From assembly GCA_021323535.1 (NCBI GenBank), contig JAJONO010000037.1:1-45885 (forward strand): DNA of 45,885 nt, written 5' to 3'. This document shows positions 1 to 45,885 of this stretch, in pieces. A program made the translations under genes and the position numbers. Positions within the stretch are counted from its first letter, which is position 1, and every line of letters starts with the position of its first letter. The notes beneath the pieces are model-generated. The model searched no databases. It saw only the letters and a program-made list of their open reading frames with translations, and was not told the origin of the DNA. The stretch is from Bacteroidota bacterium. GTDB taxonomy: Bacteria; Bacteroidota; Bacteroidia; B-17B0; Aurantibacillaceae.

Positions 1-2351
1 TCTGTTGCAGCGAAAGGATACTTGGAATTCAGTTTAGCTGTTAAGGTTGCTACTTTGATTTCTTTCAGATCAACATCGTAGGTTTGTCCTTCGGCCAAAG
101 GAATTTCATTGTAATATACTTTATCGCCTTTGTATCCTACCGTAATAATTGAATTTTTGAACGTCATATTTATTTTTTCTTTAAAAGAATTTGTTCCGTC
201 AAATTTCATGAGTTGAAAGGAAGAAAGTTTATCTGGCAGCAAATAACATAAAAGTCTATCGTACGATTTTCTGTCTTTCACCATTACACCAGCTTCCTTA
301 TATTCAATTAATACCTGTTGTTTTGTACCCACAGTTGTTGCGCTGATAGTTGCGCGGGCCATCGTTCCTTCTGTCACAACATCTAATGGGACAGGCAGAT
401 CACAATTTTTCCAGCCCGGCGTTATCATTTCTGCGGTAATGTATGTTCCGACAGGCTTTCCTGGAGGACGAGACCTTCCAAGCTGACGATAGGTCTCATC
501 AATATTTTTTTCAATTTCTTCTTCGAGTAAGCCTGATTGCTTTCTTTCAAATTCATTATAGTAGGCCGACTTTTTATCCATGGCTTCTACCTGTTTTTTA
601 AATTCGTCCGTATACATTTTTTCACGGGCTTCTTTCTCCGCTTTGTCGTACACTTCTTTTTTTGCTTTAAAATAATTCTGAAGTTGAAGTTCGCGTTCGT
701 CCGAAATATTTACGCCCCCGTCCATTCTCCGGGAAAAATCAAGAAACACAGACGATAAAGGATTTGATCCTATCATTGCTGCAGCGCTATCAATCGCGAA
801 TAATTCTTTATCCAGGTTTTTAATATACAAATCAAGAATAGAAGGATTGCAAGTCTGGAAAATAACTTTTAATCTTTCTTCGAAAGCTTTAGTTGCAAGA
901 ATTGTATTATTGAATTTTCCATCCCAAATGGCACGAATCCGTGAAGGGTTTATTTCGGCGATACAACCTGACGAAGAATCAGATGGTATCGTTACTGCTG
1001 TTGAAGGTTTCTGTGACAGGTAAGCAATGATCTCATCGACATCTCTTTCTGTAAGTTGACCTTCAAATACACTCATGGTTGCTTTGCCATTTTCATTAAA
1101 GATTTTGTTAGCGTATGCGTCTCCTGATTTGATTACTTTTTCATTGTTGAGGATCCATTTTTTCATCCAATCTCCTTTTGGAACACGATTCATCACTCCC
1201 TTTAAACCAGGACCGGTTAACTTCTTATCTGTGTTTGCAGAATGACAGGTAGAACAGTTCATTCGGAAGAGTGTTTCGCCATTCAAAATAGGCCTGTTAT
1301 TTGTCGCTGAATTCGCCAGAATTACGTTACTGGATGTAATCACAGTATTTCCATCGATGCTCCATTGATTAATTACACTTACCGCTGTAGGTGTCTCTGC
1401 AGATTTTGCCGAATCTCCACTTACAAATTCATCGTTGCCTTCAAAATCACAAGTAGAATAATTCGAAAAAGAATAATACACACTGTCGGTTCTCTTTTTG
1501 TTTTTAATATTAAAACCCATAGACTTCAAAGAATCAAGAAATCCTCCAGGATAAAAGTTCAAACTCAGAATATCTACTGTCGGAATTATTTTTTTCATTC
1601 TCTTAGGATTGATCCAATTGATGGTTCCATCTTTTTTGCGTTCGCCGTCGTAAAGACTCATGTGTTTTTTTCCTCCATAAGGAACAGCTGTCTTTATTGG
1701 CTTACCCTGATCCATTGTTAAAACTTCCTTACCGGTACGGGCATTAAAATAGAACATTCCGCCGGTTTCCAGGAGTTCGTCATCGCTCTTTGTAAAAAGT
1801 CCTGCTTTGATAATATCGTAAGCCGTCATAGCTTCCTTTACTTCAAAGTCAATTGGATTTTCGGGCACTTCGCCAAGCTTATCGAGAAATGTTCCGGCTT
1901 TGACTTGAAATACAATTCCGTTCTTAGTTTCGATGATTGTATCCTTCCTGGCATTGATCTTAAAGATCTGTGATTCCAGATGTTTATCCGCATCGCTCCA
2001 ATTATTTTCACCAAGTTCATTGAGTTCATAAAGCACTTTGTTTTCAGTCGCGGTTCCTTCAGTTGGCATTAACTTAGTTTTCACATAATAGGCTCCAACT
2101 GCGACAAGTGTCGCTACTGCCGTACCAATGATCAGGTTCTTAATCAATTTCCCAGTCTTCGCTTTTTTGAAACCGTCTTTAATTTCAGATTTCAATCCTG
2201 ATGTCTTAATTCCTTCGATGATCTCTTTGTGAAGTTCAACTTGCTTTTGTAGTTCAGGATTTTTGGAGAGTTCTTCTTCGAAGGTCTTCCGCTCTGTTTC
2301 TGTCAACTCATTATTAAGATATTTATCAATTATTTCGGTAAATGATTTCAT
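1..2351 (-). CDS. Membrane protein with anti-sigma-like N-terminus and cytochrome c domain (3' end outside window)
   Basis: The frame is open from ATG at 2351 to the left edge, at least 783 residues, and the stop lies outside the window. Residues 1-65 are charged and helical and begin MKSFTEIIDKYLNNELTE, the style of the cytoplasmic part of Bacteroidota membrane anti-sigma factors; no zinc-binding HxxxCxxC is present. A single membrane segment follows at about 70-90. The rest should be periplasmic. It holds an unrecognised beta-rich region (about 150-350), a class I cytochrome c domain with heme motif CSTCH at 366-370 and a likely Met ligand in GKATMSVF, and then a long charged helical stretch and another beta-rich part. 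The start lies 9 bases after the stop of the ECF sigma gene, so the two are probably co-transcribed. Anti-sigma function is inferred from position and topology; the heme motif is seen directly. Alternatively it may be a membrane-anchored electron-transfer protein. Confidence 0.8.
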   Translation of the reverse strand, partial: MKSFTEIIDKYLNNELTETERKTFEEELSKNPELQKQVELHKEIIEGIKTSGLKSEIKDGFKKAKTGKLIKNLIIGTAVATLVAVGAYYVKTKLMPTEGTATENKVLYELNELGENNWSDADKHLESQIFKINARKDTIIETKNGIVFQVKAGTFLDKLGEVPENPIDFEVKEAMTAYDIIKAGLFTKSDDELLETGGMFYFNARTGKEVLTMDQGKPIKTAVPYGGKKHMSLYDGERKKDGTINWINPKRMKKIIPTVDILSLNFYPGGFLDSLKSMGFNIKNKKRTDSVYYSFSNYSTCDFEGNDEFVSGDSAKSAETPTAVSVINQWSIDGNTVITSSNVILANSATNNRPILNGETLFRMNCSTCHSANTDKKLTGPGLKGVMNRVPKGDWMKKWILNNEKVIKSGDAYANKIFNENGKATMSVFEGQLTERDVDEIIAYLSQKPSTAVTIPSDSSSGCIAEINPSRIRAIWDGKFNNTILATKAFEERLKVIFQTCNPSILDLYIKNLDKELFAIDSAAAMIGSNPLSSVFLDFSRRMDGGVNISDERELQLQNYFKAKKEVYDKAEKEAREKMYTDEFKKQVEAMDKKSAYYNEFERKQSGLLEEEIEKNIDETYRQLGRSRPPGKPVGTYITAEMITPGWKNCDLPVPLDVVTEGTMARATISATTVGTKQQVLIEYKEAGVMVKDRKSYDRLLCYLLPDKLSSFQLMKFDGTNSFKEKINMTFKNSIITVGYKGDKVYYNEIPLAEGQTYDVDLKEIKVATLTAKLNSKYPFAAT

Positions 2352-2360
2352 GGAATGTTT

Positions 2361-2897
2361 TTAATTAAGTGATGAATAAATTTCTTTCGCTTTTTCAAGG
2401 CACCTGTACTTTTGGTTCTTGGCGCCTTTTTCGCCGGCGAATCCCAGTTTAGATGCGATCTCGGCCATGCTCAGTTTTTTGTAATAGAACAAATGCAATA
2501 ACTGTTTACATTTTTCACCGAGCTGTGAAAGTGCCTCCACTGCTTTTTTACTTTTCTGGTATTCTTCAGTAGCAGAAGAAAAATCTTCGGTGACATCGGC
2601 CTGATTTTCAACTGTTGAATAAACTTCTTTTTTGTTTTTCCTGAGTTGTTCCTTCCAGAGGTTTCTGCTGATCCCGAAAAGAAAAGTATTGAGTGAAGAC
2701 GTGAGTTCGAAATTTCCTTTTTCTGTTTTTTTAAAAAGCACCAATAATGCATCCTGAAAAATATCTTCAGCATCTGATTTTGTTCCGGAATTTTTGATGA
2801 TATACTTCTTGATCACAGGAAAATATCCATACAGATTTTTTACAACCTTGTTGTACGATTTTTCCGAGATCAATTTTATTATTTCCTTGTCGTTCAT
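2361..2897 (-). CDS. ECF-type RNA polymerase sigma factor
   Basis: This 178-residue protein has the two-domain ECF layout. Region 2 covers about residues 20-90, with SDAEDIFQDALLVLFKK and then FLFGISRNLWKEQLRKNKKE as the -10 recognition helix. Region 4 covers about 115-178, with LSQLGEKCKQLL and the helix-turn-helix LSMAEIASKLGF. The length is normal for the family. It would direct RNA polymerase to a small regulon once released from an anti-sigma factor. The gene directly downstream, 9 bases away, encodes a single-pass membrane protein with a cytochrome c domain, which is the natural candidate for that control. No TAnnTTTG box was found just upstream. Confidence 0.9.
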   Translation of the reverse strand: MNDKEIIKLISEKSYNKVVKNLYGYFPVIKKYIIKNSGTKSDAEDIFQDALLVLFKKTEKGNFELTSSLNTFLFGISRNLWKEQLRKNKKEVYSTVENQADVTEDFSSATEEYQKSKKAVEALSQLGEKCKQLLHLFYYKKLSMAEIASKLGFAGEKGAKNQKYRCLEKAKEIYSSLN

Positions 2898-3302
2898 AGA
2901 GCTGTTTTACTGTGGATGCATTAAAGTGAAAAAGGTCATCACTTAATTTTTTGAAATTTACGTATAAAACTGATTGTCAGTATATTAAACTTCGTTTTCT
3001 TTTTTTACGTTCCCTGGTTTAAAAACTGCTTGTATTCTATTGCTTGTAATTGTTTATTGCGGAAAAAGACATTCTTGAGACTACAATAGCGGCGAATCAT
3101 AATTGTATTTCTATTGTAAAATATTACCAAAAAGAAGGTAGAACTTATTTCTGCCTGAGTAAATTAGCACAGGGCCTGAGTAGAGCTTAATGTGAAAAGC
3201 AGTAAAAAAGAATGTCAAAAGCGTTTGAAATTTCATCGAATAAAACTAATCTTAATCTAATTAAAAATTGCTAATTAAAAATAAAGTACTACTTTGCCGA
3301 CC
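2898..3302. other. 405-bp divergent intergenic region
   Basis: No gene is visible in this AT-rich stretch between the divergently transcribed ECF sigma gene (minus) and histidine kinase gene (plus). It contains a 12-bp direct repeat, CTAATTAAAAAT, at 3257-3268 and 3271-3282 with a 14-bp period. A weak -7-like box, TACTTTG, lies at 3290-3296, only 6 bases before the kinase ATG. No terminator-like hairpin was seen. Confidence 0.6.
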
Positions 3303-4529
3303 ATGTTTTCTAAGGTACTTAACATTGGGATAACCGACAGGCTTGAGTTTTACCAGAAAAGAGAAACAAAAATTTTAAACCTGTTTTCTCTCATTACTCT
3401 TACCGGTTTACTGATTGGCACCACAAACATCTTTTTCCTTAAGGACCATTATCCTGTTTTTATGGTGAGCTTTGAAGCGCTTGCCAGTTTTGCCGTACTC
3501 ATACTTAATCATAAACAGATCTACCAGGCCTCTGCTTATGTTTTCGTTATCTCTATTAATTTTACTCTCCTTTATATGAACCTGTATTATCATAACGATA
3601 CAGGCAGTTATCTCTATTATTTTCCACTTATTTTTTGTATAGCACTTCTCCATAATCCCAACAAATCAAAAGCGCGGGCCATTGCCTTTTTCTGCATTAT
3701 TCTTGTGAGTTTTTTTGGCGCAAGATTCCTGGATTCATCCCTCATTCAAGCCGCGAAACTCAACGATGAGCAAAATAAAATAATTTTTAACTATAACGTA
3801 AACCTGGTTGCAGTGCTCACCGTTATTCTCGTTTATCTTGTCATCACATTCATCAATAAACAATATAAAGAGTTGTCTGACCTTCTCGTAACCTCGAAAG
3901 ACGATCAGATTACCATTGAAAATTCCCTGAAAGAAAAAGAAGTTCTTCTCGCGGAAATACAACATCGTGTAAAAAATAATCTGTCAGTTATTATAGGATT
4001 GTTTAACCTTCAAAAAGATAGTGCTACCAATGAAGAAACAAAACAATCCATCACCGAAGCAAAGAACCGTGTATTGAGTATAGCCATGGTTCATGAGCGT
4101 TTATACCGTAAGGATGATCTTTCAAAAATTAATCTTAAGTATTATATCTCTGAACTCACGAAAGAAATTGTGAGAGGACATCATCTCTACAAAACCGTTA
4201 CCATTGAAGAAAGTCTTGAAGACATTAATGCTGATATTACAAAAGCTGTTCCGATTGGGCTCATCGTCAACGAGGTGGTTACCAATTCACTGAAACATGC
4301 ATTTAAAGATACCGACACAAAACCTGTTTTGAAATTAAGTCTCAGCCGGAACTTTGACCAGATCTGTATCAAGGTGGAAGATAATGGAAAAGGTTTTCCT
4401 GAAAATAAAGTGAGAAGCGACCGTTCTCTTGGCCTTACTCTCATTGAATCGCTGGCGAACCAGATTGACGGAAATATTTATTATCTGAACAATAACGGCG
4501 CCGGAGTAAAATTATCTTTTCAGTTCTGA
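3303..4529 (+). CDS. Membrane sensor histidine kinase, HisKA_2 type
   Basis: The N-terminal half (about 1-190) has roughly six hydrophobic segments and no recognisable extracytoplasmic sensor domain. A short coiled linker leads to the dimerisation/phosphoacceptor motif EIQHRVKNNLSVIIGLFNLQ, with the phosphorylated His near residue 221; this is the HisKA_2 signature. The catalytic ATPase domain follows, with the N box VNEVVTNSLKHAF, the G1 box EDNGKGFP and the G2-like SLGLTLIESLANQI. ATG 3303 is preferred over an in-frame TTG at 3294, which lies inside a -7-like box. There is no response regulator next to it, so its partner is unknown. Its 3' end overlaps the converging T9SS gene by 10 bases. 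Confidence 0.88.
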   Translation: MFSKVLNIGITDRLEFYQKRETKILNLFSLITLTGLLIGTTNIFFLKDHYPVFMVSFEALASFAVLILNHKQIYQASAYVFVISINFTLLYMNLYYHNDTGSYLYYFPLIFCIALLHNPNKSKARAIAFFCIILVSFFGARFLDSSLIQAAKLNDEQNKIIFNYNVNLVAVLTVILVYLVITFINKQYKELSDLLVTSKDDQITIENSLKEKEVLLAEIQHRVKNNLSVIIGLFNLQKDSATNEETKQSITEAKNRVLSIAMVHERLYRKDDLSKINLKYYISELTKEIVRGHHLYKTVTIEESLEDINADITKAVPIGLIVNEVVTNSLKHAFKDTDTKPVLKLSLSRNFDQICIKVEDNGKGFPENKVRSDRSLGLTLIESLANQIDGNIYYLNNNGAGVKLSFQF

Positions 4530-7500
4530 CGCGTTCCTGTATTTTTCAAAATCGCAACTCTTCCAATCTTTTGTTTATCTCTACCTCTCTGTTTGTACTT
4601 CACCTTACAGGTGTAAACACCGTCCTGGCAAATCTGTCCTTTATATTTTCCATCCCAGGCAACGTTGGTTCCCGATCCTTCAAAGATTTGTTCGCCCCAC
4701 CTGTCGAATACTGTTAATGTAACCTGCGAAATATTGTAGCACACCGGATAAAAAATATCGTTGAGGCCATCTTCGTCTGGCGTGAATGTATTCGGCAACC
4801 AGATCTCAGACTCACAATCATCTACTTTAATTTCATCACTAACCTTGCAACCAGTAACTGTTGCCGTAACATAATACATTCCCGGAACATTAACTTCTAT
4901 TGACGGTTCTGTGCTTCCCGTGGACCAGATATAATTACTCGCATTATAAAGATGAGCGGATAGTATCAGCTTTTCTCCAATGCAAATCACCGTATCTTTT
5001 GAAACATTAAACACAGGAACATCATGAATTAAAACGTAAACACTATCTGTTGCAAAACAATGTCCCTGACTAACCTTTACCCAATAATAACCTGGAGAAG
5101 TTACACTGATGGCCTGAGTGGCGTTACCCGTGCTCCACTGATAATTACTTCCAGGATTGCCTGCATTCAGAATAAAAGCGGCGCCTGAACAGAAAGATGT
5201 GTCTTTACCAATGTTCACATTCAAATCTGATCTTACGATATTGATAACGTCAGCCGAAGAACATCCATTGGCTAATGTAACCATCACAGAATAGGTTCCT
5301 ACATTAGAAACATGAATGGTTTGAGCAGATTGAGAATTGCTCCAGTTATATGTGGCACCCGGATTACCAGCATCAAGATTTACAGAAATAATTTCGTCCT
5401 TGCAAAACAACTTATCGGCTCCAAGATTGACAAGAGGCGTATTTTTTATCAGCACACCCACTGTATCATAAATACTGCAATTTCCTATGTTAACCTGAAC
5501 CCAGTAATTACCAGAAGAAGAAGCATTGATTGTTTGAGTTGTGAGACCATTGCTCCATTGATACGAGTTACCCACACCCGCATTCAGAATAACCGGTATT
5601 CCCTGGCAAACTTCGATATCGGCCCCAAGATTTAATGTAGCGTTCGTAATAGTAATTTCATCTGTTCCAAAACATCCGTTACTGTTTACCAATACCGAAT
5701 ATGTTCCGGGCGCATTCACAGAAATTGTTTGTGCATTCTGCGCGTTGCTCCATGTATAAGTTGCTCCCGACACTCCTGCGTTGATACTAAATGAAGTACC
5801 TGGACACATAATTGTGTCATTTCCTAAATTTACACTTAAGCTCCCTGTAGATATATTAATTATATCGGAGGAGCTACATCCTGCCGCGTTTGTTACTACA
5901 ACAGAATATCCTCCCACCGCAGTCGCCTGAATTGTTTGCGTGGTTTGCCCGGTATTCCACAAATATGAAAGTCCCGGATTCTGTGCGTTGAGTGTAAAAG
6001 AAAATGATGAATTACAGGTGTTCAGATCGGGGCCAAGATTTACAGTTGGACCTGAGGCAACACTCACCGTTTTTACCGCCATTGTACTTGAACAGGCGCC
6101 TTTAGAAACAACCAGGGAATATGTTCCTGATTGATTTAAACCTGCGTTCCCTATTAAAATATTCTGCGTTGAAGAAGTAAAACTGTTTGGACCTGACCAC
6201 AGAAAACTGCTACCCGGTGGCGCATTACCATATAACTTAATGCTATCCCCAACACACAATAAGGTATTGCCTGTAACTGCAACGGTTGGAGGCGCCACAA
6301 CAATTATTTTTTTACAATAATCGGATTTATTGATCTGTGTTTCATTAACGGTAAGATTAATGTAAAACGTTCCTGTGCTCACGTAAGAAATCGGAGGAGG
6401 TGTTTGAAACACCGAAGAAGGAATTGATGCGTTTGTGCAAGGAGGATAGTAGATCCTTGATAACGTGTTGTTGGATACATTTGGTATCATCGCAAACAAA
6501 GTGTCTCCACTTCTGTATCGCTCAATTGAATGTGGAAAAGAAAAACCTGCAATATTTCCGAATGAAGTTGTGATAATAGGACCTGTTGGTCCATTCGTAA
6601 AATTCATATTCAGCAGATCGTTACCATACCTGTTGGTAATAAGTCCCCTTATCTGACCACATTCCACCCACACGTCTATTCCTCTTGGCCCATTGAGAGC
6701 GCCCGTGTTTCCAAGATTTACGCCGGTTGGCGTATTCAGAAGACTAGTACCAAAATCCAAACGACTGAGTGTATTATTGGTTTCATTTACAATATAACCA
6801 TACCAGTTTCCACCGTAGTTAATAATTGCAAGATCGTCGGGCTGACTCAAACCGCCAATGTTACCAAGGTTCACTCCTGTTGGTGTGTTATTGATACCGG
6901 AACCAAAATTGAGCCGTGTAATAGAATTTCCGAAAGCATTAGGCGTGAAAGCATAAGTGGTTCCGCCCGATGAAAACACCTGAAGACGCTGTGGATAAAC
7001 CATTCCACCAATATTTCCAAGGTTTACCGCAGTAGGCATGTTAGCTAAACTGTTCCCAAAATTAAAACGTACGAGCCGGTCATTGGCGCCGCCGCCGCCG
7101 CCTACCATAATACCATACCAGGTTCCGCCAACATTTTCGAGATACATGTCTTCCATGCTGATTGGAATCATCCCACCGAAATTCCCGAGATTAGTAGCTA
7201 CCGGCATATTAGCGAGGCTGCTCCCATAAGATAAACGCGATAAATTTGCACCCCAGTTGTTGGTGACAAAAGCATAATAATTGCTCCCATCTTTACCTAT
7301 CGAATAATACACCGGGCCGCCAAAAAAACCAATGTTCCCAAGATTTGTGGCAACAGGGGTAACATTTGTGTTGCCCATACAGAAATTCCAGTACCATGTC
7401 GTAGCAGGGCCTGTAGTTGTATTCTGAATAGTGAACGTTTGATTTACGCAAACCGTATCAGGCGCCGTAAAACCGGCAACTATCTGCTGAGACTTTAAGC

Positions 7501-7546
7501 TAATAGTAAGTAGTAAAGGGAAAAATATTGTGTAAAAAAGTTTCAT
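4520..7546 (-). CDS. T9SS type B-sorted cell-surface protein with propeller-like and Ig/PKD-like repeats
   Basis: This 1008-residue secreted protein has a signal peptide (about 1-20, ending LKSQ). A first half of a PKD-like domain covers about 27-57 (WYWNF at 51-55). Six repeats of about 52 residues follow, marked by NLGN at 68, 119, 175, 227, 277 and SFGN at 328, as in a beta-propeller. The second half of the PKD domain seems to resume at about 380-415. Seven Ig-like repeats with the pattern NLGxD...C then YxWSxGxxTQTI come next. The C-terminus (about 915-1000, WLPNTFTPDEDGLNDIF to the end) is a CHU_C gliding-motility-type sorting domain, so export through T9SS to the surface is expected. 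The role is probably adhesion or matrix binding. No catalytic motif was seen. Confidence 0.88.
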   Translation of the reverse strand: MKLFYTIFFPLLLTISLKSQQIVAGFTAPDTVCVNQTFTIQNTTTGPATTWYWNFCMGNTNVTPVATNLGNIGFFGGPVYYSIGKDGSNYYAFVTNNWGANLSRLSYGSSLANMPVATNLGNFGGMIPISMEDMYLENVGGTWYGIMVGGGGGANDRLVRFNFGNSLANMPTAVNLGNIGGMVYPQRLQVFSSGGTTYAFTPNAFGNSITRLNFGSGINNTPTGVNLGNIGGLSQPDDLAIINYGGNWYGYIVNETNNTLSRLDFGTSLLNTPTGVNLGNTGALNGPRGIDVWVECGQIRGLITNRYGNDLLNMNFTNGPTGPIITTSFGNIAGFSFPHSIERYRSGDTLFAMIPNVSNNTLSRIYYPPCTNASIPSSVFQTPPPISYVSTGTFYINLTVNETQINKSDYCKKIIVVAPPTVAVTGNTLLCVGDSIKLYGNAPPGSSFLWSGPNSFTSSTQNILIGNAGLNQSGTYSLVVSKGACSSTMAVKTVSVASGPTVNLGPDLNTCNSSFSFTLNAQNPGLSYLWNTGQTTQTIQATAVGGYSVVVTNAAGCSSSDIINISTGSLSVNLGNDTIMCPGTSFSINAGVSGATYTWSNAQNAQTISVNAPGTYSVLVNSNGCFGTDEITITNATLNLGADIEVCQGIPVILNAGVGNSYQWSNGLTTQTINASSSGNYWVQVNIGNCSIYDTVGVLIKNTPLVNLGADKLFCKDEIISVNLDAGNPGATYNWSNSQSAQTIHVSNVGTYSVMVTLANGCSSADVINIVRSDLNVNIGKDTSFCSGAAFILNAGNPGSNYQWSTGNATQAISVTSPGYYWVKVSQGHCFATDSVYVLIHDVPVFNVSKDTVICIGEKLILSAHLYNASNYIWSTGSTEPSIEVNVPGMYYVTATVTGCKVSDEIKVDDCESEIWLPNTFTPDEDGLNDIFYPVCYNISQVTLTVFDRWGEQIFEGSGTNVAWDGKYKGQICQDGVYTCKVKYKQRGRDKQKIGRVAILKNTGTRQN

Positions 7547-7668
7547 AGAAAACCAATTCTAAAATACAAAAATTATGCCCTTGTTAAGTGTAAACTTTAT
7601 TTCTGGTCAGATTTCCCTGGCAGAAACTCAACTTCATTCTATAAGTGGTCAGAAAGAACTTGTCTAAA

Positions 7669-9624
7669 TTATTTAGGTGCTTTCATTCCTTTTTTCCTTT
7701 GAGCCTTTCTTCTATCGGTCTTCAGTTGTTTATTCAACACTTTTAGTTTTGTACGGATATATTTTGAATCGATCTTTAGCTGAACTTTTCTAACGTTTCG
7801 TGACGCGCGGACCTCGTGTTTTTCGAGAAGTGATTTACAGAAACTGAAATAATCTTCTTCGTAAACCAGTTTCTTACAATCATTCTTATAATGCTTCAAA
7901 ATAGAATTGCTATCCAGGCTGTTCCTAATAAAACCTCTTCGTTCAGAAGCTTCCTTTGCAAGTGAACTATAAGTATTATTAATAATGGAATCGGCTGCAT
8001 GCAGCTCGATATGATAGGGCTGAAGTGTTACATCATAATTGGTGCATTTAATTATATTGACCCTATACTTCTTCATGTTATTCACAAATTCCTTGTGGCA
8101 CTTTATGTATCTTTTATACTGACCGTAAGCGCCCTTAATTTCCGGTTCATTAAGATTAAGGTAAGACGTTACAAGCTTCGCTGTACTGATAATGCTGTCC
8201 TGCATTGGAATAACACCAATATCATAACAGTCCATGAAACCTTTCCTCCAACTATTAATCGTTTTAAATTTTTCGTAATTGACAATGTAATTATCAATGG
8301 CTCTCTTAAAAAGATCGCGGGAAATACTGTCGCGCTGATCGATCCCTTTCAGAATTGCGATCATATCATTGCGTTTATTGATCGCGTTTCTTTTTGCAGC
8401 TTCTTTCCTCTCTTTGAACCTTGCCAGTTTTTTTCTTTCTCTTTTTGTCTGGTGAAGATTTGCTACCGGACGTACAATGCGAAGAAGCAATAAAGACTTA
8501 TACCGGAAGAAATATTTGAACTGGTTAACATTCAGAAAATAATTCGACTTCTTTAAATAGTAACGGTTGGTGCGGATTGACTTTTGGTTTTGTCTGAGCG
8601 CAGATTTAACAGGACTAAAATATCCGGCTTTAAACAAAGTTTTTTTATGATTTACCTGTTTAAAGTTGATGTTATAATCAAGTATTATGTTTTCTCTCGT
8701 GCAATTTACGAATGGTTGAATATCGCTGTAACGCTGAATTTCTTCCTTGATGAAAATAGTATCCGACGCATCTTCTTTTGCATTTACGTTGTCGTACTCC
8801 ACAAAATATTTAAGAAATGAAAATGTATTTCTCGGGTTTTCTCCGAGATGATCCTTGCTTTCAGAATAATTTCTTGTCAACTCATTCTCTTGTGTAATGA
8901 TTTCAAGGTAATCATCGTTCTGTGTCCCGTTGGTTTTATTTCGTTCCAGATAATTCCGTATCGTATCTTTATAAAAAGTGAGATTTTCGAAATCTTCAAT
9001 CTCCATTTTCTCTTTCAGGAGCTGGTAGTTTTTCTTTACAGGAAAGTGATCAAGAGCAAAGTTTGGTCCATCGCTGAAAAGATAAATCGGATTATAATCT
9101 CTGAAGAATTTTATCTTGTAAGGGAATCTTCTGAGCTTTAAACGGTATTGGTAATAATAAAATGGAGAATATTTTATGACCAGTCCGCCAGAGGCCCAGG
9201 TGGCATCATTCAGGTACCATTTTCCATCCGCTTTAAAAGTGTTCCAGCAATGATCGTCGGTAAAAAAAATGTCCGCCTCATCTACAAAAAACGATTTGGC
9301 ATATCCTCTTATCGTTAAGGACGGGATATTATTCTGTTTACACAAAGCATCAAATAAAGCTGAATATTCCCTGCAAAGTCCTTTCCTTTTACGAAGTGTT
9401 TTCTTAAGGCTCCACATAGTTGTACGGTGAGAGATAAAACCTTTTACATCGTATTTAATGCGGCGGGTTATCCAGTTATTGATTTTATGTACTTTCTCAG
9501 AATCCGATCTGCACCCAATAGATAAACGTGCAGCCAGCAATTTCACTCTCATAGGAGTGCTTTTTTGGGCATTGAAAACCAGGGAAAGACTTAGAAAAAA
9601 GAATATGTAAACAACGCTGTGAAT
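7669..9624 (-). CDS. Secreted transglutaminase-like protein, probably with a non-ATG start
   Basis: From the first ATG (9552) the protein has 627 residues. It carries a transglutaminase-like catalytic core: Cys60 in GLCREYS, His101 in DDHCWN and Asp116 in LNDATW. The remaining 500 residues are Lys/Arg/Asn-rich and not recognised. The first ATG gives no signal peptide, but the same frame stays open 24-29 codons upstream (stop TAG at 9640-9642). That stretch encodes a classic one, IHSVVYIFFFLSLSLVFNAQ, without any ATG, GTG or TTG. The most economical start is ATT at 9622-9624; a sequencing indel is the alternative. In this superfamily the Cys-His-Asp core may be a protease, amidase or crosslinker; the substrate is unknown. 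It lies downstream of the ftsZ terminator on the same strand. Confidence 0.72.
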   Translation of the reverse strand: MHSVVYIFFFLSLSLVFNAQKSTPMRVKLLAARLSIGCRSDSEKVHKINNWITRRIKYDVKGFISHRTTMWSLKKTLRKRKGLCREYSALFDALCKQNNIPSLTIRGYAKSFFVDEADIFFTDDHCWNTFKADGKWYLNDATWASGGLVIKYSPFYYYQYRLKLRRFPYKIKFFRDYNPIYLFSDGPNFALDHFPVKKNYQLLKEKMEIEDFENLTFYKDTIRNYLERNKTNGTQNDDYLEIITQENELTRNYSESKDHLGENPRNTFSFLKYFVEYDNVNAKEDASDTIFIKEEIQRYSDIQPFVNCTRENIILDYNINFKQVNHKKTLFKAGYFSPVKSALRQNQKSIRTNRYYLKKSNYFLNVNQFKYFFRYKSLLLLRIVRPVANLHQTKRERKKLARFKERKEAAKRNAINKRNDMIAILKGIDQRDSISRDLFKRAIDNYIVNYEKFKTINSWRKGFMDCYDIGVIPMQDSIISTAKLVTSYLNLNEPEIKGAYGQYKRYIKCHKEFVNNMKKYRVNIIKCTNYDVTLQPYHIELHAADSIINNTYSSLAKEASERRGFIRNSLDSNSILKHYKNDCKKLVYEEDYFSFCKSLLEKHEVRASRNVRKVQLKIDSKYIRTKLKVLNKQLKTDRRKAQRKKGMKAPK

Positions 9625-9670
9625 GAGGTGAGGGGTGAACTATAAAACGTTTAAATATAGAAAATATTAT

Positions 9671-9704
9671 AAAAAAGAAAATGCGGCCTCACAAGACCGC
9701 ATTT
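9671..9704 (-). terminator. Rho-independent terminator of the dcw cluster, after ftsZ
   Basis: An 8-bp perfect stem, AAATGCGG (9679-9686) and CCGCATTT (9697-9704), with a 10-base loop lies 28 bases after the ftsZ stop. On the minus strand it is followed by TTTTCTTTTTTAT. Confidence 0.85.
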
Positions 9705-9731
9705 CGCTTTGTAATAAACTATTTCAACCGC

Positions 9732-11309
9732 TTAATCAACATTATCGTGCAGGAACGAATTGTTCGGGCGGATCTCAATTTTTTTATCGTCGCCCTCGCT
9801 TAATGTATAACGCGATACATTGGATTCGGTACTTGGAGTTTTATTTTCTAATGAAATATTTTTACGTTCAAAGGCTGTTTGCTTTTCAAGTGCAGCGAGG
9901 CCCTCAGGGCTTTTCATTTTCAAAGTAATTTCTTTCAGTTTACGAATGCGCTCCTGTGCCAGTTTGATCTGCTCTTCGCGGCTGATAGCATCTTTTTCTT
10001 CCTGGTTCACTTCCGTTACTTTATTAGAGGTTTCGTCTTTCATTTCGTTGAAAGTAAACTCAGTGATAGGAGTTACATTTTCGCTGACAGGAGTCACCTC
10101 TTCGTTTAAAGAAGTCATTGTGAACTCATTCGTATCTTTATTTTCAATGCTGTCAATTGTACTGATTGTAAAGTCCGCTTTAGGTTCTTCTTTCTTTTCT
10201 TCCTTGATGTAAACAAAAGGTTCTGATTTCTGAATTTCGTCGATAATGTTGGTTTGTTTTATTTCATCCACCGGTTTTACTTCAGTTTTTTCTTCAAGAT
10301 TTACTATTTTACGTTCTTTGAACACAGGAGCCTCAAAACCTGTACTTTGTTTTGATTTAAATCCGGTAGCGATAATGGTCACACTTACATTATCTCCTAA
10401 TGAAGGATCTGTTCCGTAGCCTGTGATCAACTCAGCTGTTCCACCTGCAGCTTCCTGGATATAATCAGTGATCTCACCAAATTCATCCATATCAATATCG
10501 TCGCTTCCGCTCATGATGTTTAATAACACATGGCGTGCGCCGCTGATATCGTTATCATTTAATAAAGGAGAGTTCAATGCCTGTTCAACCGCTTTGATAG
10601 CGCGTTTCTCGCCGCTTGCAACAGCAGATCCCATAATGGCTACGCCGCTGTCCTGCATAACTGTTTTAACGTCGTTAAAGTCAACGTTAATGTGCATGTG
10701 TAAGCTGATGATCTCAGCAATACTTTTTGCAGCGCCTGTTAATACATCATCGGCATGTTCGAAAGCTTCGCTCATTTTTAAGTTACCATAAATTTCACGA
10801 AGTTTATCGTTACCGATCACTAATAACGTATCAACATACTTTTTCATTTCTTCGAGGCCCGCTTCAGCTTGCTGACGGCGTTTTTTTCCTTCGAAGGTGA
10901 AAGGAATGGTTACGATACCAACTGTAAGGATCCCTAATTCTTTTGCGATGCTTGCAATTACCGGAGCAGCGCCAGTTCCTGTTCCGCCACCAAGGCCAGC
11001 GGTGATGAATACCATCTGCGTGCTATCGTTCAGGTATGCTTTAATATCATCGATCGATTCCAATGCGGCATGACGACCAACATCAGGAATTGATCCGGCG
11101 CCAAGTCCTTTTGTAAGACGATCGCCCAACTGGATTTTATTTGGAACAGGACTTTTATCAAGCGCCTGTTTATCTGTATTGCAGATGATGAAATCTACCC
11201 CTTTGATTCCTAAGCGGTACATATGGTTTACGGCATTACTTCCGCCGCCGCCAACACCGATCACTTTAATGATCGAGTTTTCTTCCTGTGGTAATTCAAA
11301 TTGCATCAT
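9732..11309 (-). CDS. ftsZ: Cell division GTPase FtsZ
   Basis: FtsZ polymerises with GTP into the cytoplasmic Z ring that recruits the divisome. The 525-residue protein has the N-terminal nucleotide-binding [11 protein letters not shown] (18-28), NTDKQAL (44-50) and the tubulin signature [10 protein letters not shown] (107-116). The globular domain ends near residue 330. A variable linker of about 170 residues, rich in Glu/Lys/Thr, follows, and then the short tail ending in [10 protein letters not shown], where partners such as FtsA bind. It is longer than E. coli FtsZ (383) because of this linker, as is common in Bacteroidota. Two adjacent ATGs (11309 and 11306) are possible starts. It is the last gene of the cluster, separated from ftsA by 121 bases that hold a dispersed-repeat fragment but no obvious promoter box. 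Confidence 0.98.
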
Positions 11310-11364
11310 GGTTTATTGTATTAAGGGTTATTTTATTTGCTTGGTTTTTGTGGACAATATTCCT

Positions 11365-11391
11365 GCGCTTCGACTCCGCTCAGCGTGACGG
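11365..11391. repeat. Dispersed intergenic micro-repeat fragment
   Basis: The ftsA-ftsZ gap contains CTTCGACTCCGCTCAGCG followed by TGACGG. This matches, from memory, a short GC-richer motif (reverse complement GTCACGCTGAGCGGAGTCGA) scattered between genes in many Bacteroidota. It stands out in base composition from its AT-rich surroundings. Only one copy was seen in this window. Confidence 0.5.
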
Positions 11392-11430
11392 AACATTTGT
11401 CATTTAAAATTTATAATTCAACATTTCTAA

Positions 11431-12798
11431 TTATTCAATGTCGTCGCTGATCCAGTCCTGCGCGCTCTTGAAAATATTTTCGAAAAAACTTCCGATTTTT
11501 TTCTTCGAGTGTCCAACAACCTTCTTTTTATCTTTTATCACTTCAACTTCTTCCTTCTCTTCAACAGCAACTTCTACTTTTGTAGTATTGGTATTGATGC
11601 CACGTTTTGCATCGCGTTCGTATTTTTCGATCCCTTTCATTACGAGACCAACACCTGTTGCGTATAAAGGATTTTTTAATTCATCGTCGTTTCCTGCAAG
11701 ATGCTCGTTCGGTGTACCAATTCGGCAATCCATTCCTGTAGTTAGCATTACCAATTGCGGTAAATGTTTCAGTAAAGAACCTCCACCGGTTACAACGATC
11801 CCCGCAGATAATTTTCTTTCGTATCCGCTGCTTTTGATTTCGAACAGAACGAACTCTAAAATTTCTTCCATGCGAGCCTGGATGATCTGAGCAAGGAACT
11901 TAATAGAAATTTCTTTATGCGGACGGCCACGAAGGCCAGGAATTGAGATGATCTCGTTCTCCTGATTTTCCTGGGCAAGTGCAGAACCAAAACGAACTTT
12001 TAACTGTTCGGCCTGTGTTTTAATAATTCCGCATCCTTCTTTTATATCGTCGGTAATAATATTTCCGCCAAAAGGAATAACAGCAGTATGACGGATAATT
12101 CCATCATAAAAAATAGCAACATCGGTTGTTCCACCACCAATATCAACAAGAACCACACCTGCTTCTTTTTCTTCGTCACTTAAAACGGCGTCAGCGCTCG
12201 CTAAAGGTTCGAGGTGAAGATCCACAGTTTCTAATCCCGCGCGGTTCACACATTTAAAAATATTTTTCACAGCGCTTACCTGTCCTGTGATAATGTGAAA
12301 ATTACCTTCAAGACGAATGCCTGCGTGACCGATCGGATTTTTAATCCCTGATTCGCTGTCAATGATATATTCCTGTGGGATCACATGAATGATCTCTTCG
12401 CCAGGACTCATCACCAAACGGTGCATGTTATCGATCAGGTGATCCACATCTTTCTGTGAAACTTCGTCTTCTAAACTCTGGCGCGTGATCATGCCACGGT
12501 GCTGCATACTTTTAATATGCTGACCCGCGATACCAACGATCACTTCACCGATATCCACATTAGCCTTATCAGCTGCTATAGCAACGGCAGTTCTGATAGA
12601 AGCAACGGTTTGTTCAATATTTACAACTACACCACGACTTACACCTAAAGATTCGGATTTTCCAATTCCAAGAATTTCAACTTTACCGAATTCGTTTTTA
12701 CGACCAACGATTGCGGCAATTTTTGTTGTACCAATATCTAAACCAACCACCAGTTCAGATGCTAAATTTTGGTTGTTTTGATTAAATTGTTTTTCCAT
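11431..12798 (-). CDS. ftsA: Cell division protein FtsA
   Basis: FtsA is the actin-like ATPase that tethers FtsZ filaments to the inner membrane and helps activate septal wall synthesis. The 455-residue protein has the phosphate-1 motif VVGLDIGTTKIAAIVG (18-33), the SHS2/1C region, phosphate-2 VLVDIGGGTTDVAIF and the adenosine motif VTGGGSLL. The C-terminus has a charged linker and then a probable amphipathic membrane helix, KIGSFFENIFKSAQDWI. Its ATG lies 3 bases after the ftsQ stop, so translation is likely coupled. Confidence 0.97.
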   Translation of the reverse strand: MEKQFNQNNQNLASELVVGLDIGTTKIAAIVGRKNEFGKVEILGIGKSESLGVSRGVVVNIEQTVASIRTAVAIAADKANVDIGEVIVGIAGQHIKSMQHRGMITRQSLEDEVSQKDVDHLIDNMHRLVMSPGEEIIHVIPQEYIIDSESGIKNPIGHAGIRLEGNFHIITGQVSAVKNIFKCVNRAGLETVDLHLEPLASADAVLSDEEKEAGVVLVDIGGGTTDVAIFYDGIIRHTAVIPFGGNIITDDIKEGCGIIKTQAEQLKVRFGSALAQENQENEIISIPGLRGRPHKEISIKFLAQIIQARMEEILEFVLFEIKSSGYERKLSAGIVVTGGGSLLKHLPQLVMLTTGMDCRIGTPNEHLAGNDDELKNPLYATGVGLVMKGIEKYERDAKRGINTNTTKVEVAVEEKEEVEVIKDKKKVVGHSKKKIGSFFENIFKSAQDWISDDIE

Positions 12799-12801
12799 AA
12801 T

Positions 12802-13614
12802 CTATTTTTTGGTGCAAACCACCAGGTTTTTATATTTTAAATTAATAGTTGAATATTTTGTCCAGCTATCTGATTTATTCAGTCCCTCAGTATAAAATAA
12901 TTTCAGTTTGTTGAATTTCTCCGTGATAAATTCCGCTTTTCCGAAAACTATTTTATGGTCGCCAATTGCCGGGAAAAGTTCCAGTTCTTTTTCTTCATTC
13001 ACATAAACCTGGTGGATCAAAGCACTTAATGTTGAATCCGCGTTAATCTGTTTCACCACATCCAGTACATCATCCAAAATACTCACTTCACTGAAAATTT
13101 TATTCGCTTTGATCTCATCCACACTGAACTGGTAACGACGCGCATAAGGTTCGGTGATATTTCCACTCGCCACAACCACACGGGCCGAATAGTTTTCGTT
13201 CAGCGGCATCAGTTTACTTTGCGAATCAATATAATAACTCTCTCCATCCACATTAATAACCCTGCAAACAGGGGTGCGTTGAAGAATATTAATTCTGATC
13301 TCGCCATTCATGTCACCCGAAACTTCAGCGTTTTCGATAGCGGGATGAGCATTGAGAACTTTTTCCAGCTGCGGGATGTTGATGTTCCTGTATGTGTTCG
13401 AAACAAGATGTTCATTCCTTGAAGCCAGAAAATCTTTCACATCGTTTTCTGTTAAGAATAAATTCTCATCGTTGTTGTGAATGGTAATATTAAGATCTTT
13501 TACCACCACCTCTTTTTCGCTCTTAGAAACGAAAGCCAATGAGCTGGTGAGACCGGCAATTGCAATAACCCAAAGAACGGTAACGAGTAACTTTTTATAA
13601 TTTATTTTTTTCAA
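12802..13614 (-). CDS. ftsQ: Cell division protein FtsQ/DivIB
   Basis: This 270-residue bitopic membrane protein has a short cytoplasmic N-terminus and one membrane segment at about 9-28. A periplasmic POTRA-like domain follows (about 38-110, with LFLTENDVKDFL and LEKVLNAHPAIENAEVSG). The beta domain after it contains the typical RTPVCRVINVDGESYYID. FtsQ links early and late divisome parts through FtsL and DivIC/FtsB. Identification rests on domain order plus its position between murC and ftsA; sequence conservation in this family is low. Confidence 0.93.
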   Translation of the reverse strand: MKKINYKKLLVTVLWVIAIAGLTSSLAFVSKSEKEVVVKDLNITIHNNDENLFLTENDVKDFLASRNEHLVSNTYRNINIPQLEKVLNAHPAIENAEVSGDMNGEIRINILQRTPVCRVINVDGESYYIDSQSKLMPLNENYSARVVVASGNITEPYARRYQFSVDEIKANKIFSEVSILDDVLDVVKQINADSTLSALIHQVYVNEEKELELFPAIGDHKIVFGKAEFITEKFNKLKLFYTEGLNKSDSWTKYSTINLKYKNLVVCTKK

Positions 13615-13630
13615 TTCCTGATTCTATTTA

Positions 13631-13660
13631 AACCGCAGATTTCACAGATTTCCGCAGATC
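13631..13660. repeat. Micro-repeat of the CGCAGATTTC family
   Basis: The ftsQ-murC gap holds CCGCAGATTTCACAGATT followed by TCCGCAGAT. A related copy lies in the opposite orientation at 44519-44548 and a more divergent forward copy at 44458-44486. It looks like a small dispersed intergenic repeat, not a gene part. Confidence 0.55.
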
Positions 13661-13687
13661 AATATCTATAACTTTAACCTTGTAACT

Positions 13688-15067
13688 TTAACTCTTAAGT
13701 ATTTTCTCAATGGGTTCTATCAGTCCGTCAATATCTCCCGCGCCCATTGTTAAAACAACTTCTGGTGTTTTTGATTCGATGTACTTCAGTACTTCGGGTT
13801 TGCTCATCACTTTCTTGTCTTTCGATTTCATCTTCCCGATCAGCATCTGCGATGTTATCCCTTCTATTGGTTTTTCCCTTGCAGGATAAATATCGAGGAG
13901 GATACATTCGTCGAGCATATCAAGACTTTCCGCAAAACCATCGGCAAAATCCCTAGTCCTTGAAAACAAGTGCGGCTGAAAAATACCTGTCACTTTTTTT
14001 CCCGGATACAGTTTTTTAACTGAGCCTATAGTCGCTTTGAGCTCTTCCGGATGATGAGCATAGTCGTCGATATAGACCACCTTCTCAGTTTTGACCCGGT
14101 AATCGAACCTGCGTTTCACACCATTGAAAGAACGTAAAGCTTCTTTTATGATATCAGCTTTGATGCCTAACTGTTGGGCGATGGCCACCGCGGCAATCGA
14201 GTTCTCAACATTGTGCATCCCGGGCAAGCCAAGAGTGACGTGGATTACAGGCTCAACAGGACTTTTTATATCATACAAAAATTGCGCGTTCTCGATACGT
14301 ATCGATTGCGCACAATATTCTGTATCTAAATTTAGCGAGTAGATAAGGCGTTTATTGGTGAGCTTCAAATCGTTATCAACAGATTTCTTAACAATCAAAA
14401 CTCCATCTTTTTTCACTTTACCGGCAAACAAAGCATAGCCTTCGCGAACGTGTTCGGCGCTTCCGTAAATATCAAGGTGATCGGCATCTGCACTTGTTAT
14501 TACAGCAATCTGAGGCTCTAACGTTAGGAAAGATCGGTCGTATTCATCGGCCTCTACCACAACATATGTTTCAGTTGCTGTATCGCCTAATAAAAGGTTA
14601 GTATTGTAATTTTTGGAGATGCCGCCCATGAATGAAAAACAATTAATGCCAGCACTTTTGAGAAGATGCGTGACTAAAGTTGTAGTAGTTGTTTTTCCAT
14701 GAGTTCCCGCGATGGCGATGGTTTTGAATTGTTTTGTGATTTCCCCTAAGACCTGCGAGCGCTTTAAGATCGTATAATCATTTTCTTCCAGGAATTTATA
14801 TTCTGAATGGTCCTTTGGCACCGCTGGTGTGTAAACAATAAGGATCTCCTCTTTTTTAAAATCAGAAAATAATTTTTTTAGCGTGTTTACTTCTTCTGAA
14901 AAATGACAGACAATTCCTTCTTTTTCTAATTGTGAAGTGAGGTGGGTTGATGTTTTATCGTAACCGTGAACAGTTTTTCCGTAATGTTTGAAATACCTTG
15001 CCAGTGCACTCATTCCAATGCCTCCGACTCCGAGGAAGTAATACAATTTATAGTCGAGGATCTTCAT
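13688..15067 (-). CDS. murC: UDP-N-acetylmuramate--L-alanine ligase MurC
   Basis: MurC adds L-Ala to UDP-MurNAc, using ATP, in the cytoplasm: the first step of stem-peptide synthesis. The 459-residue protein has the N-terminal Rossmann motif GVGGIGMSALARYF (14-27), the P-loop AGTHGKTTTTTL (120-131), the central Mur ligase domain with EADEYDRSFL, and the C-terminal domain with DDYAHHPEELKAT. The last is the MurC-type metal and ligand site. The length is normal. Its start overlaps the murG stop by 4 bases (ATGA). Confidence 0.98.
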   Translation of the reverse strand: MKILDYKLYYFLGVGGIGMSALARYFKHYGKTVHGYDKTSTHLTSQLEKEGIVCHFSEEVNTLKKLFSDFKKEEILIVYTPAVPKDHSEYKFLEENDYTILKRSQVLGEITKQFKTIAIAGTHGKTTTTTLVTHLLKSAGINCFSFMGGISKNYNTNLLLGDTATETYVVVEADEYDRSFLTLEPQIAVITSADADHLDIYGSAEHVREGYALFAGKVKKDGVLIVKKSVDNDLKLTNKRLIYSLNLDTEYCAQSIRIENAQFLYDIKSPVEPVIHVTLGLPGMHNVENSIAAVAIAQQLGIKADIIKEALRSFNGVKRRFDYRVKTEKVVYIDDYAHHPEELKATIGSVKKLYPGKKVTGIFQPHLFSRTRDFADGFAESLDMLDECILLDIYPAREKPIEGITSQMLIGKMKSKDKKVMSKPEVLKYIESKTPEVVLTMGAGDIDGLIEPIEKILKS

Positions 15068-16173
15068 AGTTTATAATTAGCCAGTTTCAGAACTTCGAGC
15101 GCAATAACATTCGCCGAATTGTGAAAGGCCATTTTACTGATATTATTTTTTAAGTTGACCTGCTTCGAAATATCATTGACGAGTTCTACAACACTCTTAA
15201 TTAATTTTTCGTTGGCTTCAGGATCTCGCACCAGAATAGCGGCATCTTTATTTACTAACGCCATTGCATTTTTTGTTTGATGATCTTCAGCTACATTGGG
15301 CGAAGGGACAAGAATACACGGCATACCTATATTACATAACTCAGAAATAGAACTTGCACCCGCTCTTGAGATAACAACATCCGCCACGGCATAAGCCAGA
15401 TCCATTCTTGAAATAAAGTCTAAAGCGTAAATTCCCTGCGCAGCAAAACCCTTCGCCTGTTCCAGCGCCGTCGTATGGTATCCTTTACCTGTTTGCCAGA
15501 TAAGCTGAATATTATTTTTTGCCAGTTCTGAAAGCCCCGCTCCCAGAGCTTCATTAATGGTTCTTGCACCAAGACTTCCACCAATAACAAGAACAGTTTT
15601 TTTAGTGTGATCCAGCTTAAAGAACGAAATCCCTTCATTTCTTTTTTCAGAAACATTCGAAATATCCTGTCGGACAGGATTGCCAGTAACAAGTATTTTT
15701 TCTTTCGGAAAGAATTTTTCCATTCCTTCATAGGCCACACAAATCCTGCCGGCTTTTTTTGAAAGTAGTTTATTTGTAATGCCGGCGTATGAATTCTGTT
15801 CCTGTATCAAGGCAGGAATTCCTTTGTTTGTGGCTGCTTTCAATAAAGGACCACTTGCGTATCCGCCGGTTCCAACAACAACATCGGGATTAAATTCGCT
15901 GATGATCTTTTTTGTTTTCATCATACTCTTGATAATCAAAAAAGGAAGTTTAAGATTAGCGAGTGTGAATTTTCTCTGAAGTCCTGCAATTGGAACACCG
16001 ATAATTTTGTATCCGGCAGCGGGAACTTTTTCCATTTCCATTTTTCCGAGGGCTCCAACAAAAAGAATCTCAACGGAAGGAACAAGTTTTTTTATTTCGT
16101 TGGCGATTGCAACAGCAGGGAAGATATGGCCACCGGTGCCACCACCGCTCAGTATGACTTTAAGCTGTTTCAA
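15064..16173 (-). CDS. murG: Lipid II synthase MurG (N-acetylglucosaminyltransferase)
   Basis: MurG transfers GlcNAc from UDP-GlcNAc to lipid I on the inner face of the membrane to make lipid II. The 369-residue GT-B protein starts with the family's glycine loop LSGGGTGGHIFPAVAIA (8-24). It has VVGTGGYASGP near 100, the second glycine loop VIGGSLGARTINEAL near 198, and the C-terminal donor site RAGASSISELC with LVPSPNVAEDHQTKNA. It overlaps ftsW upstream by 14 bases and murC downstream by 4 bases. Confidence 0.98.
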   Translation of the reverse strand: MKQLKVILSGGGTGGHIFPAVAIANEIKKLVPSVEILFVGALGKMEMEKVPAAGYKIIGVPIAGLQRKFTLANLKLPFLIIKSMMKTKKIISEFNPDVVVGTGGYASGPLLKAATNKGIPALIQEQNSYAGITNKLLSKKAGRICVAYEGMEKFFPKEKILVTGNPVRQDISNVSEKRNEGISFFKLDHTKKTVLVIGGSLGARTINEALGAGLSELAKNNIQLIWQTGKGYHTTALEQAKGFAAQGIYALDFISRMDLAYAVADVVISRAGASSISELCNIGMPCILVPSPNVAEDHQTKNAMALVNKDAAILVRDPEANEKLIKSVVELVNDISKQVNLKNNISKMAFHNSANVIALEVLKLANYKL

Positions 16174-17314
16174 GTTTCTCTTCAGTTTTGTCTTCTATAC
16201 TTTTACTTACACTTAAAATAATTCCCATGGCTATCATCGTAAACCAAATAGATGTTCCTCCCATACTAACGAGAGGCAATGGTTGTCCGGTTACAGGAAA
16301 TAAATTTACAGCTACAGCCATATTCACCAGCGCCTGGAACACCAGACTGAATGTTAAACCTATGGCAACAAAACTTCCAAAGGGTTTCTCGTTATCCCTT
16401 AATATTTTCACACCGCGGTATAAAAGGATCATGTAAAGGAACAACATGGCGAAACCAATGAACAAACCATACTCTTCAATAATGATGGCATAAATAAAAT
16501 CGGACGATGCCTGGGGCAAGAATGCACGTTGCGTGCTGTTACCCGGACCTTTTCCTATAACCCCACCTGTTGCGATCGCGATCTTTGCCTGGTCGCTCTG
16601 GTAGTTACTTGTTGGATCGCCATTGATAAAACTTTCGATACGTTTTTTCCATGTAGGACCACGACCACCCGGGATACTTTCAGGAGCAAACCATATCCAT
16701 GAAAGAAACAGCGACGCTGTTACAATACATATCGCGAAAATTTTAAGAATGATCTTAATATGAATTCCTCCAAGGAACATTAATAACAAACAATTCAGAA
16801 ACAACAGCGCAGCGGTAGAAAAATTTGCCGGAAGAATCAACACACAAATAATTCCAATAGGGATCATAAGGTGCTTTATCACGGATTTAAAATCTACAAG
16901 TTCTTTTGCTTTCACAGTAAGAACCCTGGCAACATAAATCAACAACATGATCTTGGCGATATCGGAAGACTGGAAAGTTAGGCCAAGTCCGGGAATTTCG
17001 ATCCAGCGCGACGCACCTCCCGCGCTCTCACCTTTCATGAGTGTATATACTAATAAAGGAATAGAAAGAATAAAACCAATCTGCGCCACTTTACTGAACA
17101 CCGTGTATCGTATTTTGTGAAACACATATGCGAGACCAAACCCTAGTGCAATTATGACAAAGTGTTTGACTAAATAATACTCGGAGTTCCCTTGCTTGAA
17201 TTTATGGGCCAACGTAACCACGGCGCTATACACTACCAGGATGGAGAGCAGCGACAACAAGAACATAATCGCCCATATGACCTTATCGCCTTTTAAATAG
17301 CTGAATAGTTTCAT
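16160..17314 (-). CDS. ftsW: SEDS peptidoglycan polymerase FtsW
   Basis: FtsW is the septal glycan polymerase of the SEDS family; it acts with the transpeptidase FtsI on lipid II. The 384-residue protein has about ten membrane segments. It has the large extracytoplasmic loop with GRGPTWKKRIESFINGDPTSNYQ and the SEDS signature GQPLPLVSMGGTSIWFTM near the C-terminus. The start at 17314 lies 36 bases after the murD stop. The 3' end overlaps murG by 14 bases. Confidence 0.97.
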   Translation of the reverse strand: MKLFSYLKGDKVIWAIMFLLSLLSILVVYSAVVTLAHKFKQGNSEYYLVKHFVIIALGFGLAYVFHKIRYTVFSKVAQIGFILSIPLLVYTLMKGESAGGASRWIEIPGLGLTFQSSDIAKIMLLIYVARVLTVKAKELVDFKSVIKHLMIPIGIICVLILPANFSTAALLFLNCLLLMFLGGIHIKIILKIFAICIVTASLFLSWIWFAPESIPGGRGPTWKKRIESFINGDPTSNYQSDQAKIAIATGGVIGKGPGNSTQRAFLPQASSDFIYAIIIEEYGLFIGFAMLFLYMILLYRGVKILRDNEKPFGSFVAIGLTFSLVFQALVNMAVAVNLFPVTGQPLPLVSMGGTSIWFTMIAMGIILSVSKSIEDKTEEKLETA

Positions 17315-17350
17315 GGTTAATGAATGGTTTTATTCTGAATTTATTATCGA

Positions 17351-18703
17351 TTAAAGTGAGCGAACAGCAGCTTTGAACTGCATGCCACGATCTTCGTAAT
17401 TCTGAAACAGGTCGAAGCTCGCGCAAGCCGGCGACAGAAGAACTACATCTCCTTTTTTACCGATCTTGTAAGAAGCAGCCACTGCGTCGGCAGCGTTATC
17501 TGTTTCAACAATAACCTCCACCACATCTTTAAATGCAGCTACAATCTTTTTATTGTCTTTACCAAGACAAATGATCGCTTTTACTTTTGCTTTTACAAGA
17601 TCAATCAGTTCATTATAATCGTTTCCTTTATCTTGTCCGCCGCAAACCCATACTACAGGTTTTTGCATGCTTTCGAGAGCATACCACGTTGAGTTAACGT
17701 TAGTAGCTTTTGAATCGTTAATAAATTCGATTCCATTGATAGAAGCTACGAATTCCAAGCGGTGTTCGATGTTTTGAAAATCCTGGAGACTTTCGCGGAT
17801 AATTTCTTTACGTACGTCTACGATACGCGCAGCCAGTGAAGCTGCCATGCTGTTGTAAACATTATGTTTACCTTGAAGCGCTAGTTGTTCAATTGTCATA
17901 ATTAAGGGTTGGTTGGTTTGGTTTGGTTTATAATTAAGGGTTATCTGGTTCTCGGTTAAATATGCTCCGTCACCATCAATCGGTTTTTTGATGCTGAAAG
18001 GAACAAGGGTGGAATCTATTTTGTGTTGTTGCATGAAGGTGGTTATGACTTCATCGTCGGCGCAATACACAAAATAGTTCCTGTTGCTTTGGTTATTGGT
18101 TATTCTGAATTTTGATGCTACATAATTTTCAAATTTATAGTCGTATCTGTCGAGGTGATCAGGTGTAATGTTTAACAACACAGCTACATCGGCAGTGAAA
18201 TTGTACATGCCATCGAGCTGAAAGCTGCTGAGTTCGAGAACATAGTAATCGAAGTTTTCTCTTGCTACCTGCATTGCGAAACTTTTTCCAACATTTCCAC
18301 CAAGACCAACATTATATCCCGCTTTTTTCAGGATGTGATAAGTAAGAAGGGTTGTTGTAGTTTTTCCGTTGGAACCTGTAATGCAGATTGTTTTGGCAGA
18401 AGTATACCGGCCCGCGAATTCTATTTCAGAGATCACAGGAATATTTTTCGCTTTGAGTTTTTGTACGAGCTCCACTTTATCAGGAATACCCGGACTTTTG
18501 ATTACTTCATAAGCGTTCAATATTTTTTCCTCGGTATGTGTTCCTTCTTCGAACAAAATGTTTTCTTCTATTAATTGTTTTTTATACTTTTCTTTTATCA
18601 GGCTCTTGTCGCTCACAAAAACGTCGAAACCTTTTTGTTTTGCGAGCACCGCGCTTCCAACTCCACTCTCTCCACTTCCAAGTATCACAATGCGTTTGCT
18701 CAT
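17351..18703 (-). CDS. murD: UDP-N-acetylmuramoyl-L-alanine--D-glutamate ligase MurD
   Basis: MurD adds D-Glu to UDP-MurNAc-L-Ala. The 450-residue protein shows the N-terminal Rossmann motif ILGSGESGVGSAVLA, the P-loop CITGSNGKTTTTLLTY, the central-domain motif ITPDHLDRYD, and the C-terminal-domain FINDSKATNVNSTWYALE typical of MurD. Near the end is LLSPACASFDLFQNYEDRG, another MurD hallmark. The first base of its start codon is shared with the last base of the mraY stop. Confidence 0.98.
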   Translation of the reverse strand: MSKRIVILGSGESGVGSAVLAKQKGFDVFVSDKSLIKEKYKKQLIEENILFEEGTHTEEKILNAYEVIKSPGIPDKVELVQKLKAKNIPVISEIEFAGRYTSAKTICITGSNGKTTTTLLTYHILKKAGYNVGLGGNVGKSFAMQVARENFDYYVLELSSFQLDGMYNFTADVAVLLNITPDHLDRYDYKFENYVASKFRITNNQSNRNYFVYCADDEVITTFMQQHKIDSTLVPFSIKKPIDGDGAYLTENQITLNYKPNQTNQPLIMTIEQLALQGKHNVYNSMAASLAARIVDVRKEIIRESLQDFQNIEHRLEFVASINGIEFINDSKATNVNSTWYALESMQKPVVWVCGGQDKGNDYNELIDLVKAKVKAIICLGKDNKKIVAAFKDVVEVIVETDNAADAVAASYKIGKKGDVVLLSPACASFDLFQNYEDRGMQFKAAVRSL

Positions 18704-19965
18704 TAACGTAATTTCAAAGTCACAAATGTTAGTACTGCCAATGCAATTCCAATAATGAAGAAGCGCATCACGATTTTCGATTCATGGAATCCCACTTTCT
18801 GGTAATGATGATGCAACGGCGCCATCTTAAATAAACGGTGTGTTTGAGCATATTCCAGTCCGCGTTTTTTCTTCTGGTATTTGAAATACACCACTTGTAA
18901 AATCACAGAAACATTTTCTACTAAGAACACACCGCATAGGATCGGAATCAATAACTCTTTACGAATAGCTATCGCGAACACTGCAATGATTCCACCAATG
19001 GCGAGGCTTCCTGTATCGCCCATAAATACCTGTGCCGGAAAAGTGTTGTACCAGAGAAAGCCAATGCATGCGCCAATAAAAGCCGCCATGAATACCACCA
19101 GTTCACCGGAGTGAGGAATATACATGATGTTGAGATAATCCGCGAAAATATAGTTACCTGAAACGTAAGCAAGAATTCCTAACACCACTCCTATGATCGC
19201 GCTTGATCCGGCGGCCAATCCATCAATTCCATCCGTAATATTGGCGCCATTTGAAACAGCGGTTACGACAAGTATTACAAGTGGAACAAAAATTATCCAG
19301 CCCCACTTCAGACAATCATCACATATCCATGAAACAAAACTTCCATAATCCAGTTCATTGTTTTTCATGAAAGGAATTGTTGTCTTCAGATTTTTGACAG
19401 GAGTTGTCGCGTATTTTGGAATGGTAAGGTCTTTTGTGCCATTCTGATTTTCATTCCTCCAGGCAATTTTTTCATTGTGAGTTAAACGTTCTTTTATAAC
19501 AACATCGGGATGATAATATAAAGTAAAACCAACGATCAAACCAATACCGATCTGCCCTATAATTTTAAATTTTCCCTGTAAACCTTCTTTGTTCTTTTTG
19601 AATACTTTAATATAATCATCCAGAAAGCCGATTCCTCCAAGCCATACCGTTGAGATCAGCATAAGAAGAATATAAATGTTCAGAACTTTAGCAAACAACA
19701 GAGTTGGAATTATTATCGCCGCAATGATGATGATACCACCCATCGTTGGAGTGCCACCCTTTTGTTTTTGTCCTTCCAGTCCCAATTCACGAATGGTTTC
19801 CCCGATTTGTTTTTTACGGATAAATTCAATGATACGTTTTCCAAATACCGCTGAGATAAACAAAGAGAAAATCAAAGCCATTGCAGAACGGAAAGAAATG
19901 TATTGAAACACTCCGGCTCCCGGAAAGTTTAACTTATCTAAATATTGAAATAAATAGTATAACAT
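18703..19965 (-). CDS. mraY: Phospho-N-acetylmuramoyl-pentapeptide transferase MraY
   Basis: MraY transfers phospho-MurNAc-pentapeptide to undecaprenyl phosphate, making lipid I. The 420-residue multi-pass protein has the catalytic [14 protein letters not shown], the Mg-binding [12 protein letters not shown], the motif [11 protein letters not shown] and the family marker [12 protein letters not shown]. It is about 60 residues longer than E. coli MraY. The extra length is a soluble insert (about 155-215), a known trait of Bacteroidota MraY. It is joined to murE by a one-base stop/start overlap and to murD in the same way, so tight co-translation is likely. Confidence 0.98.
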
Positions 19966-21428
19966 TAAATGCCTAGTGTTTTTATAGTTTCTTTTAAAAT
20001 TTCAAAATCATCAAAAGGATGTTTCACTCCTTTTATTTCCTGGTATTTCTCATGACCTTTTCCTGCAACGAGAATAATGTCTCCCGCATTACTCAGACTC
20101 AACGCTGTTTTAATAGCTTCTTTCCTGTCGGTGATACGAAGTGTTTTTTTCGCGTCAACAGGATTAATTCCTTTTTGCATCTGGTTCAGAATTTCTTCCG
20201 GATCCTCGCTTCTCGGATTATCAGAAGTAAGAATAACTTTTGTGCTATACTCGCAAGCAATGGCTGCCATCACAGGACGTTTGGTCGCATCCCTGTCTCC
20301 TCCGCAACCAACAAGAGTAATTACCTGTTCATTTCCTGTACGAATATCTTTTATAGTTTCCAGTACATTTTTCAAAGCATCCGGAGTATGAGCATAATCT
20401 ACAATTCCAATAACGCCATTCGGAGATTTTACATACTGAAACCGTCCTTCAACCGAATTGAGATTACTTAATGCGGTGAGAATATTTACTTTATCCTGCT
20501 TCAGTAAAGTTGCAGCGGCATACACAGCAAGGACATTATAAGCATTAAATGTTCCAATCAGTTTCACCCATACTTCCTGGTTATCGATACTGAGTAATAA
20601 ACCATTGAGGTGATTTTCGATGATCTTGCATTTGAAGTCAGCAACTGTTTTTAACCCATACGTATATTTCGATGCTTTTGTATTCTGCATCATTATCATT
20701 CCGTTCTTATCATCACGGTTCACTAAAGCAAAAGCTGTATTGGGAAGCTGATCAAAGAATTTCTTTTTTGCTTTTATATATTCATCAAATGTTTTATGAT
20801 AATCCAGATGATCGTGAGTGATGTTACTGAATAATGCTCCTGTAAAATTCAGTCCAGCGATCCTGTTTTGTACTACAGCATGTGAACTTACTTCCATGAA
20901 CGCGTATTCACAACCCTGTTCCACCATAGCATTTAGTAGTTCATTAAGCGATAAAGGATCGGGTGTTGTATGAGTTGCAGGGATTACTGTGTTATTTATT
21001 TTATTCTGAACAGTAGAAAGTAAACCAACAGAATATCCTAACGACTTAAACAGGTTAAATAAAAGTGTAACCGTTGTTGTCTTACCATTTGTGCCGGTTA
21101 TACCAACAAGTTTCAGTTTCTCAGACGGATTATCATAGTAATTACAAGCTACTATTCCGAGTGCGTTGGAAGAGTCGGCAACTTTTACATAGGTTACTGC
21201 TTCATTCTTTTTTTCCGGCATAATTTCACATACAATGGCAATGGCCCCGCCTTCAATGGCTTTGTCAATGAAAGAATGTCCGTCAACGCTTGTGCCGCTT
21301 GTTGCTACAAACAAAGAATCTTTTCTCACTTTACGCGAATCAAATGTCACCGAAGAAATAGCCATGTGCGTTGAGCCCAGGATCTCTTCCAGTTTCACTT
21401 TATATAATATGTCGCTTAGTAATTTCAT
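19965..21428 (-). CDS. murE: UDP-MurNAc-tripeptide ligase MurE, meso-diaminopimelate type
   Basis: MurE adds the third stem residue. The 487-residue protein has the P-loop [16 protein letters not shown], the central motif [22 protein letters not shown] (with the carbamylated-Lys region) and the C-terminal specificity motif [13 protein letters not shown]. The DNPR sequence is the established marker for meso-diaminopimelate instead of L-Lys, so the wall should be of the mDAP type. It starts 8 bases after the ftsI stop and ends on the first base of the mraY start region. Confidence 0.98.
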
Positions 21429-21436
21429 TTACTTAA

Positions 21437-23581
21437 TCAGCTTAGGATAAGAATGACCTTATTTCCTTTTCCTATTTTTTGTCCTGCTTCAATACTTTGT
21501 TTTTTCACGCTACCGAATCCCTGTAGTTTAACATATAATCCATGGTTTTCCAGTAAGAACAAAGCGTCTTTAGCTGACAAGCCCATTAAGTTTGGCATGA
21601 TGCCTTTCTTTAATTGTGTTTCAATTGAATTTTCTGATAATGCTATTTTTGTTGTGTCTCTCTGATTTTGTGAAACATATTTTTCTGATTCAACCTTTGT
21701 TGAAGGCAACGAGAATGCTTTTGCAATTCCATTTAGTTCGTTTGATTTGGTGGTGATCACCCTTGGCGCTTTCGTTAACAGATCTTTTCCCGAATTAATC
21801 GGTTTAAGAAAATCAACACTTCCTGAATACACCTTCTCAGCAATTTCTTTAAATACGGGACCAGCAACTAAACCTCCGTAATAAATACCATTACTTGGTG
21901 AATTGATAATAACGATGCAGGTGTAAAGAGGTTTGTCGGCAGGAAAATACCCAACGAAAGAAGCCATGTAATTACGTTGACCTATGTCGCCGTACACAGT
22001 TTTTCCGTGTTCTTTTTTCAGACCTATTTTAGCAATTTGAGCCGTACCTGTTTTTCCACCGACTTTAAATGCTGTAATATTTAAACCTTTCCCACTGCCA
22101 TTTTCAACAACACCTTCCATCAGTTTTTTTGCCTTTGCTATTGTTTCTTTTTTAACGATTTGATCAATCAGTACTTCTGTTTCGAATTTCTTTGTGGCAA
22201 TGCCGTTGCGCTTTATCTCATTAACAAAATAAGGCTTCACCATTTTTCCATCATTGGCGATAGCATTATATAACGATAAAGTCTGAAGAGGCGTGATCAT
22301 AGTTTCGTAACCATAACTCATTTGTGGTAAAGTAACACCTGACCATTGCTTGTGACTTACATCTTTTACAAATGGCGCCCCCTCTCCGGGAATAGAAATT
22401 CCTAGTTGTTTATTCAAATGCAGAGACTTTATTTTGTTTACATATTTTTGAGGGTCCCTTGAATAATATTTCATGATCAGTTTCGCAGTTGCAGCATTAG
22501 AAGATGTTTCAAATGCTTCCTGAACCGTAATCACAGGTTTCTTTGGCGGATGCGCATCCTTAATTGTTTTGTTGTAGTAGGTAACCTCGCCGTTGCCAAC
22601 CTCGATTTTTTCATCCAGACTAACGTTATAATCATCAATTACAGATAAGAATGACGCCAGTTTGAAAGTTGATCCTGGTTCTGCCGCATAACCGATCGCA
22701 TAATTCAAATCTTCGGAATACACCATTGAATCTTTTTTATTTCTTGTAAGATTGGCAATTGCTTTAATCGCTCCGGTTTTCACTTCCATCAATACAGCGC
22801 ATCCGTGCGAAGCATTGTTCTTGATCAGTGTTTTCATTAAAGCGTTTTCTGCAACGTCCTGGATGTTGATGTCAATCGTTGTATAAAGGTCACTTCCGTC
22901 TTTTGGCTCCACTTCGTTCTCATCATTAATAGGTCGCCAAACATCGCCCGCAATTTTCTGCATGAGACGTTGCCCGCCCACACCCACTAAAACAGAATCA
23001 AATGCTCCTTCTAATCCTACAGGCTTAATTCCTTTACGCGACATTCCAATAGTACGGGCCGCTAACCACTGGAACGGACGTTCACGTTTATTGGTTTGAA
23101 GAGTTACTAATCCACCACGTTTTCCTTTTCTGAAAATGGGAAAGGTTTTTAGTTTCTGAAGGTTTTTATGCGATACATTCTTCTGAATCACCACATAACG
23201 GTCCTTATCATTACGGGCCCTATTAAGAATTTTTAAATATTCGTTTTTTGTTTTATCGCCAAACAATGCACTAAGACATAAAGCAAGAGAATCTTTTTTA
23301 TCCTTAAATAATTTATCTTCTATACTCGGCGCGCAAATGTCAACCGCTACTTCGTAATAAGGAAGACTGGTTGCCAGCAAAGCTCCATTCGCGTCGAAAA
23401 TATTTCCACGAACTGCCTCAATCGTATGTAACTGCGTTGTATAGGACTCCGCTTTTGCCTTCCATTCTTCACCTTGCGAAAACTGGATAACACAAATACG
23501 CGCAATGATTCCAAATGCAAACAGGCACATGAAGACATACAGAATGTAAGTACGGGTTAATATTTGTTTTTTGTTTTCCAA
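21437..23581 (-). CDS. ftsI: Septal transpeptidase FtsI (class B PBP) with C-terminal PASTA domain
   Basis: FtsI crosslinks septal peptidoglycan together with FtsW. The 714-residue protein has a short cytoplasmic N-terminus, one membrane anchor (about 10-30) and the class B dimerisation domain with RGNIFDANGALLATS. The transpeptidase active site follows: SxxK in PGSTFKLAS, SxN in TSSNAATAK, and KTG in VGGKTGTAQ. A single PASTA domain closes the protein (about 655-714, IMPNLMGLSAKDALFLLENH). The PASTA tail is usual in Bacteroidota FtsI but absent from E. coli FtsI. It lies 3 bases after the ftsL-like gene. Confidence 0.97.
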   Translation of the reverse strand: MENKKQILTRTYILYVFMCLFAFGIIARICVIQFSQGEEWKAKAESYTTQLHTIEAVRGNIFDANGALLATSLPYYEVAVDICAPSIEDKLFKDKKDSLALCLSALFGDKTKNEYLKILNRARNDKDRYVVIQKNVSHKNLQKLKTFPIFRKGKRGGLVTLQTNKRERPFQWLAARTIGMSRKGIKPVGLEGAFDSVLVGVGGQRLMQKIAGDVWRPINDENEVEPKDGSDLYTTIDINIQDVAENALMKTLIKNNASHGCAVLMEVKTGAIKAIANLTRNKKDSMVYSEDLNYAIGYAAEPGSTFKLASFLSVIDDYNVSLDEKIEVGNGEVTYYNKTIKDAHPPKKPVITVQEAFETSSNAATAKLIMKYYSRDPQKYVNKIKSLHLNKQLGISIPGEGAPFVKDVSHKQWSGVTLPQMSYGYETMITPLQTLSLYNAIANDGKMVKPYFVNEIKRNGIATKKFETEVLIDQIVKKETIAKAKKLMEGVVENGSGKGLNITAFKVGGKTGTAQIAKIGLKKEHGKTVYGDIGQRNYMASFVGYFPADKPLYTCIVIINSPSNGIYYGGLVAGPVFKEIAEKVYSGSVDFLKPINSGKDLLTKAPRVITTKSNELNGIAKAFSLPSTKVESEKYVSQNQRDTTKIALSENSIETQLKKGIMPNLMGLSAKDALFLLENHGLYVKLQGFGSVKKQSIEAGQKIGKGNKVILILS

Positions 23582-23584
23582 TTC

Positions 23585-24037
23585 TTATTTATTGTTTTTG
23601 TACAGCTGTACGCTGTCAACTTTTATTTTTGTTGGTGGAACAATTGGTTCTTTTAATCCTAATTGTTCAGCCGATTTTGCTACCTGGCTCTGTTTACTCT
23701 CAAACATTAAATCACTTTTTGTAGAGATATATTCAGAGCGTAATTCTTTTAATTGATTTGTAATCTTATTCACTTCGCGTATCTTATCATCGGCATAATA
23801 ACCATTAGCTATGTATCCGATAGCTATGAGTGCCAGAAATAAAATGAACGGTAAATGCTTCAGTGTTTTGTCGCTCGATAAAAAAGTTCCGCTGAAAATG
23901 GAAGACAAGCCTTTTGCCAGCACGCCTTTCTTTCTTGGACGCGAAGGTTTCGAAGGTTCTTCGTTTACGGTTTCTTCCACCTCAACGATCTCTTCTTCGA
24001 TTTCTTCTTGTTTTTTATCTCTGTACTTGTTTGCCAC
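23585..24037 (-). CDS. ftsL: FtsL-like division protein
   Basis: This is a small bitopic protein of 150 residues. The cytoplasmic N-terminus (1-62) is very charged (EEIEEEIVEVEETVNEE). One membrane segment at about 64-82 is followed by a periplasmic coiled coil (about 86-125). The family is barely conserved in sequence, so the call rests on topology, length and its position between rsmH and ftsI, where FtsL lies in almost all dcw clusters. It would form a complex with FtsQ and a DivIC/FtsB partner not seen here. Confidence 0.85.
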   Translation of the reverse strand: MANKYRDKKQEEIEEEIVEVEETVNEEPSKPSRPRKKGVLAKGLSSIFSGTFLSSDKTLKHLPFILFLALIAIGYIANGYYADDKIREVNKITNQLKELRSEYISTKSDLMFESKQSQVAKSAEQLGLKEPIVPPTKIKVDSVQLYKNNK

Positions 24038-24048
24038 TGCGTGGAATT

Positions 24049-24107
24049 TTTAGTTTTTAATTATTAGTTCTTAGTATTTGTGATTTCCAGGTTTATTAAA
24101 AACTAAA
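24049..24107. repeat. AT-rich inverted repeat between rsmH and ftsL
   Basis: Perfect 13-bp arms, TTTAGTTTTTAAT (24049-24061) and ATTAAAAACTAAA (24095-24107), are separated by 33 bases; partial further copies of ACTAAAAACT flank them. This 89-base gap is the only large break in the upstream half of the cluster. The element resembles low-complexity intergenic repeats of Bacteroidota more than a terminator, since both arms are AT-rich. Confidence 0.5.
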
Positions 24108-24126
24108 CACTAAAAACTCACAACTA

Positions 24127-25035
24127 TTAAAGCTTTTCCGCTACTCTTAGTTTAGCGCTTCTTGCTCTTGTATTACTTTTAATTTCTTCTTCCGTGGGGA
24201 GGATCGGTTTTGATGTTAAGTTTTTAAACACTTTTTTAGTTGACCCAAATATGATATCCCTCTCTTCCACACCTTCTACATTTCCTGCCCTGATCACATT
24301 CTTTACTAATCTGTCCTCGAGACTGTGATAAGAGATGACCACCAATCGTCCGCCTTTATCTAAAAGCTCAACACATTGTGTGAGGCATTCTTTCAGGACT
24401 TCCATTTCCTGGTTTGCTTCGATCCGCAACGCTTGAAAAACCTTTGCGAGGTATTTGTGCGCTTCGAACTTTGGCGTTCCGGGTTTGATCACTTCTTTTA
24501 ACTCTTCTGTGGTGTTTATTTTATTTTCTGCTCTCGCTGTAACAATCAGTTTCGCGATTTTTGCAGCGTTTAAAACTTCCCCGTATTCTTTGAAAATTCC
24601 GATGAGTTGTTTTTCAGAATATTCATTGATGATCTTTTTCGCCGAGAGTTCACTCTTCTGGTTCATTCTCATATCGAGCTCCGATTCAAAGCGAATGGAA
24701 AAACCTCGTGACGCTTCATCGAACTGATGAGAAGAAACCCCGAGATCTCCAAGGATACCATTCACTTTTGTTACTCCGTACAAACGAAGATAATTTTTAA
24801 TGAACCTGAAGTTTTGCGGAATCAATGTGAAGCGTTTATCCTTCAATGCATTTTTCTGCGCATCTTCATCCTGGTCGAAAGCGAAGAGTTTTCCTTTTTC
24901 GTTGAGCTGTTTCAGAATGTGAGCCGAATGTCCGCCACCGCCAAAGGTGAGGTCAACATACACACCGGAAGGGTCAATGTTAAGGTTATCAATACAAGCT
25001 TGTAAAAGAACGGAAGTGTGATAAGCGTTACTCAT
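24127..25035 (-). CDS. rsmH: 16S rRNA (cytosine1402-N4)-methyltransferase RsmH (MraW)
   Basis: RsmH methylates C1402 of 16S rRNA using S-adenosylmethionine. The protein begins MSNAYHTSVLLQACIDNL, close to the family's usual start. It has the SAM-binding motif VDLTFGGGGHSAHIL, GILGDLGVSSHQFDEASRGFS as the family marker, and the C-terminal SYHSLEDRLVKN. ATG 25035 overlaps the mraZ stop by 8 bases and gives the family's usual N-terminus; an in-frame ATG at 25047 would add four residues. The length of 302 is normal. Confidence 0.97.
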   Translation of the reverse strand: MSNAYHTSVLLQACIDNLNIDPSGVYVDLTFGGGGHSAHILKQLNEKGKLFAFDQDEDAQKNALKDKRFTLIPQNFRFIKNYLRLYGVTKVNGILGDLGVSSHQFDEASRGFSIRFESELDMRMNQKSELSAKKIINEYSEKQLIGIFKEYGEVLNAAKIAKLIVTARAENKINTTEELKEVIKPGTPKFEAHKYLAKVFQALRIEANQEMEVLKECLTQCVELLDKGGRLVVISYHSLEDRLVKNVIRAGNVEGVEERDIIFGSTKKVFKNLTSKPILPTEEEIKSNTRARSAKLRVAEKL

Positions 25036-25498
25036 CTTCACCGTCATTAAAGTTCAATCCCCCTAACACATCCTCTGCTAGTTTCTCAATGTTAATATCC
25101 TGGTTCAGGAAGTCTTCATACATTTTTTTATCCCACAATTCAATCACATTATTACTTCCCAGTACTTTCAGATCACTTTTAATTTCAGCGTAATCAGTCA
25201 GCGACTTTGGCAACAATAATCGCCCTGTGGTATCGGCAAGAACATTGGTTGCTCCGCCTGTAAATTTTCTCACGAACACATCGTTCGCTTTGATAAGACG
25301 ATTGAGCTTGCCCAGTTTTTTATTCAGTTTTTCCCATTCCTGCAGCGGATACAACACGAGACATTTCTGATGCAGGTTCCGGTTAATGACAAAGCCGTGA
25401 TCAAAAAGAGTTTCGAGTTGCTTCCTGAGATCAACAGGAAACATGAAACGTCCTTTCGCATCTACTTTACAATCGTATTCTCCTATAAGGCTTGTCAT
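25028..25498 (-). CDS. mraZ: Transcriptional regulator MraZ
   Basis: MraZ is a DNA-binding protein with two AbrB-like (SpoVT/MraZ) domains that usually controls its own dcw operon. From ATG 25498 the protein has 156 residues beginning MTSLIGEYDCKVDAKGRFMFP, a canonical MraZ N-terminus. The second DxxGR motif is ADTTGRLLLPKSL. A longer GTG frame from 25546 is rejected because that codon lies inside the operator and upstream of the promoter box at 25523-25530. Four phased boxes just upstream (25543-25579) suggest autoregulation. Confidence 0.95.
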   Translation of the reverse strand: MTSLIGEYDCKVDAKGRFMFPVDLRKQLETLFDHGFVINRNLHQKCLVLYPLQEWEKLNKKLGKLNRLIKANDVFVRKFTGGATNVLADTTGRLLLPKSLTDYAEIKSDLKVLGSNNVIELWDKKMYEDFLNQDINIEKLAEDVLGGLNFNDGEDE

Positions 25499-25522
25499 TA
25501 CTGGGTTTTGGCCGATTAGAGG

Positions 25523-25530
25523 CAAAAATA
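25523..25530 (-). promoter_or_regulatory. Promoter -7 box of the dcw cluster
   Basis: On the minus strand this is TATTTTTG, an exact match to the Bacteroidota -7 consensus TAnnTTTG. It lies 24 bases before the mraZ ATG, giving a leader of about 19 bases. The -33 area falls inside the phased MraZ-type boxes. Confidence 0.75.
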
Positions 25531-25542
25531 CGCATAATTTTA

Positions 25543-25579
25543 CCACTTTCTACCACTGAATGACACTTTTTACCACTTT
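25543..25579 (-). promoter_or_regulatory. Four MraZ-type operator boxes with 10-bp period
   Basis: Read on the minus strand, the boxes are AAAGTGG (25573-25579), AAAGTGT (25563-25569), TCAGTGG (25553-25559) and AAAGTGG (25543-25549), each separated by exactly 3 bases. MraZ proteins are known to bind tandem short repeats at their own promoters; the AAAGTG(T/G)-N3 form has been described in Mycoplasma. The boxes overlap the expected -33 region of the mraZ promoter, which would suit repression, though activation is not excluded. Confidence 0.8.
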
Positions 25580-25750
25580 TGTTGAAAAATCAAAATTGTT
25601 AACATCCTCAAAATGAGGGGTTTTTGAAACCGATTTTGGAAGATAAAAACGCTGAGGCAATGACTTGGCAAGGATTCTGAAAGGATCTGATAGTGAAAAA
25701 AAGCAATGCGTTTTAGGAAAAATCCGTATAGGATATTAACAATTAGTGAT

Positions 25751-25758
25751 TAATTTTG
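25751..25758 (+). promoter_or_regulatory. Promoter -7 box for the acyltransferase gene
   Basis: TAATTTTG is an exact TAnnTTTG match, 11 bases before ATG 25770. The transcript would start only a few bases before the ATG, which excludes the in-frame GTG at 25746 as start. Confidence 0.7.
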
Positions 25759-25769
25759 CCCCACCCCGA

Positions 25770-26624
25770 ATGGAAGCCAAAAAATACATAGATGTGGACA
25801 AGGTTTTGAGAACCAAGGCCAAAACTTTGTATAAGATCCTGCCCCGTTTTGCTATCAACTGGCTCAAACGAAAGCTTCACGAAGACGAAATCAACGAAGG
25901 AATGGTTTACCTGGATAAGTTCCAGGAATTGGAATTTAATGAGGAAGTTTTAAAATTCCTGAAGGTTAAAGTGGAAGTTCATGGAGTTGAAAATTTACCA
26001 GTGACCGGAGGTGTGATCGTGGCCGCTAATCACCCCCTTGGCGGAATGGATGGAATGGCGCTGATCAAAGCCATGGGCGATATCCGACCTGATGTTCGTT
26101 TTATTGTGAATGACATTCTGAAAAACATAAAAAATTATGGTGATGTTTTTGTTGGAGTGAATAAGGTAGGCGGACAAAGCCGTAACAGCCTGCAATTTGT
26201 GGAACAAATCTACGGTCAGGAAGTAGCTGTTCTTGTTTTCCCTGCCGGCCTAGTAAGCAGAAAGTTTCCGGAAGGGATTCGTGATCTGGCCTGGAACAAA
26301 AGCTTCATCAATAAATCGATCAAATACAACAAACCTATTGTTCCTGTTTTTATTGAGGGACATAATTCCAAATTCTTTTACAATTTCGCGAAGTGGAGAA
26401 AACGTCTGGGCATAAAAGCAAATATTGAAATGCTTTTTCTCCCTGATGAAATGTTCCGACAAAAAGGAAACACTATCAAAATTCATTTCGGAAAAATCAT
26501 TGAACCTTCCCTCTTCTACACGGTTTACACACCTCAGCAGTGGACCGATATTATGCACGATTACATTTACACGGATGCCATTCAGAAAGGTGTTGCGTTT
26601 AAGGATTACGTGAAGAAGAAATAA
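25770..26624 (+). CDS. PlsC-like lysophospholipid/glycerol acyltransferase family protein
   Basis: From ATG 25770 the protein has 284 residues. The acyltransferase block I is NHPLGGMDG, the H-x5-D variant seen in the branch related to ornithine/glycine-lipid O-acyltransferases; plain PlsC has HxxxxD. Further blocks are FVGVNKVGG, VLVFPAGLVSRKFPEG (the EGxR-like block) and KPIVPVFIEG. It probably transfers an acyl chain to a lysolipid at the inner membrane. A role in amino-acid-containing lipids is plausible for a Bacteroidota but is only inferred. It is divergent from mraZ and convergent with the DoxX gene. Confidence 0.85.
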   Translation: MEAKKYIDVDKVLRTKAKTLYKILPRFAINWLKRKLHEDEINEGMVYLDKFQELEFNEEVLKFLKVKVEVHGVENLPVTGGVIVAANHPLGGMDGMALIKAMGDIRPDVRFIVNDILKNIKNYGDVFVGVNKVGGQSRNSLQFVEQIYGQEVAVLVFPAGLVSRKFPEGIRDLAWNKSFINKSIKYNKPIVPVFIEGHNSKFFYNFAKWRKRLGIKANIEMLFLPDEMFRQKGNTIKIHFGKIIEPSLFYTVYTPQQWTDIMHDYIYTDAIQKGVAFKDYVKKK

Positions 26625-26632
26625 ACTCTTAA

Positions 26633-26719
26633 TTTAACCACAAGGAACGCAAAGGAAATCACTAAGGTTCACAAAGACTTTGTGAACCTTTGAAAACATT
26701 GTGTCGCTTTGTGGTTAAA
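26633..26719. repeat. Nested inverted repeat at a convergent gene junction
   Basis: The inner palindrome is perfect: AAGGTTCACAAAG (26664-26676), one centre base, CTTTGTGAACCTT (26678-26690). The outer arms are TTTAACCACAA (26633-26643) and TTGTGGTTAAA (26709-26719). The element sits between two converging genes, so it may end transcription from both sides. The ACCACAA...AAAGG wording also resembles small dispersed intergenic repeats of Bacteroidota. Confidence 0.75.
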
Positions 26720-26730
26720 AATTCCAGGAA

Positions 26731-27165
26731 TTACTTCACAAATTTTTTAATCAGAAAATCTACACTGATTCTTCCAGCGCCGAAAGTCATCAACACCAAC
26801 AGCATGAGAATATAATAAAGAGGAATTTCATAACCGTTATCTGAAGAAGGAAAACCATTTTCCCAATGAACAGTTTTAATGGCAACTATCATTGTGATAA
26901 TTAACGGAAGAGAAATGATTCGCGTTGCTAAACCAAGAGTCAACAAAAATACACCAGCCATTTCTGTTGTTGCGGCAAGATACGCGTTCAGCTTCGGCAG
27001 CGGCATTCCCATTCCAGCAAACCATTCGGCAATGGCGTTAATGTCGGCCCACTTATTTTTTGCAGGTTCCCAGAATCCGTAAGCAAGGATCAAACGTAAA
27101 AGAAGCAGAATAACATCTTGTCCTTTGTTGGTGATGTCTTCATACTTTGATAAAATTTTCCTCAT
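26731..27165 (-). CDS. DoxX family membrane protein (bufferin-cluster BufD/HvfD-like)
   Basis: This 144-residue protein has about four membrane segments (about 17-30, 58-78, 82-98, 112-130) and the DoxX layout: RLILAYGFWEPAKNKW, WFAGMGMPLPKLNAYLAATTEMAG and GLATRIISLPL. DoxX proteins are small quinone/redox-associated membrane proteins of poorly defined function. Here the gene follows the DUF2063 gene by 6 bases on the same strand. DoxX is the usual fourth member of hvf/buf clusters in Proteobacteria, and this context gives it a likely role in peptide-mediated metal handling. Confidence 0.85.
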   Translation of the reverse strand: MRKILSKYEDITNKGQDVILLLLRLILAYGFWEPAKNKWADINAIAEWFAGMGMPLPKLNAYLAATTEMAGVFLLTLGLATRIISLPLIITMIVAIKTVHWENGFPSSDNGYEIPLYYILMLLVLMTFGAGRISVDFLIKKFVK

Positions 27166-27171
27166 AAAATC

Positions 27172-27930
27172 TTAAGCTAAAAACCCAATAATGAAGTTGC
27201 GTTGCTTTAGATCGTTTATAAATTCGAGAGAACGATCCTTCAATAATTTAATATCGTTGATCTGGAACAATGAATTGGCTTCAACAAGAATGTCTTTAAG
27301 TATTGCTCCGTTTTTTAAATTTTCGAGAATGTAGGTATAGAACATGGAAAGATCGACAAACTGAACGTTGCCGCTTTCCTTCTCACGATAAATGAGTAAA
27401 AAATAATCTCCTTTTTTTTCTGCGAGTCCATCTGTTGGCGCAGTAGTGTGCACAGGATATTCGAGCTTCACTAAAATATTTTCAGGATTTATTGCAATAG
27501 GATCGCTCACCCAATCCCCTTCTTGTTTTACCTTTGGATACTCAATATCTTCCATAGTATGAACTTCGAGTTCGAGCCATTCGAAATATAAAAGATCGTT
27601 TAAGAAAGGAATATTTAATTTTTCCTGTATGTTTTTTTCTTTGCAATAGCCATAAAACTCCAGTGGCATTTTCCACACCTGGGGCGTTTGACATTTATGC
27701 TCCGAATAAAACGTCTGCACAAGATCTTTCCAGATCTCATTGTCTAAAAAACTATAAGTAATAGGATATGCCGTTTCGATAATATCTTCGGCAATGTTGT
27801 AACACAGGCGACGATACTGATACAGATTATCTTTATTGATATCGATCAGGTTATCGGGTGTAATACCTGTTCTGCAATAATCTGCAAGAATAGATTGTTG
27901 TGAATATGTTTCTTTTTTAAGCAGCGACAT
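27172..27930 (-). CDS. DUF2063 family protein, MNIO partner (BufC/HvfC-like)
   Basis: This 252-residue soluble protein has an N-terminal helical domain of the DUF2063 type (about 10-95). Markers are ILADYCRTGITPDNLIDINKDNLYQYRRLCYNI (split over two helices) and AYPITYSFLDNEIWKDLV. A second, beta-rich region (about 130-250) follows, with HTTAPTDGLAEKKGDYFLLIYREKES. DUF2063 proteins are the established partners of DUF692/MNIO enzymes and are thought to bring the precursor peptide to the enzyme. Its start overlaps the MNIO 3' end by 14 bases, so the two should be made together. Confidence 0.85.
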   Translation of the reverse strand: MSLLKKETYSQQSILADYCRTGITPDNLIDINKDNLYQYRRLCYNIAEDIIETAYPITYSFLDNEIWKDLVQTFYSEHKCQTPQVWKMPLEFYGYCKEKNIQEKLNIPFLNDLLYFEWLELEVHTMEDIEYPKVKQEGDWVSDPIAINPENILVKLEYPVHTTAPTDGLAEKKGDYFLLIYREKESGNVQFVDLSMFYTYILENLKNGAILKDILVEANSLFQINDIKLLKDRSLEFINDLKQRNFIIGFLA

Positions 27931-28756
27931 GTTTGTTCTGCCATTTTTTTGAAATAATGTTATCCATGCGGGTGAGTTCGCCCTGCAGTTCTGATAGTTC
28001 GGGAATATTAAAATCTCTCTCCAATAAAACAGGCACCGGTTTTACCAGATCAATGGCGTATTCAAATAATTCAAACACAGGGTCGATCACTGCCTGGCCG
28101 TGTGTGTCAATTATCAGAGTATCCGAAACCTGTTCATGGCCCGCCATGTGAATGTAGGCCACTTTATCGAGAGGAAGTTTGTGCAGGAACTCTTTCGTAT
28201 CGTATTTATGATTGAAAGAATTTACGTACACATTGTTGATGTCGAGCAGCATGTTGCAACCCGATTCGTTAACGATTGCTGAAATAAATTCATGTTCTTT
28301 CATTTCAGCGGCAACGGGTGTATAGTAGGAAACATTTTCCAATACCAGTGGCTGCTCTAAAATATCCTGCACCGTTTTGATGCGCTCCACAATGTGTTTT
28401 ACGGCATCTTTGCGAAAAGGGATCGGAAGCAAGTCATACAAATGCGCGTTATCACATTTTGAATAACTCAGATGTTCCGAATAAATTTTTACGTTGTATT
28501 GCTTCAGAAATTTTTTAACCTGCTTAACAAACTCAACATCTAGCTCATCAGGACTACCAATAGAAAGTGAAAGTCCGTGACAGGTGATGGGAAATTTTTC
28601 GGCTGCTTTATCGAGTTGTTTTTTCCAGTAGCCGCCCATGCCTATCCAGTTTTCAGGTGCCATCTCTATAAAAGATGGTTTCAGAACTTCGCTGGTGATA
28701 AGATCCTCAGCAAAATCCTTACGGAAACCTAAACCTGTATATTGATTGTTGTTCAT
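27917..28756 (-). CDS. DUF692/MNIO family multinuclear iron oxidative enzyme (BufB/HvfB-like)
   Basis: This 279-residue TIM-barrel protein has the full set of DUF692 metal ligands: His60 (ITCHG), Glu94-His95 (YSEHLS), Glu140 (LVLENVS), Asp172 (LLDINN), His203 and His207 (IHMAGHE), Asp217 and His219 (IDTHGQ) and Glu246 (LLERD). MNIO enzymes use two or three iron ions and oxygen to remodel cysteines in ribosomally made peptides, for example to thiooxazoles or oxazolone/thioamide. The Cys-repeat peptide encoded just upstream is the obvious substrate. A terminator hairpin ends only about 4 bases before the start codon, so expression should be lower than that of the peptide. Confidence 0.93.
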   Translation of the reverse strand: MNNNQYTGLGFRKDFAEDLITSEVLKPSFIEMAPENWIGMGGYWKKQLDKAAEKFPITCHGLSLSIGSPDELDVEFVKQVKKFLKQYNVKIYSEHLSYSKCDNAHLYDLLPIPFRKDAVKHIVERIKTVQDILEQPLVLENVSYYTPVAAEMKEHEFISAIVNESGCNMLLDINNVYVNSFNHKYDTKEFLHKLPLDKVAYIHMAGHEQVSDTLIIDTHGQAVIDPVFELFEYAIDLVKPVPVLLERDFNIPELSELQGELTRMDNIISKKWQNKHVAA

Positions 28757-28760
28757 GGGC

Positions 28761-28795
28761 TAAAAAGAAAAACCCTCCCGCTGTTAGCGGAAGGG
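28761..28795 (-). terminator. Rho-independent terminator between peptide gene and MNIO gene
   Basis: In the minus-strand RNA, CCCUUCCGC and GCGGGAGGG pair over 9 bp (one U-G wobble) around a UAACA loop, followed by UUUUUCUUUUU. It lies in the 56-base gap inside what is otherwise an operon, with its U-tract touching the ribosome-binding region of the MNIO gene. It should allow partial read-through. Confidence 0.85.
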
Positions 28796-28812
28796 CATTC
28801 ATTATTTTTTGA

Positions 28813-29142
28813 TTAGTGAGGTTTTTTTTCGTCTTTGTGCTCACCTTTTTTCTCTCCGCATTTTCCTTCTCCGCATTTTCCGTCTTTAGCTTTTTTCTCG
28901 CCACATTTTGCGTCTTTAGCTTTTTTCTCTCCGCATTTTGCGTCTTTAGCTTTAGTAGCGTCTTTAGTTTCCGCTTTCTTCTCTCCGCAAGTAGCTTCGA
29001 TAGATTTAACTAATGAAGTACGAACTTCACCAGCAGTTCCAAGAGCGTTATACTCTAATAAACTTGTAGCTTTAACAGCTGAAACACTTAATAAAGCACC
29101 AGCGATCATTGACGCGGTAACTAATGTTGATTTTTTTTCCAT
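28813..29142 (-). CDS. Secreted Cys-repeat peptide, candidate bufferin-like MNIO precursor
   Basis: This 109-residue protein has an N-terminal signal peptide (about 1-25, KKSTLVTASMIAGALLSV then SAVKA). A short neutral spacer (26-50) and a low-complexity Lys/Glu/Gly tail with five Cys at 52, 70, 80, 90 and 95 follow. Each Cys sits in CGE; the unit KCGEKKAKDA repeats every ten residues, and the end is GKCGEGKCGEKKG. The GKCGEGKCG string is very close to the EGKCGEGKCG core of HvfA/bufferin peptides, whose cysteines are modified by MNIO enzymes and bind copper. The four following genes or sites (terminator, MNIO, DUF2063, DoxX) complete that system. Modification and copper binding are inferred, not shown. 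Confidence 0.88.
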   Translation of the reverse strand: MEKKSTLVTASMIAGALLSVSAVKATSLLEYNALGTAGEVRTSLVKSIEATCGEKKAETKDATKAKDAKCGEKKAKDAKCGEKKAKDGKCGEGKCGEKKGEHKDEKKPH

Positions 29143-29174
29143 TTTGTATTTTGTTTTTAAGTTATAGTCTAATA

Positions 29175-29200
29175 TACGACAAGGGGGAACCTTTCCTTAC
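29175..29200 (-). promoter_or_regulatory. Candidate ECF-type promoter of the Cys-repeat peptide gene
   Basis: On the minus strand GTAAGG (29195-29200) and CGTA (29175-29178) are separated by 16 bases, the normal ECF spacing. No TAnnTTTG box exists in this gap between the anti-sigma gene and the peptide gene. Control by the sigma factor encoded two genes upstream is inferred. Confidence 0.4.
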
Positions 29201-29209
29201 AGCGATAAA

Positions 29210-29491
29210 TTACTTTTTAGTTAAATTCTCTGTAATTAATTGATTTATAGCAAGTTTCTTTTTGGGAGAAATTGTAAGCTTATTAGGTTCCGCAACTGCC
29301 CTTAAAAGCGAGTCAATTTTATTGACCTGTTTAACGAAACGGCGGCAGTATTTACAGGTGGCCAGGTGGAACTTAAGAAGGAATTTTTCGGAAAAGCTCA
29401 GGTTCGCATAATCCTCTTTTGTTTTGAGGTATGACGCGTCCTTACAACCGAACTCGTACCATTTATACGTATGTGCTTTTAGTTCTTCCAT
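29210..29491 (-). CDS. Small soluble zinc-type anti-sigma factor
   Basis: This 93-residue protein has no membrane segment. It carries HLATCKYCRR, an HxxxCxxC zinc motif (His42, Cys46, Cys49) of the ZAS/zf-HC2 anti-sigma type, with a further Cys at 16. Helical regions on both sides could wrap the sigma factor. The stop of the sigma gene and the start of this gene overlap (TAATG), so the two proteins should be made in equal amounts. Zinc-type anti-sigma factors often release their partner upon thiol oxidation or metal exchange, which would suit control of a copper-handling peptide; this is inference. Confidence 0.85.
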   Translation of the reverse strand: MEELKAHTYKWYEFGCKDASYLKTKEDYANLSFSEKFLLKFHLATCKYCRRFVKQVNKIDSLLRAVAEPNKLTISPKKKLAINQLITENLTKK

Positions 29492-30081
29492 TATAATTTT
29501 ACCCAGTTCTTTTCAAGGCATTCACGGATCTGTAGTTTGGCCCTGTGCATGATCACCCAAAAGTTAGACGAGGTTAAATTGAATTCCTTACAAACTACCG
29601 GAGAATCGTTATCATCGAGCAAACTCATGGTGAAAACCCCTCGCCACTTGGCTGGCAGGCTATCGAGGCATTTTTCCAATATGTTAAAAAACTCTTTTGT
29701 TTCGGGTTGATGCTGCGCTTCATCCCAGTCCTTAGGTTTGGAATCGGGTTGCCAATGGCCCTTTTTCTGCTTGTTAAAATAATAATCGTAAGAAGGCGCC
29801 TCAACGCTGCTTAATTGCAGTGGCGATTCATTCCGTGTAGAGGCTTTTTTATAATGATCGATGATCTTATTTTTAAGAATACTTACCAGCCATGTCTTTT
29901 CGGAGGCCTGCCCCTTATAAGTATCACGGGCATTGAGCGCCGAAAGAAATGCATCCTGCACAAGATCTTCGGCCAGTTCCTGATTATTAACGCGGTAATA
30001 CGCGAAGCTGTAGAGGTAATCGGAATACCGTTCTACCCAATATTGCGGTTCGAGTTTGTTTGTATTTTCAGGAGTATCCAC
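29491..30081 (-). CDS. ECF-type sigma factor of the bufferin-like locus
   Basis: This 196-residue sigma factor has region 2 at about 14-80 (YLYSFAYYRVNNQELAEDLVQDAFLSAL, then TWLVSILKNKIIDHYKK). A longer than usual linker (about 80-125) follows, and region 4 at about 128-190 (LDSLPAKWRGVFTMSL and VCKEFNLTSSNFWVIMHRAK). The only plausible start is GTG 30081. A perfect -7 box, TACTTTTG, ends 6 bases before it, so the mRNA may begin at or next to the GTG. It lies 13 bases after the M16 peptidase stop but has this own promoter, and it overlaps the anti-sigma gene. Confidence 0.92.
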   Translation of the reverse strand: MDTPENTNKLEPQYWVERYSDYLYSFAYYRVNNQELAEDLVQDAFLSALNARDTYKGQASEKTWLVSILKNKIIDHYKKASTRNESPLQLSSVEAPSYDYYFNKQKKGHWQPDSKPKDWDEAQHQPETKEFFNILEKCLDSLPAKWRGVFTMSLLDDNDSPVVCKEFNLTSSNFWVIMHRAKLQIRECLEKNWVKL

Positions 30082-30086
30082 TATTT

Positions 30087-30094
30087 CAAAAGTA
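30087..30094 (-). promoter_or_regulatory. Promoter -7 box of the sigma/anti-sigma pair
   Basis: TACTTTTG on the minus strand matches TAnnTTTG exactly and begins directly after the M16 peptidase stop codon (TAG shares its TA). The distance to GTG 30081 implies a leaderless or nearly leaderless mRNA. Confidence 0.6.
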
Positions 30095-32884
30095 CTATTT
30101 CTCAGGATTTAAAACAAAGCGCTTGAATTCCTTATCATTAAAATAAAGATTGGCAAGGCGTTTGAAGTCCTCACTTTTCAAAGCATTCACCCAGGAATTG
30201 TACACGTTAATATCGTCGAGCGGTTCGTTGTAAATATCGGAGTTAAGTATATAGCTGCTCCAGAAATTATTTTCTTTCAATTGGGTTTCACGTTCTTTTA
30301 ATAGTGTTTCCTTTATTTTACCAAGATTAATTTCGTTGCAACCGTTCTTTTTCACATCGTTTATTTCGTCGATAGAAGCGGCTATCAATTTCTCTACATT
30401 TTCAGGCGCGCAGGAAAAAGCTTCGATATAAGCGTACATTGGCTTCGGATAATTATTTACCGATGGGTATAATCCCACCCCATAAACGCCGCCTTTATCT
30501 TCACGCAGATTTTCGCGTAGTTTAATGTTCATCAGTTTGGCAAGCGCGGTTAACTCAAAACGGTTCTTACGGTTATAAACAAAAGGGCCATCCCAGAATA
30601 ACTGAACGCTGCTACGGGGATTGTTTCCTTTCTTAAGTTCTTTTTTAAGGTTTCCTTTTGCTTTTTTTACATTAAGATCTTTTACAGTTTCTTTCCTGGT
30701 TGAAGCTGAAATCCCTCCAATGTAACTTTCGAGTAAAGGTTTAATTGAATCTGTTTTAAAACTTCCTGTAAATACAAATACAAAATCGGAAGGATCTGAG
30801 AAACGCTCCCTGAAAATATCGTGGGCGCGATGGATGTTTATTTGTTTTAAAGTTTTTTCGGTGAGTGGCATTGAGCGGAAATGATTATTGGTTAAAGCGG
30901 CCGAAATAAAATCCTGAAACGCGCTTCCGGGATCGGCCAGCCTGTTTTGAATAAATCCTTTCTGTAATTGCAGGTAAGCTGCAAATGCCGAACTGTCTTT
31001 TCTCGGAGCAGTAAAGGCTGAGTAAATCAACTGCAGCATGATCTCAAAATCTTTTTTCGAACTCGATCCGTTCATGGTTTCATTGATGGAACCTACTCCA
31101 AGATTCACTCCTGCTGTTTTATCCTGCAGGTATTTATCCATAGCAATCTTGTCAAATTTACCATAACCCATTTCGTCCTGCACTGCATTGCTCGCATTAG
31201 CAGAATGAAAATCTTTATCTTCATACAGGTTTGTTCCACCCCAGCTATGCGCCGCGAAAAGAATTTCATCTTCTTTAAAATCGGTTGGTTTCAGTAAAAT
31301 TCTCACACCATTCCCAAGCGTAAGTTCCGTAACACCTTGTCCTTTATCTGTAGTTTTTATTGCTTTTTGTCCACGCGGACGTTTAGCTACCAGTGGTTCA
31401 TTAATGACTTTGTCTTCATACGCTTTAATTTCTTTATTAGCTTCCGCTTTTGCGAAAACGGTTCTCAGGTCCTCCTCAGTTGGAAGTTTAGCTCCCTCCT
31501 TTTCTGCCATCATCATAACCAGCATGGCATTGTCGCCATTAGGACGAATACATTGCTCGGCCATATCGTTTATTTCTTCCAGTTTAATTCCAGGAAGAAG
31601 ATCTTTCATGAACTTAAATTCATTTTCAATTCCCGGAACAGCAGTGCCCACTAAAAAATTTTGTACAATTTCGTTGATGATACTTTTCGATTCTGTTTTT
31701 TCCCTTTCATTAAAATGGTTCTCAATTTCTGTGAGCATCTGTTTTTTCATTCGCTCAAATTCAGTTGGTGTAAATCCAAAACGTTTCACACGTTCATTTT
31801 CCGTAACAACTGCTTCAAAAGCTTTTTCCGCTTTTCCATTCGGAAACAAAGCAAAACATCCATAAGAAGTTTTGTTTCTTACAAATCCCTGGAAGCCCGC
31901 TCCTGAATACATAAAGGGAGCGTCGGCTTTTTTTGTTAATTCAGTCAAACGGGCAGTGATCATTCCGTTGAACAGTTGTTGTTTTATTTGTTCGCGGTAA
32001 TGATTCATTGTTTTTAAAGTATCCGGCGGAAGCATATACATGAACTGCATCACATTATAAGGCGATTCTTTGTCGCTCACAATGCTCATGCGCAATCCTT
32101 TCTGGTCAGGAATCTCCCAGGCTAAAAGCGGACGAGCGTTTTTATTAGCAGGAATTTTAGAGAATTGTTCCTTGATCAGTTTCTCCGTTGCTTCCACATC
32201 AATATCACCTACAACGATGATCGCTTGCAGATCGGGGCGGTACCAATCGTAATAAAACTGTTTGAGAGTGCTTTGTTTGCAGCCTTTTAAAATCTCGGGT
32301 TTACCAATAGGGATGCGATCGGCGTATTTAGAATCTTTAAACAGCATCGGCCAGAATTTACGACTCATGCGTTCAAAAGCGCCTTGTCCGAGCCGCCATT
32401 CTTCCATCACCACACCACGTTCTTTTTCAATCTCTGTACTGTCAAAACTTAATCCATGCGCCCAGTCATCCAGAATAAGAAATCCTTTTTTATATTTTTC
32501 GGGATCATCGGTTGGAATCTGAAGCATATAAACTGTTTCATCAAAACTCGTGTAGGCGTTCAGGTCGGGACCAAATTTTGTTCCTATTCCTTCGAGGTAA
32601 TTTACAAGTTCGTTCTTTTTAAAATTCTGAGAACCGTTAAAGGCCATGTGCTCCACGAAGTGAGCGAGACCCTGCTGATCGTCGTTCTCCATGGTACTTC
32701 CGGCGTTTACTGCCAGGCGAAGTTCAGCGCGTTTTTCAGGCTTACTGTTTTTCTGAATATAATACTTCATTCCATTAGGGAGTGTTCCGGTTTTTATTTT
32801 TGGATCCATTGGAAGAAGAGCATTCGATTGCGAATAAAGATTCACAGCAACGATGGCAAACGCGGCAACGAGTATTTTTTTCAT
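30095..32884 (-). CDS. Secreted M16 family zinc metallopeptidase (pitrilysin type)
   Basis: From ATG 32884 the protein has 929 residues and begins with a signal peptide (1-19, ending NLYSQ); the in-frame upstream ATG at 32917 would bury it. The zinc motif HxxEH is HFVEH (75-79) in the first M16 domain, with the downstream acidic ligand region near 150 (EIEKERGVVMEEWR). Two M16 repeats pairs follow to the end (C-terminal units at about 215-400, 520-700 and 720-900). These enzymes degrade peptides in a closed chamber, here in the periplasm or at the surface. It precedes the sigma gene but has no obvious link with the bufferin-like genes. Confidence 0.92.
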   Translation of the reverse strand: MKKILVAAFAIVAVNLYSQSNALLPMDPKIKTGTLPNGMKYYIQKNSKPEKRAELRLAVNAGSTMENDDQQGLAHFVEHMAFNGSQNFKKNELVNYLEGIGTKFGPDLNAYTSFDETVYMLQIPTDDPEKYKKGFLILDDWAHGLSFDSTEIEKERGVVMEEWRLGQGAFERMSRKFWPMLFKDSKYADRIPIGKPEILKGCKQSTLKQFYYDWYRPDLQAIIVVGDIDVEATEKLIKEQFSKIPANKNARPLLAWEIPDQKGLRMSIVSDKESPYNVMQFMYMLPPDTLKTMNHYREQIKQQLFNGMITARLTELTKKADAPFMYSGAGFQGFVRNKTSYGCFALFPNGKAEKAFEAVVTENERVKRFGFTPTEFERMKKQMLTEIENHFNEREKTESKSIINEIVQNFLVGTAVPGIENEFKFMKDLLPGIKLEEINDMAEQCIRPNGDNAMLVMMMAEKEGAKLPTEEDLRTVFAKAEANKEIKAYEDKVINEPLVAKRPRGQKAIKTTDKGQGVTELTLGNGVRILLKPTDFKEDEILFAAHSWGGTNLYEDKDFHSANASNAVQDEMGYGKFDKIAMDKYLQDKTAGVNLGVGSINETMNGSSSKKDFEIMLQLIYSAFTAPRKDSSAFAAYLQLQKGFIQNRLADPGSAFQDFISAALTNNHFRSMPLTEKTLKQINIHRAHDIFRERFSDPSDFVFVFTGSFKTDSIKPLLESYIGGISASTRKETVKDLNVKKAKGNLKKELKKGNNPRSSVQLFWDGPFVYNRKNRFELTALAKLMNIKLRENLREDKGGVYGVGLYPSVNNYPKPMYAYIEAFSCAPENVEKLIAASIDEINDVKKNGCNEINLGKIKETLLKERETQLKENNFWSSYILNSDIYNEPLDDINVYNSWVNALKSEDFKRLANLYFNDKEFKRFVLNPEK

Positions 32885-33018
32885 AAGAATGTTTTTTGGG
32901 GTAATGAAGCGGGTCATAATAAAACAAAATATAGTTGGTTTATTATACGAGTCACTTCAGTGTCCCTAAATTAAAGAAAGATTTTTATTTAAGGATACGG
33001 ATGTGATGAACGGTCAAT

Positions 33019-33050
33019 AAAAAACCCCGTAGTAACTGTGTACTACGGGG
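33019..33050 (-). terminator. Rho-independent terminator after the lipoprotein gene
   Basis: A perfect 10-bp stem, CCCCGTAGTA (33025-33034) and TACTACGGGG (33041-33050), with a 6-base loop lies 25 bases after the lipoprotein stop. On the minus strand a run of six T follows. Confidence 0.93.
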
Positions 33051-33075
33051 TCAATTTATTTCTTAAATAAGAAAA

Positions 33076-34029
33076 TTAGTTAGGAGTAAATCCTGAGTAG
33101 CTGAAATGTGTAGCGTTTCTGATTTCGCCGTTGAATACACCATTCTGGTTAGTGTTTCCACCGTTAAATACACCCTGAACACCTGTTACGGTACCAGTGA
33201 TAGTAGTGTTAACAATTTTAAGTGTGTCGCGAGTAGCAGCACGGTCGTTGATCCAGATTGTAGCATTTTGCGGGAAACCGGTTGTACCAGGAGCAACTGT
33301 AGCAAGGTTGAATGTGTAATAACCCTGAGCATCAGTTGTAGTGGTATACTGTTTTGCAGTTAATAAAGTAGGGTCGTTAGCAAAGCTCATATAAACCACA
33401 ACACCTGCAGGAACAGCGATGTTAGTTGTAGAGAAAGCAACATTTGTTCCTGTAGTTACTGATCTGTTGATGTTCTGGCTGATAGAACCGGTAATGATCG
33501 CGCTTCCAACAGTGATGTTATTAGGGTTAGTTGAAAGGTTAGTAGCGTTGAACTGGTGGTTCATAACGTAGTTAGATCCCATGAATAAAGTTACGTTTTG
33601 GCTTGTACCAGCATAAGTTGCATAATAACCGGCTTTAGTTACACCGTTGATAAGTGTATCCTGTGTACCTGAGAAACCATCGATCGTGATAAGCGCTGCA
33701 GCTCCTGTAGCGTTTGTTTTAACACTGATTGCGTAGTTACCTTGCGCATCTGTAGTTCCTGAATAAATATCAGCTCCTACGGCTTGTGAACCAGGATAAA
33801 GAGCGCTTTTGTTGATTTTAACAGTTACGTTAACTCCTGAAACAGGAACGCGTGTAGTGTTCACCCATCCACCTGCTCCGTTAGGAGTGATAACGTTTTT
33901 GCTAACCGAACCTTTTACAACTGTAGTTCCTGTAACATCGGTTTGGCTAAACTCTTCAGTAGTTGTTTCTTTTTTACAAGAAGAGAAGAACAAAGCTGTT
34001 GCTGCTAATATTAATAATGATTTTTTCAT
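33076..34029 (-). CDS. Lipoprotein with carboxypeptidase-regulatory/Ig-like repeats
   Basis: This 317-residue protein has a lipoprotein signal peptide with lipobox FFSSC (Cys near 18), followed by KKETTTEE. Three similar beta-sandwich units of about 90 residues follow. Each has a G(T/S)V...V.V and T(T)DAQGxY pattern: SGTTDAQGNYAISV, then ATYAGTSQNVTLF, then TTTDAQGYYTFNL. This is the style of carboxypeptidase-regulatory-like domains. It is Thr/Asn/Val-rich with no catalytic motif. It lies 49 bases after the barrel gene with no terminator between, and ends at a strong terminator, so the two probably form an operon. An envelope binding or structural role is likely. Confidence 0.8.
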   Translation of the reverse strand: MKKSLLILAATALFFSSCKKETTTEEFSQTDVTGTTVVKGSVSKNVITPNGAGGWVNTTRVPVSGVNVTVKINKSALYPGSQAVGADIYSGTTDAQGNYAISVKTNATGAAALITIDGFSGTQDTLINGVTKAGYYATYAGTSQNVTLFMGSNYVMNHQFNATNLSTNPNNITVGSAIITGSISQNINRSVTTGTNVAFSTTNIAVPAGVVVYMSFANDPTLLTAKQYTTTTDAQGYYTFNLATVAPGTTGFPQNATIWINDRAATRDTLKIVNTTITGTVTGVQGVFNGGNTNQNGVFNGEIRNATHFSYSGFTPN

Positions 34030-34078
34030 GACTTATATATATTTTATTGTTTTTTACTTAATTGATTAATTTGATTTA

Positions 34079-35074
34079 TTAGAAATGGAAAATGATTGAA
34101 ATAGCTCCGGCGCCACCGTTTAATGCAGTGTTACCACCTAAAGTATTGTTCATTGAGAAAATTGTACCGCTGTTGTTATCTACAGAGAAACCTTTTAAAT
34201 TTTCCTGTGTATCGGTATCAACTTCTTCAGTGAATGTAGTAGGACCGCTTTGACCAATCTGGTAAACTTCCTGTGTTGAAGTTTGTCCGCGACGGGTAGT
34301 GATCGAGTAACCCCATCCGTATTCAGCGCTAACTGAAATTTTCGCAAAAACAAAGTACTCAACTCCGATAAATCCTCTTAAACCAAAACGAAGACCACCA
34401 CGGTTACGAGCATCAAGGTTTCTTGTGATCCTTGTGGTACCAGGGTTTTGTGTCGCTGTTGTGAAGGCGTTAAAGTTGTTTGTAAAAGTTACAGGATACT
34501 CATCAGAGAATGCGTTACCGTAAGTTACGGACTGTCTTGCAGATGTTCCACCGATTCCTAACTCAGCTCCGTAGAAGCCTTGTAAACGACGGTAACCTCT
34601 TCTGAATTCGAGACCGCCTGTGAAAAGGATATTACTTTTTGAGAATTTCAATTTATCTTCTACTCTTAATAACTGAGCAGCCTGAACGTCGTCAGCTGTA
34701 CCAAGACTCGCATGATAAAGCGCGTGAGCGTCCTGAACCTGGTTAACAAATGTACCAGAAAGCGTGTTCATTCCGATTCTGGCGCGAATAGCCATTTTTG
34801 GGGATAAAAAGTATTTTCCTACAATCTGATTGTTTGCACCCTGAACGAACTGATTCGCGTTCGTATTTGATGCACCTACCGGCTGGTTCCAACGGATAAT
34901 GTTGATTGCCGCGTCCATTAAAGGAATGGCATTAAAACCAAGCCCGATATCACCTGCTTTTGGCAGGATCTCATTCCCCTTTTTGTTTTTGACAACTTCA
35001 TCTCCTCCCGCTTCCTGGGAGTAAGTTAGCATTGTGGAGCACAATGCCGCAAAAATGATTACATTTCTTTTCAT
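34079..35074 (-). CDS. Outer-membrane beta-barrel protein
   Basis: This 331-residue protein has a signal peptide (about 1-19, CSTMLTYSQ). Alternating amphipathic strands rich in Gly, Arg, Phe and Tyr follow (for example FSKSNILFTGGLEFRRGYRRLQGFYG, shown in two strands, and FGLRGFIGVEYFVFAKISVS). The protein ends in SIIFHF, a C-terminal aromatic typical of barrel proteins recognised by BamA. The function is unknown; no plug or OmpA-type domain is present. It is followed by a lipoprotein gene in the same direction. Confidence 0.82.
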   Translation of the reverse strand: MKRNVIIFAALCSTMLTYSQEAGGDEVVKNKKGNEILPKAGDIGLGFNAIPLMDAAINIIRWNQPVGASNTNANQFVQGANNQIVGKYFLSPKMAIRARIGMNTLSGTFVNQVQDAHALYHASLGTADDVQAAQLLRVEDKLKFSKSNILFTGGLEFRRGYRRLQGFYGAELGIGGTSARQSVTYGNAFSDEYPVTFTNNFNAFTTATQNPGTTRITRNLDARNRGGLRFGLRGFIGVEYFVFAKISVSAEYGWGYSITTRRGQTSTQEVYQIGQSGPTTFTEEVDTDTQENLKGFSVDNNSGTIFSMNNTLGGNTALNGGAGAISIIFHF

Positions 35075-35108
35075 ACTGGTTTTTTCTTCTTTTTAGTTAA
35101 AACTGACG

Positions 35109-35138
35109 TAAAGGTAAAAAAATAATCTATACGGCAAA
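35109..35138 (-). promoter_or_regulatory. Probable promoter of the barrel-lipoprotein pair
   Basis: On the minus strand TTTG (35135-35138) as -33 element is followed, after 18 bases, by TACCTTTA (35109-35116), one mismatch from TAnnTTTG. The ATG follows 34 bases later. Confidence 0.5.
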
Positions 35139-35186
35139 GCGCATTTTAATAACTGTTTTACGCATTAAATAACTTAAATTCAACAA

Positions 35187-35209
35187 TTTAAACTATTTCT
35201 TAGTTTAAA
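35187..35209. promoter_or_regulatory. 9-bp inverted repeat in the divergent barrel/rhomboid region
   Basis: TTTAAACTA (35187-35195), a 5-base spacer, TAGTTTAAA (35201-35209). It lies about 50 bases upstream of the barrel-gene -33 element and has no T-run, so an operator is more likely than a terminator. The binding protein is unknown. Confidence 0.35.
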
Positions 35210-35371
35210 AACGGTTTAAATTACAATTTGGTTTTATCGAAAAACAATTCGGTTGGAGTACAATAGTCCTTTCATATTGGTCTGATTTTATAAAAGTTTC
35301 ATCGAAACCCTCCGTAGATTTCTTAGCGAATTTTAACCCGGTTCTTTCATTAAAATATGCACTTTTAAGGG

Positions 35372-36106
35372 GTGAAGAATTACCTCCTCAAAAAAACTAT
35401 CAGCATTGCTTTTTACCCCTTTCTATTTGTAAGCATATTGTGGGTCGTTTTCTTTATCGAACAAGCTACCACATCGGGTTTTACAAAGTACGGAGTCCTT
35501 CCAAGGGATGCCTACGGACTTAAAGGGATCATCACTTCAGTTTTTGTTCACGGCGACCTCGATCACATCGCTTCCAACTCATGGCCGCTCATGGTTCTTG
35601 GTATGCTGCTGTTCTTTTTTTATAAACGCATTGCTAAGCCGGTATTTATATGGATATGGCTTATTAGTGGATTATGGCTCTGGATTGGCGGACGAAACAA
35701 TGAATATGTTCCGGTTTATCACATTGGCGCAAGTACTCTCATTTATGGTCTTGCTACTTTTCTTTTCTTCAGTGGTATTTTCAGAAAACATCTTAACCTC
35801 ATGGTAGTTTCGGCCCTTGTGGTTTTTCTCTATGGCAGTATCATGTGGGGAATTTTTCCTCTCAAAAAAGAGATCAGTTGGGAAGGGCATTTATTTGGCG
35901 CTATTGCGGGATTACTGGTTGCATTCAATTATCGTAAAGAGGGTCCCCAACGTAAAGTTTATGATTGGGAAAATGATAATGACGATGATGATGTTTTACC
36001 ACCTGACCAGGAACCTGAATCAGAGGATCCGGGGAATAACGGCCCCGGGAAGGATATAAAGATCAATTATATCTACAAGGATAACCCCTTTGGAGGGAAG
36101 CAATAA
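35372..36106 (+). CDS. Rhomboid family intramembrane serine protease
   Basis: This 244-residue protein starts at GTG 35372 (an upstream ATG is followed at once by a stop). It has about six membrane segments. It carries the rhomboid fold marker HIASNSWPL (65-73), catalytic Ser121 in GASTLIYG (usual form GASG) and catalytic His173 in WEGHLFGAIAG. The C-terminal 45 residues form an acidic, Pro-rich cytoplasmic tail with a DNDDDDVLPPDQEPESED stretch and end near NPFGGKQ. Rhomboids cut single-pass proteins within the membrane; no substrate is apparent here. A small 6-bp hairpin overlaps the stop codon (36095-36112). Confidence 0.9.
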   Translation: MKNYLLKKTISIAFYPFLFVSILWVVFFIEQATTSGFTKYGVLPRDAYGLKGIITSVFVHGDLDHIASNSWPLMVLGMLLFFFYKRIAKPVFIWIWLISGLWLWIGGRNNEYVPVYHIGASTLIYGLATFLFFSGIFRKHLNLMVVSALVVFLYGSIMWGIFPLKKEISWEGHLFGAIAGLLVAFNYRKEGPQRKVYDWENDNDDDDVLPPDQEPESEDPGNNGPGKDIKINYIYKDNPFGGKQ

Positions 36107-36129
36107 CTTCCCGATTTCGTTTTAAATTG

Positions 36130-36137
36130 TATTTTTG
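36130..36137 (+). promoter_or_regulatory. Promoter -7 box for the SRPBCC/GyrI-like gene
   Basis: TATTTTTG matches TAnnTTTG exactly, 26 bases before ATG 36164. Confidence 0.65.
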
Positions 36138-36163
36138 CTCTCTAATCTTAAATTTAATAAAAC

Positions 36164-37174
36164 ATGAAAAAACTACTTTACGTAATTTTAGGTTTAATCG
36201 GTATCTACCTCATCCTGGCTTTGGTAGGAAAGTCACGCTGTGTGGTGGAACGCTCGGTGGTTGTTAACCAACCGGTTGATGTTGTTAAAAAAGCACTTAC
36301 AGATCACAAATTTTTTCACGACAAATGGAGCCCATGGACAGAAAAAGATCCAGCAGCTGTAACAAATTATATTGGAAATCCCGGTGAAATTGGCCACGCT
36401 ATGACCTGGTCATCTAAAGTTGAGGAAGTTGGACAAGGTACACTTGCCATTGTTGCCATGAATGGCGACAGTATCATCGAAGATCTTTCTTTCGAAGGTA
36501 TGGGTACTTCTAAGGCTTATTATATTGTGACTGCAAAAGACGGAGGCTCAAACGTTACCTGGGGAATGGATATGAAAATCGGTTTCTTCTTTCGCCCGAT
36601 AATGATGTTCATGAACATGGACAAAATGATTGGTCCGGATTATGAAAAAGGTCTTGCTAATCTTAAAAAAGCAATGGAATCAATGCCTGCCGAAAACACT
36701 GCAAGTACAACTTATGAAGTAAAAGAAATGGAATGGCCAGAGTCGCATTACGTAGCAGCCAAAAGACAAATTCTTACTCTTGCTGAAATGGCGCCTTTCT
36801 TCGCGAAGAATTTCCCTGCAATAGCTGAAGCTTTAGGAAAAGAAAAAATTCAGCCAATTGCCCCACCTACTTCTATTTACTGGTCGTTTGACGAAAAAGA
36901 AATGAAAGGCGACCTTACAGCTGCTTTCAAAGTAGGCTCTGCTACTAAACTAAAAGGCTGGGAAAGTTATAGCTTCCCTGCAGGAAAAGTATTAATGGTA
37001 GATTATTATGGGGCTTACGAAAAAATTGGTGATGCTCACATGGCAATCGGAACTCACATGAAAGAAAAAGGAATTAAGGATCAAACCGCCGTTTTCGAAG
37101 AGTACGTAACGGATCCAATGAGCGAAAAAGATACTGCTAAATGGCTGACGAAAGTTTACTACTTGCTGAAGTAA
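36164..37174 (+). CDS. SRPBCC (polyketide cyclase-like) and GyrI-like ligand-binding fusion protein
   Basis: This 336-residue protein begins with one membrane segment (4-21). An SRPBCC/START-like domain follows (about 28-170; VVERSVVVNQPVDVVKKALTD at its start, FFHDKWSPW, and GLANLKKAMES at its end). A GyrI-like/AraC effector-binding domain closes it (about 185-336; ESHYVAAKRQILTLAEM, FPAGKVLMVDYYGAYEKIGDAHMAI). Both are folds that bind small hydrophobic or cationic molecules, and the fusion is common in Bacteroidota. The ligand is unknown. It is a single-gene unit between its own promoter box and a strong terminator. Confidence 0.85.
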   Translation: MKKLLYVILGLIGIYLILALVGKSRCVVERSVVVNQPVDVVKKALTDHKFFHDKWSPWTEKDPAAVTNYIGNPGEIGHAMTWSSKVEEVGQGTLAIVAMNGDSIIEDLSFEGMGTSKAYYIVTAKDGGSNVTWGMDMKIGFFFRPIMMFMNMDKMIGPDYEKGLANLKKAMESMPAENTASTTYEVKEMEWPESHYVAAKRQILTLAEMAPFFAKNFPAIAEALGKEKIQPIAPPTSIYWSFDEKEMKGDLTAAFKVGSATKLKGWESYSFPAGKVLMVDYYGAYEKIGDAHMAIGTHMKEKGIKDQTAVFEEYVTDPMSEKDTAKWLTKVYYLLK

Positions 37175-37222
37175 TAATCTAATTGACGTATAAAACACAT
37201 TAAACTAATTGTGTGGTTTTTT

Positions 37223-37262
37223 AAAAGGCGGGGATGCAATTGCATCCCCGCCTTTTTTAATT
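37223..37262 (+). terminator. Strong Rho-independent terminator
   Basis: A perfect palindrome, AAAAGGCGGGGATGCAA (37223-37239) and TTGCATCCCCGCCTTTT (37240-37256), is followed by TTAATT on the plus strand. It ends the SRPBCC/GyrI-like gene and isolates it from the next unit. Confidence 0.93.
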
Positions 37263-37324
37263 ATTTGAAAGCACATTAAGTTTGTTTAAGACAATTGAAA
37301 ACGAGTCTACCCACTCCGAATCGG

Positions 37325-37332
37325 TATTTTTG
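37325..37332 (+). promoter_or_regulatory. Promoter -7 box of the DUF6934-like pair
   Basis: TATTTTTG matches TAnnTTTG exactly, 22 bases before ATG 37355. The longer frame from 37295 starts upstream of it and is therefore unlikely. Confidence 0.65.
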
Positions 37333-37354
37333 TTTTTCAATTTTTCAAAAGTGC

Positions 37355-37840
37355 ATGAAACATGAACAGTATATCACTATAGCTTCTTCATGTATGATGG
37401 AGTATTCTTTTACAAGCACTGGTCCTAATGGTGATAAAGCAAAGCTTATACAATACACATACCTGGAACATGAAAATGTCTGTAATCTTGGATTTGGCGT
37501 CATTTTACCTGATGGTACAATTGATGATCTTATCATAACAAATAATGGAGACATGGAAAAAGTGTTGGCTACAGTGGCTCATACCGTTTATAGTTTTACA
37601 GATAGCTATCCTGACATTCCTATTGCAGCTAAAGGTAGTACTCCCTCAAGAACACGTTTATACAGAAAATTGATTACTCTTAATTATTTAGAAATTGAGC
37701 AGGACTTCAGTATTTATGGTAAGAAAAATAATTCGTGGGAATTATTTGTTAAAGGCGAAGACTACGAGGCCTTCTTGGTTAAAAGAAAAAAAGATGGTAA
37801 CTTTGTTACAGAGCTTGAGACCGATAAACATGAAGAATAA
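37355..37840 (+). CDS. DUF6934-like protein of unknown function
   Basis: From ATG 37355 the protein has 161 residues (MKHEQYITIASSCMMEYSF...). It resembles, from memory, the DUF6934 family of Bacteroidota: FTSTGPNGDKAKLIQYT, VCNLGFGVI, INGDMEKVLATVAHTVY-like (here NNGDMEKVLATVAHTVY), then GSTPSRTRLYRKLI and a C-terminal YEAFLVKRK. The GSTPSRTRLY motif is the most conserved part and suggests a nucleic-acid or phosphate contact, which is only a guess. No signal peptide or membrane segment. Its last 11 bases overlap the following small ORF, a coupled arrangement with its own promoter box and an upstream terminator. Confidence 0.8.
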   Translation: MKHEQYITIASSCMMEYSFTSTGPNGDKAKLIQYTYLEHENVCNLGFGVILPDGTIDDLIITNNGDMEKVLATVAHTVYSFTDSYPDIPIAAKGSTPSRTRLYRKLITLNYLEIEQDFSIYGKKNNSWELFVKGEDYEAFLVKRKKDGNFVTELETDKHEE

Positions 37841-37988
37841 ACTGAAGCACACTAACAAAATTCGCAAGAATATTACGGTAGATACCAGCTTGGATAAATA
37901 CAGTGGTAAAATTCTTTTTGAGGGTAAAGTTAATGCCATGAAAGAATTACTGTCTTCTTGTCCTATTCCAACTGAGCTTAAATCATAG
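37830..37988 (+). CDS. 52-residue basic protein overlapping the DUF6934-like gene
   Basis: ATG 37830 lies inside the last codons of the DUF6934-like gene, in another frame (11-base overlap). The product, MKNKLKHTNKIRKNITVDTS followed by LDKYSGKILFEGKVNAMKEL and SSCPIPTELKS, is basic at the N-terminus and soluble. Translational coupling and a shared promoter suggest it works with its neighbour, for example as a small partner or antitoxin-like protein; there is no direct evidence. I recognise no family. It converges with nnr, with a small hairpin (37991-38005) between them. Confidence 0.65.
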   Translation: MKNKLKHTNKIRKNITVDTSLDKYSGKILFEGKVNAMKELLSSCPIPTELKS

Positions 37989-38022
37989 CAGACAATAAAA
38001 TTGTCCTTACTTTGGGATGCTC

Positions 38023-39540
38023 TTACTTCATCTCTTCCAGTTTCCTGAAGGCCTTCGGAAGTTGGTTAATCACATCACTGATCAAAACACTTTCCATGCT
38101 CATTTTTTTCAGGCAAAGATCGGCTGCGTAGCCGTGAATGTAAGTACCAATAATTGCAGCTTGCGGCGCATTGTAACCCCGAGATAATAATCCCAGAATA
38201 ATTCCTGTTAAACCATCACCGCTTCCTGCCTTTGCAAGAGATGGATTTCCGCTTGAGTTAAAGAAAACATTTCCATCGGGCATGGCAACAGCGCTGTGCG
38301 CCCCTTTAAGAACCACAATGCAATTGTATTTAAGCGAGAATTGTTTTAAAATTTTAAGCCGCTCAAATTCGTTTTCGCTTTCACCAACTAATCGTTCAAA
38401 TTCTTTGGGATGAGGTGTGAGAATTGTTCCCGGAGGTAAAAAGTTGAGCCAGGTTTTATTTTCAGAAAGAATATTTAAACCATCGGCATCAATCACCAGC
38501 TTTCCTTTATAATAGTTGAGTAATTTTTTAAGAACAGTTTGCGTGTCTTCGTGCGTTCCTATACCCGGACCAAATGCTATTGCTGTGTATCTTTCAGGAT
38601 CAATTTCCGTTATTTTTTCAGCGTCCCTGTCTTCGCTTCCCATCGCTTCGGGTAAATGATTCAATAAGGCATTTAATGTTTCTTTGTTGGAATGAACCGT
38701 GAGAAGTCCTGCCCCGCTTCGCATACAAGCTTTCGCGCTGATGATAGCCGCGCCTGATTTTCCCTGGCTTCCTGCCACCAGTAATGAATGACCGTAAGTT
38801 CCCTTATGATCAAATTTCATTCGTTTTCTCAGAAGAGGAAGCAAATCTTCTTTGGTTAAATAGTAATAATTGGTTGGCTGCAAAGAAATCCCTCCCTGAT
38901 GCAAACCAATATCCACGATCTCAAATTCGGGAACATAATGTTTATTTTCAGGAAAAAGAAACGCGAGTTTTGGGAACTGAAATGTAAATGTTACCAATGA
39001 ACGAATTACGGCTTCATTTTCGATGGAAGAATTATCGATAAACAAACCGCTCGGCACATCTACGCTGATGATCTTCCTGAAGCTTTCATTCATGCTTTGG
39101 ATCACTTCCGCCGCTATTCCGCTTACAGGCTTGTTTAAGCCGTTTCCAAAAATAGCATCAATTACTATGGCGTCATCGCCTTTAAAATGAACTTTGAATT
39201 CATCAATAGTACTGATGTGAAAAATCTTTTCCGGAGATTTTGATTTAAAACTATCGTAATTGATCTGCGCATCGGCGCTGAAATCATTGCGGTGCTCGAT
39301 AATAAAAACAGTGGTGTCAAATCCCCTGTCCATTAACAGGCGGGCAATTACTAATCCGTCTCCTCCGTTATTTCCTTTTCCGCAAACCACAATCACGCGG
39401 CTTTCATCGGTGATCAATCGCATGAGGCGACGTGTGCAAAACATAGCCGCGCGTTCCATTAATTCGGCCGAAGAAACAGGTTCATTGGCAATGGTGTATT
39501 CATCCACTGCCTTTATTTGTTCTGCCGATAAAATCTTCAT
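38023..39540 (-). CDS. nnr: Bifunctional NAD(P)H-hydrate epimerase / ADP-dependent dehydratase Nnr
   Basis: Nnr repairs hydrated NAD(P)H: the N-terminal domain interconverts the R and S epimers and the C-terminal domain dehydrates the S form with ADP. The 505-residue protein has the YjeF_N domain (about 1-215; VVCGKGNNGGDGLVIARLL and DAIFGNGL, then VDVPSGL). The ribokinase-like carbohydrate kinase domain follows (about 230-500; GSQGKSGAAIISAKACMRSG, FGPGIGTHEDT, LTPHPKEFERL and the catalytic GSGDGLTGIILGLLSRG). The length matches the fused bacterial form. It starts 2 bases after a tiny Cys-tailed membrane peptide gene. Confidence 0.96.
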   Translation of the reverse strand: MKILSAEQIKAVDEYTIANEPVSSAELMERAAMFCTRRLMRLITDESRVIVVCGKGNNGGDGLVIARLLMDRGFDTTVFIIEHRNDFSADAQINYDSFKSKSPEKIFHISTIDEFKVHFKGDDAIVIDAIFGNGLNKPVSGIAAEVIQSMNESFRKIISVDVPSGLFIDNSSIENEAVIRSLVTFTFQFPKLAFLFPENKHYVPEFEIVDIGLHQGGISLQPTNYYYLTKEDLLPLLRKRMKFDHKGTYGHSLLVAGSQGKSGAAIISAKACMRSGAGLLTVHSNKETLNALLNHLPEAMGSEDRDAEKITEIDPERYTAIAFGPGIGTHEDTQTVLKKLLNYYKGKLVIDADGLNILSENKTWLNFLPPGTILTPHPKEFERLVGESENEFERLKILKQFSLKYNCIVVLKGAHSAVAMPDGNVFFNSSGNPSLAKAGSGDGLTGIILGLLSRGYNAPQAAIIGTYIHGYAADLCLKKMSMESVLISDVINQLPKAFRKLEEMK

Positions 39541-39542
39541 GA

Positions 39543-39656
39543 TTAGTTACAATTACAGTTCTTGTCGCATTGTTCCTTCTTAGGCTTAAAAAATTTAAAC
39601 GCTAAAAAAACAATCGAAGCCGCAACTAAAGTATATATAATGATCTGTTGAATCAT
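39543..39656 (-). CDS. 37-residue membrane peptide with Cys-rich tail (FeoB-associated type)
   Basis: The product begins MIQQIIIYTLVAASIVFLAF, a single membrane helix (about 4-20), continues KFFKPKKEQ and ends CDKNCNCN. This is the layout of small FeoB-associated Cys-rich membrane proteins of Bacteroidota (helix, basic patch, Cys-rich tail). No feoB or feoA is visible in the window. The stop lies 2 bases before the nnr ATG, so the two are probably co-translated. A metal-binding role for the three cysteines is inferred. Confidence 0.75.
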   Translation of the reverse strand: MIQQIIIYTLVAASIVFLAFKFFKPKKEQCDKNCNCN

Positions 39657-39665
39657 GGTACAAAT

Positions 39666-41555
39666 TTACTGATTTTTAAGCACAGGTAAAAGTACCGATG
39701 ACGAAGCGTCGGCCTGATGAAACACTTTAATTTCACACGGAATAAAATCATTGTCCTCGCATTTATAAATGTCCACAAATTTCTGAGGGTTACGGTCAAA
39801 CACCGGGAACCATGAGCTCTGAACCTGGATCATGAGTTTATGTCCTTTTTTGAAGGTATGCGCCACATCGGGTAATTCAAACTTCACAGTTTCTACTTTT
39901 CCCGGAGTGAAAGGTTCAGGTGTTTCGAAACTGTTCCTGAATTTTCCGCGCATAATTTCGCCACGAACCAGCATCTGGTAGCCGGCCATTTCTACTTTTG
40001 AATCATAACCATCGCAGCAGTATAACGAATCGTATTTAAAATTATCGGGAAAAACATCTATTACTTTTACAACAAAATCAGCATCTGTGGAAGATAAACT
40101 CACTTTCAGATCGGCGATCACCGGCCCTGCTAAAGTCATATCCGCGTTTAAAGCACTGGTTTCAAAAACAAGAACATCTGTTCTTCTGGCAGCAAAGCGC
40201 TGGTCGTCGGTCATGTATTCGCGGGTACGGCTCAAATGAACATCTTCGGTATAAGGTACCGGCTTTTTAGGATCGCTGATGTATTTCGTTGAAGATTCAC
40301 CAAGACGCGGTTTTTTGATGGATAACTGCTGATCGGCCTGCAGGTACATGGTTGTCATTTCGATATTAGCGGGTGGCCATGACGGAAACTGTTTCCATGT
40401 ATTTTCTCCCGTAAAAAAAATAGTTGCCTCCGCTAAAGCCGGATCTTTTTTTCCTTTGAGGTAATGATTAAAGAAAGGAACCTCAATATTTTTCTGATAA
40501 TACTCTGAAGTTTTAGAACCAAATTTAACATTACCTAAATATCCTCCTGTTCCCCTGCTCCATCCTCCATGAAACCACGGGCCCATCACTAATTTATTAT
40601 TGGTTGCGGGACATTGTTTCTCAATAGCCTTATACAAATTCCAGGCACCGTAACAGTCTTCAGCATCAAACAATCCTCCAACAACCATCATGGCAGGTTT
40701 AATATTTTTGCAGGCACGGCGGGCGTCGCGGGCCTTCCACCAATTGTCGTAAGTTGGGTGGTTCATCATGTCGTTCCAGAATTTAATAGAGTCGCCCATG
40801 ATCTTTGTAAAATTCCTCAGCGCACCGGTCTTCAGATAAAAACTGTAATTATCTTTTGTCTGAAAATCATACTCTCTCCAGTAATCTTTTGTTGGCTTAG
40901 GACGTGGAACACCAAACCCGTAATAAAACGAAAACCCATCCATTAAGGCAAAAGCTCCGTTATGATGAAAATCGTCACCCAGGAACCACTCTGTTACCGG
41001 GGCCTGTGGCGAAACTGCTTTCACAGCCGGATGTTCGCTCAATGCAGCCATGGTGCTATAAAAACCAGGGTAAGAAATTCCGAAAAAACCAACGTTGCCA
41101 TTATTCGCCGGAACATTTTTTATGAGCCATTCTACCGCGTCATAAGTATCGCTGGCTTCATCAATTTCGGTCTGTGATTTTTTATTGGCGTTGAAAGGTC
41201 TTACGTCCATAAATTCTCCTTCGCTCATGTGGCGACCACGAACATCCTGCATTACGATAATGTAATTCTCCTTAAGGTAATTGATCCAATACGTTCCGTA
41301 AACACGGCTGCTGAATTCCTTTCCGTATGGCGCACAGGAATAAGGTGTTCTTATAACAAGGATAGGATGTTTTTCTGAATTATTTTTTGGCGAGTAAATG
41401 GCAGTGAAGAGCTTTACGCCATCACGCATTGGAATCATTTTTTCTTCTTTGGTATAATTGTTATGCGCCCATACGCTGTCGGCATTCTGGGAAAATGATG
41501 CAGAGGATATACAAGAAACTGCAAGTACCAAAAAGGCTTTTGTTATAGATTTCAT
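39666..41555 (-). CDS. Secreted CocE/NonD family serine hydrolase
   Basis: This 629-residue protein has a signal peptide (about 1-22, SASFSQ). The alpha/beta-hydrolase domain contains MRDGVKLFTAIYSP, the oxyanion region RTPYSCAPYG, DVRGRHMSEGEF and the nucleophile motif GISYPGF (Ser161). An inserted helical cap and a C-terminal jelly-roll domain follow (about 420-629, with VSLSSTDADFVVKVIDVFPD), typical of X-Pro dipeptidyl-peptidase S15/CocE enzymes. It may be an alpha-amino-acid ester hydrolase, acylase or peptidase; the substrate cannot be told from sequence. The gene ends 9 bases before the small membrane peptide ATG. Confidence 0.92.
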   Translation of the reverse strand: MKSITKAFLVLAVSCISSASFSQNADSVWAHNNYTKEEKMIPMRDGVKLFTAIYSPKNNSEKHPILVIRTPYSCAPYGKEFSSRVYGTYWINYLKENYIIVMQDVRGRHMSEGEFMDVRPFNANKKSQTEIDEASDTYDAVEWLIKNVPANNGNVGFFGISYPGFYSTMAALSEHPAVKAVSPQAPVTEWFLGDDFHHNGAFALMDGFSFYYGFGVPRPKPTKDYWREYDFQTKDNYSFYLKTGALRNFTKIMGDSIKFWNDMMNHPTYDNWWKARDARRACKNIKPAMMVVGGLFDAEDCYGAWNLYKAIEKQCPATNNKLVMGPWFHGGWSRGTGGYLGNVKFGSKTSEYYQKNIEVPFFNHYLKGKKDPALAEATIFFTGENTWKQFPSWPPANIEMTTMYLQADQQLSIKKPRLGESSTKYISDPKKPVPYTEDVHLSRTREYMTDDQRFAARRTDVLVFETSALNADMTLAGPVIADLKVSLSSTDADFVVKVIDVFPDNFKYDSLYCCDGYDSKVEMAGYQMLVRGEIMRGKFRNSFETPEPFTPGKVETVKFELPDVAHTFKKGHKLMIQVQSSWFPVFDRNPQKFVDIYKCEDNDFIPCEIKVFHQADASSSVLLPVLKNQ

Positions 41556-41605
41556 AGGGGCAATATTACGACTTCTTTTATGATAAATAAATTGCTTACA
41601 CCAGG

Positions 41606-42463
41606 TTATTTTCCCTTCACATTCACAAAATCACCCTTGGCTATCCATTCGCCGTATTGCTCCAGATCGGTTTCGTAAATCATTGAGGCGAGCTCTTTTT
41701 CTATCAGCTCTGATTTTTCGGGATGAATAACGAGATTCTCGTCGGCTTTCTCAAAATAGGTTCCGAATTTTCTGATAATGGTTTCGTAACGAACAAGTCC
41801 TTGCTCCTCATTTTCACTTACGAAACGTTTCATGAAAATAAAATCCACTTTGGGTAAAATGTAAGGACAACCTTCGGGCCAGATCGAAAATGTTTCTATT
41901 GTATCCGAGCCGTGTTTTTTCAGATAGAAAATTCCGGGAACGAAATAATTATCGCCCAGCGAATCCTGTAGCTGATTTCTTTTTAAACTGTAACGGAACG
42001 CATAATCTGACTTTGAATGTTCAAGATATTTCAATCCCATTCGGCTGAATTGCATTTCGGCAAAACGTGAATTGGCATCGTTCCAGTTCTTAAACATGGC
42101 GCCATTTTCAGGTTTTGAGGGCACACCATCCATTTGCGGATTTAAAATATAAAGATCAAGATCCAGGGCGAGTTTTTCTACCAATGGAAAGCACTCTTCG
42201 CCGAAAAACTGTGGGCGCACAAAGTTGATATTGAAACTGAAATTTGTAGATTCGAAACCATCGAAGTCTTCTGTTTCATATTCTACATTGGGATCTGGTT
42301 CATAATAACTAAATGAACAATAAGAACCTGTTTCCTTGTTCTCATAAAACCATTCATTTTCGTTAGGCTCTTCAGAATTGACCAGCTTTGTGAGGTAATC
42401 TGAAATCTCATGTTTGGTTATTGAACTTGTTTTCTTTTTGTAAAACGATAAATCGTAGCTCAT
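41606..42463 (-). CDS. Protein of unknown function
   Basis: This 285-residue protein is acidic and rich in aromatic residues, with no signal peptide, membrane segment or known catalytic motif. It begins MSYDLSFYKKKTSSITKHEI and has a Tyr/Phe/Glu-rich region near 40-75 (YCSFSYYEPDPNVEYETEDF). I recognise no family. Codon use resembles its neighbours. It lies 41 bases from the divergent acyltransferase-3 gene and 50 bases from the CocE-type gene on the same strand. Confidence 0.75.
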   Translation of the reverse strand: MSYDLSFYKKKTSSITKHEISDYLTKLVNSEEPNENEWFYENKETGSYCSFSYYEPDPNVEYETEDFDGFESTNFSFNINFVRPQFFGEECFPLVEKLALDLDLYILNPQMDGVPSKPENGAMFKNWNDANSRFAEMQFSRMGLKYLEHSKSDYAFRYSLKRNQLQDSLGDNYFVPGIFYLKKHGSDTIETFSIWPEGCPYILPKVDFIFMKRFVSENEEQGLVRYETIIRKFGTYFEKADENLVIHPEKSELIEKELASMIYETDLEQYGEWIAKGDFVNVKGK

Positions 42464-42504
42464 ATTTTCTGTTTAAAGTATTAAAAATACAAAGGTTTTT
42501 CAGA

Positions 42505-43692
42505 ATGAGCCTAAAACTTTATATTTTTATAAAAGTGAAAATCAGGTTACAGCATTTCGAAGGCCTTAGAGGTATTCTTGCAATTATAGTCGTTATACAT
42601 CATTTCATTCTTTTGTTCTGCCCAAAGTTTTTGTTAGGCTCTTACGACATTATCGATTTTCAAACCAACGCAACATCTTTCCCGATTCTTTTAGCAAACA
42701 CGCCTCTTAATATTTTTATGAGCGGGCATTTTGCCGTTTGCGCCTTCTTTGTTATCAGTGGTTATGTATTAACCTACTCTTATAACAAGACCAATGATCT
42801 TAAACTATTGCAGCTCGCTTCAGTAAAAAGATACATCCGACTTATTATTCCTGTTGTTGTAACCTGTCTCATCGTTTTTATACTGTTCCGGCTCCAGGCG
42901 TTTCAAAAAACAGACCTCCATTCTTCCAATGAAAATCTCTGGTTCGAACGTGCTTTATTTAAAAACGATCTTTCTTTTTTTCAAACTCTAAAGATGGCTT
43001 TTTTTAATGTTCCATTTAGCGCGGACAATACATATTTACCTATACTCTGGACCATGCAGGTAGAATTCTTAGGGGTTCTGTTGTTGTTCGCTTTTTTAAT
43101 GCTTACTCACAAATTTCAAAATAAATGGGTCTTTGGCCTTATTATTTTCATTTTCTGTTTCAAAAATCATTATGCAGCATTGCTTTTTGCAGGAAGTCTC
43201 ATTTGCATTTACGAAGAAAAAATTAAGATCGTTTTTAGAACACGTTTTTCAAAACTCATCCTTCTACTGGCGTTTCTTTTCTTTTCGGGCTTATCAAACG
43301 TTCCAAACGAAGCCAGAAAGTATACAATGTATGGGATCCTGAATAATTTTAATGTGAATTTCCATGATCTATTTCATAAAACAGGAGTAATTTTTTTGTT
43401 GTTACTATTAGTTACATCACATCCTGCAAAGAAGTTATTATCGTTAAAGCCTCTGGTTCAATTAGGAAAATTATCGTTTTCTATATATCTCATTCATTTA
43501 CCAATTCTGTATCTCGTCGGAAACTACATCATTAAAGCAAATGAAGGCCATATTGCGGTTTTCGTCATCTTCATCAGTTGTTTTGTTCCGGCAATTCTCC
43601 TCTCTATTCCTTTTTACCTTTACATCGATAAATTTTCAGTCACTATTTCAAACAAATTCTCAAAAAGAATAAAGACTTCTGAAGAAAACTAA
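42505..43692 (+). CDS. Acyltransferase-3 family membrane protein
   Basis: From ATG 42505 the protein has 395 residues and about ten membrane segments. The first one holds the family motif LQHFEGLRGILAIIVVIHHF, and a later loop has LPILWTMQVEFLGVLL. These are the typical first segment and the W-(T/S)-(M/L)-xxE-(F/I) motif of the Acyltransferase_3 family. Such enzymes O-acetylate or O-acylate surface sugars. There are no glycan genes nearby, so the acceptor is unknown. GTG 42535 is an alternative start that would give a more compact N-terminus. Confidence 0.87.
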   Translation: MSLKLYIFIKVKIRLQHFEGLRGILAIIVVIHHFILLFCPKFLLGSYDIIDFQTNATSFPILLANTPLNIFMSGHFAVCAFFVISGYVLTYSYNKTNDLKLLQLASVKRYIRLIIPVVVTCLIVFILFRLQAFQKTDLHSSNENLWFERALFKNDLSFFQTLKMAFFNVPFSADNTYLPILWTMQVEFLGVLLLFAFLMLTHKFQNKWVFGLIIFIFCFKNHYAALLFAGSLICIYEEKIKIVFRTRFSKLILLLAFLFFSGLSNVPNEARKYTMYGILNNFNVNFHDLFHKTGVIFLLLLLVTSHPAKKLLSLKPLVQLGKLSFSIYLIHLPILYLVGNYIIKANEGHIAVFVIFISCFVPAILLSIPFYLYIDKFSVTISNKFSKRIKTSEEN

Positions 43693-43758
43693 GCGCTGTT
43701 TTTTTTCCGTACTAACGTTAAACTTAAGTAAGACCGGATGTTTTCTGCTTTTCCGCCT

Positions 43759-43766
43759 TAACTTTG
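43759..43766 (+). promoter_or_regulatory. Promoter -7 box of the FrnE-like gene
   Basis: TAACTTTG matches TAnnTTTG exactly, 15 bases before ATG 43782. An in-frame TTG start at 43764 falls inside the box and is rejected. Confidence 0.7.
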
Positions 43767-43781
43767 CTCAATACTATTTCA

Positions 43782-44453
43782 ATGAATTCACAAAAATTAA
43801 AAGTCGAGATCTGGTCCGATATCATGTGTCCGTTCTGTTATATTGGCAAACGCCATTACGAAGCCGCGCTGGAGCAATTTACGCACGCTAACAAAATAGA
43901 AACAGAATGGAAAAGTTATCAGCTCGATCCTGATATTCCAAGAGAATTCAGCCAGCAAACCAATGTGTACGATTATCTTGCCAAACGCAAAGGAATTTCG
44001 AGACAACAATCGGAGGACATGCATAAAAATGTAACTCAAATGGCGAAGGATGCAGGACTCGATTATCATTTCGATAAAGCTATTGTAGCCAATTCTTTCA
44101 GGGCTCATAGAATTATTCAACTAGCGAAAACAAAAGGGCTGGGCGATAAAATGGAGGAACTTTTTTTTCGCTCATATTTCACCGAGGGAAAAGATCTTGG
44201 AAGCGATGAAACACTTGTTGAGATTGGAAAAGCAGCGGGATTAAGTGAAACCGAGATCAGGAACGAACTCGAGAATAATAATTTTTCTGAAGCGGCTGAC
44301 GCCGATATCGAGGAAGCTTATAAAATTGGTGTGCGTGGCGTTCCGTTTTTCGTGTTTAACCGCAAATATGCTATTTCAGGCGCTCAGCCTGTTGAAGTTT
44401 TCGTAGACACTCTTGAAAAAGCCTATGAAGAGTGGTTGAAAGACCAGAATTAG
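43782..44453 (+). CDS. FrnE-like DsbA family thiol oxidoreductase
   Basis: From ATG 43782 the protein has 223 residues without a signal peptide, so it is cytoplasmic. The thioredoxin-fold active site is DIMCPFCYIGKRHYE (Cys16 and Cys19, CxxC form CPFC). The cis-Pro loop is VRGVPFFVFNRKYAISGAQP, and the helical insert lies between them (about 60-150). This matches the FrnE / 2-hydroxychromene isomerase-like branch of DsbA proteins, which function in thiol-disulfide exchange or polyketide and stress pathways. It has its own promoter box and no co-directional partner close by. Confidence 0.92.
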   Translation: MNSQKLKVEIWSDIMCPFCYIGKRHYEAALEQFTHANKIETEWKSYQLDPDIPREFSQQTNVYDYLAKRKGISRQQSEDMHKNVTQMAKDAGLDYHFDKAIVANSFRAHRIIQLAKTKGLGDKMEELFFRSYFTEGKDLGSDETLVEIGKAAGLSETEIRNELENNNFSEAADADIEEAYKIGVRGVPFFVFNRKYAISGAQPVEVFVDTLEKAYEEWLKDQN

Positions 44454-44457
44454 TTTC

Positions 44458-44548
44458 CTCGCAGATCCCACAAATAGTGCAGAATTTACTTCCTGGACAG
44501 TTTTCCCTGAATATTTTATCTGCGCAATCCGCGAAATCTGCGTGAAAT
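44458..44548. repeat. Pair of CGCAGATTTC-family micro-repeats in opposite orientation
   Basis: A forward copy (44458-44486, CTCGCAGATCCCACAAATAG) and a reverse copy (44519-44548, reverse complement CGCAGATTTCGCGGATTGCG) lie in the 246-base gap between the FrnE-like gene and ftsK. Both resemble the copy at 13631-13660. The remaining gap holds no gene I can support. Confidence 0.5.
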
Positions 44549-44699
44549 TTTATCGTTTTCCATAAAACCCATACCGGGCAAGGCCTCCAGCCCGTCACTT
44601 TCCTCCAAAACCCTCTTTATACCATTAACATTGCATGGTTAAAAACATTGCTCTTCTTCTCCCGGAAGCAAGCCATGAAGCGGTTAATTTTAAAGGATA

Positions 44700-45885
44700 A
44701 TGAGCACAGAAAAAAAGAACAAATACAGGAACAAACCTGTAGACGAATTACTGGATGATGACAAGGTAAGTCCTTACGAAAAAGTTGTTCGCCCAACCGA
44801 GGAAAAAAAACGCCCGCGTAAAGTTGAGATCGTAGAAGATTCTGAGGAAGAGATTGAAGAGCCTGTTGAAAAGGTTGCCGAGAAAAAGAACAAACTTAAG
44901 AATTCTCCAAAAGAAAAAGAGAAACAGAAAGAGAGCGAAGTTGAGACCGAGAGCATGAAGAAAAAAGTTTCCCCTAAAGCAAAGAAGGAGAAAGTTACTC
45001 TCATGCAACGTTGGGAACAACTGGTAACGTTTTACAATAACGAGCGTACTCAGAAAATCTTCGGATTATCGCTCATCCTGTTTTCCTGTTATTTAGCAAT
45101 AGCATTCACGTCGTATTTTCTTACCTGGGATGTTGACCAGGACAAAGTCCTTGATTCGGCTTCAACACTTTTTAATCCGGAAATCAAAGTAAAAAACTGG
45201 CTGGGCAAAGCGGGAGCGCTCATCTCTCATTTGTTCATGTATAAAGGATTTGGCGCAGCTTCATTTGTGTTGGTACCCGTGCTGTTCATGTATGGATTAC
45301 AGAAAACCGTTCAGAAAAAATTCATCAACGTGTCTTCATTCAACGCAAAGTGGTTGTTTATCATGACCTGGGGTTCGCTGGTATTATCCATGATTTTTTC
45401 GGACCGTTTATTTTTCATTGGTGGAGGCTTTGGTTATTTTATCAATTCACAGATCGAAAACATTGTCGGAAAACATTGTCGGTAACATTGGGCTGCTTGC
45501 TTTGCTGGCATTTTCTATGCTGACGTTCCTCGTGCTTGTGATCAATCTATCCTTCCGTCTCCCGCAGAAAGTAGCCATTGAAAATGATGAAATCATTGAA
45601 GAAGAATTAAACACGCCTGAGCCTGTTAATGTAAAAGAAAATAATACTTCTTTCAACGAGACAAAAGAGCTGAAACTAACTCCGGAAGAAGAAGCCGAAC
45701 TTCTCAACTTTGAGATCAAACAAAAAGGTGATGACCTGGTAATTGTGCCTGTGAACAAGGAAGAAGAAAAAACAGCCAGCTTTGAAGTTATTGCTCCCGT
45801 AGAAGAAACATTGAGTGAGAAAAAAGAAGAAGAAATTAAACCCATTGAGGAAATAAAAGCCGAAGACGGAAAAATTGAACTGGAA
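44700..45885 (+). pseudogene. ftsK: DNA translocase FtsK, 5' part, frameshifted by a 13-bp duplication (3' end outside window)
   Basis: FtsK pumps chromosomal DNA at the closing septum. Residues 1-105 are a highly charged Lys/Glu linker, longer than usual at this end. The membrane part follows (about 116-290) with segments such as IFGLSLILFSCYLAIAFTSY and FGAASFVLVPVLFMYGL, and then the start of the long acidic linker. At 45456-45481 the 13-mer GAAAACATTGTCG occurs twice in tandem. The second copy shifts the frame, and the reading ends at TAA 45483-45485 after 261 residues. Dropping one copy restores ...IENIVGNIGLLALLAF and the frame stays open to the window edge (45481-45885). As FtsK is usually needed for division, an assembly or sequencing error is as likely as a real mutation. 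The motor domain is outside the window. Confidence 0.8.
45456..45481. repeat. 13-bp tandem duplication inside ftsK
   Basis: GAAAACATTGTCG is present at 45456-45468 and again at 45469-45481 with no spacer or mismatch. The length is not a multiple of three, so it shifts the ftsK frame. Confidence 0.95.

Follow-up and report, generated by a model that had tools for sequence, protein, structure and literature searches.

How is a modified-peptide operon controlled when it lies behind the genes for an ECF sigma factor and an anti-sigma factor, and to which class of such systems does it belong? The locus that raises this question occupies positions 26,731–30,081 of a 45,885-nucleotide stretch of DNA (positions 1–45,885 of contig JAJONO010000037.1, Bacteroidota bacterium, assembly GCA_021323535.1), the whole of which we refer to as the window. 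Earlier reports describe the N. meningitidis operon NMB2140–2145 as including rpoE and the gene for the ZAS protein MseR (PMC2893595), and in H. influenzae a cluster for DoxX, a periplasmic peptide, UPF0276 and DUF2063 that is controlled by RpoE2, which is paired with the ZAS protein HrsE (PMC7907618); in both genera, methionine sulfoxide reductase (Msr) is a further target of ZAS-linked sigma control (PMC2893595, PMC7907618). Judged from their sequence, the six genes of the window locus probably produce a modified peptide that binds copper and also regulate its production, in a manner similar to the Neisseria and Haemophilus systems. What is new is a predicted promoter of the meningococcal sigmaE type that precedes the peptide gene, and in some relatives also the gene for an exported MsrA or MsrB, together with a second copy within the sigma gene.

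An HvfA-like peptide operon with a sigma factor and a ZAS-type anti-sigma factor

As initially annotated, six open reading frames lie on one strand, the minus strand, between 26,731 and 30,081. The ECF sigma factor gene (29,491–30,081; 196 aa, GTG start, Pfam Sigma70_r2 67.4 bits) overlaps the gene for a cytoplasmic ZAS-type anti-sigma factor (29,210–29,491; 93 aa, C-x25-H-x3-C-x2-C) in the sequence TAATG, in which stop and start have one base in common. There follow the precursor peptide gene (28,813–29,142; 109 aa, five Cys), the gene for an HvfB-type MNIO iron enzyme (27,917–28,756; 279 aa, Pfam MbnB_TglH_ChrH 338.8 bits), the gene for its HvfC/PME1-like DUF2063 partner (27,172–27,930; 252 aa), which shares 14 bases with the MNIO gene, and the gene for an HvfX-type DoxX-family membrane protein (26,731–27,165; 144 aa, Pfam DoxX 71.8 bits). 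Here and below, genes, gene order, motifs and nucleotide constraint are read from the sequence.

The initial annotation had named the locus a Bufferin/Hvf-like system, and the Hvf half of that name is borne out by family profiles. The MNIO, DUF2063 and DoxX proteins matched their Pfam families, the ZAS protein being assigned by its motif; the MNIO, which aligned to the solved MNIO structure 3BWW, also matched NCBIfam HvfB (NF003818) at 393.4 bits (cut-off 360), and the DoxX protein matched the HvfX equivalog NF050144 at 133.3 bits (cut-off 80). The DUF2063 partner matched PF09836 (45.9 bits, cut-off 27.2), NGO1945_C (27.2 bits, cut-off 27) and structure 3DEE, and aligned over nearly its full length with the HvfC equivalog NF050145 at 123.4 bits, below the cut-off of 142. 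In the peptide, an N-terminal hydrophobic stretch, judged by eye to be a signal peptide, precedes five Cys residues that are each followed by Gly (ATCG, DAKCG, DGKCG and EGKCG); it scored 30 bits against the HvfA equivalog NF050188, below the curated cut-off of 95, and 21.8 bits against KCGExKCG_twice, above the cut-off of 19.5. By these profiles, the DUF2063 partner and the peptide are more distant relatives of HvfC and HvfA. Across 79 peptides, the window peptide included, 76% of 413 Cys residues stand in a KCG context.

The bufferin half of the name does not hold. In the SigF–NrsF bufferin operons of Caulobacter, ECF control of an MNIO operon is combined with a DUF2282 peptide and an NrsF anti-sigma factor, neither of which is matched by window proteins in Pfam: the peptide gave no match to DUF2282 (Buf1) up to E 0.1, and the eight window proteins scanned gave none to NrsF (PF06532). 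By sequence, the operon belongs with the HvfA/oxazolin-like (Lys-Cys captophorin) systems rather than with the DUF2282 bufferins. Captophorin systems (HvfABC, FonABC), as described in PMC12668002, likewise combine a Lys-Cys repeat peptide with an MNIO, a DUF2063 partner and a DoxX protein; many of the window-type motifs differ in reading DAKCG or DGKCG, not EGKCG. The window MNIO contains an Asp-Phe pair (ERDF) that we equated by eye with the pair described for the Lys-Cys group (PMC12668002), and the residue matching the second Arg described for these enzymes, also equated by eye, is apparently Lys, as in 41 of 86 homologues.

The sigma factor falls close to TIGR02943 (160.7 bits, cut-off 162.2) and is 33% identical to its N. 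gonorrhoeae counterpart and 35% identical to that of the Acinetobacter operon over ~174 aa. In the anti-sigma factor, the motif C16-x25-H42-x3-C46-x2-C49 is exact in 46 of 53 sequences, and HxxxCxxC is present in 52 of the 53 (window included); NCBIfam antisigmaE gave 45.8 bits, just below the cut-off of 50, identity to proteobacterial counterparts was 30–36% over 44–47 aa, and a PDB search returned weak matches only, including RsiW at E 0.51. The sequence thus supports the annotated combination, in a member of the Bacteroidota, of a peptide–MNIO–DUF2063–DoxX operon with its own ECF sigma factor and soluble ZAS-type anti-sigma factor. That a ZAS protein in place of NrsF is a speciality of this phylum was, however, mistaken, since such proteins are published for Neisseria (PMC2893595) and Haemophilus (PMC7907618).

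Indeed, the Neisseria sigmaE operon (NMB2140–2145/NGO1948–1943), whose peptide product we infer to be gonophorin, has the same six gene types when read from the N. gonorrhoeae sequence, and resembles the window in the Cys/His spacing of its ZAS protein, in promoter class and in having Msr in its regulon, as reported in PMC2893595, PMC3240639 and PMC2954202. It differs in that the core genes come first and the sigma–ZAS pair after them, and in that its sigma factor is autoregulated (PMC2893595). Haemophilus RpoE2–HrsE is similar in its ZAS anti-sigma factor, in that one ECF sigma factor governs both msrAB and an HvfABC-like cluster, and in its very limited sigma autoregulation, but in strain 2019 the cluster lies apart from the sigma gene (PMC7907618), whereas the window locus has everything in one array.

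Gene order and a promoter-like motif link the sigma factor to the peptide operon

We surveyed the 80 loci that best matched the window MNIO, which are not a random sample. The DUF2063 gene is present in all 80, the peptide gene in 78 and the DoxX gene in 48 within 2.7 kb, and the order sigma–ZAS–peptide–MNIO recurs in 47, which argues that the locus is not a chance arrangement. Because the loci are related, such counts are not independent; only the synonymous test described below was placed on a tree. In a sample of the phylum (392 genomes, the window's own included), 28 genomes had a match to the HvfB model, above cut-off in 7. The 3′ end of a peptidase M16 gene, absent from the initial annotation, lies 13 bp upstream of the sigma gene; peptidase M16, acyltransferase and mraZ were considered as parts of the system and rejected, since the 100 loci scanned contained one homologue of each, and the M16 homologue was not adjacent to sigma, so that M16 is no conserved neighbour.

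A promoter-like element reading TGTAAGG-N16-CGTATA (29,173–29,201, minus strand) stands 30 bp upstream of the start codon of the peptide gene and is, by its sequence, of the same type as the published meningococcal sigmaE promoter (PMC2893595), scoring 13/17 against that motif. A score of at least 14/17 for the meningococcal motif was reached by 25 of the 49 loci with sigma or ZAS, by 6 of the 30 other loci and by 44 of 2370 shuffles. The simple pattern GTAAG-N15-18-CGW precedes the peptide gene in 30 of 48 sigma/ZAS loci, leaving 18 without it, and in 4 of 30 loci that lack sigma and ZAS; it appeared in 32 of 3900 dinucleotide shuffles, and before other genes of the system it is scarce (MNIO 0/78, DUF2063 0/78, DoxX 1/47). 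The Acinetobacter and Moraxella loci gave no match to it. Autoregulation of sigma from its own upstream region was considered and set aside, with matches within 300 bp of 2 of 53 sigma genes (5/49 with the looser pattern).

These counts bear on whether the sigma–ZAS pair lies upstream by coincidence, regulating something else while the peptide operon is independent. Such independence would accord with the 32 of 80 loci that have no sigma or ZAS gene beside the operon (3 of them cut by a contig end, and another, L108, with a sigma–ZAS pair a few kb downstream), but the order fixed in 47 of the 80 and the distribution of the peptide promoter (30/48 versus 4/30) make coincidence very improbable.

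Msr genes and other candidate members of the regulon

The initial annotation recognized a modified-peptide operon with sigma and ZAS, which stands, but missed the predicted sigma-type promoters, including one inside sigma, and the Msr genes that probably belong to the regulon. In some relatives, a motif of the meningococcal sigmaE type precedes the gene for an exported MsrA or MsrB, signal peptides and lipoprotein N-termini being judged by eye. A strict form of the motif gave 59 matches in 37 genomes (36 of the 47 sigma–ZAS genomes plus the window's own): 17 inside sigma genes, 11 before peptide genes, 6 before msrA, 7 before msrB, 4 before cyclopropane-synthase-like genes, 2 before genes for DsbH-like thioredoxins (one gene in each of these last two groups scanned with Pfam, the others judged by eye), 2 before AhpC/TSA genes, 4 elsewhere and 6 within coding sequence. 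The reversed motif gave 31 matches, of which 30 were read, with 27 inside open frames and none before an Msr gene. Since the 31 strict matches left after removal of the 28 sigma-internal and peptide sites are not above those 31, the case rests on the positions of the sites and the genes behind them, not on number. The same holds for the window's own genome, where a looser motif showed no excess over its reverse (18 versus 22) and is informative only through position and neighbouring gene; there it precedes the only msrA found, and msrB had no motif in the stretch scanned.

For msrA, in genomes picked before the strict scan, the motif was present before 16 of 45 genes in sigma genomes, whereas control genomes from the same class had it before 1 of 29. 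In 3 of the 16 its distance to the first ATG is unusual (3, 105 and 131 bp), and 29 of the 45 genes lack it. (One of 36 genomes had no msrA match and a weak sub-cut-off match, L174, was excluded; the control yielded 36 matches, 30 with loci, 29 parsed.) For msrB, the figures of 8/20 versus 0/25 are biased upwards, because the 18 genomes used were chosen after the match-bearing ones were known; three fragment matches were excluded, 3 sigma and 5 control loci were unparsed, and no locus was available for 8 of the 38 control matches.

A second element lies within the coding sequence of the sigma factor

An exact match of the strict scan, TGTAAGG-N15-CGTCTA (29,565–29,592, minus strand), lies inside the sigma gene at codons C164-K165 … S171-S172-N173, with 73 bp between it and the start of the anti-sigma gene. 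In an alignment of 50 sigma genes, from which repeat copies L113 and L118 and the element-lacking L119 had been dropped, the TGT, AAG and NCG codons were the three most constrained synonymous sites of 186 codon columns, with z values of 7.0, 10.5 and 11.7 (mean 1.1, sd 1.8). On a tree, column 171 shows at least 17 amino-acid replacements but 4 changes of the third base, against 15–26 such changes in sixteen other fourfold columns. Applied as a control, the test gave maxima of 7.1 for MNIO, located where this gene and the DUF2063 gene overlap, 6.8 for DUF2063, for which we have no explanation, and 4.5 for ZAS. The element is degenerate in L047 and absent from L119, and absent from the sigma genes of Neisseria, Acinetobacter and Moraxella.

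One could ascribe the conserved bases to mRNA structure, to coupling of sigma and anti-sigma translation or to the site of another protein, the operon being otherwise as described, and further constraint on the downstream codons H179 and R180 (z 4.9 and 3.9) would fit. We consider this unlikely, because the two boxes of the peptide-gene promoter can be read off the constrained bases at the same spacing (consensus TGTAAGGA...CGTCtAAc inside sigma, TGTAAGGa...CGtctA before the peptide gene), and because four loci with CAG in place of the sigma codon AAG have GTCAGG instead of GTAAG in the peptide promoter, although this co-change is one event on the tree.

We read the internal element as a promoter that would make more anti-sigma factor, so that the sigma gene seems to carry, within its protein code, a switch for its own inhibitor. 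The RseA-type anti-sigma factor of E. coli is unrelated to the ZAS type. In position, the element has a precedent in E. coli rseA P3, from which, according to PMC8595263, sigmaE transcribes the anti-sigma gene out of the rpoE coding sequence, with a start 228 nt upstream of rseA. It is reasonably likely that, across Bacteroidota and Ignavibacteriota, the DNA encoding the promoter-recognising region 4.2 doubles as a promoter for the same sigma factor, with the amino acids encoded there partly dictated by the promoter (Lys to Gln in the GTCAGG clade) and extra anti-sigma factor as the output, a feedback hard to lose without touching sigma. It would be a rare case of the same bases serving as a regulatory site and encoding the part of the cognate regulator that reads DNA. 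Among the literature matches listed, in a coverage that excludes most subscription journals and so gives a weak negative, none described a promoter inside such a sigma gene or this operon with sigma and ZAS in Bacteroidota.

A proposed stress regulon

Taken together, we think it quite probable that the locus represents, in Bacteroidota, the sigmaE/RpoE2–ZAS–captophorin stress regulon, internal feedback promoter included, where we infer the signal, the promoter activity, the chemistry and the copper binding. The cytoplasmic ZAS protein would hold basal sigma inactive until oxidation of its thiols or loss of its metal, for instance under hypochlorite or copper stress, freed the sigma factor to read TGTAAGG-N15/16-CGTMTA promoters. 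The one before the peptide gene would drive the peptide, MNIO, DUF2063 partner and DoxX protein; MNIO and partner, by analogy, would turn KCG cysteines into copper-binding heterocycles (5-thiooxazole), and the modified peptide would then be exported. Others would act before exported MsrA or MsrB in some relatives, and before the only msrA found in the window's own genome. Through the promoter inside its gene, just upstream of the anti-sigma gene, active sigma would raise its own inhibitor, a sigma-coded negative feedback. Such a regulon would extend that of Neisseria and Haemophilus, Msr included, to Bacteroidota and Ignavibacteriota, and this suggests that a single, widespread response to envelope oxidation takes in both modified copper-binding peptides and the repair of methionine.

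Sensing mainly of metal, for example by displacement of Zn by Cu at the ZAS site, instead of oxidant is a tentative, somewhat doubtful alternative. Captophorins bind copper, and excess metal often induces such pathways, according to PMC12668002; the likely regulon partners, however, are those of oxidation repair (MsrA, MsrB, AhpC/TSA and thioredoxin-like proteins), and in Haemophilus it is hypochlorite and peroxide that raise the counterpart (PMC7907618). Metal and oxidant signals may both act.

A captophorin-type operon and its relatives

The six genes proposed in the initial annotation (encoding an ECF sigma factor, a zinc-type anti-sigma factor (ZAS), a peptide, an MNIO, a DUF2063 protein and a DoxX protein) were found by an ORF check on the minus strand at 26731–30081, with the claimed overlaps. 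The MNIO protein passed the cut-off of the NCBI HvfB equivalog (393.4 bits, cut-off 360), as did the DoxX protein that of HvfX (133.3 bits, cut-off 80); the DUF2063 protein scored below that of HvfC (123.4 bits, cut-off 142) and above the Pfam cut-offs for DUF2063 and NGO1945_C, and the peptide scored far below that of HvfA (30 bits, cut-off 95) and above that of the KCGExKCG_twice domain. The MNIO could be aligned with 3BWW, a solved MNIO. By eye, it retains the Asp-Phe pair (ERDF) that, together with a second Arg, has been described for MNIO of the Lys-Cys group (PMC12668002); a Lys, present in 41 of 86 homologues, apparently replaces this Arg. The Lys-Cys class of captophorins (MNIO-modified, copper-binding peptides) combines an MNIO, a DUF2063 partner and a Cys-rich precursor with Lys-Cys repeats (PMC12668002). 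Because of its family scores, the window cluster fits this class, with predicted chemistry and copper binding, though it contains no strict HvfA or HvfC equivalog. The same genome encodes another, distantly related MNIO paralogue (383 aa) outside the operon (G000 contig C123:9661–10335; stretch L131, 5293–6444, minus strand).

The 80 best relatives of the window MNIO among named genomes come from Bacteroidota, Ignavibacteriota and a few other groups. A DUF2063 gene was present at all 80 loci, a KCG-type peptide gene at 78, and a DoxX gene at most 2.7 kb away at 48. The order sigma, ZAS, peptide, MNIO occurred at 47 loci; one had a ZAS gene without sigma, and 32 had neither, including three cut by a contig end. 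The HvfB model gave any match in 28 of 392 sampled genomes of the phylum (the window's own included) and passed its cut-off in 7. MAGs labelled Bdellovibrionales (L093) and Parachlamydiales (L112) carry related peptide-MNIO-DUF2063 loci. At four sigma-less loci (L054, L057, L064 and L065), of which three are labelled Ignavibacteriae or Ignavibacteriota and the fourth 'bacterium', the gene immediately upstream of the peptide gene encodes a shared 136-aa protein that looks by eye like a CoA-binding protein.

ZAS control in proteobacterial counterparts

In N. meningitidis, the operon NMB2140–2145 comprises a DoxX-like gene, NMB2141–NMB2143 (then of unknown function), σE and its ZAS anti-sigma factor MseR, and msrA/msrB, which encode methionine sulfoxide reductase (Msr), are likewise under σE control (PMC2893595). 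The corresponding N. gonorrhoeae genes include DUF692, DUF2063 and DoxX (PMC2954202), and gonophorin, which we infer to be the peptide product of the gonococcal σE-type operon, contains 5-thiooxazoles and was detected together with one or two copper atoms (PMC12668002). In H. influenzae, RpoE2 and the ZAS protein HrsE control msrAB and a DoxX/periplasmic/UPF0276/DUF2063 cluster after hypochlorite (PMC7907618). MseR and the window ZAS have identical spacing (Cys-x25-His-x3-Cys-x2-Cys). Since the Neisseria and Haemophilus counterparts have ZAS proteins, ZAS control of such genes is no Bacteroidota novelty. Most of the initial reading, that of a bufferin/Hvf-like peptide system with its own sigma/ZAS pair, holds, but the contrast it drew with Proteobacteria (ZAS rather than NrsF) was wrong. 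As read from the sequence, the gonococcal order is DoxX, peptide, MNIO, DUF2063, sigma, ZAS, with a GTCAG...CGTCT promoter ahead of DoxX. Acinetobacter and Moraxella plasmids carry peptide, MNIO, DUF2063, sigma and ZAS with DoxX divergent, an IS4 transposase splitting the Moraxella operon; the promoter pattern was not found in these plasmid loci.

A promoter-like element before the peptide gene

The window locus holds something that the initial annotation missed. Between the ZAS and peptide genes lies a promoter-like element, TGTAAGG-N16-CGTATA (29173–29201, minus strand). A simple form of this motif preceded the peptide gene at 30 of the 48 loci where sigma or ZAS lies upstream, as compared with 4 of the 30 where neither does, and occurred in 32 of 3900 dinucleotide shuffles; it preceded no MNIO or DUF2063 gene (0/78 each), one of 47 DoxX genes and 5 of 49 sigma genes. 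The published meningococcal σE consensus (GTMAGBWTT, 12–13 bp, CGTCTAAH; PMC2893595), matched at 14 or more of 17 positions, was found at 25 of the 49 loci with sigma or ZAS, a set that includes the window (its own score, 13, is below the threshold), at 6 of the 30 remaining loci and in 44 of 2370 shuffles. A near-palindrome, TTAGGA[AT]TCC, possibly a site for another regulator, stands ahead of the peptide gene in L059, L068, L073 and L074, four loci without a match to the sigma-promoter pattern.

A second element within the sigma gene

A similar element, TGTAAGG...CGTCTA, lies inside the sigma coding sequence (29565–29592, minus strand). It occupies region 4 codons C164–N173 and is 73 bp upstream of the ZAS start. 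TGT encodes the Cys in 52 of 53 sigma genes, AAG or CAG is the following codon in 51, and a variable position (Ser/Pro/Ala/Thr) has a codon ending in CG in 44. When third bases were compared with each locus's own codon use (50 distinct sigma genes, 186 columns; mean z 1.1, sd 1.8), the top three columns were these three codons (z 11.7, 10.5 and 7.0); Asn173 (AAC) ranked fourth and Ser172 (TCT) sixth. Together, the constrained codons read TGTAAGG ... CGTCTAAC, whose end is the meningococcal -10 box. Column 171 showed at least 17 amino acid changes and 4 third-base changes on a sigma tree from which the element's columns had been left out; sixteen other fourfold columns showed 15–26 changes each. 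Maximum z in the control genes was 7.1 for MNIO (in the stretch overlapping the DUF2063 gene), 6.8 for DUF2063 and 4.5 for ZAS. The DUF2063 maximum is an outlier at codon 195 of the gene (window 27172–27930), where G is the third base in 24 of 50.

At the four loci with CAG (Gln) as the sigma codon, the peptide promoter reads GTCAGG, a covariation that is a single event on the sigma tree; for the 46 sigma genes with AAG (including two repeat copies), the peptide promoter has GTAAG in 36 and no clear match in 10. The element is absent from the Neisseria, Acinetobacter and Moraxella sigma genes and from five more distant ECF genes alignable there (two others do not align), and is degenerate in locus L047. 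In L119, where the ZAS gene lies behind DoxX and not behind sigma, it is missing. L108, whose sigma-ZAS pair lies apart from the peptide operon, retains it, which argues that the element is tied to the anti-sigma gene.

The simplest account would be a sigma-dependent promoter within the sigma gene, producing additional anti-sigma factor and perhaps also driving the whole downstream array; such a promoter is seldom found upstream of the sigma gene itself (2 of 53). E. coli rseA P3, a σE promoter within rpoE (PMC8595263), shows that such an arrangement can exist. For the window locus, both promoter activity and the inducing signal are predictions. In sigma factors generally, region 4.2 contacts the -35 box. 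What appears to be new here is the evidence, from codon constraint, for dual coding in this region.

Candidate regulon members

TGTAAGG-N14-17-CGTM matched 18 sites in the window's own genome, versus 22 for the reversed control. Three lie 19–32 bp before a plausible gene (the peptide, msrA and an exported DsbH-like thioredoxin), one is inside the sigma gene, and most others are in open frames. This msrA, whose product has a lipoprotein-like N-terminus, is the only one found in the genome. We compared 37 genomes with the sigma-ZAS-peptide-MNIO locus (36 of 47 such genomes plus the window's own; one lacks msrA) with 20 control genomes from the window's class in which HvfB had no match. The motif preceded 16 of 45 msrA genes in the former and 1 of 29 in the latter (Fisher p 0.0009, kinship ignored). 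By eye, all 16 products have lipoprotein-like N-termini; the motif was missing from all seven genes for MsrA of the short, cytosolic type in the sigma genomes. For msrB, the counts were 8 of 20 and 0 of 25, in a sample whose selection was biased.

A strict motif (TGTAAGG-N15/16-CGTMTA) gave 59 matches in 24 of the 37 sigma genomes. Of these, 17 lie within sigma genes and 11 ahead of the peptide gene; 6 precede msrA, 7 msrB, 4 cyclopropane-fatty-acid-synthase-like genes, 2 DsbH-like thioredoxin and 2 AhpC/TSA-family genes; a further 6 fall in coding sequence, and 4 are of other kinds. Reversal of the pattern yielded 31 matches, the same number as the forward motif once sigma and peptide sites are left out; of 30 read, 27 were in open frames and none preceded an Msr gene. 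These remaining forward matches differ from the reversed ones in place and in the genes that follow, not in number. The cyclopropane-fatty-acid-synthase-like genes (in L231, L236, L237 and L258; PF02353 in the one scanned) are perhaps a membrane branch of the sigma regulon. In L273, a strict match lies 31 bp before a gene for a small Met- and Lys-rich peptide with MSDDKKM-like repeats, secreted as judged by eye.
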